From positions 1 to 39,459 of IMG/VR virus record IMGVR_UViG_3300028299_000354: a stretch of DNA of 39,459 nt; one strand, given 5' to 3'. This DNA is from a virus. Both the position numbers and the translations under genes were made by a program. Positions 1 to 39,459 of this stretch are shown piece after piece. Numbering within the stretch: position 1 is the first letter of the stretch; the number at the start of each line of letters is the position of its first letter. Below the pieces are notes generated by a model, which was given only the letters and a program-made list of their open reading frames with translations, was not told the DNA's origin and did not search any database.

Positions 1-615
1 TAGATGAAGATTGCTTGCTACATGGGTGTTATAAGTTGTTAGTGCAACACCACCAAGTCCAGCAAGAGAAATAGTTACAACTCCAGTTGATCCATTGACA
101 CTTGTTACTGCATCTGTAGGTGTTAATAATTCTTGCCAGTTTGCTAGAACACTATAACCTGCAGTTTTTAGAATATAAGACTTATTTAAATCAGTCCGAA
201 CTGCAACATCACCTTCTTGTGCTGTTGTTAATGCGAGCATTGCAGTTTGACTTGATACAACAAATGTATTAGTCATTGCAATCTTAGGTACAACACTATC
301 CGCAAGTTTTCCGTTGGCATCTAGGATTGGAACATTCCCATTTCCTGTTCCTGTGTTCTTAGTTGCTGCAGTACCAAGACCTAGTGCTGTAATCTTGGTA
401 TCAATTTGTGTATCTACTTTTGCAACGCCTGGTATTTTTAAATAATCTGCTTCAGCAAGTGGTGTTCCAACACTGGCTACTTTATCAGCTTTAGCTATAT
501 ATAAATGCTCACCATTAAAATCGACCTGTGGTTCTCCGGCTTTTACAGTTCCAATAGATCCAATAAGTGGACCCGTTCCTGCAGTCGTTCTTCTTTTTAT
601 TTGAATTGTTGCCAT
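1..615 (-). CDS. Tail fibre / receptor-binding protein, N-terminal part (gene runs off the left edge)
   Basis: An open frame of 205 codons starts at ATG 615 (MATIQIKRRTTAG...) behind a GGAGGAAATGA ribosome site and stays open to position 1, so the C-terminus is missing. The first ~45 residues (IKRR, ...GEPQVDF, HLYIAKA) look like the N-terminal domain shared by many tail fibres and the Bordetella phage major tropism determinant (Mtd_N type), which attaches a fibre to the baseplate. Later residues include a SVNGSTGVVTISL segment and a YNTHVASNLHL segment, both common in phage fibre repeats. It is the last visible gene of the tail module, 11 bp after the preceding gene. The domain call is from memory of the family; the receptor-binding role is inferred from position. 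Confidence 0.75.
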   Translation of the reverse strand, partial: MATIQIKRRTTAGTGPLIGSIGTVKAGEPQVDFNGEHLYIAKADKVASVGTPLAEADYLKIPGVAKVDTQIDTKITALGLGTAATKNTGTGNGNVPILDANGKLADSVVPKIAMTNTFVVSSQTAMLALTTAQEGDVAVRTDLNKSYILKTAGYSVLANWQELLTPTDAVTSVNGSTGVVTISLAGLGGVALTTYNTHVASNLHL

Positions 616-626
616 TTCATTTCCTC

Positions 627-1403
627 CTATTTTTTAACAAATACTGATGTGACATTATGAATCGTACTGCCACAACTAAAAGTTACGATCCCGTTTTCAT
701 AAACCACTCCAAGTGTATAATCTGAGTTCGCATATCGATATGCAACTGAAGTATTCGAACCAACAAAGATAAAGAGTGCATCCCCTGGTATCGTAACTAC
801 TACTGTATTATTGATTGTAACGTATATAATAGACTGTGAAAGTTCCGTTGAGTTTGTACCTGAAAATTGATATATCCCATTTTGAATTTTCGATACTGTT
901 TTTCTCACTGGATAATATCTGTTTAGGATCGAAGTTTCCAGTTCATTAACTCTTGTTTTATCATTCGTTATAAACTTTCTTGAATAGCTTACATTGAGTG
1001 TAACAGACGTCGTCGTTTTGGAATACGCACATAAAACAATCTCATATAATCCATCAGTAGTTAAGAGGTTTGTCAGTGAAAGAGATGGATAACTTCCAAC
1101 TTGTTCTTTTAAATAGATACTTGCTGAATTATCTGATGTGTTAACTCCCAGAACCACATAACCATATTTACTTGAATCCGGTGTTACACCTATTGTTGTC
1201 TGACTCTCAACGTATATTATTCGACCGTAGACCGAAATATAGCCGTCACCAAACGTTATTGTGTTATTAGCCAATGTAAACGCGCATTCACTCTTTAAGC
1301 CCTTTAGAATGCCAACATCGCTTGAAAACAGGTAATGGTACAGGTCTGAGTCTACCTTTGATGTTACGTTTCCACCTTCAAATGTTACTTTTTGAATTCC
1401 CAT
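627..1403 (-). CDS. Baseplate / tail-tip structural protein
   Basis: A 258-residue protein starting ATGGGAATTC; its GGAGGTG ribosome site lies inside the last codons of the upstream tail gene (TAATG overlap), so the two are translationally coupled. The N-terminus (MGIQKVTFEGGNVTSKVDSD) is followed by a beta-rich region with ITFGDGYISVYGRIIYVES near residue 50, the kind of sequence seen in Gram-positive siphophage baseplate or upper-fibre proteins. The C-terminal ~80 residues are rich in T, S, V and aromatic residues, consistent with a beta-sandwich. There is no enzymatic motif. Position between tail hub and fibre supports a structural role; the exact family is not recognised. Confidence 0.6.
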   Translation of the reverse strand: MGIQKVTFEGGNVTSKVDSDLYHYLFSSDVGILKGLKSECAFTLANNTITFGDGYISVYGRIIYVESQTTIGVTPDSSKYGYVVLGVNTSDNSASIYLKEQVGSYPSLSLTNLLTTDGLYEIVLCAYSKTTTSVTLNVSYSRKFITNDKTRVNELETSILNRYYPVRKTVSKIQNGIYQFSGTNSTELSQSIIYVTINNTVVVTIPGDALFIFVGSNTSVAYRYANSDYTLGVVYENGIVTFSCGSTIHNVTSVFVKK

Positions 1404-2518
1404 TAGAATTCACCTCCATCTAGATCTGCATTTGTAATTGTTATATTGCTGACACTTGATCCCGTGTTCTTACTTAATAATTGTATTTTTTCAGTTAACT
1501 TCACTCTGTATTCTCCAAGCGTAATTTGTACATAGTTCATTGAACTTTTAAACTTCATCCCAGTTACAATCGAATCATAGCTCTTTTGATTGTGAATAAA
1601 TGAGATATAGTCTCCAAGATGAAGATTTGTAAATGGGATAAACACTTTGTTATTCATGTCCAGGTTAAATGAAATGTTATGATCTAACTTTGAAGATATC
1701 ATTTCACTTCTTGCTTTCGTTTCTAATGTTTCATAATCGTTGTCCGTATAGATAAATGATTTAGACATTACACTTGCATATCTATTATCTGATGTTCCAT
1801 CTTCGGTAATCTCTCCGGTTGTGAGCAAGTAATAAGTTTTTACTTCAGAAAACAAAACATTATCTGTCCTAGGATAAAATATGACTTTATTAATAAGCTG
1901 ACTTGTTGAATCATTGGTTTCTACATTCAGTATCGATGAGAAATTACTCTTCATCACAATACCTTGGTTCACATGTACGATTTTAAATATAATATTTGAG
2001 ATACGCCCTCTTAAGAAGCTAACACCAGTTCTAAAACTAATCCCATAACCTTTGGATATGAGTTCAAATATTTTTGACATTGATTCTATCTTATCTGTTT
2101 CAAAACTTAAACTTCCATTAACAGAAGCTTCTTTTTCTACTGATAGATAAGTTAGGTTTTGCTTTTCATCACTGTTTATCTTGAAATAAGTAATAATCAA
2201 ATCATATAAGTATTGTGCAAGATCTCCGGAAACACTAGAAACTGGTATCTCTAAATTAAAAATCTCTCTGAAATCGAGAGATTTTATGATAGTTGTTTGA
2301 TCATCTGTTAATTCTATACTTTCTAAAATGCCAATATATGAGAATAGTTCACTTTGCAAAACCACAATGTCACCAATCATGGTATTGATATTCGGTTTAT
2401 TAACTTTGAATGTTGAACGTTGAATTAAAACCATGTCCAGAGTGATCTCATATTCAGGGCCAATAAAGGCATTGTCTTTATATTGAAGTGTTGCTCTATC
2501 AAGAAATATAAGTTTCAT
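1403..2518 (-). CDS. Tail hub / tail-associated protein (Gp37-like, baseplate hub type)
   Basis: This 371-residue protein directly follows the distal tail gene (1 bp gap) and overlaps the next gene by one base. It begins MKLIFLDRATLQYKDN and has the mixed alpha/beta pattern of the siphophage tail-hub family that caps the tail tube and precedes fibres (ReqiPepy6 Gp37-like / tail endopeptidase N-terminal domain). At about residues 280-320 it has LHLGDYISF...ITLGEYRVK, typical of the hub's final beta-barrel. No lytic or peptidase domain is attached, so it is the short hub form. The call rests on gene order (tape measure - Dit - hub - fibre) and overall sequence character rather than on a diagnostic motif. 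Confidence 0.65.
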   Translation of the reverse strand: MKLIFLDRATLQYKDNAFIGPEYEITLDMVLIQRSTFKVNKPNINTMIGDIVVLQSELFSYIGILESIELTDDQTTIIKSLDFREIFNLEIPVSSVSGDLAQYLYDLIITYFKINSDEKQNLTYLSVEKEASVNGSLSFETDKIESMSKIFELISKGYGISFRTGVSFLRGRISNIIFKIVHVNQGIVMKSNFSSILNVETNDSTSQLINKVIFYPRTDNVLFSEVKTYYLLTTGEITEDGTSDNRYASVMSKSFIYTDNDYETLETKARSEMISSKLDHNISFNLDMNNKVFIPFTNLHLGDYISFIHNQKSYDSIVTGMKFKSSMNYVQITLGEYRVKLTEKIQLLSKNTGSSVSNITITNADLDGGEF

Positions 2519-2519
2519 A

Positions 2520-3350
2520 CTAGATACCTATATAACCTTCTAGGACTGTTACCCTACAGATAGATTCAGTACTTACTCCTGGTTTAAATTCAAGTTCATA
2601 ATCACCATGGTTTAAAAACAAAAAATTGTCTGTCTCAAAATCCTGATTTCCATAGATATCAATTTCGATTTCATTTTCGGTCAATGTTATGATTTGTTGA
2701 CTCGGAATAGAGTTGATTATAATCTTCGCATTTGTTGATTCTAAATATAACCTTAATGTTGATATAATCTCACCATTGCGCTTGATATGAAATTCCGGAT
2801 CAATAACATCTCCATAGATTTCAATAACAAGTGGCGCCTTATCTAGTCCGCTATTTGTGACATTGATTTTTCCTTCATATGAGCTCGAATAATAATATGG
2901 ATAGCTGTAAGGATAGACCTTTCCGCTACTTGAACCATTCGCGATTATCTCATATGTCTTTTCTTTGAGCCACAAGGATAGTTTCTTAAAGATGATATTA
3001 CTTTGTATTGTATTTCCTACTAATTCTGCTTTCGATAAGCTCGTTATATCTACAAAGCAATATGCAGAAAAAGCACTGTTTTGATAATGCAATTTAAATT
3101 CTTTATTACTCATGCTTATAAAATCCACAAAGGCTTTGTATCCAGCATAACCATTTAAAAATATAAGTGTTTCATTGATTTCTGAAAGCGGGATATTATA
3201 ATCAGACTTGGAGTAAAAACGATTATACTCAAGATACTTCACATCTAAAGAAAACCCTAATCCACTGACTTGAGAGATGATTGTGTGATTGCGATAATCA
3301 AAATAGTAGATATCGCCATATTCATTTTCTAAATAGAATTGTCTAATCAA
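2520..3350 (-). CDS. Distal tail protein (Dit-like)
   Basis: A 276-residue protein following the tape measure gene, the standard position of Dit, which forms the ring joining tail tube to baseplate. The N-terminal half (YFLENEYGDIYYFDYR..., then GLGFSLDVKYLEYNRFY) fits the Dit/phage tail-like fold, with a galectin-like C-terminal half. The start is TTG at 3350, chosen because GGAGGTAATGTCAT precedes it and no ATG is nearby; TTGA overlaps the tape measure stop by 4 bases. A glycine/serine/tyrosine-rich linker with repeated PYxY lies near residues 140-160. Function is by family resemblance and synteny. Confidence 0.72.
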   Translation of the reverse strand: MIRQFYLENEYGDIYYFDYRNHTIISQVSGLGFSLDVKYLEYNRFYSKSDYNIPLSEINETLIFLNGYAGYKAFVDFISMSNKEFKLHYQNSAFSAYCFVDITSLSKAELVGNTIQSNIIFKKLSLWLKEKTYEIIANGSSSGKVYPYSYPYYYSSSYEGKINVTNSGLDKAPLVIEIYGDVIDPEFHIKRNGEIISTLRLYLESTNAKIIINSIPSQQIITLTENEIEIDIYGNQDFETDNFLFLNHGDYELEFKPGVSTESICRVTVLEGYIGI

Positions 3351-5356
3351 ATGACATTACCTCCGAGTGCTTTATTAATAGAGTCAATATCAAAGGTAGG
3401 TGATGTTGTATTGATGGTGATATTGTTTGTGGCATTTGTTGTATTACTATTAGAGCTATTCGATACTGAACTGATGCTTTTTAAATTAAATGCATCTCCA
3501 AAGAAATCACCTATTCCACCAAAAAATCCTCCAACTTTGTCGACTGCATTTGATACAAAACTACTTACCCCATCAGTGATATTTGAAGCTAAGTCTCCAA
3601 TACCTGAAGTAATGTTTCCAAAGATATCTTTTACTTTGCCACCAAGGTCTCCCATTTTGGAAGGCAACTCACCAATCCACTCGAATATTTTTTGTAAAAA
3701 TTCTACAATTTTCTGAACAACATTCAATACCGGTTTTAATACAGTACTTAAAACTTGAATGGCTGGAACTAAAATGGAGCTTAAAACATTACCTACAAGT
3801 GTAATAAGTGGCGCTAATGCATTTAATATTTCAGCAAAGATACTTATTTGTGCGATTAGAGGCATTAGAATTATATCAAGGATAGGAACAAGTAAATCTA
3901 CTAACATCACTACCAGATTAATAATAACGTCAAGTATAGGTTGCAGTGCAGTCATTAAGCTATCTACAATTGCCAAGATAGGTGGTAGTAACTGCATGAA
4001 CGTTTCCATGAGGCTTCCAAGTAGTGCTTTAAACTCTTCACTTTGAAATAAAGCCATTGCCAATATGGCAATTAAAGCACCAATTCCAAGAGTTGCAAAG
4101 TTAATCCCTGCACCAGCAAAGAGTCCTGCTGTTCCTACTCCTTTTAGTGCCATAGAAGCTATGTTCAACAAAGGACCAACCTTTCCTACAACAGATAATA
4201 CTGGACCAATCGCTGCTACAAGGCCAACAATGGTTGCGATTATCTTCTTTGTTCCTGAATCTAGATTACTCCACTTTTCAATCCAATCTTTAACAGTTGG
4301 AATGATATTGTCTCTAACTTTAATAATTAGTTGTTGCAAAACTGGTAAAACAGTACTTGCTAAATCAACAGCCAAACTAGACAATGCTTGTTTCGTGCGA
4401 TCAAGTGCATCGGTAAACTCTCCTGCTTGTGCTGCTTGTTCATTGGTAACAATACCTAGTTCTCTTGCTTCGTTTCTTAAACCATTAATTGCATTCGTTT
4501 CACTCGATAGGATAGGTAGTACTTCAGTCCCGATTTTCTCACCAAAGAATTCGTTGGCTATACCAACACGGACAGCCTCATCAGCAACATTACTTAATGC
4601 ATTACGGATCAATTCAAAAGCTTGATCAGCGTCTTTTCCCTTAAGATCATCTACAGTTAAACCGATCATTGCTAAACTGTCGGCAACCTTATCCCCATTA
4701 CCAGTTGCAATATCCCCTAGAATACCATTTACTTTCGTAAATGCTTTTGTCATGGATTCAGTCGAAGTTCCCATGATCGTTGCGACATGGTTCCACTCCT
4801 GGAATTGTTCAGCAGATAATCCTAGTTTTTGAGCAGTATCTCCAATCTCATCGGCAGTATATGCAGTCTTAACTGAAAAGGCCGTTAAAGCAGCAACGGC
4901 TCCTAAAATAGGAACCGTTACAGATTTAGTGAGTGTTGAACCAAGTTTACCGATTTTCTCAAAATTGGCATTTCCTAGTTGCTTGATTTTATCAGATGTT
5001 TTACTTAACTCATTGTTTAGCTTAGATACTTCTGCTTCTGAATAAGAAACATTTCGCTTCAGTTTATTAAATTCCTCTTGGCTCATGTCTCCAACTTGAA
5101 CTGCTTTTTTTGCTTTCTCAAGTTCTTGGTTTTGAGTTTCAAGTTTCTTTTTTGTTTGTACGAGGATATCATTTAACTTTCCTTGTTTTGATTTCCACAA
5201 GTCAAGGTTCGTACTATCGTATTTTAGGTTTGTATTAATGGCCTTTAAATCTTTATTCTGCTCTTTTAGATCCTTCTTGATACCGTTTAGTTCATTCTCT
5301 AAATCTTTACCATCAAGACTAATCTTAATGTTTAGACCCTTAACTGTTTCTGCCAA
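3347..5356 (-). CDS. Tail tape measure protein
   Basis: About 669 residues; it sets tail length and is threaded in the tail tube. The N-terminal ~130 residues are charged heptads (LENELNGIKKDLKEQNKDL...) typical of a coiled coil; the middle has the TP901-type tape measure domain (GATAFSVKTAYTADEIGDTA-like stretch, AQKLGLSAEQFQEW) and the section after residue 370 contains several hydrophobic segments. The start is placed at TTG 5356, not further upstream, because AGGAGGTGAG stands 8 bases before it. The 681-residue reading that starts at 5392 begins inside an intrinsic terminator. It is shorter than many tape measures, implying a short siphovirus tail. Plus-strand open frames inside it are antisense shadows. 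Confidence 0.92.
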   Translation of the reverse strand: MAETVKGLNIKISLDGKDLENELNGIKKDLKEQNKDLKAINTNLKYDSTNLDLWKSKQGKLNDILVQTKKKLETQNQELEKAKKAVQVGDMSQEEFNKLKRNVSYSEAEVSKLNNELSKTSDKIKQLGNANFEKIGKLGSTLTKSVTVPILGAVAALTAFSVKTAYTADEIGDTAQKLGLSAEQFQEWNHVATIMGTSTESMTKAFTKVNGILGDIATGNGDKVADSLAMIGLTVDDLKGKDADQAFELIRNALSNVADEAVRVGIANEFFGEKIGTEVLPILSSETNAINGLRNEARELGIVTNEQAAQAGEFTDALDRTKQALSSLAVDLASTVLPVLQQLIIKVRDNIIPTVKDWIEKWSNLDSGTKKIIATIVGLVAAIGPVLSVVGKVGPLLNIASMALKGVGTAGLFAGAGINFATLGIGALIAILAMALFQSEEFKALLGSLMETFMQLLPPILAIVDSLMTALQPILDVIINLVVMLVDLLVPILDIILMPLIAQISIFAEILNALAPLITLVGNVLSSILVPAIQVLSTVLKPVLNVVQKIVEFLQKIFEWIGELPSKMGDLGGKVKDIFGNITSGIGDLASNITDGVSSFVSNAVDKVGGFFGGIGDFFGDAFNLKSISSVSNSSNSNTTNATNNITINTTSPTFDIDSINKALGGNVI

Positions 5357-5374
5357 AATACTCACCTCCTGTGT

Positions 5375-5402
5375 AAAATAAAAACACATCATTTCGATGT
5401 GC
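5375..5402 (-). terminator. Intrinsic terminator closing the DUF2188/TIR-like moron
   Basis: On the minus strand GCACATC-GAAAT-GATGTG is followed by TTTTTATTTT: a 6-bp stem, 5-nt loop and T-tract. It begins right at the stop of the TIR-like gene and ends just before the tape measure ribosome site. Late transcription of the tape measure must therefore read through it or be antiterminated. Confidence 0.75.
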
Positions 5403-6032
5403 TTACTTAATAACTATTTTCAAATTCGGGTTTTCATCAAAAAACTCTTTAACATTATTAACAAAATCTGTAATTGAAACATTCATTGACATGTATTGTT
5501 TGGGATATCCTAATTTTGTTAATTTGTCTCTTAACCAAAGCTCAAAAGATGTTTGATATTCAATCATGATTGCAGCTTGATACTTAATATTCTTAAGATT
5601 ATATAGATCCACAAAAAAGTTCCTTATACTTTTGATAATCTCTTCAGGATCATTTTTGTGCGGAACAATGTCTGAACCTCCCATATCTGAAAGAGCTTTT
5701 TTTGATAAGTAAGGTTCTTTCTCTAATACTAATAACTTCTTTTCATTGTTAATGAATTTTAGACTTGCATAATCAACACCTAGTTCAAACGGCATATTAA
5801 ATCTAGCAAGTTTGTTCTTTTCATCTAGTTCCATTAGAGAGATATCGTGGATCCCAATATAAGAATTCTTGATTAAATCAACAATTTTGCTCATCCTGTC
5901 TCCAGAATCAGAATATTGTCCAGAAAGGAGTGGGTTATGATCAAATTTACATACCATATATATAATGATATGCATTAGTGGTCTATAATCTTCATCATAT
6001 GGGCAATTAATAAAAATATTTCTATTTTTCAT
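5403..6032 (-). CDS. TIR-like / Rossmannoid putative effector (moron, candidate defence gene)
   Basis: A 209-residue protein unrelated to tail assembly lying between tail chaperones and tape measure. Visible pattern: IFINCPYD at 6-13, a DSGDRMSKI block at 42-50 followed by NSYIGIHDIS (56-65), and RFNMPFELGVDYA (77-89) with an invariant-looking E83. This layout (beta1-Asp loop, a helix with polar residues, a conserved Glu in an FELG helix) is the arrangement of TIR, SLOG and nucleoside-deoxyribosyltransferase-like folds, several of which are NAD- or nucleotide-processing immune effectors. A helical C-terminal domain follows from about residue 130. It has little ribosome site and is probably coupled to the DUF2188 gene 2 bp upstream. 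The fold is inferred by eye; enzymatic activity and defence role are not shown. Confidence 0.5.
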   Translation of the reverse strand: MKNRNIFINCPYDEDYRPLMHIIIYMVCKFDHNPLLSGQYSDSGDRMSKIVDLIKNSYIGIHDISLMELDEKNKLARFNMPFELGVDYASLKFINNEKKLLVLEKEPYLSKKALSDMGGSDIVPHKNDPEEIIKSIRNFFVDLYNLKNIKYQAAIMIEYQTSFELWLRDKLTKLGYPKQYMSMNVSITDFVNNVKEFFDENPNLKIVIK

Positions 6033-6034
6033 AA

Positions 6035-6325
6035 TTACTTTTTCTTGCCATATGATTTAACATCTGTTATTCGTCCATCTTTACGATGTGTTACAACTGA
6101 TGATCCATCCTTTTTAGCTAGACCAGTTGCTCTAGCAGCAGCCTCAGTTTTTTTACCATATACACCAGAAGCTCTTGACGCATTAGGTCTTACTACTTTC
6201 CAATCGCTTCCACTTGGAACTACATGCACACTTTTTGGCGCACTTTTACTCGTGCTTTTAGGTGTACTTGTTTTTGAACTTTTGCTTGAGCTTTTGGATG
6301 CACTCTTACTTATAACTTTACTCAT
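6035..6325 (-). CDS. DUF2188 small basic protein (moron partner)
   Basis: A 96-residue protein starting at ATG 6325 (GGGAGGT 6 bases upstream; the alternative 6340 start is inside that ribosome site). Residues 1-40 are a low-complexity Ser/Lys tail (KSASKSSSKSSKTS). Residues ~42-95 match the DUF2188 pattern: VHVVPSGSDWKVVRPNASRA, KKTEAAARATGLAKKDGS, VVTHRKDGRITDVKSYG. DUF2188 proteins are small, widespread and of unknown biochemical role. It is cotranscribed with the TIR-like gene (2-bp gap) from its own promoter at 6349-6377. The pairing suggests a two-gene unit, perhaps regulator/effector, but nothing in the sequence proves that. Confidence 0.75.
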   Translation of the reverse strand: MSKVISKSASKSSSKSSKTSTPKSTSKSAPKSVHVVPSGSDWKVVRPNASRASGVYGKKTEAAARATGLAKKDGSSVVTHRKDGRITDVKSYGKKK

Positions 6326-6348
6326 TTCAATACCTCCCATCCACCAAT

Positions 6349-6377
6349 ATTATAACAAATGTGGGGTGATTTGAGAA
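6349..6377 (-). promoter_or_regulatory. Moron promoter with extended -10
   Basis: Minus-strand TTCTCA, 17-base spacer, TATAAT at 6349-6354 with TG one base upstream (TGTTATAAT). It lies just after the tail chaperone gene and 24 bases before the DUF2188 start, so the pair can be expressed from the lysogen independently of late genes. Confidence 0.65.
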
Positions 6378-6379
6378 CA

Positions 6380-6578
6380 CTAAATTAAATATGCATCAAT
6401 ATCTTGTTGTGTTGCTCTTCTACTACTTTGCTTTCCACTAATCACATTCATCTCAAGTTCAACTATCTCGAAGTAAGTATTCAGGTCGAATGTTTTAGTA
6501 TCCTCAATAGATAATCCTATGTGAGCAAGGTTGAAAATAATGTTTGCTGTTATGTTTTGAGAATCAGAGTCATTTGGG
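6380..6578 (-). CDS. Tail assembly chaperone GT, C-terminal part made by +1 frameshift
   Basis: This reading frame is +1 to the chaperone G gene and has no credible start of its own (the only start-like codon, GTG near 6625, lacks a ribosome site and lies inside G). After a +1 slip at CCC-AAA the protein continues NDSDSQNITANIIFNLA... for 64 residues to the stop at 6380, giving a G-T fusion of about 179 residues. In siphophages such a fusion binds the major tail protein and tape measure during tail assembly but is not in the virion. Position between major tail protein and tape measure is the canonical one. The frameshift itself is inferred. Confidence 0.7.
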
Positions 6579-6587
6579 ACTCCCCTT
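6570..6587 (-). promoter_or_regulatory. Putative +1 programmed frameshift site of the tail chaperone genes
   Basis: Minus-strand order: AAGGGG (6582-6587), AGT, CCC AAA TGA C. A Shine-Dalgarno-like AGGGG sits three bases before the shift codon and the zero-frame stop is TGA followed by C, as in the prfB (RF2) +1 site (AGGGGG-3 nt-CUU-UGA-C). A P-site tRNA on CCC could re-pair with CCA, or on AAA with AAT, both moving +1 into the T frame. Confidence 0.6.
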
Positions 6588-6920
6588 GCTTGCTGACCCT
6601 TTTTGAAAGGTACCAAGCATTTCACCTATCGTATTCGTCAGATTTTGTAATTCATCTTGGTTGCTTAAAATCGAAAAATCTAACGACATTAAAAAGTCGT
6701 TGTATGATTGTTTGCTGAAAGGTCTATGCAAGACATAGATAATCCTGAAGATTGTATCAATTACAGTTGATAGATCTTCTTCTTTTTTCAAACTTGCTTT
6801 ATCTAGTTTCTTAATATCACTAAATAACTCAGTAGAGAACACATTGCGATAATCAATGATCGTAAATAGAGACGAATGAAGGCGATAATCTATATCGCCA
6901 AGTTTAAGTGTTTTTTCCAT
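6570..6920 (-). CDS. Tail assembly chaperone G
   Basis: A 116-residue mainly helical protein starting ATGGAAAAAAC behind AGGGGATGACTT, 10 bp downstream of the major tail protein. Length, charge pattern and position fit the Gram-positive siphophage tail assembly chaperone family (DLSTVIDTIFRIIYVLHRPF, SFDFSIL-type segments). It ends KGSASKGSPK at TGA 6570, where an overlapping +1 frame continues the longer GT product. It probably coats the tape measure and delivers major tail protein subunits. There is no sequence motif that would independently prove the role. Confidence 0.78.
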   Translation of the reverse strand: MEKTLKLGDIDYRLHSSLFTIIDYRNVFSTELFSDIKKLDKASLKKEEDLSTVIDTIFRIIYVLHRPFSKQSYNDFLMSLDFSILSNQDELQNLTNTIGEMLGTFQKGSASKGSPK

Positions 6921-6930
6921 AAGTCATCCC

Positions 6931-7497
6931 CTAAATAAACGTTGGTAGTTCTGGCGCACTTGTTAAAAATGCAGTATAGTTGACATCTCCAACTCCAGCA
7001 ATAATTCTTAAAATCAGATTGTTTCCAGATTCAATTGGTCTTGCTGTGATGTTTAATGTGATTGAGTTTGCTTCGATTGAATCTGCTTTTGATTTACTTG
7101 CATCTCCGGATGGAGTCGATGTACATAAGAAGTACCAAATGCGTCTAGCTTTGATGTCTCCTTGAATTTCATAACCTAGTGCAAATGTCTTTGTTTCGCT
7201 ATTTACTATCTCTACTAGGTTTCCATTTGTATCTTCTAAAAAGCCAAATATGTCCTTCTTGAAGACTTCATCAATCTCTGTAAATTTTAATGTAACATTT
7301 GTTCCTGAGTTTGATACAAGCGTTGCGATCACTTTGTCATCAGCATAAACTTGTGTGCTTCCACCGATTGCTTCAGTTGTAATCTCTTGTGCTCCTTCTA
7401 ATCTTTTTGGTAATCCAAAAGTCCAACTACCATCTTCTGATTGTGTTGCCAATGCATAATGTACATTTTTTAAGCCAAAAGTAACTTTATTACTCAT
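6931..7497 (-). CDS. Major tail protein (phi13 family)
   Basis: A 188-residue tail-tube subunit. The N-terminus MSNKVTFGLKNVHYALATQ, the LPKRLEGAQEITTEAIGGST segment and the DIKARRIWYFLC... ITARPIE segments match the phi13-type major tail protein family of Bacillota siphophages. It forms stacked hexamers of the tail tube. Start ATG 7497 has GGAGGTT upstream; it follows the tail completion gene by 2 bp and precedes the chaperones, the usual order. No Ig-like C-terminal decoration domain is present. Confidence 0.9.
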   Translation of the reverse strand: MSNKVTFGLKNVHYALATQSEDGSWTFGLPKRLEGAQEITTEAIGGSTQVYADDKVIATLVSNSGTNVTLKFTEIDEVFKKDIFGFLEDTNGNLVEIVNSETKTFALGYEIQGDIKARRIWYFLCTSTPSGDASKSKADSIEANSITLNITARPIESGNNLILRIIAGVGDVNYTAFLTSAPELPTFI

Positions 7498-7499
7498 TA

Positions 7500-7835
7500 T
7501 TAAATAACCTCCAATTTGATTTCATAAACTCTGTTAATAGATCCATCTTCATTTGTGTATTCAGATAGCATTTGAAACTCATAATCACCTAAATATAAAT
7601 ACAACTTGAGTCGTTCTTCCAACTCGAGATTCTTTTTTTGTGTAATCAAATTCACTTGAATTGTTGCGACTCTCATTTGAACTTTATCATCAGCATAAAC
7701 TGTTCCACGATTGCTTATTTCTTGATAAACAATATAATCATTTGCTTCATTGATATTTTCTCTTGTTCCATATGACACTTGTCCAGGTAAAGCTGACTCT
7801 AATACTTGATATAGATTTTCTAATATGATTTGCAT
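7500..7835 (-). CDS. Tail terminator / tail completion protein
   Basis: A 111-residue protein (MQIILENLYQVLESALPGQV...) immediately before the major tail protein. A small alpha/beta protein with the segment NDYIVYQEISNRG and a final YEIKLEVI strand is typical of gpU-like tail terminators that cap the growing tail tube. Start ATG 7835 follows AAGGTGG and overlaps the upstream gene by one base. The assignment is mainly by size, fold pattern and synteny. Confidence 0.65.
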   Translation of the reverse strand: MQIILENLYQVLESALPGQVSYGTRENINEANDYIVYQEISNRGTVYADDKVQMRVATIQVNLITQKKNLELEERLKLYLYLGDYEFQMLSEYTNEDGSINRVYEIKLEVI

Positions 7836-8227
7836 TATAGTCCACCTTTTTCTATCAATTGTCTGATATCCTCAAGCATCTTTGGAGTAAGCAAATCAAA
7901 GGCAGGTCTCAAGAATGGTCTTGGCCCTACATACTTACCACTTTTGTGAGTGAATCCAAACTCAAGCAAATGTGTGAGCTTTCCTTTTGTGTTTGAGTAG
8001 ATTGATATTGTTTTGTTAATACCCTCACCTTGAGGTGTCGCAACAAACGAATCAGCAAAAGGTTTAGATCCACCACTTCTTGGTGCGTGATTAGAAATAT
8101 ACTTCACAATTTCTTCTGCAGTTTCATCTAGTCTTTTTTCTAATTTAGGAATAAGCTCCTCAACATAATCTTCAACCATGTTTTCAATAGCTACTCCTAA
8201 TTCATCAAGCGTAGCCAATGATGTCAC
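7835..8227 (-). CDS. HK97 gp10-like head-tail joining protein
   Basis: 130 residues with the HK97 gp10 signature: a long N-terminal helix (LIPKLEKRLDETAEEIVKYI), then HAPRSGG...FADSF, and the C-terminal LLEFGFTHKSGKYVGPRPFLRPAFD. The family makes the head-tail interface. The start given is GTG 8227 (AGAAAGA before it); TTG 8218, giving MATLDELG, is a credible alternative. The start region overlaps the preceding connector gene by 23 bases. Confidence 0.85.
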   Translation of the reverse strand: MTSLATLDELGVAIENMVEDYVEELIPKLEKRLDETAEEIVKYISNHAPRSGGSKPFADSFVATPQGEGINKTISIYSNTKGKLTHLLEFGFTHKSGKYVGPRPFLRPAFDLLTPKMLEDIRQLIEKGGL

Positions 8228-8540
8228 TCTTTCTGATCTTTGATCTGCTTAAATATAGTTCAGTAAATTCTCCTGCAGTATATGTTCTCTCTATCTTATA
8301 GATCACATCACCAATGTCAACATACTTGCTATTGTCATAAAGGAAACTTTGAATTTTCACTGCAATATCAATGTGGATGTCTGATCTTTTGCTTTCATAA
8401 TATTCTCTAGAAGTAATACTGAAATTAATGCCAATGACTTCTTTTGAATGAAGGAATAGGTAGCTTGAGCCACCTATAGAATTTTGAACCAAATCAATGG
8501 TTAGTAACTGCATTCTTATATTGGGGGAATTAGGATACAT
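8205..8540 (-). CDS. Head closure / head-tail adaptor protein
   Basis: About 111 residues (MYPNSPNIRMQLLTIDLV...), between the gp6-like connector and the gp10-like protein, where the SPP1 gp16-type stopper/adaptor normally is. The YSKYVDIGDVIYKIERTYTAGEF-like segment fits a small beta-barrel. ATG 8540 is preferred: AAAGGG stands 10 bases upstream; TTG 8546 is possible. The start overlaps the upstream stop. Family membership is by synteny and general character. Confidence 0.6.
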   Translation of the reverse strand: MYPNSPNIRMQLLTIDLVQNSIGGSSYLFLHSKEVIGINFSITSREYYESKRSDIHIDIAVKIQSFLYDNSKYVDIGDVIYKIERTYTAGEFTELYLSRSKIRKSDIIGYA

Positions 8541-8826
8541 TTTCAATAGTCCCTTTCGTTAGTGCGATTTGTCCGACTAACATGTCGAATGTTTTAGGTA
8601 GTTCTTTTGCACTACCATCATTCTTGAAACCAAAGAATGTTTTCACATAAATAATAATGATTGTACTAACCATAGGATTCGATTCATCATTTATATAAGA
8701 AGGATCAATCCCACAACTCTCTAAATATAGTTTGCAACTGTCTATGTGAGTCGTCAGCTCATCATCAGCAAATGTTTCTGATAGGGGGATTAGAAGTGCT
8801 TTTTTTACAATATCTATAATTGCCAT
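8530..8826 (-). CDS. Head-tail connector protein (gp6-like)
   Basis: A 98-residue helical protein (MAIIDIVKKALLIPLSETFADDELTTHIDSCKLYL... split by a short loop), the first gene after the capsid. It resembles the Phage_connect_1/HK97 gp6 family, whose ring sits under the portal. The start ATG 8826 has GAAAGGATCGATTCT upstream. Length and helix arrangement match the family. Confidence 0.75.
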   Translation of the reverse strand: MAIIDIVKKALLIPLSETFADDELTTHIDSCKLYLESCGIDPSYINDESNPMVSTIIIIYVKTFFGFKNDGSAKELPKTFDMLVGQIALTKGTIENVS

Positions 8827-8861
8827 AGAATCGATCCTTTCTTATCTTTAATTAGCGGTTA

Positions 8862-9995
8862 TTAAGCGGCTGCTTTCTTTTTAATTCTTAAGAATCCGTT
8901 ATAACCTACAACATTACCACCTGTGAATACAGATGCCTTATAACTGATAATTCCGTCTTTAAATTTATAATCTGTTGATTTACCAATTTCAACAGATGAG
9001 AATACTGGAACTTCATAGTTTTTAAGAGCTCCATAGGCGATACCATATTCTCCAGCTGCAGTGTTTGAATCTGCGATTGCTTTACAATGTGAATTGATGA
9101 TGTAAGGAATACCATCGATTGTCTTATTCACATAATCAATTGAATGAACTTTTCGACCTTCTTGAGTTTTGAGTCCTGCAAATGCTCTCAAGTCATTCTT
9201 GTTCAAGATAAGAACTGCTCCGCCTTCGACTTCTTCATCTCCACCATAAGCGAAGACAATGTCATCTAAACTTGTATCTGTAATAGCAGCAATTTCAAGA
9301 GGTGCTTTATCAGCAAGTGCTACAGCTGCATCACTGAAGATACCGGTGAATGTATTTGAAGTTCCTGCACCACGTAAGATTTGTTCACTGATTTTCTTTT
9401 TAAGTGAAATATTGATGTTGCGAAGTACTTCTGCTTGATAAGGAATACTTGGAAGTTTTTCTAATTCTTCTGTGATTTCTGTATAAGCAGTAATTTTAAC
9501 CTTGGTAATTGTTAAATATCCAAATGCAGGTTCGGTTTCACTGTAAGGTTGCCCTTCAAGTGTAGTACCTGCAATACCATTTGCTTTCACAAATGATTTC
9601 TTGTAAGTCTCTCCACCATTGAGGTTGATGACATTTACGCGGTCCACTAAACTTGATACTTGAGCAAATGGAACTGGTGCTAAGCCTGATGCTGTATGTT
9701 CTGGAAGTAGAATTTCTTCACTCGATACTTGAATCACACGCTTTTCTCTTAATTGTTGACCTCGCAACTCTAATTTTTCTTTGTCAATTTGAGTGCGGTT
9801 ATCAATGATGATTGGTTTGATTTCTGTTTTAGTAGCAATTGACATTTTTTTGTCAATCATACTTCTTTCTTCTTGAAGCGTTGTTGTCTCTGATTCTAGT
9901 GCTTCCAGTTTGACTAGATCTGCTTCATTATCAACAAGACCTCTAATTTCTGTTAATCGACTTTCGATTTCTTTTCTTCTTAGTTCTAAATTCAT
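8862..9995 (-). CDS. Major capsid protein (HK97 family)
   Basis: 377 residues: the first ~100 are a charged coiled-coil delta/scaffold domain (LRRKEIESRLTEIRGL..., LEALESETTTLQEE), followed by the HK97-fold shell domain (VPFAQVSSLVDRVNVINLNG, GAGTSNTFTGIF, GGAVLILNKNDLRAF, and the C-terminal ASVFTGGNVVGYNGF). The upstream protease probably removes the delta domain, likely near residue 85-100. It forms the icosahedral shell. Start ATG 9995 is preceded by AAGGAGAAGAAAGC. The gene begins 12 bp after the protease stop. Confidence 0.95.
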   Translation of the reverse strand: MNLELRRKEIESRLTEIRGLVDNEADLVKLEALESETTTLQEERSMIDKKMSIATKTEIKPIIIDNRTQIDKEKLELRGQQLREKRVIQVSSEEILLPEHTASGLAPVPFAQVSSLVDRVNVINLNGGETYKKSFVKANGIAGTTLEGQPYSETEPAFGYLTITKVKITAYTEITEELEKLPSIPYQAEVLRNINISLKKKISEQILRGAGTSNTFTGIFSDAAVALADKAPLEIAAITDTSLDDIVFAYGGDEEVEGGAVLILNKNDLRAFAGLKTQEGRKVHSIDYVNKTIDGIPYIINSHCKAIADSNTAAGEYGIAYGALKNYEVPVFSSVEIGKSTDYKFKDGIISYKASVFTGGNVVGYNGFLRIKKKAAA

Positions 9996-10007
9996 GCTTT
10001 CTTCTCC

Positions 10008-10598
10008 TTAGATTTGCGATTTTATTTTGATTCTTTTTTTGATAATTGTTGATTGTTTTTCCTGCTCTGCTAAATCCATAGTCTTTAGTTCTAATTCCAT
10101 AGACTCTAAAGAACGAGCATATATACTAGTTGAATCATATGCCGGAGTATCCACAACCGACACATCATACAAACGCTCAATTTTCGTGATTGTTCTTTTC
10201 GGAACTGCACCTTCACGATTCCAAACTTGCTCATCAACTGTAAAGGCAAAACTCATTTTATCAAGAAGGCCACTTCTAACCATTTTATAAATGTCCTGGT
10301 TAGTTAGAGTATCTAGTAATTCAGCTCTAACTTTTAATCCAATACTATCTATTGTTAATTGAAGTGATTGATTTTTAGTTCTAGCGATAATTAAAAAAGA
10401 GTCCATATGATTGTATTTCATAGGAACATCCTTCATTTTCGTTTCTGATAAAGCTCTTGAGTCTATTTCTTCTATAAATCCATAGCTTTCATCACCAATA
10501 AGCGTTTCGTTATTAAAGACAATAGCATATCCTTCAAGGATCATCTTTCCTTCTGACTCTTCTAATGTAACATCAGCTAATCTAGTCTCTCTTAGCAT
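10008..10598 (-). CDS. HK97-family prohead maturation protease
   Basis: 196 residues with the U35 protease layout: LEGYAIVFNNE near 21-31, catalytic-type His in YNHMD (H64) and catalytic-type Ser in DKMSFAFT (S116), followed by RTITKIERLYDVSVVDTPAY. It cleaves the capsid delta domain during prohead maturation. Start ATG 10598 has GGAGG nine bases upstream, inside the end of the small upstream gene. Order portal-protease-capsid is canonical. Confidence 0.93.
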   Translation of the reverse strand: MLRETRLADVTLEESEGKMILEGYAIVFNNETLIGDESYGFIEEIDSRALSETKMKDVPMKYNHMDSFLIIARTKNQSLQLTIDSIGLKVRAELLDTLTNQDIYKMVRSGLLDKMSFAFTVDEQVWNREGAVPKRTITKIERLYDVSVVDTPAYDSTSIYARSLESMELELKTMDLAEQEKQSTIIKKRIKIKSQI

Positions 10599-10806
10599 CT
10601 GTTCTTACCTCCACTTGTTTTGGTTTAGGTTTTTCTTGTTTTATTTCTTTGGTATATTCATACTCAAGTTCTGAATCCTTATATGAGAGTATTTCAAGTT
10701 TTTCCTGTTTACAAAACTCATCGATGACCTTTACTTTTTCTTTTTGTGATTGCAATATAACTTTAATTGCATCTTCTGAAATTTTTCCATTAACCGTTAT
10801 CTTCAT
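10582..10806 (-). CDS. Small conserved-position phage protein between portal and protease
   Basis: 74 residues (MKITVNGKISEDAIKVILQS..., then a KQEKPKPKQVE tail). ATG 10806 has AGGAGG nine bases upstream; the start lies within the portal gene and the end within the protease start, so it is tightly embedded in the operon. It is Lys/Glu rich with no known motif. Its coupling to both neighbours supports a real gene; function unknown, possibly an assembly accessory factor. Confidence 0.7.
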   Translation of the reverse strand: MKITVNGKISEDAIKVILQSQKEKVKVIDEFCKQEKLEILSYKDSELEYEYTKEIKQEKPKPKQVEVRTDAKRD

Positions 10807-12010
10807 TTGTTTTTTCCTCCTGGTTTCCTACTTGATATAAGTTTGCTTTATCTGCATCTACAAAGTTAAGTGATTGTAGTCGTTTATTTCCGCCTTCAAT
10901 AGGTTCTAATCCTAATAATGCTCTTGATTCATTGAGTGACATGATTCCTAAACTCATCAATTTTTCAATGGCAGTTACTTTAGTATTCCATGATGCATAT
11001 TGAAGTCTTTCACTAAAGAAGATGATTTCTTCTCCACGTTCTATTTGATTATCTGTAAGTAATCCTAAAGAAAAAGCCTCGCTTAATTGAATTGCAAGAG
11101 GCTCAATGGTTGATTCATAAAATGAGTTGAATTCTTCTTCAGTATATTTGCTTGTAAATATTGGAACGGAAACTCCAAAGTAATCTAAGATCTTCGACTG
11201 TAAAAATTCAAGTGTATCCTTTTCGATAAGCTTTGGATCAACGTTCAAGGGAATATATTCCGATTTAAGATCTATTGGAATAATGGAACTCCCTTTGACG
11301 TTCATTGATTCAGATAGAGCTGCATCAAAAAGGTCTCGTTGTTTTTTCTTATCTACTTCTGATAACATCCCATTCATCTTAATGATTCCACGGATCTGCA
11401 TCGATGACTTAATCGCATTGTCTATTCCCTGGAGTAAGCTATCATTAATTGAGATTGTTTTTAGGATTGCTTCATGATCACCTGTTGATCCTGTTCCACC
11501 GAAGATATCATTTTGTCCGAAATGTCTTCGCAAGTGGATTATATTATCATATGGCAATGTGTATGACTCTCCGTTATCAAACAGAAACTTAATGAAATAA
11601 ACATCCGATGTGTCAACAATCATCTCGACTGTTACTGGTCTTAATGGATAGACACCTTTAAGCTCTCCGGTTTGTTTATCAAACTTTGGATAGATAAATG
11701 CATTATCATTCAGCAGTAACAACGTAACAGTCTTATAGATAAAATCATACGGAGTCATGATTTCATTCGGTTTATATTTCAAAAGAAAAGACAGTCGCCC
11801 TTTCTTCTCGGTTACTGTCTTATCGTTTTCAGTTTTTATAAATCTTGGTTTCAACTTTGCACATTGACTTGCCACTCTGTCAATACATATCTTAACCACA
11901 TCACTATTGGATATGTTGTTTCCAAATGGTGTATAAAATGTATTAAGATTACTTATTAACTGGAGTGCATCGAATGATCCGGTTTTACTTTTTCTTTTAA
12001 ACATACTCAA
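10790..12010 (-). CDS. Portal protein (HK97 family)
   Basis: 406 residues, dodecameric ring through which DNA is packaged. Family features: CIDRVASQCAKLKPR at ~45-60, LLKYKPNEIMTPYDFI, LNDNAFIYPKFD, FGGTGSTGDHEAI, and IFTSKYTEEEFNSFYESTIEPL in the clip/stem region. The start is TTG 12010 (GGAGTG nine bases before it); ATG 12004 is the alternative but is 15 bases from that site. It follows the metallopeptidase by 6 bp and the two are likely cotranscribed. Confidence 0.94.
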   Translation of the reverse strand: MSMFKRKSKTGSFDALQLISNLNTFYTPFGNNISNSDVVKICIDRVASQCAKLKPRFIKTENDKTVTEKKGRLSFLLKYKPNEIMTPYDFIYKTVTLLLLNDNAFIYPKFDKQTGELKGVYPLRPVTVEMIVDTSDVYFIKFLFDNGESYTLPYDNIIHLRRHFGQNDIFGGTGSTGDHEAILKTISINDSLLQGIDNAIKSSMQIRGIIKMNGMLSEVDKKKQRDLFDAALSESMNVKGSSIIPIDLKSEYIPLNVDPKLIEKDTLEFLQSKILDYFGVSVPIFTSKYTEEEFNSFYESTIEPLAIQLSEAFSLGLLTDNQIERGEEIIFFSERLQYASWNTKVTAIEKLMSLGIMSLNESRALLGLEPIEGGNKRLQSLNFVDADKANLYQVGNQEEKTNEDNG

Positions 12011-12016
12011 TTATTT

Positions 12017-12790
12017 TCACTCCAGACTCACATTTAACACTTGATAAATTTGTTTTTTTAATAGTATTAAATCAACTATATCACTATTCATATTATTAGA
12101 GAGATCGATTAATGATATGAATTCTACATTTAGAACCTTGCAAATTGCTTCATAAGCTTTGATTTTGCCTACACTTAAATTCGTCCACGATTCAAAGATA
12201 CCTAAGTATCTAAAAATGTCATATAAATTACTTAAGACATTTTCATTATTCCCTATTCTTTTCACTGCAATTTCAAAATTTTTAATGAGGTCATTGTATC
12301 TATTTTCATAAATTTCGTCTAACATTATTTCATATGCTTTTATATTTTCATTATGTGGCTTTGAATATAGTGCATTATAGAGTGCGTTGTATCCACTTTT
12401 CTTAGCTTTATATTCTGAATAAAAATAAAAAGGTAGCCACCTTTCATTTGAAGTAATTAAAGAATAATCACCGCTACAATATTTTTGAGAAAAAATGTAA
12501 TAGTCTTCTAAATGTGATAATTCATGTGCGATAGTCTCTAATATATTAATATCGTTCTTTAAATTTTGATTAATAAGAATGTAATAAAATCCATTGAATG
12601 GTAAAGGAATAACCATTGATCCATCAATTTTTCTATCATCACTCGTCACATTTGAATTCTGTAATTCAGATTTTCTTAATGCAATATCATCACAAAACTC
12701 GAATATAATCCTATCTTTTATATCATTTAAAGTAATTGAATTACTATATATTTCTGATACCATTTTATGTATATATTCTTTGATAATCAT
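12017..12790 (-). CDS. HExxH putative zinc metallopeptidase (moron between terminase and portal)
   Basis: 257 residues starting at ATG 12790 (AGGTGG five bases upstream). ETIAHELSHLEDYY carries an HExxH zinc/catalytic motif (H89, E90, H93) and a later YSEYKAKKSGY (E126) can supply the third ligand, the ImmA/IrrE-like or other gluzincin layout. A C-terminal helical domain of ~100 residues has no known motif. No signal peptide, so cytoplasmic. It interrupts the usual terminase-portal adjacency and has its own promoter overlapping the terminase stop codon, so it is probably expressed in the lysogen. Its substrate is unknown; repressor cleavage (ImmA role) or a defence/exclusion role are both possible. 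Confidence 0.65.
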   Translation of the reverse strand: MIIKEYIHKMVSEIYSNSITLNDIKDRIIFEFCDDIALRKSELQNSNVTSDDRKIDGSMVIPLPFNGFYYILINQNLKNDINILETIAHELSHLEDYYIFSQKYCSGDYSLITSNERWLPFYFYSEYKAKKSGYNALYNALYSKPHNENIKAYEIMLDEIYENRYNDLIKNFEIAVKRIGNNENVLSNLYDIFRYLGIFESWTNLSVGKIKAYEAICKVLNVEFISLIDLSNNMNSDIVDLILLKKQIYQVLNVSLE

Positions 12791-12808
12791 CGTTCCCACC
12801 TCTTAGTA

Positions 12809-12817
12809 ATTATAACA
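12809..12817 (-). promoter_or_regulatory. Extended -10 promoter of the metallopeptidase gene
   Basis: TGTTATAAT on the minus strand, overlapping the stop codon of the terminase gene and about 20 bases before the metallopeptidase start. The -35 is poor, as is common with an extended -10. Confidence 0.55.
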
Positions 12818-14453
12818 TATTTTCATAATCGAGTTTATACCTATTTAAAACTGCATAAGCAATGATTAACGCCACCGTCCCATCGATACGTTTGTATTTT
12901 GAGTTTAGCTTTGATGGTTGAATGTTCCCATTCAAGTCTACTTTGGCTTGAGTGTTTGCAAGACACCATTTTAAAATCGGATTATTGTTATAATTTACAA
13001 GGCTGTTTTTGAGATCTGCTTCAAGTTGCTTCATTGGTTCAGATAGAGAATAAATTCCCTGTCTTACTTTCTCCATATTGAAACCTAGGTCTTCCATTTC
13101 TTTTATCCAGTATTGTGAGTTCCAAGGATCAAATCCAACCCATAAAGGTCTTATACCGTAAGTTTGTATCATCTTCATGAACCATTGAGTAACAAGACTA
13201 AAATCATTTTGGTTTCCCTCTGTCAAAGTCACCAGTCCTCTTTTTACCCAGATATCATAAGGAACATTATCTTCAGTAATTCTTTTTTGTAAAACTTCAC
13301 TTGGCATAAAGAAATGTGCTAACACGAACTTCTTATTGCTTTCCTTTTTCTGAATAACAAGAATAGCAGCAGTTAGATCTGTTGTTGAAGATAAATCTAC
13401 ACCACCAATTGCATAACTATCTCTTAGATCATCAATATTATAGGTTTCATCATTGTTCAAATCATCAAAATTTAACCAAGAACCAGAATCCGCTTGTTTA
13501 ATATTAAAGTCTTTACAAAGCATTGTTACTCTTGTTGATAGATCATGTTTTGATTTATTCATTACATCTTCAAGATAGCTATTTAACTTTACAACACCAA
13601 TACTTGGATTTGATTTCTGCCATGTCTTTTTATCCTCGTATATCTCGTTCACTGAGTCTTGCGTATAAAGCCAGGGAAGAACTCTTTCATCTTGTATCTC
13701 ACCTTTAAGCATCTTACGACTATAATCAAGCTTACTATCTAAAAAACCACCGACTGTTATACCTTCGGTGGTTATGATAAATATTAGAGGTTCTTTTTTT
13801 GTGGATTGTGATTGTTTAATTGCGTCATAAACTTTTGAATCAGTCATTTCATGAACTTCATCGATACAACCTACTTCGATGTTATATCCATCTTTATTTC
13901 TTGATTGAGCTGATAATTTCTTGATCTTGTTTTTTGTCTTTGGAGAATAGATATAAAAGATATTTTTCTTACTTCTTGTTTCTTTAGATAATGATGGTGA
14001 TTGCTCTCGCATGTTATTAATTTCTTCAAATAGAATGTTAGCTTGTTCTGTTGTATTAGAGGCACAGATTATGTCTACTCCACCTCTTGATAAAAAGAAC
14101 TCAGCAATATCTAATCCGGCAACAAAGGTGGTCTTACCATTCTTTCTAGCGATCAACAATATGACTTCATTAAATCTTCTAAGTCCAGTATCAGCCATTT
14201 TGAATCCATATGCAGTTTGAATAATTGCTTTTTCCCATAACTCAAGAATAAATGGCATCCCATTAAATGGTGATTTTGTATGCTTGCAAAATGTCTCAAT
14301 GAAGCTTATTCTTAAATCTCCTGGTTTCATATCAAATATGTATTTAGGGTTATCAAGATCTTTTACTAAATCATCAAGCTGTTTTTTGAGTTCTTCACCA
14401 ACAAGAATATCCCCATTCTCTATTTCTTGATAATATTCAACTAGATAGTTCAT
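12810..14453 (-). CDS. terL: Terminase large subunit
   Basis: 547 residues, the packaging motor ATPase and nuclease. Walker A variant ARKNGKTT at 102-109, Walker B GCIDEVHEM with DE at 199-200, and a C-terminal RNase H-like nuclease beginning with the GGVDLSSTTDLTA block (D353) and GFDPWNSQYW. It belongs to the Terminase_1/HK97-P27 type. Start ATG 14453 overlaps the small subunit stop (ATGA). With HNH and a candidate cos region upstream, cos-type packaging with cohesive ends is likely. Confidence 0.95.
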   Translation of the reverse strand: MNYLVEYYQEIENGDILVGEELKKQLDDLVKDLDNPKYIFDMKPGDLRISFIETFCKHTKSPFNGMPFILELWEKAIIQTAYGFKMADTGLRRFNEVILLIARKNGKTTFVAGLDIAEFFLSRGGVDIICASNTTEQANILFEEINNMREQSPSLSKETRSKKNIFYIYSPKTKNKIKKLSAQSRNKDGYNIEVGCIDEVHEMTDSKVYDAIKQSQSTKKEPLIFIITTEGITVGGFLDSKLDYSRKMLKGEIQDERVLPWLYTQDSVNEIYEDKKTWQKSNPSIGVVKLNSYLEDVMNKSKHDLSTRVTMLCKDFNIKQADSGSWLNFDDLNNDETYNIDDLRDSYAIGGVDLSSTTDLTAAILVIQKKESNKKFVLAHFFMPSEVLQKRITEDNVPYDIWVKRGLVTLTEGNQNDFSLVTQWFMKMIQTYGIRPLWVGFDPWNSQYWIKEMEDLGFNMEKVRQGIYSLSEPMKQLEADLKNSLVNYNNNPILKWCLANTQAKVDLNGNIQPSKLNSKYKRIDGTVALIIAYAVLNRYKLDYENML

Positions 14454-14773
14454 TCACTAGCTCTCTTAAGAAATTCATCAAATGCATCTTCTCCATCATC
14501 TACTTGTGTTCCTAGAATAGTATTTAAGGTTTTGATTACGGTTCCATAAGAATTCACAAGTTTTGTATAATACTTGGCAGCTTCAGTTTGACGTTGAGAA
14601 CCTTTAGTTGATATTTGAACTGCTCCAAACTTTCTAATTTGTCCTTGAAGTTTATCAAGTTCCACTTTCATGAATGCAGCTTGATGTATTAATGTGTCTA
14701 CTAACTCCTTCTTTGATTCATCAACCAAAGAAAAAAGCGACTTGAGTCGCTTATATTCAACATTAAGTTCCAT
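14450..14773 (-). CDS. Terminase small subunit (P27-like)
   Basis: 107 residues, mostly helical: YKRLKSLFSLVDESKKELVDTL, LDKLQGQIRKFGAVQISTKG, QTEAAKYYTKLVNSYGTVIKTLN. The pattern matches the P27-type small terminase that recognises the packaging site. It is coupled to terL by ATGA. Unusually it is separated from the candidate cos region by a 2-kb ATPase gene. Confidence 0.8.
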   Translation of the reverse strand: MELNVEYKRLKSLFSLVDESKKELVDTLIHQAAFMKVELDKLQGQIRKFGAVQISTKGSQRQTEAAKYYTKLVNSYGTVIKTLNTILGTQVDDGEDAFDEFLKRASE

Positions 14774-14781
14774 TAGATTTT

Positions 14782-16743
14782 TTAACTTCCATTAATTATT
14801 TTAATTTTATCTTCTAAGTATGCAATGAACTTTTTCACAGAATATACTAAAACCTTTGATTTTGCTTTAGATATTCCATCAGATAAATTCTTCTTTAATT
14901 TCGTTAGGTTATCTAAGTCATTCTGAAAAAATTCATTTAAATTAGAAAAACTATACACAAATTTAAATGCTTGATAAACATTTGATAAATCTTCTGCTGT
15001 ACCAGCAATAATCAGATTTGCTAACTGATCAACATCAATCAGTGAGACGAAGTTTTTTTCAGTCGTAAATTTCCATACTTTTGTTTCATCTCTCAAATTG
15101 CCAAGAAATTCAGCTGACCAATTGACATTCTTTAAGAAAGAATTAATAGATTGATCCGTTATACTCAAATTATGATTTTCAATCTCCTCATGTAATATAT
15201 CCAGATTTCGACTCATTTCTTCTTTATTTTCAGGCCAGTATGAAATATGCAAATTTACTCCAAAATCTTGTGCTACTTTTTCATTGCAATTATTTATATT
15301 AGAAATCATAAGTTTAATAATTTCATCTATATTAATTTTTGTTCCATTGAAAATATCATTGTATAAATATATATATGACATCAGAGTCGGATAACTTTGA
15401 ATGTTCAAAGTGTTTTGCTCTAACATTTCTAGTATTTCGCTTAGTGATGACTTAATATAATCATCTTCCTTATCTAGCCAATATGTTTGTAATTTTTTTA
15501 GGCTATTTTCTATCTCAAATCTATACTCAGAAATTAAACTGTCAAAATCAAATAATTGCAATGCAAACATTTCATAATCTAATTCTAACGTATTTAGATA
15601 TTCACTAATTATCTCATTCATACTATTAACTACTGATTGAGGAACATTTTCCTTGGTACTAGTAATTACTCTATATGGATTTTCATTCAATTTATCAACT
15701 GGATTTTTCAATTCAAGTGAGCAATAAAATGTATTTTCAACAATAATATCTATCAAATCATCAAAGTTTTTTAAGTCAAGTTCAGATATTCTGTCATAGA
15801 GTTGATTAAAAGCATGCTTTGAAAAAATGAAGGTTCTTAGATTGCTGCATTTTCTATCAGTGTAAATTTTTTCAATAAAATCTAAATTTCTTTTAATAAT
15901 ATCATTCCCAGCAAGCAGATAAAACAGCTCGCGAACTGGAGGTGCAAATTCAAAAGTATATCCGATAAGTTTCTCTTTAATTTTATCGTACTTGTCATAT
16001 GTAGAAAACAAATATTCAATTTTCTTTGAAATAGTATTTAAGTTTGTTGAAATTAAACCAGCATCAAGTTTTTCTATAACTTCAGATTCTTTGAATAAAA
16101 TTGAGCGATATTTATCTTTCTCTTCATTATCAATAATTGGCAGTTTTAAATCCTTTACCGCTTCAACCTTTTCAATGAAATTATCAACAAAAAATCTTTG
16201 TTTAATTTCATCTTCATTTCCTACAACAATAGCTTTAATACCATATTCTTCAACAAAATTATTTATACAACCCATAAGTTCAATAGTATCTATTCTTGAA
16301 CGTTCTAAATCATCAAATATAAGTATGATTTTTTGTAAGGTGATGTATTTCCAATAATCCTCAATTTTTGGTAGAGTTATGTATACTTTAGATAGTAACA
16401 TTGGAATTAAATTTTTAGCGGTTGCAATTGCAGTATCTTTTGCATATTCAGCAGAAATACTCTTAGATTTAAATGGGTTTTTGTTCCTGTTTTTATTAAT
16501 CCTATTTTCTGCAATCAATTTAGAATATATCTGTTTAGCTATTTCATCGACATTAACTACACCATAAAGAGAAACGTAGATTACCTTGTGATCATATTGT
16601 TTGCTCATATGGTTAGTCAATACATTTTTAACAAAATAAGATTTACCACTACCCCATTTTCCATTAATGAAAAATGCATTGTTCAAATCCTTATCTTGCA
16701 TATAATAATCTATAGATTTCAAAACATTATCATAGTATCTCAT
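14782..16743 (-). CDS. KAP-family P-loop ATPase (moron, candidate exclusion/defence gene)
   Basis: 653 residues from ATG 16743 (GGTGAAATT directly upstream; the 16758 start is weaker). Walker A GKWGSGKS at 28-35 and Walker B IILIFDDLERSR at 139-150 place it in the KAP NTPase group. The rest is helical without a clear membrane insert. The group includes F-plasmid PifA, which excludes phage T7 (established knowledge). Here it lies between small terminase and the candidate cos region, where typical phages have nothing, ends 8 bp before the small terminase and is AT-richer-looking than its neighbours. A superinfection-exclusion role is inferred; other roles of KAP proteins are poorly known. Confidence 0.75.
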   Translation of the reverse strand: MRYYDNVLKSIDYYMQDKDLNNAFFINGKWGSGKSYFVKNVLTNHMSKQYDHKVIYVSLYGVVNVDEIAKQIYSKLIAENRINKNRNKNPFKSKSISAEYAKDTAIATAKNLIPMLLSKVYITLPKIEDYWKYITLQKIILIFDDLERSRIDTIELMGCINNFVEEYGIKAIVVGNEDEIKQRFFVDNFIEKVEAVKDLKLPIIDNEEKDKYRSILFKESEVIEKLDAGLISTNLNTISKKIEYLFSTYDKYDKIKEKLIGYTFEFAPPVRELFYLLAGNDIIKRNLDFIEKIYTDRKCSNLRTFIFSKHAFNQLYDRISELDLKNFDDLIDIIVENTFYCSLELKNPVDKLNENPYRVITSTKENVPQSVVNSMNEIISEYLNTLELDYEMFALQLFDFDSLISEYRFEIENSLKKLQTYWLDKEDDYIKSSLSEILEMLEQNTLNIQSYPTLMSYIYLYNDIFNGTKINIDEIIKLMISNINNCNEKVAQDFGVNLHISYWPENKEEMSRNLDILHEEIENHNLSITDQSINSFLKNVNWSAEFLGNLRDETKVWKFTTEKNFVSLIDVDQLANLIIAGTAEDLSNVYQAFKFVYSFSNLNEFFQNDLDNLTKLKKNLSDGISKAKSKVLVYSVKKFIAYLEDKIKIINGS

Positions 16744-16759
16744 AATTTCACCTTCCATT

Positions 16760-16850
16760 TCCAGATTTTCAAAAAATCGGCCCTGCGAATTTTAATTGTC
16801 CCCTAGCGCGGTACCCCTTAAGTGTTAAATATCGCTAATCCGGGGGATCA
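16760..16850 (-). other. Candidate cos/packaging region
   Basis: A GC-rich island in an AT-rich genome, between HNH-side genes and the terminase cluster. On the plus strand it contains CGGCCCTGCG near 16778, two CCCCT repeats flanking AGCGCGGTA near 16800-16816, and CCGGGGGATC near 16840. Cos sites of HNH-terminase siphophages in Bacillota are usually GC-rich and lie exactly here, beside TerS and HNH. The cut position and overhang cannot be read. Confidence 0.5.
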
Positions 16851-17252
16851 GTTTTCATATACTACATTACAATTATATTGTGCGTCTATCTCATAAATAG
16901 TTGTATAAACGGCATTTCTAATGTCTATCTGGCTAGCAAATACTGAACCACTTTTTGATACAAGATTTATGATATAAAACCCTGTTCTGTTTGTAGAAGA
17001 AATATGTCCTTTGTATAAAGGATTAGATTTGTTATTCTTTTTATCATAAATAAACATTCTTCTATTCAAATAAGTATCAATAAACTGATCATAGCTAACT
17101 AAGTTTCCAAAGAATGTTTTTCCATTATAACTAAAACTAAGTGTTAATCCTATTAAGCTATTTGTAAATTTAACTGGAATTCCACCAGATGTGATGCTGC
17201 TAACTTTGTTTGTATCAAAAACAAAGTTGATTGTGTCGATTTTAAAATACAT
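16848..17252 (-). CDS. Unknown 134-aa protein with its own promoter (moron)
   Basis: MYFKIDTINFVFDTNKVSSI..., predominantly beta-strand, with NGKTFFGNLVSYDQFIDTYLNRRMF-like and IYEIDAQYNCNVVYEN segments. No family recognised. Clear ribosome site (AAAAGGGGGTAATAAAATG). It stands between HNH and the candidate cos region with an extended -10 promoter directly upstream, so it is probably an independently expressed accessory gene. It could interact with the KAP gene on the other side of cos, but this is speculation. Confidence 0.65.
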   Translation of the reverse strand: MYFKIDTINFVFDTNKVSSITSGGIPVKFTNSLIGLTLSFSYNGKTFFGNLVSYDQFIDTYLNRRMFIYDKKNNKSNPLYKGHISSTNRTGFYIINLVSKSGSVFASQIDIRNAVYTTIYEIDAQYNCNVVYEN

Positions 17253-17275
17253 TTTATTACCCCCTTTTTATGCTA

Positions 17276-17284
17276 ATTATACCA
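17276..17284 (-). promoter_or_regulatory. Extended -10 promoter of the 134-aa gene
   Basis: TGGTATAAT on the minus strand, about 24 bases before the start codon and after the HNH stop. Same TGnTATAAT form as the other late-region insertions. Confidence 0.55.
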
Positions 17285-17307
17285 AATATAATCAATAAAA
17301 ACGAGGC

Positions 17308-17592
17308 TTATTTACGAATCATATCACCATTTGAATCGAATTCTATAGTAGGAGTAAAACGTTTGTGTTCTTTGTTATGGCAATCCTTACAGAGTAACTC
17401 TAAGTTTTCTTGATTGATGCTAATAGAAGCATCTCTGACATTATCAATTGTTAATCGTTTCTTATGATGTACTTCTTCACCTAATTTACCACAACGTTCA
17501 CATAGTCCGTTGACTTCACGTATCTTGATTTCTCTTGCTACTGCCCAGACACTAGACTTATAGAAATTGTGGATCACCTTAGGTTTTCGCAT
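17308..17592 (-). CDS. HNH endonuclease, packaging-associated
   Basis: 94 residues with CERCGKLGEEVHHKKRL (CxxC plus HH) and NLELLCKDCHNKEHKRF (LCxxCHNxxH): the zinc-binding HNH fold. Such small HNH proteins adjacent to terminase genes assist cos cleavage in HK97-type phages (established). The start overlaps the end of metK by 14 bases. It is a freestanding helper, not a homing nuclease. Confidence 0.9.
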   Translation of the reverse strand: MRKPKVIHNFYKSSVWAVAREIKIREVNGLCERCGKLGEEVHHKKRLTIDNVRDASISINQENLELLCKDCHNKEHKRFTPTIEFDSNGDMIRK

Positions 17593-18709
17593 ATAGTTCT
17601 CTTAGTTGATTAATCTTATCATCTACATGTTCCCAACGAACAGGAAGTTCTTCTCTACCAAAGTGTCCATAAGCAGCTAATTCTTTGAACTTGACTTTAT
17701 CCAATTCAAGTTCTTTTCTTATATTTTCAGGTTTAAAGTTAAAAACATAATTAACCAATGATGTGATTTCGTCATCATCTGTAACACCAGTATCGAATGT
17801 ATTAACAAGTACACTTACAGGCTTTGCTACTCCTATTACATATCCTAAGCTAACTTCGCAATGTGTGGCCAAACCTGCCCCTACAACGGCTTTTGCAACG
17901 TATCTGGCATAATAAGCCGCACTGCGATCAACCTTGCTTACGTCCTTACCAGAGAAAGCTCCTCCGCCATGTCTTGCATAGCCACCATAAGTATCAACAA
18001 TGATTTTTCTACCGGTTAATCCAGAGTCTGCATATGGTCCACCTATTACAAACTCTCCAGTAGGATTGATAAGAATTTCTGCTTCAACTAATGTATCAAA
18101 GTCAAAGACCTTTGTTAATACTTCATTGATTATGATATCTTCAATAAACTCTCTATCAAGACCTGGTTTTGTTTGTGCTGAAACAACGATTGTTTGAACT
18201 TTCACTGGTTTTCCATCTTCATAACCTACAGACACTTGGCATTTACCATCAGGTCCAAAGATGTGAGCGTATTTCTCTTTTCGAATCTTATCCACTTCTT
18301 TTGATATTTGATGTGCGTACATAATTGGTAGAGGCATGAATTCTTGTGTTTCATTACAAGCATAACCAAACATGATCCCTTGATCGCCTGCACCTTGTTC
18401 TTTGCTGTCATTTGAATCAACACCAAGTGCGATATTTGGTGACTGCTTACTTATCTTTTCAAGTACAACAAATTTCTCATCATAACCAATCTGTTTTATT
18501 GTATCTTTTGCTATTTGAGAATAATTGACAATCGCAGTGGTTGTTACTTCTCCAAATACAAAAATTAAATCATCTTTGATTGCTGTTTCAACTGCCACGC
18601 GTGCATTCTTATCTTGCTCTAATATTGCATCTAAAATTGCATCACTGATTTGATCGCATACCTTATCAGGATGTCCACTAAATACTGATTCACTCGTTAC
18701 TATTTTCAT
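17579..18709 (-). CDS. metK: S-adenosylmethionine synthetase (phage-borne)
   Basis: 376 residues, full length for MetK (usually ~380-400). Makes SAM from ATP and methionine. Motifs: FSGHPDKVCDQISDAI (HPDK at 13-16), GAGDQGIMFGYA, the GGGAFSGKDVSKVDRSAAY loop that binds phosphate, and GRKIIVDTYGGYARHGGG. Nothing suggests inactivation. The start ATG 18709 has AGGAGAGTGAAGAT. It lies in the phage early-late region with a DNA methyltransferase 2 genes upstream, so a role in feeding phage methylation is plausible. A strong terminator precedes it (18734-18757), so its transcription depends on readthrough. Confidence 0.95.
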   Translation of the reverse strand: MKIVTSESVFSGHPDKVCDQISDAILDAILEQDKNARVAVETAIKDDLIFVFGEVTTTAIVNYSQIAKDTIKQIGYDEKFVVLEKISKQSPNIALGVDSNDSKEQGAGDQGIMFGYACNETQEFMPLPIMYAHQISKEVDKIRKEKYAHIFGPDGKCQVSVGYEDGKPVKVQTIVVSAQTKPGLDREFIEDIIINEVLTKVFDFDTLVEAEILINPTGEFVIGGPYADSGLTGRKIIVDTYGGYARHGGGAFSGKDVSKVDRSAAYYARYVAKAVVGAGLATHCEVSLGYVIGVAKPVSVLVNTFDTGVTDDDEITSLVNYVFNFKPENIRKELELDKVKFKELAAYGHFGREELPVRWEHVDDKINQLRELYAKT

Positions 18710-18733
18710 ATCTTCACTCTCCTAAAATTAAGA

Positions 18734-18757
18734 TTAAAAAAAGGAGCCTTAGCTCCT
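18734..18757 (-). terminator. Intrinsic terminator between the DUF6329-like gene and metK
   Basis: Minus strand: AGGAGC-TAAG-GCTCCT perfect 6-bp hairpin followed by seven T residues; the stem includes the stop codon of the preceding gene. No SAM-riboswitch-like leader fits in the ~25 bases before metK. Confidence 0.8.
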
Positions 18758-19048
18758 AATTGATGTTTTTGGTAAATATGCTGTGTACCTTGCGTAATGA
18801 TATCCTTCGCTTTCAACAAGGATTCCAAAGTCATGCTGTTCCGATGTTACTAAGATGCAGTGGAATGTTCCTTCATTATCACAATACATTAATTCAATAT
18901 TTTCTTTAATGAAATCATAATCGTCTAATGGATTCTTTATGAAGGTTTCAAATAAGTCAGGTTCTATCAATACTTCTTTTTCAATCACAAACTCATCTTG
19001 TGGAATGAGTTCGTAGTTCACTGCTTTTCTAATAAAGTTTGCTTTCAT
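18749..19048 (-). CDS. DUF6329-like small phage protein
   Basis: 99 residues from ATG 19048 (MKANFIRKAVNYELIPQDEF...); GGGAG lies 9 bases before it and it overlaps the upstream stop as ATGA, which decides against the longer start at 19096. It resembles a small family seen beside phage metK/methyltransferase genes (DUF6329, by memory). The rest is acidic with ESEGYHYARYTAYLPK near the end. Function unknown. Confidence 0.7.
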   Translation of the reverse strand: MKANFIRKAVNYELIPQDEFVIEKEVLIEPDLFETFIKNPLDDYDFIKENIELMYCDNEGTFHCILVTSEQHDFGILVESEGYHYARYTAYLPKTSIRS

Positions 19049-19422
19049 TGTGTAATCTCCCATGCTGTATAAACTGATCTGTAAGTACAGTCCCATGTAT
19101 CAAGAATCACTCCATCGATGCAAGTTGTAATGTGTCCAGCCATTTTTAAGATGTAAGTTCCCTTTGGATGTAGTTCTGTAAAATCAGATCCTTTAATTCT
19201 TGGTTCACCCTTAACTGCTTTGAATATCAGTCTTGGGTTACTTTCTAAATACTTATACAAAAACAGTGTGTCTTTGTATCCGGAAAATCCTAACTCGCGT
19301 TTCTTTTGATTTAATTCTCTTCGACATTCTAAGTAATCTTTGTTGGTTGCTGTTGCGATTGCTCTAACAACACAATCTCCTGTTTTGATTCCTTTTGGAT
19401 GTGCATTAAACTCTTTGAACAT
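19045..19422 (-). CDS. Papain-like cysteine peptidase fold protein
   Basis: 125 residues. KTGDCVVRAIATATN (Cys17), GTYILKMAGHITTCIDG (His ~98) and VILDTWDC (Asp ~108) form the Cys-His-Asp order of small papain/transglutaminase-like phage proteins of unknown substrate. It is the first gene after a phage promoter-like block (19450-19489) with CTAAAGGAG before the start. It is coupled to the next gene by ATGA. Catalysis is not proven; a host-protein-processing role is a guess. Confidence 0.65.
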   Translation of the reverse strand: MFKEFNAHPKGIKTGDCVVRAIATATNKDYLECRRELNQKKRELGFSGYKDTLFLYKYLESNPRLIFKAVKGEPRIKGSDFTELHPKGTYILKMAGHITTCIDGVILDTWDCTYRSVYTAWEITQ

Positions 19423-19449
19423 TCTTTTAGTCTCCTTTAGTATAATTTT

Positions 19450-19489
19450 GTTACTCTATATATCACTCTAAAGGCACTAAATAGCAAGT
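19450..19489 (-). promoter_or_regulatory. Promoter-like conserved block A (shared with the serine recombinase leader)
   Basis: Minus-strand ACTTGCTATTTAGTGC... followed by GAGTGATATATAGAGTAAC. It matches 35 of 40 positions, without gaps, the plus-strand block at 35341-35380 before the first serine recombinase. It has an AGTG...AGTG repeat one helical turn apart followed by a TATATA element, suggesting a shared activator-dependent promoter. Confidence 0.5.
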
Positions 19490-19499
19490 TATATTTTTA

Positions 19500-20702
19500 C
19501 TATAGTAACAAATTCTCGAACAATTCATAATGGCTCAATGGAGACCTTTTTCCGTTTCTGATTAAATAGCAATCCTTTATCGATTCACTATGTCTAATAT
19601 ATCTTTTTACGATAACATCAACAAATCTTTCATCAAGCTCCATTAAACAACTTTTACGATCCAATTGATCAGCTGCGATCAAAGTTGAACCAGACCCACC
19701 AAATAGATCTAGAATTGTTTCATGTCTTCTGCTGGAGTTTGAGATTGCTTTTCCTACAAGCTCTAAAGGTTTCATTGTTGGATGTTCTTCATTCTTTCTG
19801 GGTTTGTTGTATTCCCAGATTGTATCTTGAGAACGATCATCTATAAAGAAATGAGCTGCGCCTTCTCTCCATCCATAAAGAATAGGTTCATGTCTCCAGT
19901 GATAATCTTGTCTTCCCAGTACTAAAGCATTTTTAACCCAAATCAAACATTCAGCTAGTTTATATCCAGCATTCTTGAATGCATTCCTAAAGTTAAGTCC
20001 TTCAGTATCCGCGTGACAAACATAAATTGCTCCACCTGGTTTCGTATGCTCAAACATATTCTTGAATGCATCGTATAAAAAAAGATAGAAGCTATTATCT
20101 TCCATCTTATCGTTTTTGATTTTACCTGCAGTTCCTTCATAATCCACATTATAAGGTGGATCTGTAAAGACCATGTCCATCGTTTGGTTATCTACTAACT
20201 TATTTACATCTTCGCTATTTGTTGAATCCCCACACATAACTCGGTGATTACCAATGATATAGACATCACCTGGTTCACTGAAAGGAACTTCTGGAATCTC
20301 ATCATCTATATCAAAATCGTCATCACAAGCATTATCCGGAAGTAACTCTTCTAATTCCTCAAATCCAAATTGAAGCATATCCATATTAATAAAGGAAAGC
20401 TCTTCTTCCAGTTTTGAGAAATCCCAAGTCGCAAGTTCAGCAGTCTTGTTATCTGCTAATCGAAAAGCTTTGATTTGCTCGTCATTTAAGTCATCAGCAA
20501 TAATACATGGGACCTCTTTCAAATCAAGCGACACAGCGGCTTTTAAGCGCGTGTGTCCGGCAATAATAACATTGTCTTTCGTTATTACAATAGGAACCTT
20601 AAATCCAAACTCTTTAATTGAATTAGCTACTGACTGTACAGCCTCATCATTATTCCTTGGATTATTCTCATATACAATTAAATCTTTACTCTTCTTCATC
20701 AT
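19500..20702 (-). CDS. ParB-like domain / DNA adenine or cytosine-N4 methyltransferase
   Basis: About 400 residues. The N-terminal ~100 residues are a ParB/Srx-type nuclease-like domain (ENNPRNNDEAVQSVANSI, then GHTRLKAA). The methyltransferase follows: catalytic TDPPYNVDYEG (DPPY near 181-184) and SAM-binding DLFGGSGST near 332-340, in the order of the beta-type amino-methyltransferases. It likely methylates A-N6 or C-N4 in DNA, protecting phage DNA. The start is uncertain: ATG 20702 or 20699 best match the family N-terminus; 20735 is the longest. It overlaps the HTH gene's end. Confidence 0.9.
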   Translation of the reverse strand: MMKKSKDLIVYENNPRNNDEAVQSVANSIKEFGFKVPIVITKDNVIIAGHTRLKAAVSLDLKEVPCIIADDLNDEQIKAFRLADNKTAELATWDFSKLEEELSFINMDMLQFGFEELEELLPDNACDDDFDIDDEIPEVPFSEPGDVYIIGNHRVMCGDSTNSEDVNKLVDNQTMDMVFTDPPYNVDYEGTAGKIKNDKMEDNSFYLFLYDAFKNMFEHTKPGGAIYVCHADTEGLNFRNAFKNAGYKLAECLIWVKNALVLGRQDYHWRHEPILYGWREGAAHFFIDDRSQDTIWEYNKPRKNEEHPTMKPLELVGKAISNSSRRHETILDLFGGSGSTLIAADQLDRKSCLMELDERFVDVIVKRYIRHSESIKDCYLIRNGKRSPLSHYELFENLLL

Positions 20703-21171
20703 CACTAGCATTTGTCCAATCATCCTCTTTTGCATTCAGTCTTTTTTCCATCAAATCTAATTCACGTTTCTTTTCGTTATATTCTCGGCCAAAGTTAGTA
20801 ATTAGAAGATATCTTATTGCCTTGTAGTCTGGTCTCTCTTTTTTGGTATGTTTTTCAATTCTCTCTTTTCTTTTACCATTTCCATCTTTTTCAATATTGG
20901 TTTTGGTATCTTCTGAGAATGCACCGATAGCAAGCTGATACATCGAATCTAACAAATTCTTCTTCAAACCTTCTTTTCCTTTATAGATGGCTTCTTTAAT
21001 CTTAGGATGCTTTCTTTTTAACCCTATAAAAGTCTTCTCGCTAATTCCTAAGGATTCAGCAAGATCCCGTTGATTTATTCTTTTAGATGCTAGTTCTTCT
21101 ATTTCCTTTAATTTCTTTTTTAGAACTCCATCTTTTTCCCATTGCTGGTATGAATCTAGTAGTTTTGGCAT
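20686..21171 (-). CDS. Helix-turn-helix DNA-binding protein (phBC6A51/small-terminase-like HTH)
   Basis: 161 residues. INQRDLAESLGISEKTFIGLKRKHPKIKE (about 32-60) is an HTH, after a charged N-terminal helix; the C-terminal third is highly charged (KRKERIEKHTKKERPDYKA; ending NASDDEEE). It resembles HTH proteins annotated as phBC6A51-type or as small-terminase-like in phages. First gene of the segment leading to late genes, with GAGGTG ribosome site and a CTATTTAGTGC motif upstream. It may be a regulator; DNA target unknown. Confidence 0.65.
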   Translation of the reverse strand: MPKLLDSYQQWEKDGVLKKKLKEIEELASKRINQRDLAESLGISEKTFIGLKRKHPKIKEAIYKGKEGLKKNLLDSMYQLAIGAFSEDTKTNIEKDGNGKRKERIEKHTKKERPDYKAIRYLLITNFGREYNEKKRELDLMEKRLNAKEDDWTNASDDEEE

Positions 21172-21195
21172 TGGCTAATCACCTCATTGTTTCTC

Positions 21196-21210
21196 GCACT
21201 AAATAGTCAA
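21196..21210 (-). promoter_or_regulatory. Partial copy (C) of the CTATTTAGTGC motif before the HTH gene
   Basis: Minus-strand TTGACTATTTAGTGC shares the 11-base core CTATTTAGTGC with block A; its 3' half (GAGTGA...TATATA) is missing. A weak promoter or an operator for the same activator is possible. Confidence 0.35.
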
Positions 21211-21251
21211 AACTGAAGTTATTCAATATTCGAGCCCTACAAATCTTTCTG

Positions 21252-21286
21252 CAAAAGAAAAAGGAACTCAGTGATCTGAATTCCTG
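21252..21286 (-). terminator. Intrinsic terminator upstream of the HTH/methyltransferase operon
   Basis: Minus strand: AGGAATTCAG-ATCA-CTGAGTTCCT, ten base pairs with one G-U, then TTTTCTTTT. It stops transcripts coming from the secreted/membrane protein cassette. Confidence 0.85.
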
Positions 21287-21411
21287 TTACTTCTAGGCTT
21301 CGTTTTAGCCAGTACTCCACGATACTTTGAGTCTATCAAAATCCGCAAGTTTTGTCTACAAGCTTTTAGCACAATTTTCTTGGTATAGTGCCTTTTAGGC
21401 TATATCACTTA
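21287..21411 (-). ncRNA. Possible structured leader/ncRNA before the terminator (speculative)
   Basis: No gene here. On the minus strand it contains hairpins TACTGGCT...AGCCTAGAAGTA (21288-21314) and a bulged TATAGCC/GGC-TATA stem (21384-21404), directly between repeat E1 and the terminator at 21252-21286. Together they could be one ~240-nt RNA ending at the terminator. No known RNA family is recognised. Confidence 0.3.
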
Positions 21412-21414
21412 CAT

Positions 21415-21493
21415 ACATAATCAAGTATAGTTCTGATACTCTTATTGATTACTTGTGTGTATGTTTGTGCTTCCGTTCACAAGTATTACTGGT
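21415..21493 (-). repeat. Structured repeat E1 (79 bp), copy at the late-operon side
   Basis: 79 bp matching E2 (23655-23733) at 75 positions; homology continues more loosely to ~21393. On the plus strand it holds two nested hairpins: TAATCAA...TTGATTA with AGTAT...ATACT inside, and ACTTGTG...CACAAGT with CCGTT in the loop, ending ATTACTGGT. On the minus strand it begins at ACCAGTAATAC, overlapping the stop of the membrane protein. Confidence 0.85.
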
Positions 21494-21977
21494 GGTCAGA
21501 AAAAATCTTTTTCAACAAAAAGGAATAAACTATTATTGATGCAAAGGTAATAAATAGATACACATCCATTCTTGATGTTAGATATAGACCTAATGGGATC
21601 AAAATTATCGTTAATCCAATCAAATCGCGAATCTTGACTCCTTGTTTATCCTTAAATAATACTTTAAAAAGCCCCATTAAGCTTAATCCTAATTGAGATA
21701 ATATTAATACCATCATGAATATAGGTAAGATAAAACTTTGTTCATCAACAGGTAAATTGATTTGTTGAATACCAATTGTCAATAAAACTCCAAACAATAG
21801 ATAATTAAGTGAAAACACAATTTGGAAAACCACATTTGTTTTTTTATATCCCACAAATACAGAGATTATTATTGTGTTAAAAAATACACAAAGGACACTC
21901 GTATATGTGTATAATCCGCCAATAAAAATAACCATAAGTGTGATCAAAAACGACAGCAATGCTAGTATTCTGTTCAT
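21486..21977 (-). CDS. Small integral membrane protein of the E1-E2 cassette
   Basis: 163 residues, about five transmembrane segments (residues ~5-25, 30-45, 52-72, 83-105, 120-150), with basic cytoplasmic loops (KDKQGVKIRD). No signal-peptidase site. Start ATG 21977 has GGAGATAATAGA. It follows the secreted protein by 25 bp, so the two are one operon. The family is not recognised; an exclusion or transporter-like role is possible. Its last codons are part of repeat E1. Confidence 0.6.
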   Translation of the reverse strand: MNRILALLSFLITLMVIFIGGLYTYTSVLCVFFNTIIISVFVGYKKTNVVFQIVFSLNYLLFGVLLTIGIQQINLPVDEQSFILPIFMMVLILSQLGLSLMGLFKVLFKDKQGVKIRDLIGLTIILIPLGLYLTSRMDVYLFITFASIIVYSFLLKKIFSDHQ

Positions 21978-22002
21978 TCTATTATCTCCATTCTACTTTC
22001 TA

Positions 22003-23427
22003 TTAACCATAGTAATAAGGTCTAGATGCCATATTACAAATATAATCAATAAATAGATCAGCTAAGTAGCCTCTCAGTTCAACGTCTGGGAGTTCTCCTG
22101 CAAGTGGCCATGCACTACCTCTTAACAATCCATACCCTACATAAGTGCTACCCAAAATAATATAGTAATTTTTGTATGAATCATTATCCGGTAAAACATC
22201 CATATTGAAATATACTTCTTGCTTAAATTTTTCAATATCCGAAACTCCATGGTTATCTAGTTCAATAGTATCAATTACAGTTTTCAGAAACATTTTATAT
22301 CTATTTGGTAGGTATGAATCATCGTAGTTTATTAAATTATAATACGAGGAAAAAGCAACTGAAACCCTATCGTTCACATCATTATCCAAGTACGTAATTG
22401 CGATGTTCATTGCATCCACATCTGCCAAAAGATCATCTTCTGAAAAACCACAATTACTATATCCTACAAAGGAACAGAAATCAATATTAATATTCGAATA
22501 TCCTGAAGCAATGTCATAATAAGTTGGGAGATAATCTACATTTACATTTCTCATTATATCCCCCATTTGCTGTAGGTCTCCTCCCCATGAAACTATATCT
22601 CTGTTGTGGCTGTTCCCAAATGTTAAACTATTTCCAGTATTGTTATAGATTCCGTCTAAAGAAGCGAACAGGTGAATCAAATCAATGTAACTATTCACAT
22701 TGAATGGATCGACTAATTTATATTGCTTTAGTCCGTTATTATCATACTCTAATCCGTTTAAAAACTCATACTTTGAATATGCATCTCCATGCAATGCTTC
22801 ATTAAATAATGCCTTGTCATATAATGTGTCATTTGAATTTGTGGGGATAAAAGCAGAAAAATATTCACTTATCTCTAGTGCGTAACCGTCATGGTCATCA
22901 ACATATGCGATAAAGTCCTCATTGACACTTCCTGCTAATGCTCCCCATTTCCCTCCATACGCTTGAGAAGTATTTGCATATTCATTACTTGTTGATCTTA
23001 CAAACCCCAAAACACAATTTAACTCGTTCCCATCACATCCTGAATATTCATGTGCAAAATTATCTAATTCATTTAGTATAAATATCAAAGAATCAATATC
23101 ATTATATAGAGTCCTTTCAGTCACAATTTCATCAACATATTTATGGACATAATGGTAATACTTATAGGTTGATGGAAGTGGTATTATTCCAAAAAGGAAA
23201 TGTTTGACTTCAATTGTATAAACTGTTGCCCCTGTAGATTCAATAAAACTAACCATATCTTCATTTATATACACTTTTACTGTTGTCATAACCGGTTCAG
23301 TCACAGTATATGTTCCCATGTCGACAATACTATTTTGTAACGTCATATCTTGCGCGTTAACTCTTACAACTCCTGAAAATAATAGTGTGATAATCAATAA
23401 AAAAATAATGCCTATAATTTTCTTCAT
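22003..23427 (-). CDS. Secreted protein of unknown function (lysogenic-conversion candidate)
   Basis: 474 residues with a classical signal peptide: MKKIIGIIFLLIITLLFSG, then VVRVNAQD, with cleavage after NA-Q likely. The remainder is acidic, aromatic-rich and hydrophilic, with Cys pairs in CDGNELNC and CSFVGYSNC that could form disulfides, and a repeated-like DLIHLFASLDGIY / DIVSWGGDLQQMGDIM region. No catalytic motif recognised. It has a strong own promoter (23484-23512) and GGGAGGG ribosome site, so it is likely expressed in the lysogen. It resembles no phage morphogenesis protein; a toxin, adhesin or envelope role is a guess. Confidence 0.7.
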   Translation of the reverse strand: MKKIIGIIFLLIITLLFSGVVRVNAQDMTLQNSIVDMGTYTVTEPVMTTVKVYINEDMVSFIESTGATVYTIEVKHFLFGIIPLPSTYKYYHYVHKYVDEIVTERTLYNDIDSLIFILNELDNFAHEYSGCDGNELNCVLGFVRSTSNEYANTSQAYGGKWGALAGSVNEDFIAYVDDHDGYALEISEYFSAFIPTNSNDTLYDKALFNEALHGDAYSKYEFLNGLEYDNNGLKQYKLVDPFNVNSYIDLIHLFASLDGIYNNTGNSLTFGNSHNRDIVSWGGDLQQMGDIMRNVNVDYLPTYYDIASGYSNINIDFCSFVGYSNCGFSEDDLLADVDAMNIAITYLDNDVNDRVSVAFSSYYNLINYDDSYLPNRYKMFLKTVIDTIELDNHGVSDIEKFKQEVYFNMDVLPDNDSYKNYYIILGSTYVGYGLLRGSAWPLAGELPDVELRGYLADLFIDYICNMASRPYYYG

Positions 23428-23483
23428 TTAATTCCCTCCCTTAATTTAGTAGAACTAATATTAATTAGCTTCTAGTTCTCCTT

Positions 23484-23512
23484 ATTATATACTAGATGTA
23501 CAAATAAGTAAA
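23484..23512 (-). promoter_or_regulatory. Promoter of the secreted protein operon
   Basis: Minus strand TTTACT, 17-base spacer, TATAAT. About 56 bases before the start codon. Strong sigma-A type. Confidence 0.75.
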
Positions 23513-23654
23513 TAATCTTTATCCATTATTTCATAATGATAGTTGGAAAACTAATTCTATCAATCATACCATAAATTAATTTCCTATAACCCTTTTACGA
23601 TTTTTGACATGATAATATTTCAATATTGGACTTTTTTAGGTATATCATTTAAGA

Positions 23655-23733
23655 ACATAATCAAGTATAGTTCTGATACTGTTATTGATTACTTGTGTGT
23701 ATGTCTGTGCTACCGTTCACAAGGATTACTGGT
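23655..23733 (-). repeat. Structured repeat E2 (79 bp) before the secreted/membrane cassette
   Basis: Second copy of E1, in the same orientation (75/79 identical). The 355-bp gap 23428-23781 otherwise holds only the promoter at 23484-23512 and an A+T-rich stretch with no other feature seen. The four differences from E1 include the base after CACAAG, which breaks the outermost pair of the second hairpin. Confidence 0.85.
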
Positions 23734-23781
23734 AACATATCATAAAAATTATGTTAATAGTTTATTTATTTGTTGATATAC

Positions 23782-24852
23782 TTATATTTTAACTATTTTG
23801 ACTTTTCCTTGTTCAATTAATTTATAAAATGAGTTAGGGTAAATTCTATTTATCATTTTTTGAACTATAGAGGTTACTTCAGACTTCCTATTTCCGCCCT
23901 CATAATCCGAATAACAAAAGAATACATTCTTTTTATGATTAAAGAAAGACAATATATTACTGTAATAGTCATTATCAAACTCATTTAATGAAGTTCCATA
24001 AAATACTATTGTATTATCTTCTTTTTCTTCTATTAATGTAGAAATAGGTTGAATGTCGCTTTGAATTCTTCTATTTGATTTTGTGAATCTTTCATAATCT
24101 GCTTTCGTGTTCGATTCTGCACTAATTCCAAAAATAGGATGATTTAAAATTGACCCATGAAGGTTTTGGACTTTTATGGCATGGCCTTCAATATTTTCAA
24201 TTAGTGATGTGTAATTAAAAGTAAATACATATATAGGCTGTTCCCTAATTGTACTGTTTACTAGCTTCTCAAACAACACAGTTTGATTTGTATAATATGA
24301 GTCTTTAACCTCATCAATTTCTTTACTGATATACAGTGAAAATCTATCCTCAAATTTAAATAACTCAAGGAGTAACTTTTCGATGAATTCACTATCTTGA
24401 ACAACTTTTGACTTAAAAAATTCTTTTGGAAGTCCAAGTCTTGACAGATACATCCCATCATCAAAGTATCTTTTATATAACATGTAGGCAAAATACCAAT
24501 CTGAATCCGGATTTTCCCAAGAATCACTATCTAGAAAATCATTGATCTTATCAAGAATCATATCCCAAAAACCAGATTGAATAGATTGGTTTATTTCAGC
24601 TTCAATATCACACCATAAATCTTGATTCATGTTGGGTGATTGAATCATAAAATATAAATCCCAAATTGTAAACTCTTGTTGATCTATAGCATTCCTGACA
24701 TAAGTATCAAATGAAAAGTCGTAAGGTTTTGAGGATGTTAAGTTCTTATACCATGGATATGTTTTCCTACACCAACTAAAAAAATGCGAATATTTTGTTT
24801 TTAGACCGCACTGAAGATCAAATCCATTTCCTAATACAAATATAGTTCCCAT
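23782..24852 (-). CDS. AbiH-family abortive infection protein
   Basis: 356 residues from ATG 24852 (GGAGGACTTT just upstream; the longer TTG start is in the ribosome site). The N-terminus MGTIFVLGNGFDLQCGLKTKYSHF is the diagnostic AbiH motif (GNGFDL at 8-13), and a VFTFNYTSLIE / NLHGS block follows at ~215-240, the usual AbiH (SIR2-related fold) pattern. AbiH from Lactococcus aborts phage infection by an unknown mechanism. Here it probably protects the lysogen against other phages. It has an extended -10 promoter and stands alone. Confidence 0.88.
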   Translation of the reverse strand: MGTIFVLGNGFDLQCGLKTKYSHFFSWCRKTYPWYKNLTSSKPYDFSFDTYVRNAIDQQEFTIWDLYFMIQSPNMNQDLWCDIEAEINQSIQSGFWDMILDKINDFLDSDSWENPDSDWYFAYMLYKRYFDDGMYLSRLGLPKEFFKSKVVQDSEFIEKLLLELFKFEDRFSLYISKEIDEVKDSYYTNQTVLFEKLVNSTIREQPIYVFTFNYTSLIENIEGHAIKVQNLHGSILNHPIFGISAESNTKADYERFTKSNRRIQSDIQPISTLIEEKEDNTIVFYGTSLNEFDNDYYSNILSFFNHKKNVFFCYSDYEGGNRKSEVTSIVQKMINRIYPNSFYKLIEQGKVKIVKI

Positions 24853-24936
24853 AAAGTCCTCCAATCACAAATTTTCATTAATTCGATTTTTCTTACATAA
24901 TTGATGCTCATCTCGCTATATCAAAAAAAACTATTT

Positions 24937-24945
24937 ACTATAACA
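24937..24945 (-). promoter_or_regulatory. Extended -10 promoter candidate for abiH
   Basis: TGTTATAGT on the minus strand, about 85 bases before the start codon. -35 weak. Confidence 0.4.
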
Positions 24946-25014
24946 TAACAACTTGAAATCCTATAGAGATACTCATGAAATAACATATACAAGCGTTACT
25001 AGTTGTTAAAATCA

Positions 25015-25743
25015 TTAGTTGTTTAATATAAATGGCGAAACAACAATTTGTTTTGATTCTTCAACGAGTTGTAAAATATCATTTCTAATTCGCTTATTAG
25101 CCATAATTATTTCAACTATATTTTGAAATTCACTTCTATATGCTGTAAATGTTCCATCTTGCACATAAAACAATTGCCTTGTTTCTTGAATCTTATCAAT
25201 TATTTCAACTATGGAGAACATTATATATCCCACTTTAACAGTTAGCATTATTGTATTATAGGTTTTGAGAACAGTTTCATTTAGCGCTAGTTTAGCAACA
25301 AATATAAATGTGTCTTTTGCTATTTCCTTCATCTTCGATTCTAAAGCATAAGGCAATTTTAATACGGTCGTAATTTGCACTGTAGCTTCAACAGCATACT
25401 GAAAAGCGGATTTAGTTTCATATAAATCTTTTCTGTTATTATTAAGATTTCTCTTTATATTTTTATTCTTCTTCATTCTTTTATTATACTTAAAATACTT
25501 ATCTACTTTCCCTATACCAATAATAAAGTACTCGATAATGTAGAATGGTAATTTTAGAATAAAGATAAGTCCTCGGCCAATAGAAATTATCGTTTCATGG
25601 ATCTCTTTGTAGTTTATTGGTTTTTGTCCAGATTTGATTCTATAATAATTTTTACTTCTTTGCCTAGCTGTATTGCTGTATTTTCGAGATCCATTGTATG
25701 CTTTTCTATTAGTACTACCATATCCTCTTTTACTTTTTGCCAT
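25015..25743 (-). CDS. Unknown basic membrane-associated protein
   Basis: 242 residues. The first ~45 are very basic and tyrosine/serine-rich (MAKSKRGYGSTNRKAYNGSR...), then one hydrophobic segment at ~55-75 (GLIFILKLPFYIIEYFIIGI), a Lys/Asn-rich linker (KKNKNIKRNLNNNRK) and a helical C-terminal part with another hydrophobic stretch near 165-185. No family recognised. It has its own promoter and sits downstream of a terminator, so it is an independent gene. A DNA- or membrane-binding role is suggested by charge only. Confidence 0.6.
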   Translation of the reverse strand: MAKSKRGYGSTNRKAYNGSRKYSNTARQRSKNYYRIKSGQKPINYKEIHETIISIGRGLIFILKLPFYIIEYFIIGIGKVDKYFKYNKRMKKNKNIKRNLNNNRKDLYETKSAFQYAVEATVQITTVLKLPYALESKMKEIAKDTFIFVAKLALNETVLKTYNTIMLTVKVGYIMFSIVEIIDKIQETRQLFYVQDGTFTAYRSEFQNIVEIIMANKRIRNDILQLVEESKQIVVSPFILNN

Positions 25744-25778
25744 TTGATTATTTTCCCCAATCTGATAGAATTATCTAA

Positions 25779-25787
25779 ATTATACCA
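25779..25787 (-). promoter_or_regulatory. Extended -10 promoter of the basic protein gene
   Basis: TGGTATAAT on the minus strand with TTTATA 18 bases further upstream; ~36 bases before the start codon. Confidence 0.6.
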
Positions 25788-25804
25788 TTAAGATAACTAT
25801 TATA

Positions 25805-25838
25805 TAAAAAGCATCAGTTATTGACAATACTGATGCCT
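25805..25838 (-). terminator. Intrinsic terminator after the P-loop ATPase gene
   Basis: Minus strand GCATCAGT-ATTGTCAATA-ACTGATGC, a perfect 8-bp stem, then TTTTTATATAAT. It isolates the P-loop gene from the next transcription unit. Confidence 0.8.
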
Positions 25839-25901
25839 AATCGTAATTTTTAACATGCATTGAATATTAATTACAATTACAACTGGTTGAAAAGTTTCAT
25901 G

Positions 25902-26402
25902 CTATTTAATAAAATTATTTAGTTGATTGATTATGAATTGTGAAACTATGTCATCGTCATTTTCTTTGTTTATTCCTCTATATAAAATTTTATAAATCGG
26001 TATAAACTCAATTTTACTATATTCAGATGTAATGTATTCCTGAACAAAAGCTACAACTCCTGTATTTGAGCGTTTTTCAGCTTTCGAAGCACAAATCACA
26101 ATATCACAATATTGGATTAAATCTATAGATTTTTTAAATTGACCCCTATCATCTCCAGCTGTGTTGAAGCCGATTCGTTTCTTTTCAACTCCAACATTAT
26201 TAAAAATGACTACCCAATCCTTATGTTCGTCATAATTATTTTTATGAAAACTTTCTTCTATATCTTGATAACTCACATTGCCTAGCTCATCCAAATTGCT
26301 ATCTTTTAAACCATAACTATTTATGAATTTCCAGATTGTTTGTTTAAGTGTAGCTGTCTTTCCTGAATTTGAAACTCCACTCAATATTATCATTTTTTTC
26401 AT
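25902..26402 (-). CDS. Small P-loop ATPase/GTPase-like protein
   Basis: 166 residues from ATG 26402 (GAGGAG nine bases upstream). MIILSGVSNSGKTATL near 4-19 is Walker A; DWVVIFNNVG (~63-72) is in a Walker-B-like position without a clear DE; then TAGDDRGQFKKSIDLIQYCDIVICASKA. Cytoplasmic, no membrane segments. Function unknown; kinase-like or ParA-like relatives exist in phages and defence islands. Bounded by hairpins on both sides, so it is likely a monocistronic accessory gene. Confidence 0.6.
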   Translation of the reverse strand: MKKMIILSGVSNSGKTATLKQTIWKFINSYGLKDSNLDELGNVSYQDIEESFHKNNYDEHKDWVVIFNNVGVEKKRIGFNTAGDDRGQFKKSIDLIQYCDIVICASKAEKRSNTGVVAFVQEYITSEYSKIEFIPIYKILYRGINKENDDDIVSQFIINQLNNFIK

Positions 26403-26501
26403 CTCTATCAACTCCTCTAATGGTACCTTTTATTCAATTTTCCGTTGATCTTAGTCTATACATTAGTTGACTGATTGATCGAAAAAGTTATAAATTATAA
26501 A

Positions 26502-26571
26502 AAGAACATTGTTGTACCTGGTGTTTATAAAACTATTTTAATATCTGGAGTAAAATTTCATTTATGTTCTT
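26502..26571 (-). terminator. Candidate long-loop terminator after the R-M-like operon
   Basis: Minus strand AAGAACAT...ATGTTCTT (8 bp) with a 54-base loop, followed by TTTTTATAA. A long loop weakens the case, but nothing else ends this operon. The rest of 26412-26585 has no gene seen. Confidence 0.35.
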
Positions 26572-26585
26572 TATCTCAAAAAGCT

Positions 26586-27035
26586 TTATAAGTTGTACCC
26601 CCGAGTAAAATCACTCATAAATGTAACAGGAATTCTCGACATAATCAATGTGATATTTTGTGTTGATCCAAACGTAAACCCATGATTAAGAACTAACTCT
26701 TCTACAAATAAGCTTTTATTAATCCTACTTACTATTTGACTGGAAAGTCCTACTTTTAAATGTGGTTGAATACTTAATGGAGCATTAGTGATATCAAGAA
26801 GATTAATCCTAAATTGTGCGCCAAATTTACCTGGTAACCCACTGGGAGTAATGCTATCTGAAATTTGGTAATAAGGGCCACTATACTGTCTAGTAAATTC
26901 GTTTACTAGACCCATTGGCACTTCAGCGTCAATTGATAACACTCTTCCTGGTGTACATAGATAACCAATAACTTCATACAACTCACTTAAATTATTAAAT
27001 GAAATAGTCTGTGCTCTAGAATGTAAAATACTCAT
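26586..27035 (-). CDS. Unknown protein, last gene of the R-M-like operon
   Basis: 149 residues, MSILHSRAQTISFNNLSELY..., mixed alpha/beta with VPMGLVNEFTRQYSGPYYQISD and MSRIPVTFMSDFTRGYNL near the end. No motif recognised. Start ATG 27035 has AAGGAG. It is 9 bp after the nuclease gene, and the tight spacing says it works with it: perhaps a DNA-binding or nuclease accessory subunit. Its function cannot be told from sequence. Confidence 0.6.
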   Translation of the reverse strand: MSILHSRAQTISFNNLSELYEVIGYLCTPGRVLSIDAEVPMGLVNEFTRQYSGPYYQISDSITPSGLPGKFGAQFRINLLDITNAPLSIQPHLKVGLSSQIVSRINKSLFVEELVLNHGFTFGSTQNITLIMSRIPVTFMSDFTRGYNL

Positions 27036-27044
27036 TTTTTCTCC

Positions 27045-27521
27045 TTAAATTTTTGGAATAACTGCAAGCATATCAGGAGCTGATCTTTTTACATCCCAAA
27101 TGCCAACTGTCATCTTTTTAATTTTCTTGATATCACCGAAATCTAGTAAATCTTCTCTCTTATATGTATTAAGTAATTTATCCAAACTTCCTAAATTGTT
27201 TGAAGTAAACAAGAAGGCTTCAAAAGGATCAATTAATTTACAGTATGCCCATAATTGCCCCAAATCTCTAAGCGTTAGTTGAGTAACCTTCGCTTCTATA
27301 AAAACTAACCTCACCATTTTACCACGCAATGCAATTCCCAATACATCTACTTGAATATCTACACCAATAGCTAAATCTAATATAATATCAAATTTATTCA
27401 ATACTCTATCTAGTCTTTCTGCATGAGAATCAACAGTAAATATTTTCCATCCATTGTATTTATCTTTCATGTATTGATTTAGCCATATCATCATTGGTTT
27501 GTATAATTCTATTTCTTTCAT
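27045..27521 (-). CDS. PD-(D/E)XK-type nuclease, likely restriction subunit
   Basis: 158 residues. VDIQVDVLGIAL gives the conserved D59, and LVFIEAKVTQLTLRDLGQLWAYC gives E76-A-K78 and Q89: the D-(D/E)xK-Q order of the PD-(D/E)XK nuclease fold (restriction/McrC/Holliday-resolvase type). The first 45 residues are helical. It overlaps the LAGLIDADG-like gene by 4 bases (ATGA), so it is probably expressed and used together with it. The cleavage role is inferred from motif and the two adjacent methyltransferases. Confidence 0.72.
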   Translation of the reverse strand: MKEIELYKPMMIWLNQYMKDKYNGWKIFTVDSHAERLDRVLNKFDIILDLAIGVDIQVDVLGIALRGKMVRLVFIEAKVTQLTLRDLGQLWAYCKLIDPFEAFLFTSNNLGSLDKLLNTYKREDLLDFGDIKKIKKMTVGIWDVKRSAPDMLAVIPKI

Positions 27522-28408
27522 TGTTTATACCCCAAACAATTAGCAATTTCAGTCCATTTATTAAAATGTGTTCCTCTAATTTCTTCAGGAATAAACAAAT
27601 CATTTTCACCAGGATGCATGGGTTTTACTTTACTACTAACCCTAGTTGATTCCCAATAGAAGCGATGTGTTTTATCAGATGCAATTCTATTTTGTCTAGA
27701 AAAGTTGCTTTCTAATTGTTGGGCGAATTGAGTTAAAGCTTCTCTTTTATGAATGATTCCAAATCCTACAGGAATAAATTCGTTTGCAAATATTTTAATC
27801 TGATGTTCTTTTTTCCAAAAATTAGGGTATCCTTGATTATGTTTTTTGAGATATCCATCCCTCATGTTGGGATGAGCCCAGTCTATCGTTTGAACTGGAA
27901 TATCTAGAGTTTTTAGCAGATTACAAATATCAACCACAAGATACCAATTATGTGGAACTTCAATGTAAACTCGATGCATTGGTTTAGTAAAGGCATAATT
28001 ACTTTCACGAATATAACCAGTGACATCAGCTAATCCACGAAGAAAAAAGAGTTTTTCATCTCTAGAAGAAGAATAAAAATAATTATCAATTCTAGTGTTT
28101 TCGTGACTAACAAATCCACCCGTGTATCTGATTATTTCTCTAATAAGGTAATCTTCATTATTTTTTTCAAAATATAAAGTTGTCTCACTTCTTCTTTGAG
28201 TATGTTGAAGCAAAGTACCAACCAAAGGTTCTAGTATTTGTTTGATATCAGCAATGCTTGCTCTAACATATATCAAAACATCACGATCGTTATAAGTCTG
28301 CTGGTTTTTATGTGGAATGGATATAGAAATTCTGGTTGTGGTATTTCCTCTAATTATTTCTCCATTTCCAGTAATCATTCCTAACAGATATGACATTTGC
28401 ACATTCAT
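27518..28408 (-). CDS. LAGLIDADG-fold protein with degenerate catalytic sites (putative DNA-recognition subunit)
   Basis: 296 residues. Two LAGLIDADG-like motifs ~115 residues apart: YLLGMITGNGEI (7-18) and FFLRGLADVTGYI (121-133), the layout of a monomeric two-repeat homing endonuclease. By alignment to the I-CreI LAGFVDGDG motif, the catalytic Asp positions are N15 and T130 here, so DNA cleavage by this protein is unlikely. A non-nuclease LAGLIDADG protein is known in WhiA. With a methyltransferase next to it and a PD-(D/E)XK gene overlapping its end, it may be the DNA-binding part of a split restriction enzyme. It is also possible it is a remnant homing nuclease. Confidence 0.62.
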   Translation of the reverse strand: MNVQMSYLLGMITGNGEIIRGNTTTRISISIPHKNQQTYNDRDVLIYVRASIADIKQILEPLVGTLLQHTQRRSETTLYFEKNNEDYLIREIIRYTGGFVSHENTRIDNYFYSSSRDEKLFFLRGLADVTGYIRESNYAFTKPMHRVYIEVPHNWYLVVDICNLLKTLDIPVQTIDWAHPNMRDGYLKKHNQGYPNFWKKEHQIKIFANEFIPVGFGIIHKREALTQFAQQLESNFSRQNRIASDKTHRFYWESTRVSSKVKPMHPGENDLFIPEEIRGTHFNKWTEIANCLGYKQ

Positions 28409-28416
28409 ATTAACAC

Positions 28417-29184
28417 CTACTTCTTATGCATGATTAAAACATACTCATGAACTTTATTAATTCTAAATCTAGCAGGATAGCCTAATGGTCGCATATTATT
28501 ATAATCTGACTGTCTATCCCAAATAATTAAGTCATCAAAAATAAACCCTACTTCTTTTAATTTGTACGCCAAATCACTATGCAATGGATAAAATTCACCC
28601 TTTTTCCGAATATCCATCACATTTATCAAGCAATAAGTGTCTGCGTTTAAACGATTATATACTAGTGAAAACAAATCTTTTAAATCATTAAGAAAGTGGT
28701 CATAATTTGAAATGTTGCCTAAATCATTAATGCTATCAGAGTAATTAACAGTTTCTTTCTTGTCAGCACTTCTTTTCATATTTAGTATATTCCAGTATGG
28801 TGGTGAAGTTACACAAATATCAAAGGTACCAATATCATTGTTTTTTAGTATGTCAAAACTATCGCCTTGAATTACTTCAATGTCGGTAGAATTCCCAATT
28901 CTACTTTTAGCTATCTCACAAAATTCTTCTGATAGATCGATTCCTAAAGCGCTACATCCTAAGTTTTTTGCTGCCACAAGTGTAGATCCTACTCCATTGA
29001 AAGGATCAATCACTCTGCAATTTGCGCGAGCAAAGGTGCTAATCAATTTTTCACACAAGGACACTGGATAAGAAGCAGGATGTTCTATTTTTTTTTCTTC
29101 TGAAGTCTTTCTTAAATCTCGCCATATACTAAACGAATTTTGTAACCATTCTTTTCCTGTTAAATCATTTGCTCTTCTTGCCAT
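28417..29184 (-). CDS. DNA amino-methyltransferase, second of two (N4-cytosine/N6-adenine)
   Basis: 255 residues. EHPASYPVSLCEKLI (34-49) precedes the SAM-binding motif DPFNGVGSTLVAA (60-72) and the catalytic motif TSPPYWNIL (126-134), SPPYW being typical of C-N4 or A-N6 methyltransferases. It is coupled to the first methyltransferase (20-base overlap) and to the next gene (8-bp gap). A pair of methyltransferases in one R-M-like operon usually means an asymmetric target, each enzyme modifying one strand. Confidence 0.87.
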   Translation of the reverse strand: MARRANDLTGKEWLQNSFSIWRDLRKTSEEKKIEHPASYPVSLCEKLISTFARANCRVIDPFNGVGSTLVAAKNLGCSALGIDLSEEFCEIAKSRIGNSTDIEVIQGDSFDILKNNDIGTFDICVTSPPYWNILNMKRSADKKETVNYSDSINDLGNISNYDHFLNDLKDLFSLVYNRLNADTYCLINVMDIRKKGEFYPLHSDLAYKLKEVGFIFDDLIIWDRQSDYNNMRPLGYPARFRINKVHEYVLIMHKK

Positions 29185-30580
29185 GGTCGATAACCCACTT
29201 TCCTGATTGCTCTTCTTTTACTGTTCTTTCAATATATTCTTTTTCAACTAAGTCGATATCATATATTCTGTATACTAAATCATTCAATTGTTCGTAGTAA
29301 AAAAACCATTTTTCACTCATGTAGTCTGTTTGTTCAAGCAAATCAACATATTCTAACACAACATCAAATAATACTTCAGAAACAATAAACGGAATTTTTC
29401 TAAGGTATTTAGCATCAACATGCATAGTTAATTGCGATCTATTAAAGCAATATCTGTGCAAGAAGTAATTGATTAATCTAGAATGCAAAATTCCCAATAC
29501 ATATCTACACATCGTTGCATCCCCATCAGTGAATACAGTTATTGTTTCAGAAGCTTCCAACTCACCACCAAAGCATGCAATAATACCCGATTCTTTACTA
29601 TATATATTTTGAATAAATATCTTATTACCTTGAGTCAAACTGCGGTTGTTTTTAAATCCAAATTTTCTAATATCTTTCCCAGAAATTGATTCTTCAATTT
29701 TACTTTTTCCACGACCCACATACCCACTAACGTAATCATTTAGTGTTGTATAGGAATTGTTAAATTTCATATAAATATTGTGGTCAAGATTGTTTTGAAA
29801 TAAAATAATTGTATCTTTGTAGAAATCTTGGTCTATTGATGTAAGATACATAAACTCATTATTATCATGCACATAAAATTTAATTTGATTGTTGCTAGGT
29901 TTTACTTTTTTTACTGTTAGGACAATCTGTTCACCTCTAACATTTTTGAAATACACACCAATATCAACTATAGATTCAATCGTATAGTCTCTCAAAAGTT
30001 CTCTTCTCAAAAGACTGTAGGAATTTATATGTAAAAAGTTTTTTGGAATAATAAATGATATCAATCCACCATCTGAAACCATTTCCTTTGCCCTTAATAA
30101 TGCTGCAATAAACAAATTATCTCCATTGTTTTTTACAGTTCGTGCAAATAAGTAATCAAATGTGTCAATTGAATTGGTTACATTTAATGGGGCGTAAGGT
30201 GGGTTTCCTATAACAACATGATATTTTTCTTTTATGTTAAAAGAATGCAATATTTTACTGTATGGATTTGAAATCGAATCTAATACTTTTACTTTTGCAA
30301 TAGGCACCATCTTTTTCGCTATTTTGATTGCACCTTTATCTATATCTGTTCCGTAAATGTTTTTAAATCCTAATTCTGCTGCAATTGACAAAAATGATCC
30401 TGTTCCACATGTCGGATCTATTATACGTAAATCATCTGTAATTTGCAGATTTAATAATCGATATATGTTTCTTACAAGATCTATATTCGTATAATATATA
30501 CCATTCTGCTTCTTATAATCTGAGGTTAAGCTTTTCTCATATTCGTTAGATTCATGTAAAAATTCTTTGCTAAGTTCCAT
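29165..30580 (-). CDS. DNA N6-adenine methyltransferase (Eco57I-like), first R-M-like gene
   Basis: 471 residues from ATG 30580 (GGAGGTG six bases upstream decides this start). NGIYYTNIDLV, then DPTCGTGSFL (55-64) and catalytic GNPPYAPL (125-132) mark a gamma-class N6-adenine methyltransferase with a C-terminal target-recognition-like region (RSLTQGNKIFIQN..., CRYVLGILHSRLIN). No endonuclease domain is fused. First gene of a five-gene operon with promoter 30620-30648. Confidence 0.9.
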   Translation of the reverse strand: MELSKEFLHESNEYEKSLTSDYKKQNGIYYTNIDLVRNIYRLLNLQITDDLRIIDPTCGTGSFLSIAAELGFKNIYGTDIDKGAIKIAKKMVPIAKVKVLDSISNPYSKILHSFNIKEKYHVVIGNPPYAPLNVTNSIDTFDYLFARTVKNNGDNLFIAALLRAKEMVSDGGLISFIIPKNFLHINSYSLLRRELLRDYTIESIVDIGVYFKNVRGEQIVLTVKKVKPSNNQIKFYVHDNNEFMYLTSIDQDFYKDTIILFQNNLDHNIYMKFNNSYTTLNDYVSGYVGRGKSKIEESISGKDIRKFGFKNNRSLTQGNKIFIQNIYSKESGIIACFGGELEASETITVFTDGDATMCRYVLGILHSRLINYFLHRYCFNRSQLTMHVDAKYLRKIPFIVSEVLFDVVLEYVDLLEQTDYMSEKWFFYYEQLNDLVYRIYDIDLVEKEYIERTVKEEQSGKWVIDHGKKSK

Positions 30581-30619
30581 GCTACACCTCCACATATTAA
30601 TCTTTTAATCTTAAACGTT

Positions 30620-30648
30620 ATTATACCAAAAATATATATAAATATAAA
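30620..30648 (-). promoter_or_regulatory. Promoter of the R-M-like operon
   Basis: Minus strand TTTATA, 17-base spacer, TATAAT with extended TGG. It lies 40 bases before the first methyltransferase start. A perfect inverted repeat ATAGTAT-TTTT-ATACTAT (30662-30679) lies just upstream, overlapping the preceding stop, and may be an operator or weak terminator. No C-protein gene is present. Confidence 0.65.
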
Positions 30649-30670
30649 GAGTAGTTTGATAATAGTATTT

Positions 30671-31102
30671 TTATACTATAATTTTATTCAATAAAACCGA
30701 CATTTTATTGATTTGATTATAAACATAGTTTCTTGACACATGTATACGAATAGAAATCTCAGTAATTGATAATATTGTTTCTACAAGATATTCAATCAAA
30801 ATTTCATCCTTACTACTTACGTTTTTTTTTAAATAATGATATTCTCTTATTTTTTGACTAGATTTTTCGATTTTAGACTTAACTTGATCGATTTTTCCAA
30901 TTATAAACAACAAGTTATCCTCTACATTATTCCTAGATGAACTAGATCCAATTGAGTCATATACAACTGCCTGGTATCCTGTTAATCGTGATTGATAATA
31001 GTCAAGTTTCTCTTCTAGTTCCCTTTTATGCCTTATAGCTTTTTTAACATCATCTATCCACTTGTAAAAAGGTGCGTTTAAACCAGTCTTCAAACTTCTC
31101 AT
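30671..31102 (-). CDS. DUF1492 / ArpU-like transcriptional regulator
   Basis: 143 residues with a helical N-terminal half (KLDYYQSRLTGYQAVVYDSIGSS...) and a C-terminal sigma-region-4-like HTH (LSITEISIRIHVSRNYVYNQINKMSVLL). This arrangement is the phage DUF1492/ArpU regulator type, often placed after replication genes and thought to act on late transcription. The printed start is ATG 31102, but AAAGG touches it; TTG 31093 (9-base spacing) is plausible. Ends with ATAAAACCGACATTT, a motif repeated near E3. Confidence 0.65.
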   Translation of the reverse strand: MRSLKTGLNAPFYKWIDDVKKAIRHKRELEEKLDYYQSRLTGYQAVVYDSIGSSSSRNNVEDNLLFIIGKIDQVKSKIEKSSQKIREYHYLKKNVSSKDEILIEYLVETILSITEISIRIHVSRNYVYNQINKMSVLLNKIIV

Positions 31103-31922
31103 CCTTTCTGTTTTCTAGATTCTTAAATCTTTCTAAGTTATTTAATAAAGATGTTTTCATAAAGTTGAAGTGATCATCTATTTCTGGGTTAGGGTCTTTG
31201 GCATATGAAATAATATAGTTTGTTCCACTTAATACATTCTCATATCCATAAGTTAGGATTGCTGATTCAAATAGATCATTATACCTCATGATTTGTCCAT
31301 CAAATTCTTTAATGTATTTTCTTTCAATTATTAATTTAGTAAGAAAGTGCATTTTGGGGAACCCATAAATGCTTTTATCTTCTTTTATCTTTTTATCTCT
31401 TTTACTTTCCTTTTTACTTTGTTTTTTAATGTCAACATTAACGGGGTTATTGTCGACATTAACTAATGAATCATGATATTTATCCTCGTTTTTTTGCATG
31501 CTTAAAAGGACCCCTAATTGTTCCATGGTTTCGGAATCTAACAACCAATACTTGTCGTTCTGAATATTCTTTCGTCTCCTGGTTGAAAGAATAAATTGTT
31601 TCTGAATAGATACCGAGGTAATAACACCCTGTAGAAAGAGCGCTCTTTCAAAGAGTCGAAGCTCAACACAACCGTGAATTATCTCCAAGATCTTGTCCAC
31701 CTTTATCCAATGTGATCCTATTTGCTGATGCAATAGAATTGCTAGTTCCTGTAATGGTATCTCTAAGTAATATCCTTCTCCATAGACAAGAGTCAAGATT
31801 CGAATATAAATTGTTGTACCATAAGGACCATACTGATAAGAGAGTGACTTCAGTTTAGGATCATCAAAAGCATGCACGTCCCAAGGAAAATACTCAAGTC
31901 CTTGTTTAAATGGTCGTGCCAT
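31050..31922 (-). CDS. Replisome organizer (DUF4373/DnaD-like) replication initiator
   Basis: 290 residues from ATG 31922 (MARPFKQGLEYFPWDVHAFD...; GAAAGG eight bases upstream, so the longer 31946 start is not favoured). The N-terminus WDVHAFDDPKLKSLSYQYGPYG is the DUF4373/Lin1244-like winged-helix region, with a charged linker (KKQSKKESKRDKKIKEDKS) and a DnaD-like C-terminal helical region. Likely recruits host DnaB-type helicase to the phage origin. It overlaps the next gene by 53 bases. Confidence 0.85.
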   Translation of the reverse strand: MARPFKQGLEYFPWDVHAFDDPKLKSLSYQYGPYGTTIYIRILTLVYGEGYYLEIPLQELAILLHQQIGSHWIKVDKILEIIHGCVELRLFERALFLQGVITSVSIQKQFILSTRRRKNIQNDKYWLLDSETMEQLGVLLSMQKNEDKYHDSLVNVDNNPVNVDIKKQSKKESKRDKKIKEDKSIYGFPKMHFLTKLIIERKYIKEFDGQIMRYNDLFESAILTYGYENVLSGTNYIISYAKDPNPEIDDHFNFMKTSLLNNLERFKNLENRKDEKFEDWFKRTFLQVDR

Positions 31923-31941
31923 GTTTTGTACCTTTCTATAT

Positions 31942-32057
31942 ATCAATAAACCGACATTTCACACCATATTGAATGTATATTCATACATACTTGTGAGTAT
32001 ATTCGTGTTACCGTTCACAAGCATTACTGGTTAAAAGGAAATGTCGGTTTTATCGAT
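31942..32057 (-). repeat. Structured repeat E3 enclosed by a long inverted repeat
   Basis: The 43-base core 31989-32031 (ACTTGTG...CACAAG...ATTACTGGT) matches the second half of E2 at most positions (about 36 of 43). It is enclosed by ATCAATAAACCGACATTTC (31942-31960) and its near-perfect inverted copy GAAATGTCGGTTTTATCGAT (32038-32057). A different small hairpin (TGAATGTATATTCA) replaces the first E1/E2 hairpin, while the two-hairpin layout stays. It sits between the excisionase-like and replisome organizer genes. Confidence 0.75.
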
Positions 32058-32058
32058 T

Positions 32059-32241
32059 TTAGTAGTTCGAATTTTTTTCTTTAAATTTGTTTAGTTCTGC
32101 TTCAGTAACTCTCCATTGGTTACCGAGTTTAAATGCTCGTAATTTGCCTTGTTTGATGTATTTGAGCAACGTTCTTCTAGATACACCCAGGATATCAATT
32201 AAATCACTGAGCGTATAATGGTTTTCTGTTTCGTTGTGCAT
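32059..32241 (-). CDS. Excisionase-type helix-turn-helix protein
   Basis: 60 residues, YTLSDLIDILGVSRRTLLKYIKQGKLRAFKLGNQWRVTEAEL: a MerR/excisionase-family winged HTH (HTH_17). GAGGTG upstream. It overlaps the BRO gene by 38 bases. Excisionase, directionality factor for one of the recombinases, or a small regulator are all possible. Confidence 0.85.
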   Translation of the reverse strand: MHNETENHYTLSDLIDILGVSRRTLLKYIKQGKLRAFKLGNQWRVTEAELNKFKEKNSNY

Positions 32242-32968
32242 TTTTTGTCACCTCATATTCGGATAGAATTCTTTCAATGAATGTTATCCCGCTTTTATAA
32301 ACATAAGTCCTGGTAGAGATTAATATAGTTCCACCTGCGACTGATTTCGTTTCTACGACTCTAAAGTATTTACGGTCACAGTACTCCTGGAATGGTTGAT
32401 TACGATCATCTAAGATATGCGTAGCTCTAAGTATCTTAAACAACTCCATACTGCCTATTCCTTTAAATTTTAGAACGTCATGTGCGATATCTAAATCTAC
32501 ACATTGTGAGGAACCTAATAATTTGTTGATATATTTAAGCTTTGGTTCATTGATTTTCTTATCTGTCTCAAGGACACTATTTCTTACTTTAATATCCTGA
32601 TATTCATCTAAGAATTTTATTACTACATTTGGATCGTGAAAGTCATCTACTTGATAGTCTCCAAATTTTAATAGTTGTGGTAATACTATACGATATAACC
32701 AATCATTAATCATTTGAGCTTCAGCTTTTTTTGAAGAAAACATACATGTACTGATGTTATTAGCTGATATAAAAAGTCTTTTTGCCTTCCCTTTTTCGTC
32801 TGGAACTTCAATTGTCTTGATTTCATTTGCTGGTATTTTAGTTCTACATTCCTGTACATTTTTGATATCAAGAAGTCTTGCGATATCAACCAAGCAAAAA
32901 TAAGGTTGATCCTCTACAAAAGATGTTCTAACGACACCATACTCTGCATTTGAAAATTCCTTAATCAT
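32204..32968 (-). CDS. BRO-N antirepressor
   Basis: 254 residues: N-terminal BRO-N domain (VVRTSFVEDQPYFCLVDIARLLDIKNV, ISANNISTCMFSSKKAEAQMINDWLYRIVLP) and a C-terminal domain resembling KilAC/antirepressor ends (LDIAHDVLKFKGIGSMELFKIL). Such proteins relieve repression during lytic switch. AAAGGATAAGTT ribosome site. Part of the early operon started at 34248. Confidence 0.88.
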   Translation of the reverse strand: MIKEFSNAEYGVVRTSFVEDQPYFCLVDIARLLDIKNVQECRTKIPANEIKTIEVPDEKGKAKRLFISANNISTCMFSSKKAEAQMINDWLYRIVLPQLLKFGDYQVDDFHDPNVVIKFLDEYQDIKVRNSVLETDKKINEPKLKYINKLLGSSQCVDLDIAHDVLKFKGIGSMELFKILRATHILDDRNQPFQEYCDRKYFRVVETKSVAGGTILISTRTYVYKSGITFIERILSEYEVTKNAQRNRKPLYAQ

Positions 32969-32981
32969 AACTTATCCTTTC

Positions 32982-33899
32982 TTATTTGCGAGTTGTTTTA
33001 CCAAACAACGTATCACTAATCTTCCCTTCGTAATTCTCTTTTCTTCTATTCATCTTGTGGATATAGATTTGTGTGGTTGCTGGGTCTTTATGTCTAAGCA
33101 AATGTTGTGTGCTTTCAATGCCTGCGCCTTCAAGTAGGGACAACGTTGCTGTCGTGTGTCTTAAGCTATGTGCAGAATATTTTGGACTATCGATGCCTAT
33201 TTGTCTCAAGTATTCTTTAACTACAGCCCGAATTGATCTTGTTTGCATTCTCTCTCCGTAATTCGTATGACCATGATTAATGAATAGTGGTTTGAATTCA
33301 TCGGAACGTTTTATTAAATATTCTTCAATGATTGCGTAAACTTGTGGTGATAATTTTACATAAGTATCCTTATCATCATGTCCTTTTCCCATTACAAATA
33401 ATACCTGGGATTCTTCAATAAAATCGATATCTTCTGTATCTGATCTTTCAACTTCAATTGTCCTTAATCCGGTTGTAAGCAACAAACTGATTAAAGCATA
33501 ATTTCTTTGACCTAGAATATCTTTTCTAGCGTGCAGCTCAGCTCTATGTAAAAGCTTCTTTGAGTCTGCAACCGAGAGTGCTTCACGTTTAAAGTTTGAT
33601 TCAATCTTCATTCCTTTTATACCTTCTGCGATATTAGGTCCATATCCCTCAATATAATACCATCGGTAGAAATTTCGAATGACAACAATGTGTTTCTGAA
33701 CTGAAGCAGCTTTTAGTCTGTTTTTGATGCGTTCACGGTAATTCATGACATCATACCTAGTTGGTAAGTTAGGAAGATTATCAATATATGAAACATACTC
33801 TAATAGAATCCTTTGGTAGCCTTCTTTCGTAGCTGGTTTAATATCAATATATCTAATATACTGATTGACTCTGTCTTTTAATGATTCTTGAGTATTCAT
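32982..33899 (-). CDS. Tyrosine recombinase (XerC/D-like)
   Basis: 305 residues with an N-terminal SAM-like core-binding domain and a catalytic domain: R146 (TTGLRTIEV), K172 (GKGHDD), H244xxR247 (SAHSLRHTT), H270 (LLRHKDPATT), Y279 (QIYIHKMN). All six catalytic positions are present. No AP2-like arm-binding domain, so it is a minimal Xer-type. It lies in the early operon, away from the serine recombinases. Integration/excision or dimer resolution are both possible. Confidence 0.92.
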   Translation of the reverse strand: MNTQESLKDRVNQYIRYIDIKPATKEGYQRILLEYVSYIDNLPNLPTRYDVMNYRERIKNRLKAASVQKHIVVIRNFYRWYYIEGYGPNIAEGIKGMKIESNFKREALSVADSKKLLHRAELHARKDILGQRNYALISLLLTTGLRTIEVERSDTEDIDFIEESQVLFVMGKGHDDKDTYVKLSPQVYAIIEEYLIKRSDEFKPLFINHGHTNYGERMQTRSIRAVVKEYLRQIGIDSPKYSAHSLRHTTATLSLLEGAGIESTQHLLRHKDPATTQIYIHKMNRRKENYEGKISDTLFGKTTRK

Positions 33900-33917
33900 A
33901 TCATTACCTATTCCGCT

Positions 33918-34208
33918 CTAACTGCTGCTATTTAGATCTTTGTATTTATCTATATACTCTGATTCAAATTGCAACAATCTATCTGCATCCATTTGAAGTG
34001 CCTTTGTAAGTCTTAGTAGCATCGATACTGGAAGTTTGCTTCCCCTATTACCATTTTCAAGTTGATAATAATAGTAATGAGTTACATCCAGTTCCCTTGA
34101 AACTACTTCGACCGACAAACCGAGTTCTAATCTGCGTTCAAGCAGATAGAATCTAGGTAATGGTATCTTCTTCTTTTTGGATATTTTATTCATGTTTTCT
34201 ACAAGCAA
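33918..34208 (-). CDS. XRE-type HTH regulator (Cro-like), first gene of the early operon
   Basis: 96 residues from TTG 34208, chosen because AGGGAGG lies 8 bases upstream and the ATG start at 34259 would place that site within coding sequence. RLELGLSVEVVSRELDVTHYYYYQLENGNRGSKLP is an XRE HTH. Divergent from the repressor gene at 34441. Likely Cro-like in the genetic switch. Confidence 0.75.
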   Translation of the reverse strand: MLVENMNKISKKKKIPLPRFYLLERRLELGLSVEVVSRELDVTHYYYYQLENGNRGSKLPVSMLLRLTKALQMDADRLLQFESEYIDKYKDLNSSS

Positions 34209-34247
34209 TAGTGTTTCCTCCCTTAGATGAATTTTGATGGTGCCTAT

Positions 34248-34276
34248 ATTGTATATCAAAGAATGAAAAGTGAAAA
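34248..34276 (-). promoter_or_regulatory. Early leftward promoter of the Cro-like gene
   Basis: Minus strand TTTTCA, 17-base spacer, TACAAT; about 40 bases before the TTG start. Confidence 0.45.
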
Positions 34277-34378
34277 TATATTGTGCAAATAAATCGTTAT
34301 GAGAAACAAAGAGAGTTTACTTGATATATAGAAATAACGTATTTACACTATATTTTTAAGTTAATGCATACAATAATA

Positions 34379-34408
34379 TTGACAACGCTACATTTGTTGT
34401 CATATAAT
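34379..34408 (+). promoter_or_regulatory. Repressor promoter with palindromic operator
   Basis: TTGACA, 18-base spacer, TATAAT. The spacer contains GACAAC...GTTGTC (34381-34401), a 6-bp palindrome with a 9-base centre, the natural operator for the XRE repressor. The rest of 34277-34378 between the divergent genes has only A+T-rich sequence. Confidence 0.75.
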
Positions 34409-34440
34409 TATTGATAATATGCTACAAAAAGGAGAATATT

Positions 34441-35037
34441 ATGCAGAGCTTGAACACTACTGATGCATTTAATAAATTATTTATAAGCGAAAACTTAAAA
34501 AGACTTAGATTATCATACAACCTTTCAACAACTGAAGTTGGGAAGATTATCGGCAAAACTAGACAGGGTTATTTGAATTATGAAAACGGATCTCGTGAAA
34601 TTGGTATCTATGATTTAATAACATTATCTGGCTACTACAATGTATATATTGATGTCATTGTAGGGAATCCATTCACTTTAAGAAATGAAAAGTTGCTAGC
34701 ATTTAGAACATTTGAATATCTTGATAATGAATTGAAGGAAGTTATGCCAATTACAATCTCTACCGTTCATGATGATGTTATATGTGTTAAGTATGATGAT
34801 TTGAAACTTAATTTCTTCTGGAAAACAAACACCAATCAAAAAGGGCATGAGATGATCTTCGAGTATTATAACAAACCTTACATATCAAAAGTTTTCTACA
34901 ATACAACTGGTGGTGGACATTTCTATATTAATAGTGAGCCTTTCTATTTTAATAAAGCACAAGCAGAAAGTATAGTATTTAAAGGTGTTTTCATGTCTGA
35001 ACTCATAAAAATAACAGATATACCACACTTCTTTTAA
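34441..35037 (+). CDS. XRE-family repressor (CI-like)
   Basis: 198 residues from ATG 34441 (AAAAAGGAGAATATT upstream; the 34411 start precedes this ribosome site). LSYNLSTTEVGKIIGKTRQGYLNYENGSREIG is the HTH; the C-terminal 120 residues are a non-protease domain (no Ser/Lys dyad seen), ending with a cluster of Phe/Tyr. Likely maintains lysogeny by binding the operator at 34381-34401. Confidence 0.85.
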   Translation: MQSLNTTDAFNKLFISENLKRLRLSYNLSTTEVGKIIGKTRQGYLNYENGSREIGIYDLITLSGYYNVYIDVIVGNPFTLRNEKLLAFRTFEYLDNELKEVMPITISTVHDDVICVKYDDLKLNFFWKTNTNQKGHEMIFEYYNKPYISKVFYNTTGGGHFYINSEPFYFNKAQAESIVFKGVFMSELIKITDIPHFF

Positions 35038-35077
35038 CGATTGTGCTTAAAGCTTATATATTTATGGTTTGAAATTT

Positions 35078-35086
35078 GTTATACTT
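35078..35086 (+). promoter_or_regulatory. Extended -10 promoter candidate before the recombinase leader
   Basis: TGTTATACT on the plus strand; -35 poor. It lies between the repressor stop and the terminator hairpin. Confidence 0.4.
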
Positions 35087-35143
35087 GATTCCGGTAAGTT
35101 AGGAAATATCTATATGAACATTCTTTAATTTTATCCTTTCTAA

Positions 35144-35174
35144 AGGAGTTGCTTTCGGGCAACTTCTTTTTTTA
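35144..35174 (+). terminator. Intrinsic terminator after the repressor
   Basis: AAGGAGTTGC-TTTCGG-GCAACTTCTT, ten pairs with one G-U, then a T-tract. If transcripts from the 35081 promoter pass it, it could attenuate the recombinase genes. Confidence 0.8.
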
Positions 35175-35190
35175 TTAGAAAGGACAGCAG

Positions 35191-35337
35191 ATGGACGACA
35201 ATATAGAATTTCAACAAAAGAAAATGATGCTAGATGAATTGTATAAAGCCAAAAAAATAAGCGGTACCGAATGGTATGACGCTTTATCACAACTTATAGC
35301 TGAGTATGATCTGGATAAAGAAATAAACTCGCAATAA
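35191..35337 (+). CDS. 48-aa protein before the serine recombinases
   Basis: ATG 35191 (AAAGGACAGCAG upstream) to TAA 35335. MDDNIEFQQKKMMLDELYKA..., a charged helical peptide with GTEWYDALSQLIAEYDLDKE. It lies between the terminator and the conserved promoter block B. Its proximity suggests it is part of the recombinase unit; an accessory or regulatory peptide is possible. Confidence 0.6.
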   Translation: MDDNIEFQQKKMMLDELYKAKKISGTEWYDALSQLIAEYDLDKEINSQ

Positions 35338-35340
35338 ACT

Positions 35341-35380
35341 ACTTGCTATTTATTGCTTTTTGAGTGATGTATATAGTAAC
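35341..35380 (+). promoter_or_regulatory. Promoter-like conserved block B before the first serine recombinase
   Basis: ACTTGCTATTTATTGC... then GAGTGATGTATATAGTAAC; 35 of 40 bases identical to block A (19450-19489). It overlaps the last bases of the 48-aa gene region and precedes AGGAGGTG of the recombinase. Confidence 0.5.
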
Positions 35381-35396
35381 GAAAAGGAGGTGCATT

Positions 35397-37097
35397 ATGT
35401 TAGAAAAAAGAGTGTTTGTCATGGAACCCGAGCAGATGATTCATGAAGATTCTAATGGGATGCCAGTTTTAAAGTCAAAAAAGAAAGTTTGTGCATACGC
35501 CAGGGTTTCTACAGATTCAGACGATCAGTTAAATAGTTACCAAGCACAGATAGATGAATTCACGAAAAAAATACAAGATAATGAAGAATGGGAATTTATC
35601 AGGATGTATGCAGACGAAGGAATTTCTGGAACCAGCATCAAGAAACGTCCAGAATTCTTAAACATGATTGAAGATGCACGAGAAGGAAAAATTGATTTAA
35701 TTCTAACAAAGTCTTTATCTAGATTTGCTAGAAACACAGTAGATACATTAACAATTGTTAGAGAATTAAGAAGCATTGGTGTTGAAGTGTTCTTTGAAAA
35801 AGAAAACATTTATTCATCAGATACCAAAGTAGATTTTATGCTAACAATCTTTTCCTCAATTGCGCAGGAAGAAGCTAGAAACATAAGCGAGAATGTCAAA
35901 TGGGGATTTCAAAAAAGGTTTAAAGAAGGAAAAGTTCATATCAACACAAAACGATTCCTTGGATATGATAAGGATGATGATGGAAAAATCATCATTAATG
36001 ATATTCAAGCAAAAACGGTTAGAATGATTTTTGATATGTACATTGCAGGTTCCTCATTAAAAGAGATTGTTGAATTCTTGACAGAAAATGAAATTCCAAA
36101 TGGTCGAGATGAGATCTTTTGGACATCTGCTACAGTAAGCACAATCCTCACCAATGAAAAATACTGTGGTGATGCAATACTTCAGAAACGAGTAACCTTG
36201 GATTACCTCACACACAAATCAGTTAAAAACAATGGCCATGCTCCAAAGTACTATATCATGAACAATCATGAGCCTATCATTCCAAGAAAAAAATTCGAGC
36301 TAGTTCAAAGTTTAAAAACCAAAAGAGGTAAAAAGAAAAGCACTTCGAATTATGGTAACAAATATGCACTTAGCGGAATGGTCTATTGTGGTGAATGCGG
36401 TAAGGTTATGAACCGCCATTACTACAACTACAATAAACCGACTCAAAGGATAGTGTTATCCTGTAAAAACAGATACAAAGATCCTCATGTTTGTAGCAAC
36501 AAACCAGTTGATAATGATTTGCTAGAGAATGCCGTAATAGAATCAATCCAAAAACTTAATCTTCATAACCCTAAAATTGTAAATGATACACTAAGCTTAG
36601 TAAAATCTAGTTTAGATTCATCCTATATGGAAATGGAAATCAAAGAAACACAAAAACAAATTAATACTCTTGAAAGTGAAATCAAAGAGATCATCAACAT
36701 AAACGTTGGCTCAATGGTCGAAAATACAGATTTCTATAAAGCAGTCTACAATGAAAAGAAAGCTTCTTTGATCCAACTGAAGGCAGACTTGCAAAATAAA
36801 AAAGGCTTACTTATCGATCAGCATCTTCACGATGAACGGATTCAACAAATAAGCGAATTTTTAAAAGGTTATACTTCTCTTAATAAGAATATACTCTTAG
36901 GAGTTTATAAAGCAATTATTGCAGTTAGCCAAAATGAAGTAATCTTTGTAATGAGTGATAGCAAGCTTTCTCAAAAAGAAATTCAAGATAACATTGAAAC
37001 CTATAAATCACTAAAACGAATCGAAAGTAATACAATCGTTAATTTTGATGCAAAGCGATCAATCACTTATCACATCGTAAAACATAGTGGTAAATAG
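35397..37097 (+). CDS. Large serine recombinase 1
   Basis: 566 residues from ATG 35397 (AGGAGGTG CATT before it). Catalytic domain: ARVSTDSDDQL with S38, SLSRFARNT, EEARNISENVKWGF; recombinase domain with RFLGYDKDDDG; a CGECGK...C...C zinc ribbon near residues 320-360 and a coiled-coil C-terminal region. Performs site-specific integration/excision. No catalytic residue missing. A 2-bp gap to the second recombinase means co-translation. Confidence 0.95.
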   Translation: MLEKRVFVMEPEQMIHEDSNGMPVLKSKKKVCAYARVSTDSDDQLNSYQAQIDEFTKKIQDNEEWEFIRMYADEGISGTSIKKRPEFLNMIEDAREGKIDLILTKSLSRFARNTVDTLTIVRELRSIGVEVFFEKENIYSSDTKVDFMLTIFSSIAQEEARNISENVKWGFQKRFKEGKVHINTKRFLGYDKDDDGKIIINDIQAKTVRMIFDMYIAGSSLKEIVEFLTENEIPNGRDEIFWTSATVSTILTNEKYCGDAILQKRVTLDYLTHKSVKNNGHAPKYYIMNNHEPIIPRKKFELVQSLKTKRGKKKSTSNYGNKYALSGMVYCGECGKVMNRHYYNYNKPTQRIVLSCKNRYKDPHVCSNKPVDNDLLENAVIESIQKLNLHNPKIVNDTLSLVKSSLDSSYMEMEIKETQKQINTLESEIKEIININVGSMVENTDFYKAVYNEKKASLIQLKADLQNKKGLLIDQHLHDERIQQISEFLKGYTSLNKNILLGVYKAIIAVSQNEVIFVMSDSKLSQKEIQDNIETYKSLKRIESNTIVNFDAKRSITYHIVKHSGK

Positions 37098-37099
37098 TA

Positions 37100-38752
37100 A
37101 TGAAAGTTGTAGAACTGTTAGATTTAGAGTCTTATGAAAAGAATCAACAAAAAAAGAACGTATGTGCATATGCAAGAGTTTCCTCAACTAAGGATGTTCA
37201 AACAACTTCATTTGATTTACAAGTTGAAACGTATACAAAAATGATACAGAGTAATCCTGAATGGAATTTTGCTGGTGTCTATGCAGATGAAGGAAAAAGT
37301 GGAACCAATTTAGTCTACAGAGATCAATTTAACTTGATGGTTGATTTAGCTAAATCAGGAACCATCGATATGATAATAACAAAATCTGTATCCAGGTTTG
37401 CAAGAAACACCATAGATTGTTTATCTGTTATTCAAGAACTAAAGAGACATGGAACTGAAGTGTGGTTTGAAAAAGAAAACTTATCTTCATTTGATCCAAA
37501 GATAGAATTCGTTATTGCTGTAATGGCAGGTATGGCTGAAGAGGAATCAAGAGGAATAAGTGAAAACGTGAAATGGGGAGTACGTAAAAGATTTAGAGAT
37601 GGAATTGTACCCATGGTAACTTCTCAAATCCTAGGTTACGACCGAGATGATAACAACAACATAATTATTAATAAGAAAGAAGCCAAAGTTATCAAACTGA
37701 TTTTCAAAATGTACTCAGAAGGCATATCCTTAAGACTAATAGCTGAACATTTGAATACATTAAGTCTAAAAACAAAATATGGAAATAAGGCATACTATGA
37801 AGGTGCAATTCGAGGGATTATTAATAACGAACGATATACTGGAAATGCAATACTTCAAAAATCAATTAGAAAGAAAGTAGGCGATCGTTCAGGAGATAAG
37901 AATCAGCAAACTCATCCGAAATACTACGTTCAAAACTCACATCCTGCTATTGTTTCTCAAGAGCTATTTGATGAGGTACATAAAATAAAAAATAAGCGCA
38001 TTCTTAAATACAATCATATCCTTGATAAAAAGCAATTAAAAAAAGTCGGTACCAATCGTTCTGAATATGCAGAGTTTGTCGAATGTGGAATATGTGGCAA
38101 GAATTACCATTTCAAAGTAAACAATAAAAACACAATCTCAGAAAAAGAAATCCTTGTATGTTTTTCAAACAAAGTAAATAAGAAATGTGATAATGATGCT
38201 TTATTTATAGAAACCTTTGATGAAATGCTTATCTCGCAAATAAACAATATCTTAAAGCATAAAGATGAGTTCCTAAATAGCCTTCGTAAGGCTTTAATGA
38301 TTCATCCTGCTATCATTGACCTCAATTCCTGTTTGAAGCAAGCACAGGAAAAATTAGACGAGTATGACGCGAAGTTAAGGAATCTCATATCTTCTTCTGA
38401 TGACTTAGATAAGCTTGTACGAGATGAGATAATATCACTTAAGAATGAGACTGAATTAGATCTACTTAAAAGTAAGAACGCTTTATTAACAACTCACAAT
38501 ATTTCATCTGTTATTAAAAAAATTAAAGCATTGCTTAATACGCATAAAGTACCGATAGAAAGCATAACAGATTTTTCATTTAGAGATTTATTCACAAAAG
38601 TTATAGTACACGATAGAGATCATATTGAATTTGTGATAAATGCATTTCAGAGCACCTACCAGAAAAGTGTGTATTCCTTTCCATCAATTGAGACTGAATA
38701 TATAATTCGCAAAACTAAACACAAAGCACAAAGTGTAATTAACCTTTATTAA
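37100..38752 (+). CDS. Large serine recombinase 2
   Basis: 550 residues. Catalytic S28 in ARVSSTKD, SVSRFARNT, EEESRGISENVKWGV; zinc-ribbon-like CGICGKNY...C...C around residues 330-370; coiled-coil in the C-terminus. Sequence resembles recombinase 1 but is distinctly different. Tandem large serine recombinases act as a pair in some elements (SCCmec CcrA/CcrB). Which of the two catalyses integration here cannot be told from sequence. Confidence 0.95.
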   Translation: MKVVELLDLESYEKNQQKKNVCAYARVSSTKDVQTTSFDLQVETYTKMIQSNPEWNFAGVYADEGKSGTNLVYRDQFNLMVDLAKSGTIDMIITKSVSRFARNTIDCLSVIQELKRHGTEVWFEKENLSSFDPKIEFVIAVMAGMAEEESRGISENVKWGVRKRFRDGIVPMVTSQILGYDRDDNNNIIINKKEAKVIKLIFKMYSEGISLRLIAEHLNTLSLKTKYGNKAYYEGAIRGIINNERYTGNAILQKSIRKKVGDRSGDKNQQTHPKYYVQNSHPAIVSQELFDEVHKIKNKRILKYNHILDKKQLKKVGTNRSEYAEFVECGICGKNYHFKVNNKNTISEKEILVCFSNKVNKKCDNDALFIETFDEMLISQINNILKHKDEFLNSLRKALMIHPAIIDLNSCLKQAQEKLDEYDAKLRNLISSSDDLDKLVRDEIISLKNETELDLLKSKNALLTTHNISSVIKKIKALLNTHKVPIESITDFSFRDLFTKVIVHDRDHIEFVINAFQSTYQKSVYSFPSIETEYIIRKTKHKAQSVINLY

Positions 38753-38791
38753 ATTATTGAAACCAACAAGCCTTTGTATTATAATAAAAGA

Positions 38792-38845
38792 GCGACAATG
38801 TCGCAACTTATCCCTTACATAGCATGTGTGCAATTCGGCACACAT
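38792..38845. repeat. Inverted repeats downstream of the recombinases (att-region candidates)
   Basis: GCGAC-AAT-GTCGC (38792-38804) and ATGTGTGC-AATTCG-GCACACAT (38824-38845), both perfect. Serine-integrase attachment sites are imperfect palindromes beside the gene, so these could be recombination sites or att half-sites. They could also be transcription hairpins. Confidence 0.35.
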
Positions 38846-38854
38846 CCCCTTCCT

Positions 38855-38885
38855 AAGAACCGCAGAGATGTGGTTCTTTTCTATT
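38855..38885 (+). terminator. Terminator after the serine recombinases
   Basis: AAGAACCGC-AGAGAT-GTGGTTCTT, nine pairs with one G-U, followed by TTCTATT. Confidence 0.75.
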
Positions 38886-38910
38886 GCAAGAAACTAGTAT
38901 TATATTAAAA

Positions 38911-38932
38911 GTTCAAATCTCATCAACCGCAC
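38911..38932 (+). other. tRNA-Leu 3'-end fragment, candidate att scar
   Basis: GTTCAAATCTCATCAACCGCAC matches 20 of 22 bases of the 3' end of the tRNA-Leu at 39149-39170, but on the opposite strand. This is the usual size and position of a tRNA-targeting att core. The rest of 38886-39145 holds an inverted repeat TAACACTA...TAGTGTTA and no gene. Confidence 0.45.
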
Positions 38933-39090
38933 GAAAAACTCGAATTTTGCAAAAGTTCAACCCCCCTATGACAGATAACACTAAAGCACATACAAAATCA
39001 CTATAAATTAGTGTTAACAATAAAGAAAAATCACTGATTTCGTATTAAAATACCTACAAAAAGAAAAAAGTTTATCTCCACTTATTCGCT

Positions 39091-39117
39091 AAGTGGCGCG
39101 CTTAAGCCACTTTTTGA
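39091..39117 (+). terminator. Hairpin with T-run, terminator-like
   Basis: AAGTGGC-GCGCTTAA-GCCACTT followed by TTTG. The stem is perfect; it is convergent with the tRNA-Leu. Confidence 0.45.
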
Positions 39118-39145
39118 AATAGAAATAAACTTGGTATAATTAAGA

Positions 39146-39230
39146 TGGTGCGGTTGATGGGACTTGAACCCACACGTCACTAGGACACTACCGCCTGAAG
39201 ATAGCGCGTCTGCCATTTCGCCACAACCGC
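39146..39230 (-). tRNA. tRNA-Leu (anticodon CAG)
   Basis: 85 bases on the minus strand: acceptor GCGGTTG / CAACCGC, discriminator A, encoded CCA; D-arm GCGAAATGGCAGACGC; anticodon stem CTATC/GGTAG with loop TTCAGGC (CAG); long variable arm near TGTCCTAGTGACG; T-arm GTGGG-TTCAAGT-CCCAT. It is part of the chromosome beyond the prophage end. Confidence 0.95.
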
Positions 39231-39243
39231 AAATAGCAAATTA

Positions 39244-39272
39244 ATTATATCAAATTAAATTAAGATAGTCAC
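39244..39272 (-). promoter_or_regulatory. Promoter of the tRNA-Leu
   Basis: Minus strand GTGACT, 17-base spacer, TATAAT; ends 14 bases before the tRNA. Confidence 0.65.
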
Positions 39273-39382
39273 GTTTTTTCTTCTTTTTTTCATTTGTTAT
39301 CTATAGCTTCTAACTATCAATTGTTAAGTGATAATTCAACCAAAAATCACAAGAAAAAATAAAGAAATCACATCATTTTATG

Positions 39383-39459
39383 TTGAAAAATGTTGTTTTT
39401 ATGTTATTATTCGTATTGCATATTCATTACGCTCACGAAAGGTGGTTATAGTACATTGA
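39383..39459 (+). promoter_or_regulatory. Promoter and leader of a gene running off the right edge
   Basis: TTGAAA, 16-base spacer, TATTAT at 39383-39410, then AAAGGTGG (39438-39445) and TTATAGTACATTGA at the edge. The coding start is at or just beyond the window end; product unknown. It is chromosomal. Confidence 0.5.

Follow-up and report, generated by a model that had tools for sequence, protein, structure and literature searches.

A LAGLIDADG-fold protein without catalytic acids, paired with a minimal PD-(D/E)XK nuclease in a phage-borne operon with two methyltransferases

The operon and its phage setting

Five open reading frames lie close together on the minus strand of the window, which is the whole 39,459-nucleotide stretch of viral DNA analysed here (IMG/VR record IMGVR_UViG_3300028299_000354), a 39-kb phage or prophage with terminase, portal, tape measure, and integrase. 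An earlier note, made from the sequence alone, had described a tightly packed, restriction-modification-like operon of five genes at this place, and indeed M1, M2, LAG, PD, and S149 were all confirmed, with intergenic spacings along the operon of -20, +8, -4, and +9 nt. The features are as follows.

30620..30648, minus strand: candidate promoter for the operon, TTTATA-17-TATAAT, with an extended -10; it lies 39 nt upstream of the 30580 ATG and shares first place among the matches of the scan
29165..30580, minus strand: M1, adenine-N6 DNA methyltransferase of the Eco57I/TaqI_C type with NPPY, from Pfam matches and the motif
28417..29184, minus strand: M2, N4/N6 DNA methyltransferase with SPPYW (Pfam N6_N4_Mtase, 2e-29)
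27518..28408, minus strand: LAG, two-repeat LAGLIDADG-fold protein of 296 aa, proposed recognition subunit, from an AlphaFold2 model and fold matches
28361..28387, minus strand: LAGLIDADG motif 1, LLGMITGNG, with N15 (28364-28366) in the catalytic position
28016..28042, minus strand: LAGLIDADG motif 2, LRGLADVTG, with T130 (28019-28021) in the catalytic position
27045..27521, minus strand: PD, minimal PD-(D/E)XK nuclease of 158 aa, proposed cutting subunit; its first 4 nt are shared with the end of LAG
27345..27347, minus strand: catalytic D59 of PD, invariant in 86/86 loci and kept in L096
27288..27296, minus strand: catalytic E76-A-K78 of PD, E and K invariant in 86/86 loci; EVK in L096
26586..27035, minus strand: S149, an optional third component; its small, new family is related to the N-terminal region of proteins that in relatives carry a NOV_C nuclease fusion

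There are two in-frame ATGs for M1. An alternative ORF start lies at 30595, and the ATG at 30580, which is preceded by GGAGG, agrees with the end in the earlier note. The promoter call is weak, the number of matches in the scan being that expected by chance. All five genes appear to be under purifying selection, with dN of 0.13-0.38 against dS greater than 1 and a low dN/dS, where dS is saturated. No significant match to a helicase/ATPase motor family was seen in the family libraries for any of the five.

Downstream of the operon is an AbiH-family abortive infection gene (PF14253, 1e-24; window 23782-24864), which would place two defence modules within one cargo region. Elsewhere in the window there are two tandem large serine recombinases (both phrog_95; 35364-38752) besides a tyrosine integrase (32982-33899), and a further phage methyltransferase, in which a ParB-like domain is fused to the DNA methyltransferase (phrog_498, 2e-159; 19500-20735).

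Folds and catalytic residues of LAG and PD

LAG and PD are annotated in public records as hypothetical proteins. Neither these two nor S149 have a convincing match in Pfam, NCBIfam, PADLOC, or PHROGs, and LAG and PD gave no match by sequence against the PDB. A scan of genome contigs from approximately 85,000 species found 120 relatives of LAG, 80 of which were fetched; these genome loci make up the 86 distinct loci compared here once the window and the loci from phages, plasmids, and viruses are added.

The structure of LAG was modelled with AlphaFold2 from 61 aligned relatives (pLDDT 90.1, pTM 0.90) and has two repeats in the order helix-sheet-helix-sheet, with the alpha-beta-beta-alpha-beta-beta repeats and motif helices of the LAGLIDADG superfamily. 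Its fold neighbours in the PDB are LAGLIDADG proteins, these being PI-SceI and I-Tsp061I (both Z 14.8), PI-PfuI (14.5), I-DmoI (13.1), and WhiA (12.8), which bears out the two-repeat LAGLIDADG identity originally read from the sequence. The sequence libraries detect it weakly, with a Hom_end signal in 9 of the 61 relatives (best E 0.03), while the named phage matches of LAG are mostly homing endonucleases or kinds of protein that commonly carry them. From sequence alone, hhalign placed the two repeats in register with one another, but with a probability of 2.4%, and one of 20 shuffled controls performed as well; the fold assignment rests on the model. A relationship to PtuA, which the LAG of the window matches at 7e-4, was rejected, as the match is absent from the other 60 relatives scanned.

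N15 and T130 each stand at position 8 of their LAGLIDADG motif, and in the alignment both are invariant in 86/86 loci, so the earlier observation that the catalytic aspartates have been replaced holds throughout the family. In two distant LAGs from the Bacillota sample these positions are R/A (L095) and G/I (L096). The acid at motif position 8 that marks a homing endonuclease is thus absent from LAG and from its distant members alike. It had been considered that other acidic residues might emerge in a better alignment, yet the deep alignment holds no substitute acid: the two catalytic positions read N/T, G/I, or R/A, and E17 is found in 82/86 loci, several members having lost it. D128, which does not vary even among the distant members, is at motif position 6, which is not the one that binds metal. 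Conservation extends to the last 56 residues of LAG, where 17 positions are conserved at at least 90%. The distant LAG of L096 (L096:7016-8410), of 464 aa, extends at its C-terminus by some 170 further residues and lies beside a C5 methyltransferase and a diverged PD.

The AlphaFold2 model of PD (pLDDT 96.0) has the restriction-endonuclease fold. Its fold matches are mostly PD-(D/E)XK enzymes, including AF1548 (Z 9.0), the nuclease domain of PaqCI (8.9), a Pyrococcus abyssi repair endonuclease of the NucS/EndoMS kind (8.1), EcoT38I (7.9), the small subunit of BspD6I (7.0), and FokI (6.9). The core fold is accompanied by the D...(D/E)XK residues that define this superfamily, and the reading of PD as a D59/E76-x-K78 nuclease is upheld by the invariance of all three residues. 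A QxxxY motif, Q89 and Y93, is present in 85 of the 86 loci. At 15% identity, the PD of L096 keeps E3, D59, E76, K78, Q89, and Y93. Set against the N15/T130 of LAG and the R/A and G/I of its distant members, this means that LAG is never found with catalytic acids and PD is always found with its own. As modelled, PD is little more than a nuclease core and would require targeting. A common fold alone is no proof of function, and the remainder of the case for LAG and PD is carried by residues and by linkage.

A conserved gene pair and its changing methyltransferases

PD is directly 3' of LAG in 86/86 loci, mostly overlapping it and in the remainder 0-5 nt apart, the commonest spacings being -11 nt (35 loci) and -4 nt (16 loci). 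The two are separate ORFs in all loci examined. In L061 PD is shortened to 93 aa, while the distant branch L096 also keeps the pair. Searches in the reverse direction give the same picture: three loci came up when viral contigs were scanned with PD, each of them carrying LAG, and among 398 Bacillota genomes the PD profile matched only the two with complete LAG loci. The pair is therefore conserved together, as the earlier note had asked of it. Overlapping or near-abutting genes suggest equal synthesis of the two proteins and a complex between them. A mirror-tree comparison for LAG-PD contact gave a pairwise-distance r of 0.65, lower than the 0.83-0.84 seen for LAG with the methyltransferases.

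Two loci depart from this arrangement, and both look decayed. L095 has a diverged LAG and an SPPYW methyltransferase without PD, adjoined by a transposase. In L097 (6231-6971) the reading frame of an SPPYW methyltransferase runs on into the final part of LAG, apparently what a deletion has left of the operon.

The pair recurs across about ten phyla, although single phylum labels may be wrong because many of the carriers are metagenome bins. The labels in the tree are Bacillota, Mycoplasmatota, Bacteroidota, Spirochaetota, Thermodesulfobacteriota, Pseudomonadota, Synergistota, Elusimicrobiota, Chloroflexota, and Melainabacteria. Isolates that carry it include Treponema socranskii, [Ruminococcus] torques, Anaerotignum neopropionicum, Barnesiella, Butyrivibrio, and Phascolarctobacterium, and a form with fused methyltransferases is found on a 6.5-kb L. 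plantarum plasmid. Cultured carriers include L. plantarum P9, whose plasmid p9 has a compact form of three genes, [Ruminococcus] torques ATCC 27756, and Butyrivibrio sp. X503. In a Bacteroidota sample, an already known genome was the sole match. The closest relatives of the window in the LAG tree are a viral contig, a Tenericutes bin, and an Acholeplasmataceae bin.

Two different methyltransferases had been proposed for the operon from their NPPY and SPPYW motifs, and this is correct. M1 matches Eco57I (PF07669, 3e-16), N6_Mtase (1e-15), and TaqI_C (5e-7) in Pfam. The target of M2 is probably cytosine-N4, judging from its SPPYW motif and its replacement by C5 methyltransferases in relatives. 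The catalytic motifs are intact across the loci, NPPY in 44/44, SPPYW in 42/42, NPPF in 36/36, and PPCQG in 43/43. Among the 86 loci, 41 have an Eco57I-type enzyme with an SPPYW enzyme, 20 have an EcoRI-type enzyme with a separate C5 enzyme, 17 have these two fused, and four have C5 with Eco57I-type; the other four are cut by a contig end. Where there is enough contig there is always one adenine and one cytosine methyltransferase beside LAG-PD (82/82 loci), that is, DNA methyltransferases are genetically linked to the candidate restriction nuclease PD in every such locus.

The EcoRI-type and C5 combination occurs in two separate places in the LAG tree, which indicates that both methyltransferases are replaceable under a conserved LAG-PD core. 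One of these groups adjoins the C5 and Eco57I-type group, inside the Eco57I-type and SPPYW part of the tree. Retention of an adenine and a cytosine methyltransferase despite these changes of family fits an asymmetric site whose two strands would be methylated at A and at C, respectively. Alw26I, Eco31I, and Esp3I are systems in which one asymmetric site is protected by an adenine methyltransferase and a C5 methyltransferase, and M1 touches the model of that adenine enzyme (5.6e-16). It differs in scoring 58 bits against a family cut-off of 353 bits, and neither LAG nor PD matches an NCBIfam restriction-enzyme model.

A proposed split restriction enzyme and its alternatives

These findings make it likely that the operon encodes a split type II restriction enzyme for an asymmetric site, in which LAG binds, PD cuts, M1 and M2 protect, and S149 is accessory. 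LAG is most likely the recognition subunit, a role we infer. As a pseudo-symmetric protein of two repeats it would bind an asymmetric DNA site through two different half-saddles, and it would be unable to cut because both catalytic acids are gone. PD, the bare PD-(D/E)XK core encoded by the overlapping next gene, would dock on LAG and cut within or beside the site, probably as a dimer. The same site would be protected by M1 through adenine-N6 methylation and by M2 through cytosine methylation, probably at N4, presumably one per strand, and all components would share one specificity. The phage or prophage would carry the operon as a cargo module for defence and exclusion. Points against a split enzyme are that the distances of LAG correlate less with those of PD than with those of the methyltransferases, that PD might be the enzyme by itself, and that L095 retains LAG and an SPPYW methyltransferase in the absence of PD, although beside a transposase.

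The nearest parallel is with the type IIT enzymes BtsI, BsrDI, and BspD6I, in which the large subunit recognises the whole asymmetric site and the small subunit has no specificity, and heteromeric enzymes of this type for asymmetric sites usually have two methyltransferases, separate or fused (PMC4081073). LAG-PD likewise has two unlike genes, two methyltransferases, and a similar subunit logic, in so far as the site is asymmetric, and the small subunit of BspD6I is among the fold matches of PD. The difference is that their large subunit cuts one strand, whereas LAG is a LAGLIDADG fold without catalytic acids, so that all cutting must come from PD. With an active site in PD only, and not two different ones, the system would work in a IIT-like manner but is not filed as type IIT. 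The type IIS enzymes FokI and PaqCI are single chains, and the PaqCI paper makes no mention of a LAGLIDADG recognition domain (PMC10201449). They resemble LAG-PD in having separate recognition and nuclease modules, and the PaqCI nuclease domain is one of the best fold matches of PD, but LAG and PD are two genes. The LAGLIDADG homing endonucleases PI-SceI, I-Tsp061I, and I-DmoI have the two-repeat fold in common with LAG (Z 13-14.8), yet they cut with position-8 acids and are mobile, whereas LAG has no such acids and is in a restriction operon.

WhiA (DUF199) provides a precedent for a LAGLIDADG fold turned DNA-binding protein. It is a transcription regulator with an HTH domain and, to our knowledge, is not linked to nucleases or methyltransferases. 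In Pfam, LAG matched neither WhiA nor an HTH family. Given its match to LAG, and that type II systems often carry control proteins, LAG could be a WhiA-like regulator of the operon. PD, which is close in size to the smallest type II enzymes, would then be the restriction enzyme by itself, as several small type II enzymes recognise their sites without a partner (PvuII, about 157 aa). This is nevertheless unlikely. LAG has no evident helix-turn-helix partner domain, it is always directly before PD (overlapping or within 5 nt) and not at the head of the operon, conservation is high in its last 56 residues too, and it persists through the replacement of both methyltransferases.

A further alternative, improbable on the present alignment, is a type IIT-like heterodimer in which LAG cuts one strand by unusual residues and PD cuts the other. 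Known LAGLIDADG cleavage needs the position-8 acids in each motif, and both positions are here N/T, G/I, or R/A. The invariance of D128, distant members included, and the presence of E17 in most loci would be in favour of cutting by LAG, but the loss of E17 in several members and the position of D128 away from the metal-binding residue are not. Type IIT heterodimers do use two different sites (PMC4081073), which is to the credit of this alternative.

PD also resembles effector nucleases such as Can2/Card1 and NucC (Z 6-8), and relatives of S149 are sometimes fused to a NOV_C nuclease domain, as might be expected if LAG and PD were some other defence effector, for example against modified or marked DNA, and the two methyltransferases were not its protection. 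This is very improbable, since two methyltransferases with fixed target bases in every locus with enough contig are a signature of protection. That LAG is a degenerate homing endonuclease settled by chance in the operon is hardly credible in spite of its homing-endonuclease fold and motifs, given its identical place beside PD in 86/86 loci from about ten phyla, the purifying selection on it, its invariant non-acidic catalytic positions, and the lack of a surrounding intron or intein.

Returning to the split restriction enzyme, we lean with little more than even confidence towards the broader view that the LAGLIDADG fold of homing endonucleases was taken over a single time to serve a widespread split enzyme as its specificity subunit, one that does not cut, and that this LAG-PD core, keeping to one asymmetric sequence, has repeatedly exchanged its methylases (m4C to m5C for cytosine, Eco57I-type to EcoRI-type for adenine). 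The earlier note knew of no LAGLIDADG protein as the recognition subunit of a split restriction enzyme, and no LAGLIDADG restriction enzyme was found in the open-access literature searched; the LAG-PD system appears to be undescribed. If the proposal is true, LAGLIDADG would join the folds of type II restriction enzymes, for reading rather than cutting DNA, and the pair would be a natural split, LAGLIDADG-guided nuclease with specificity and cutting in separate genes. The exchange of methylases while the restriction enzyme stays constant could likewise be put to the test here, and a group of genes currently labelled hypothetical could be named as probable defence genes in phages, plasmids, and gut and rumen bacteria.

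The 149-aa protein had been listed as an unknown. The gene is present as described, but it is no orphan. Iterative profiles, started from five seeds, converged on a family of 51 members, spread over 42 of 86 loci or about half of the relatives, with two different S-family genes per locus in nine (L010, L011, L012, L014, L015, L016, L017, L020, L048). None was found outside LAG-PD loci in the 398 Bacillota genomes, a set without a positive control, and the single match of S149 by sequence against the PDB is at chance level (E 0.29). As to its role, accessory binding and a second nuclease line are both guesses. Eight loci have the S domain in a fusion, and the part fused to it in L002 matches a NOV_C nuclease domain (Pfam 5.5e-9); there the gene (L002:2868-3944) joins the S domain to a PD-(D/E)XK-like NOV_C domain with an apparent EVK motif, possibly a second nuclease of the same system. 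Other defence genes lie directly after the operon in some loci, with an OLD-like AAA/TOPRIM and UvrD pair in L001 (5768-8525) and GmrSD in L006 (4202-6295).
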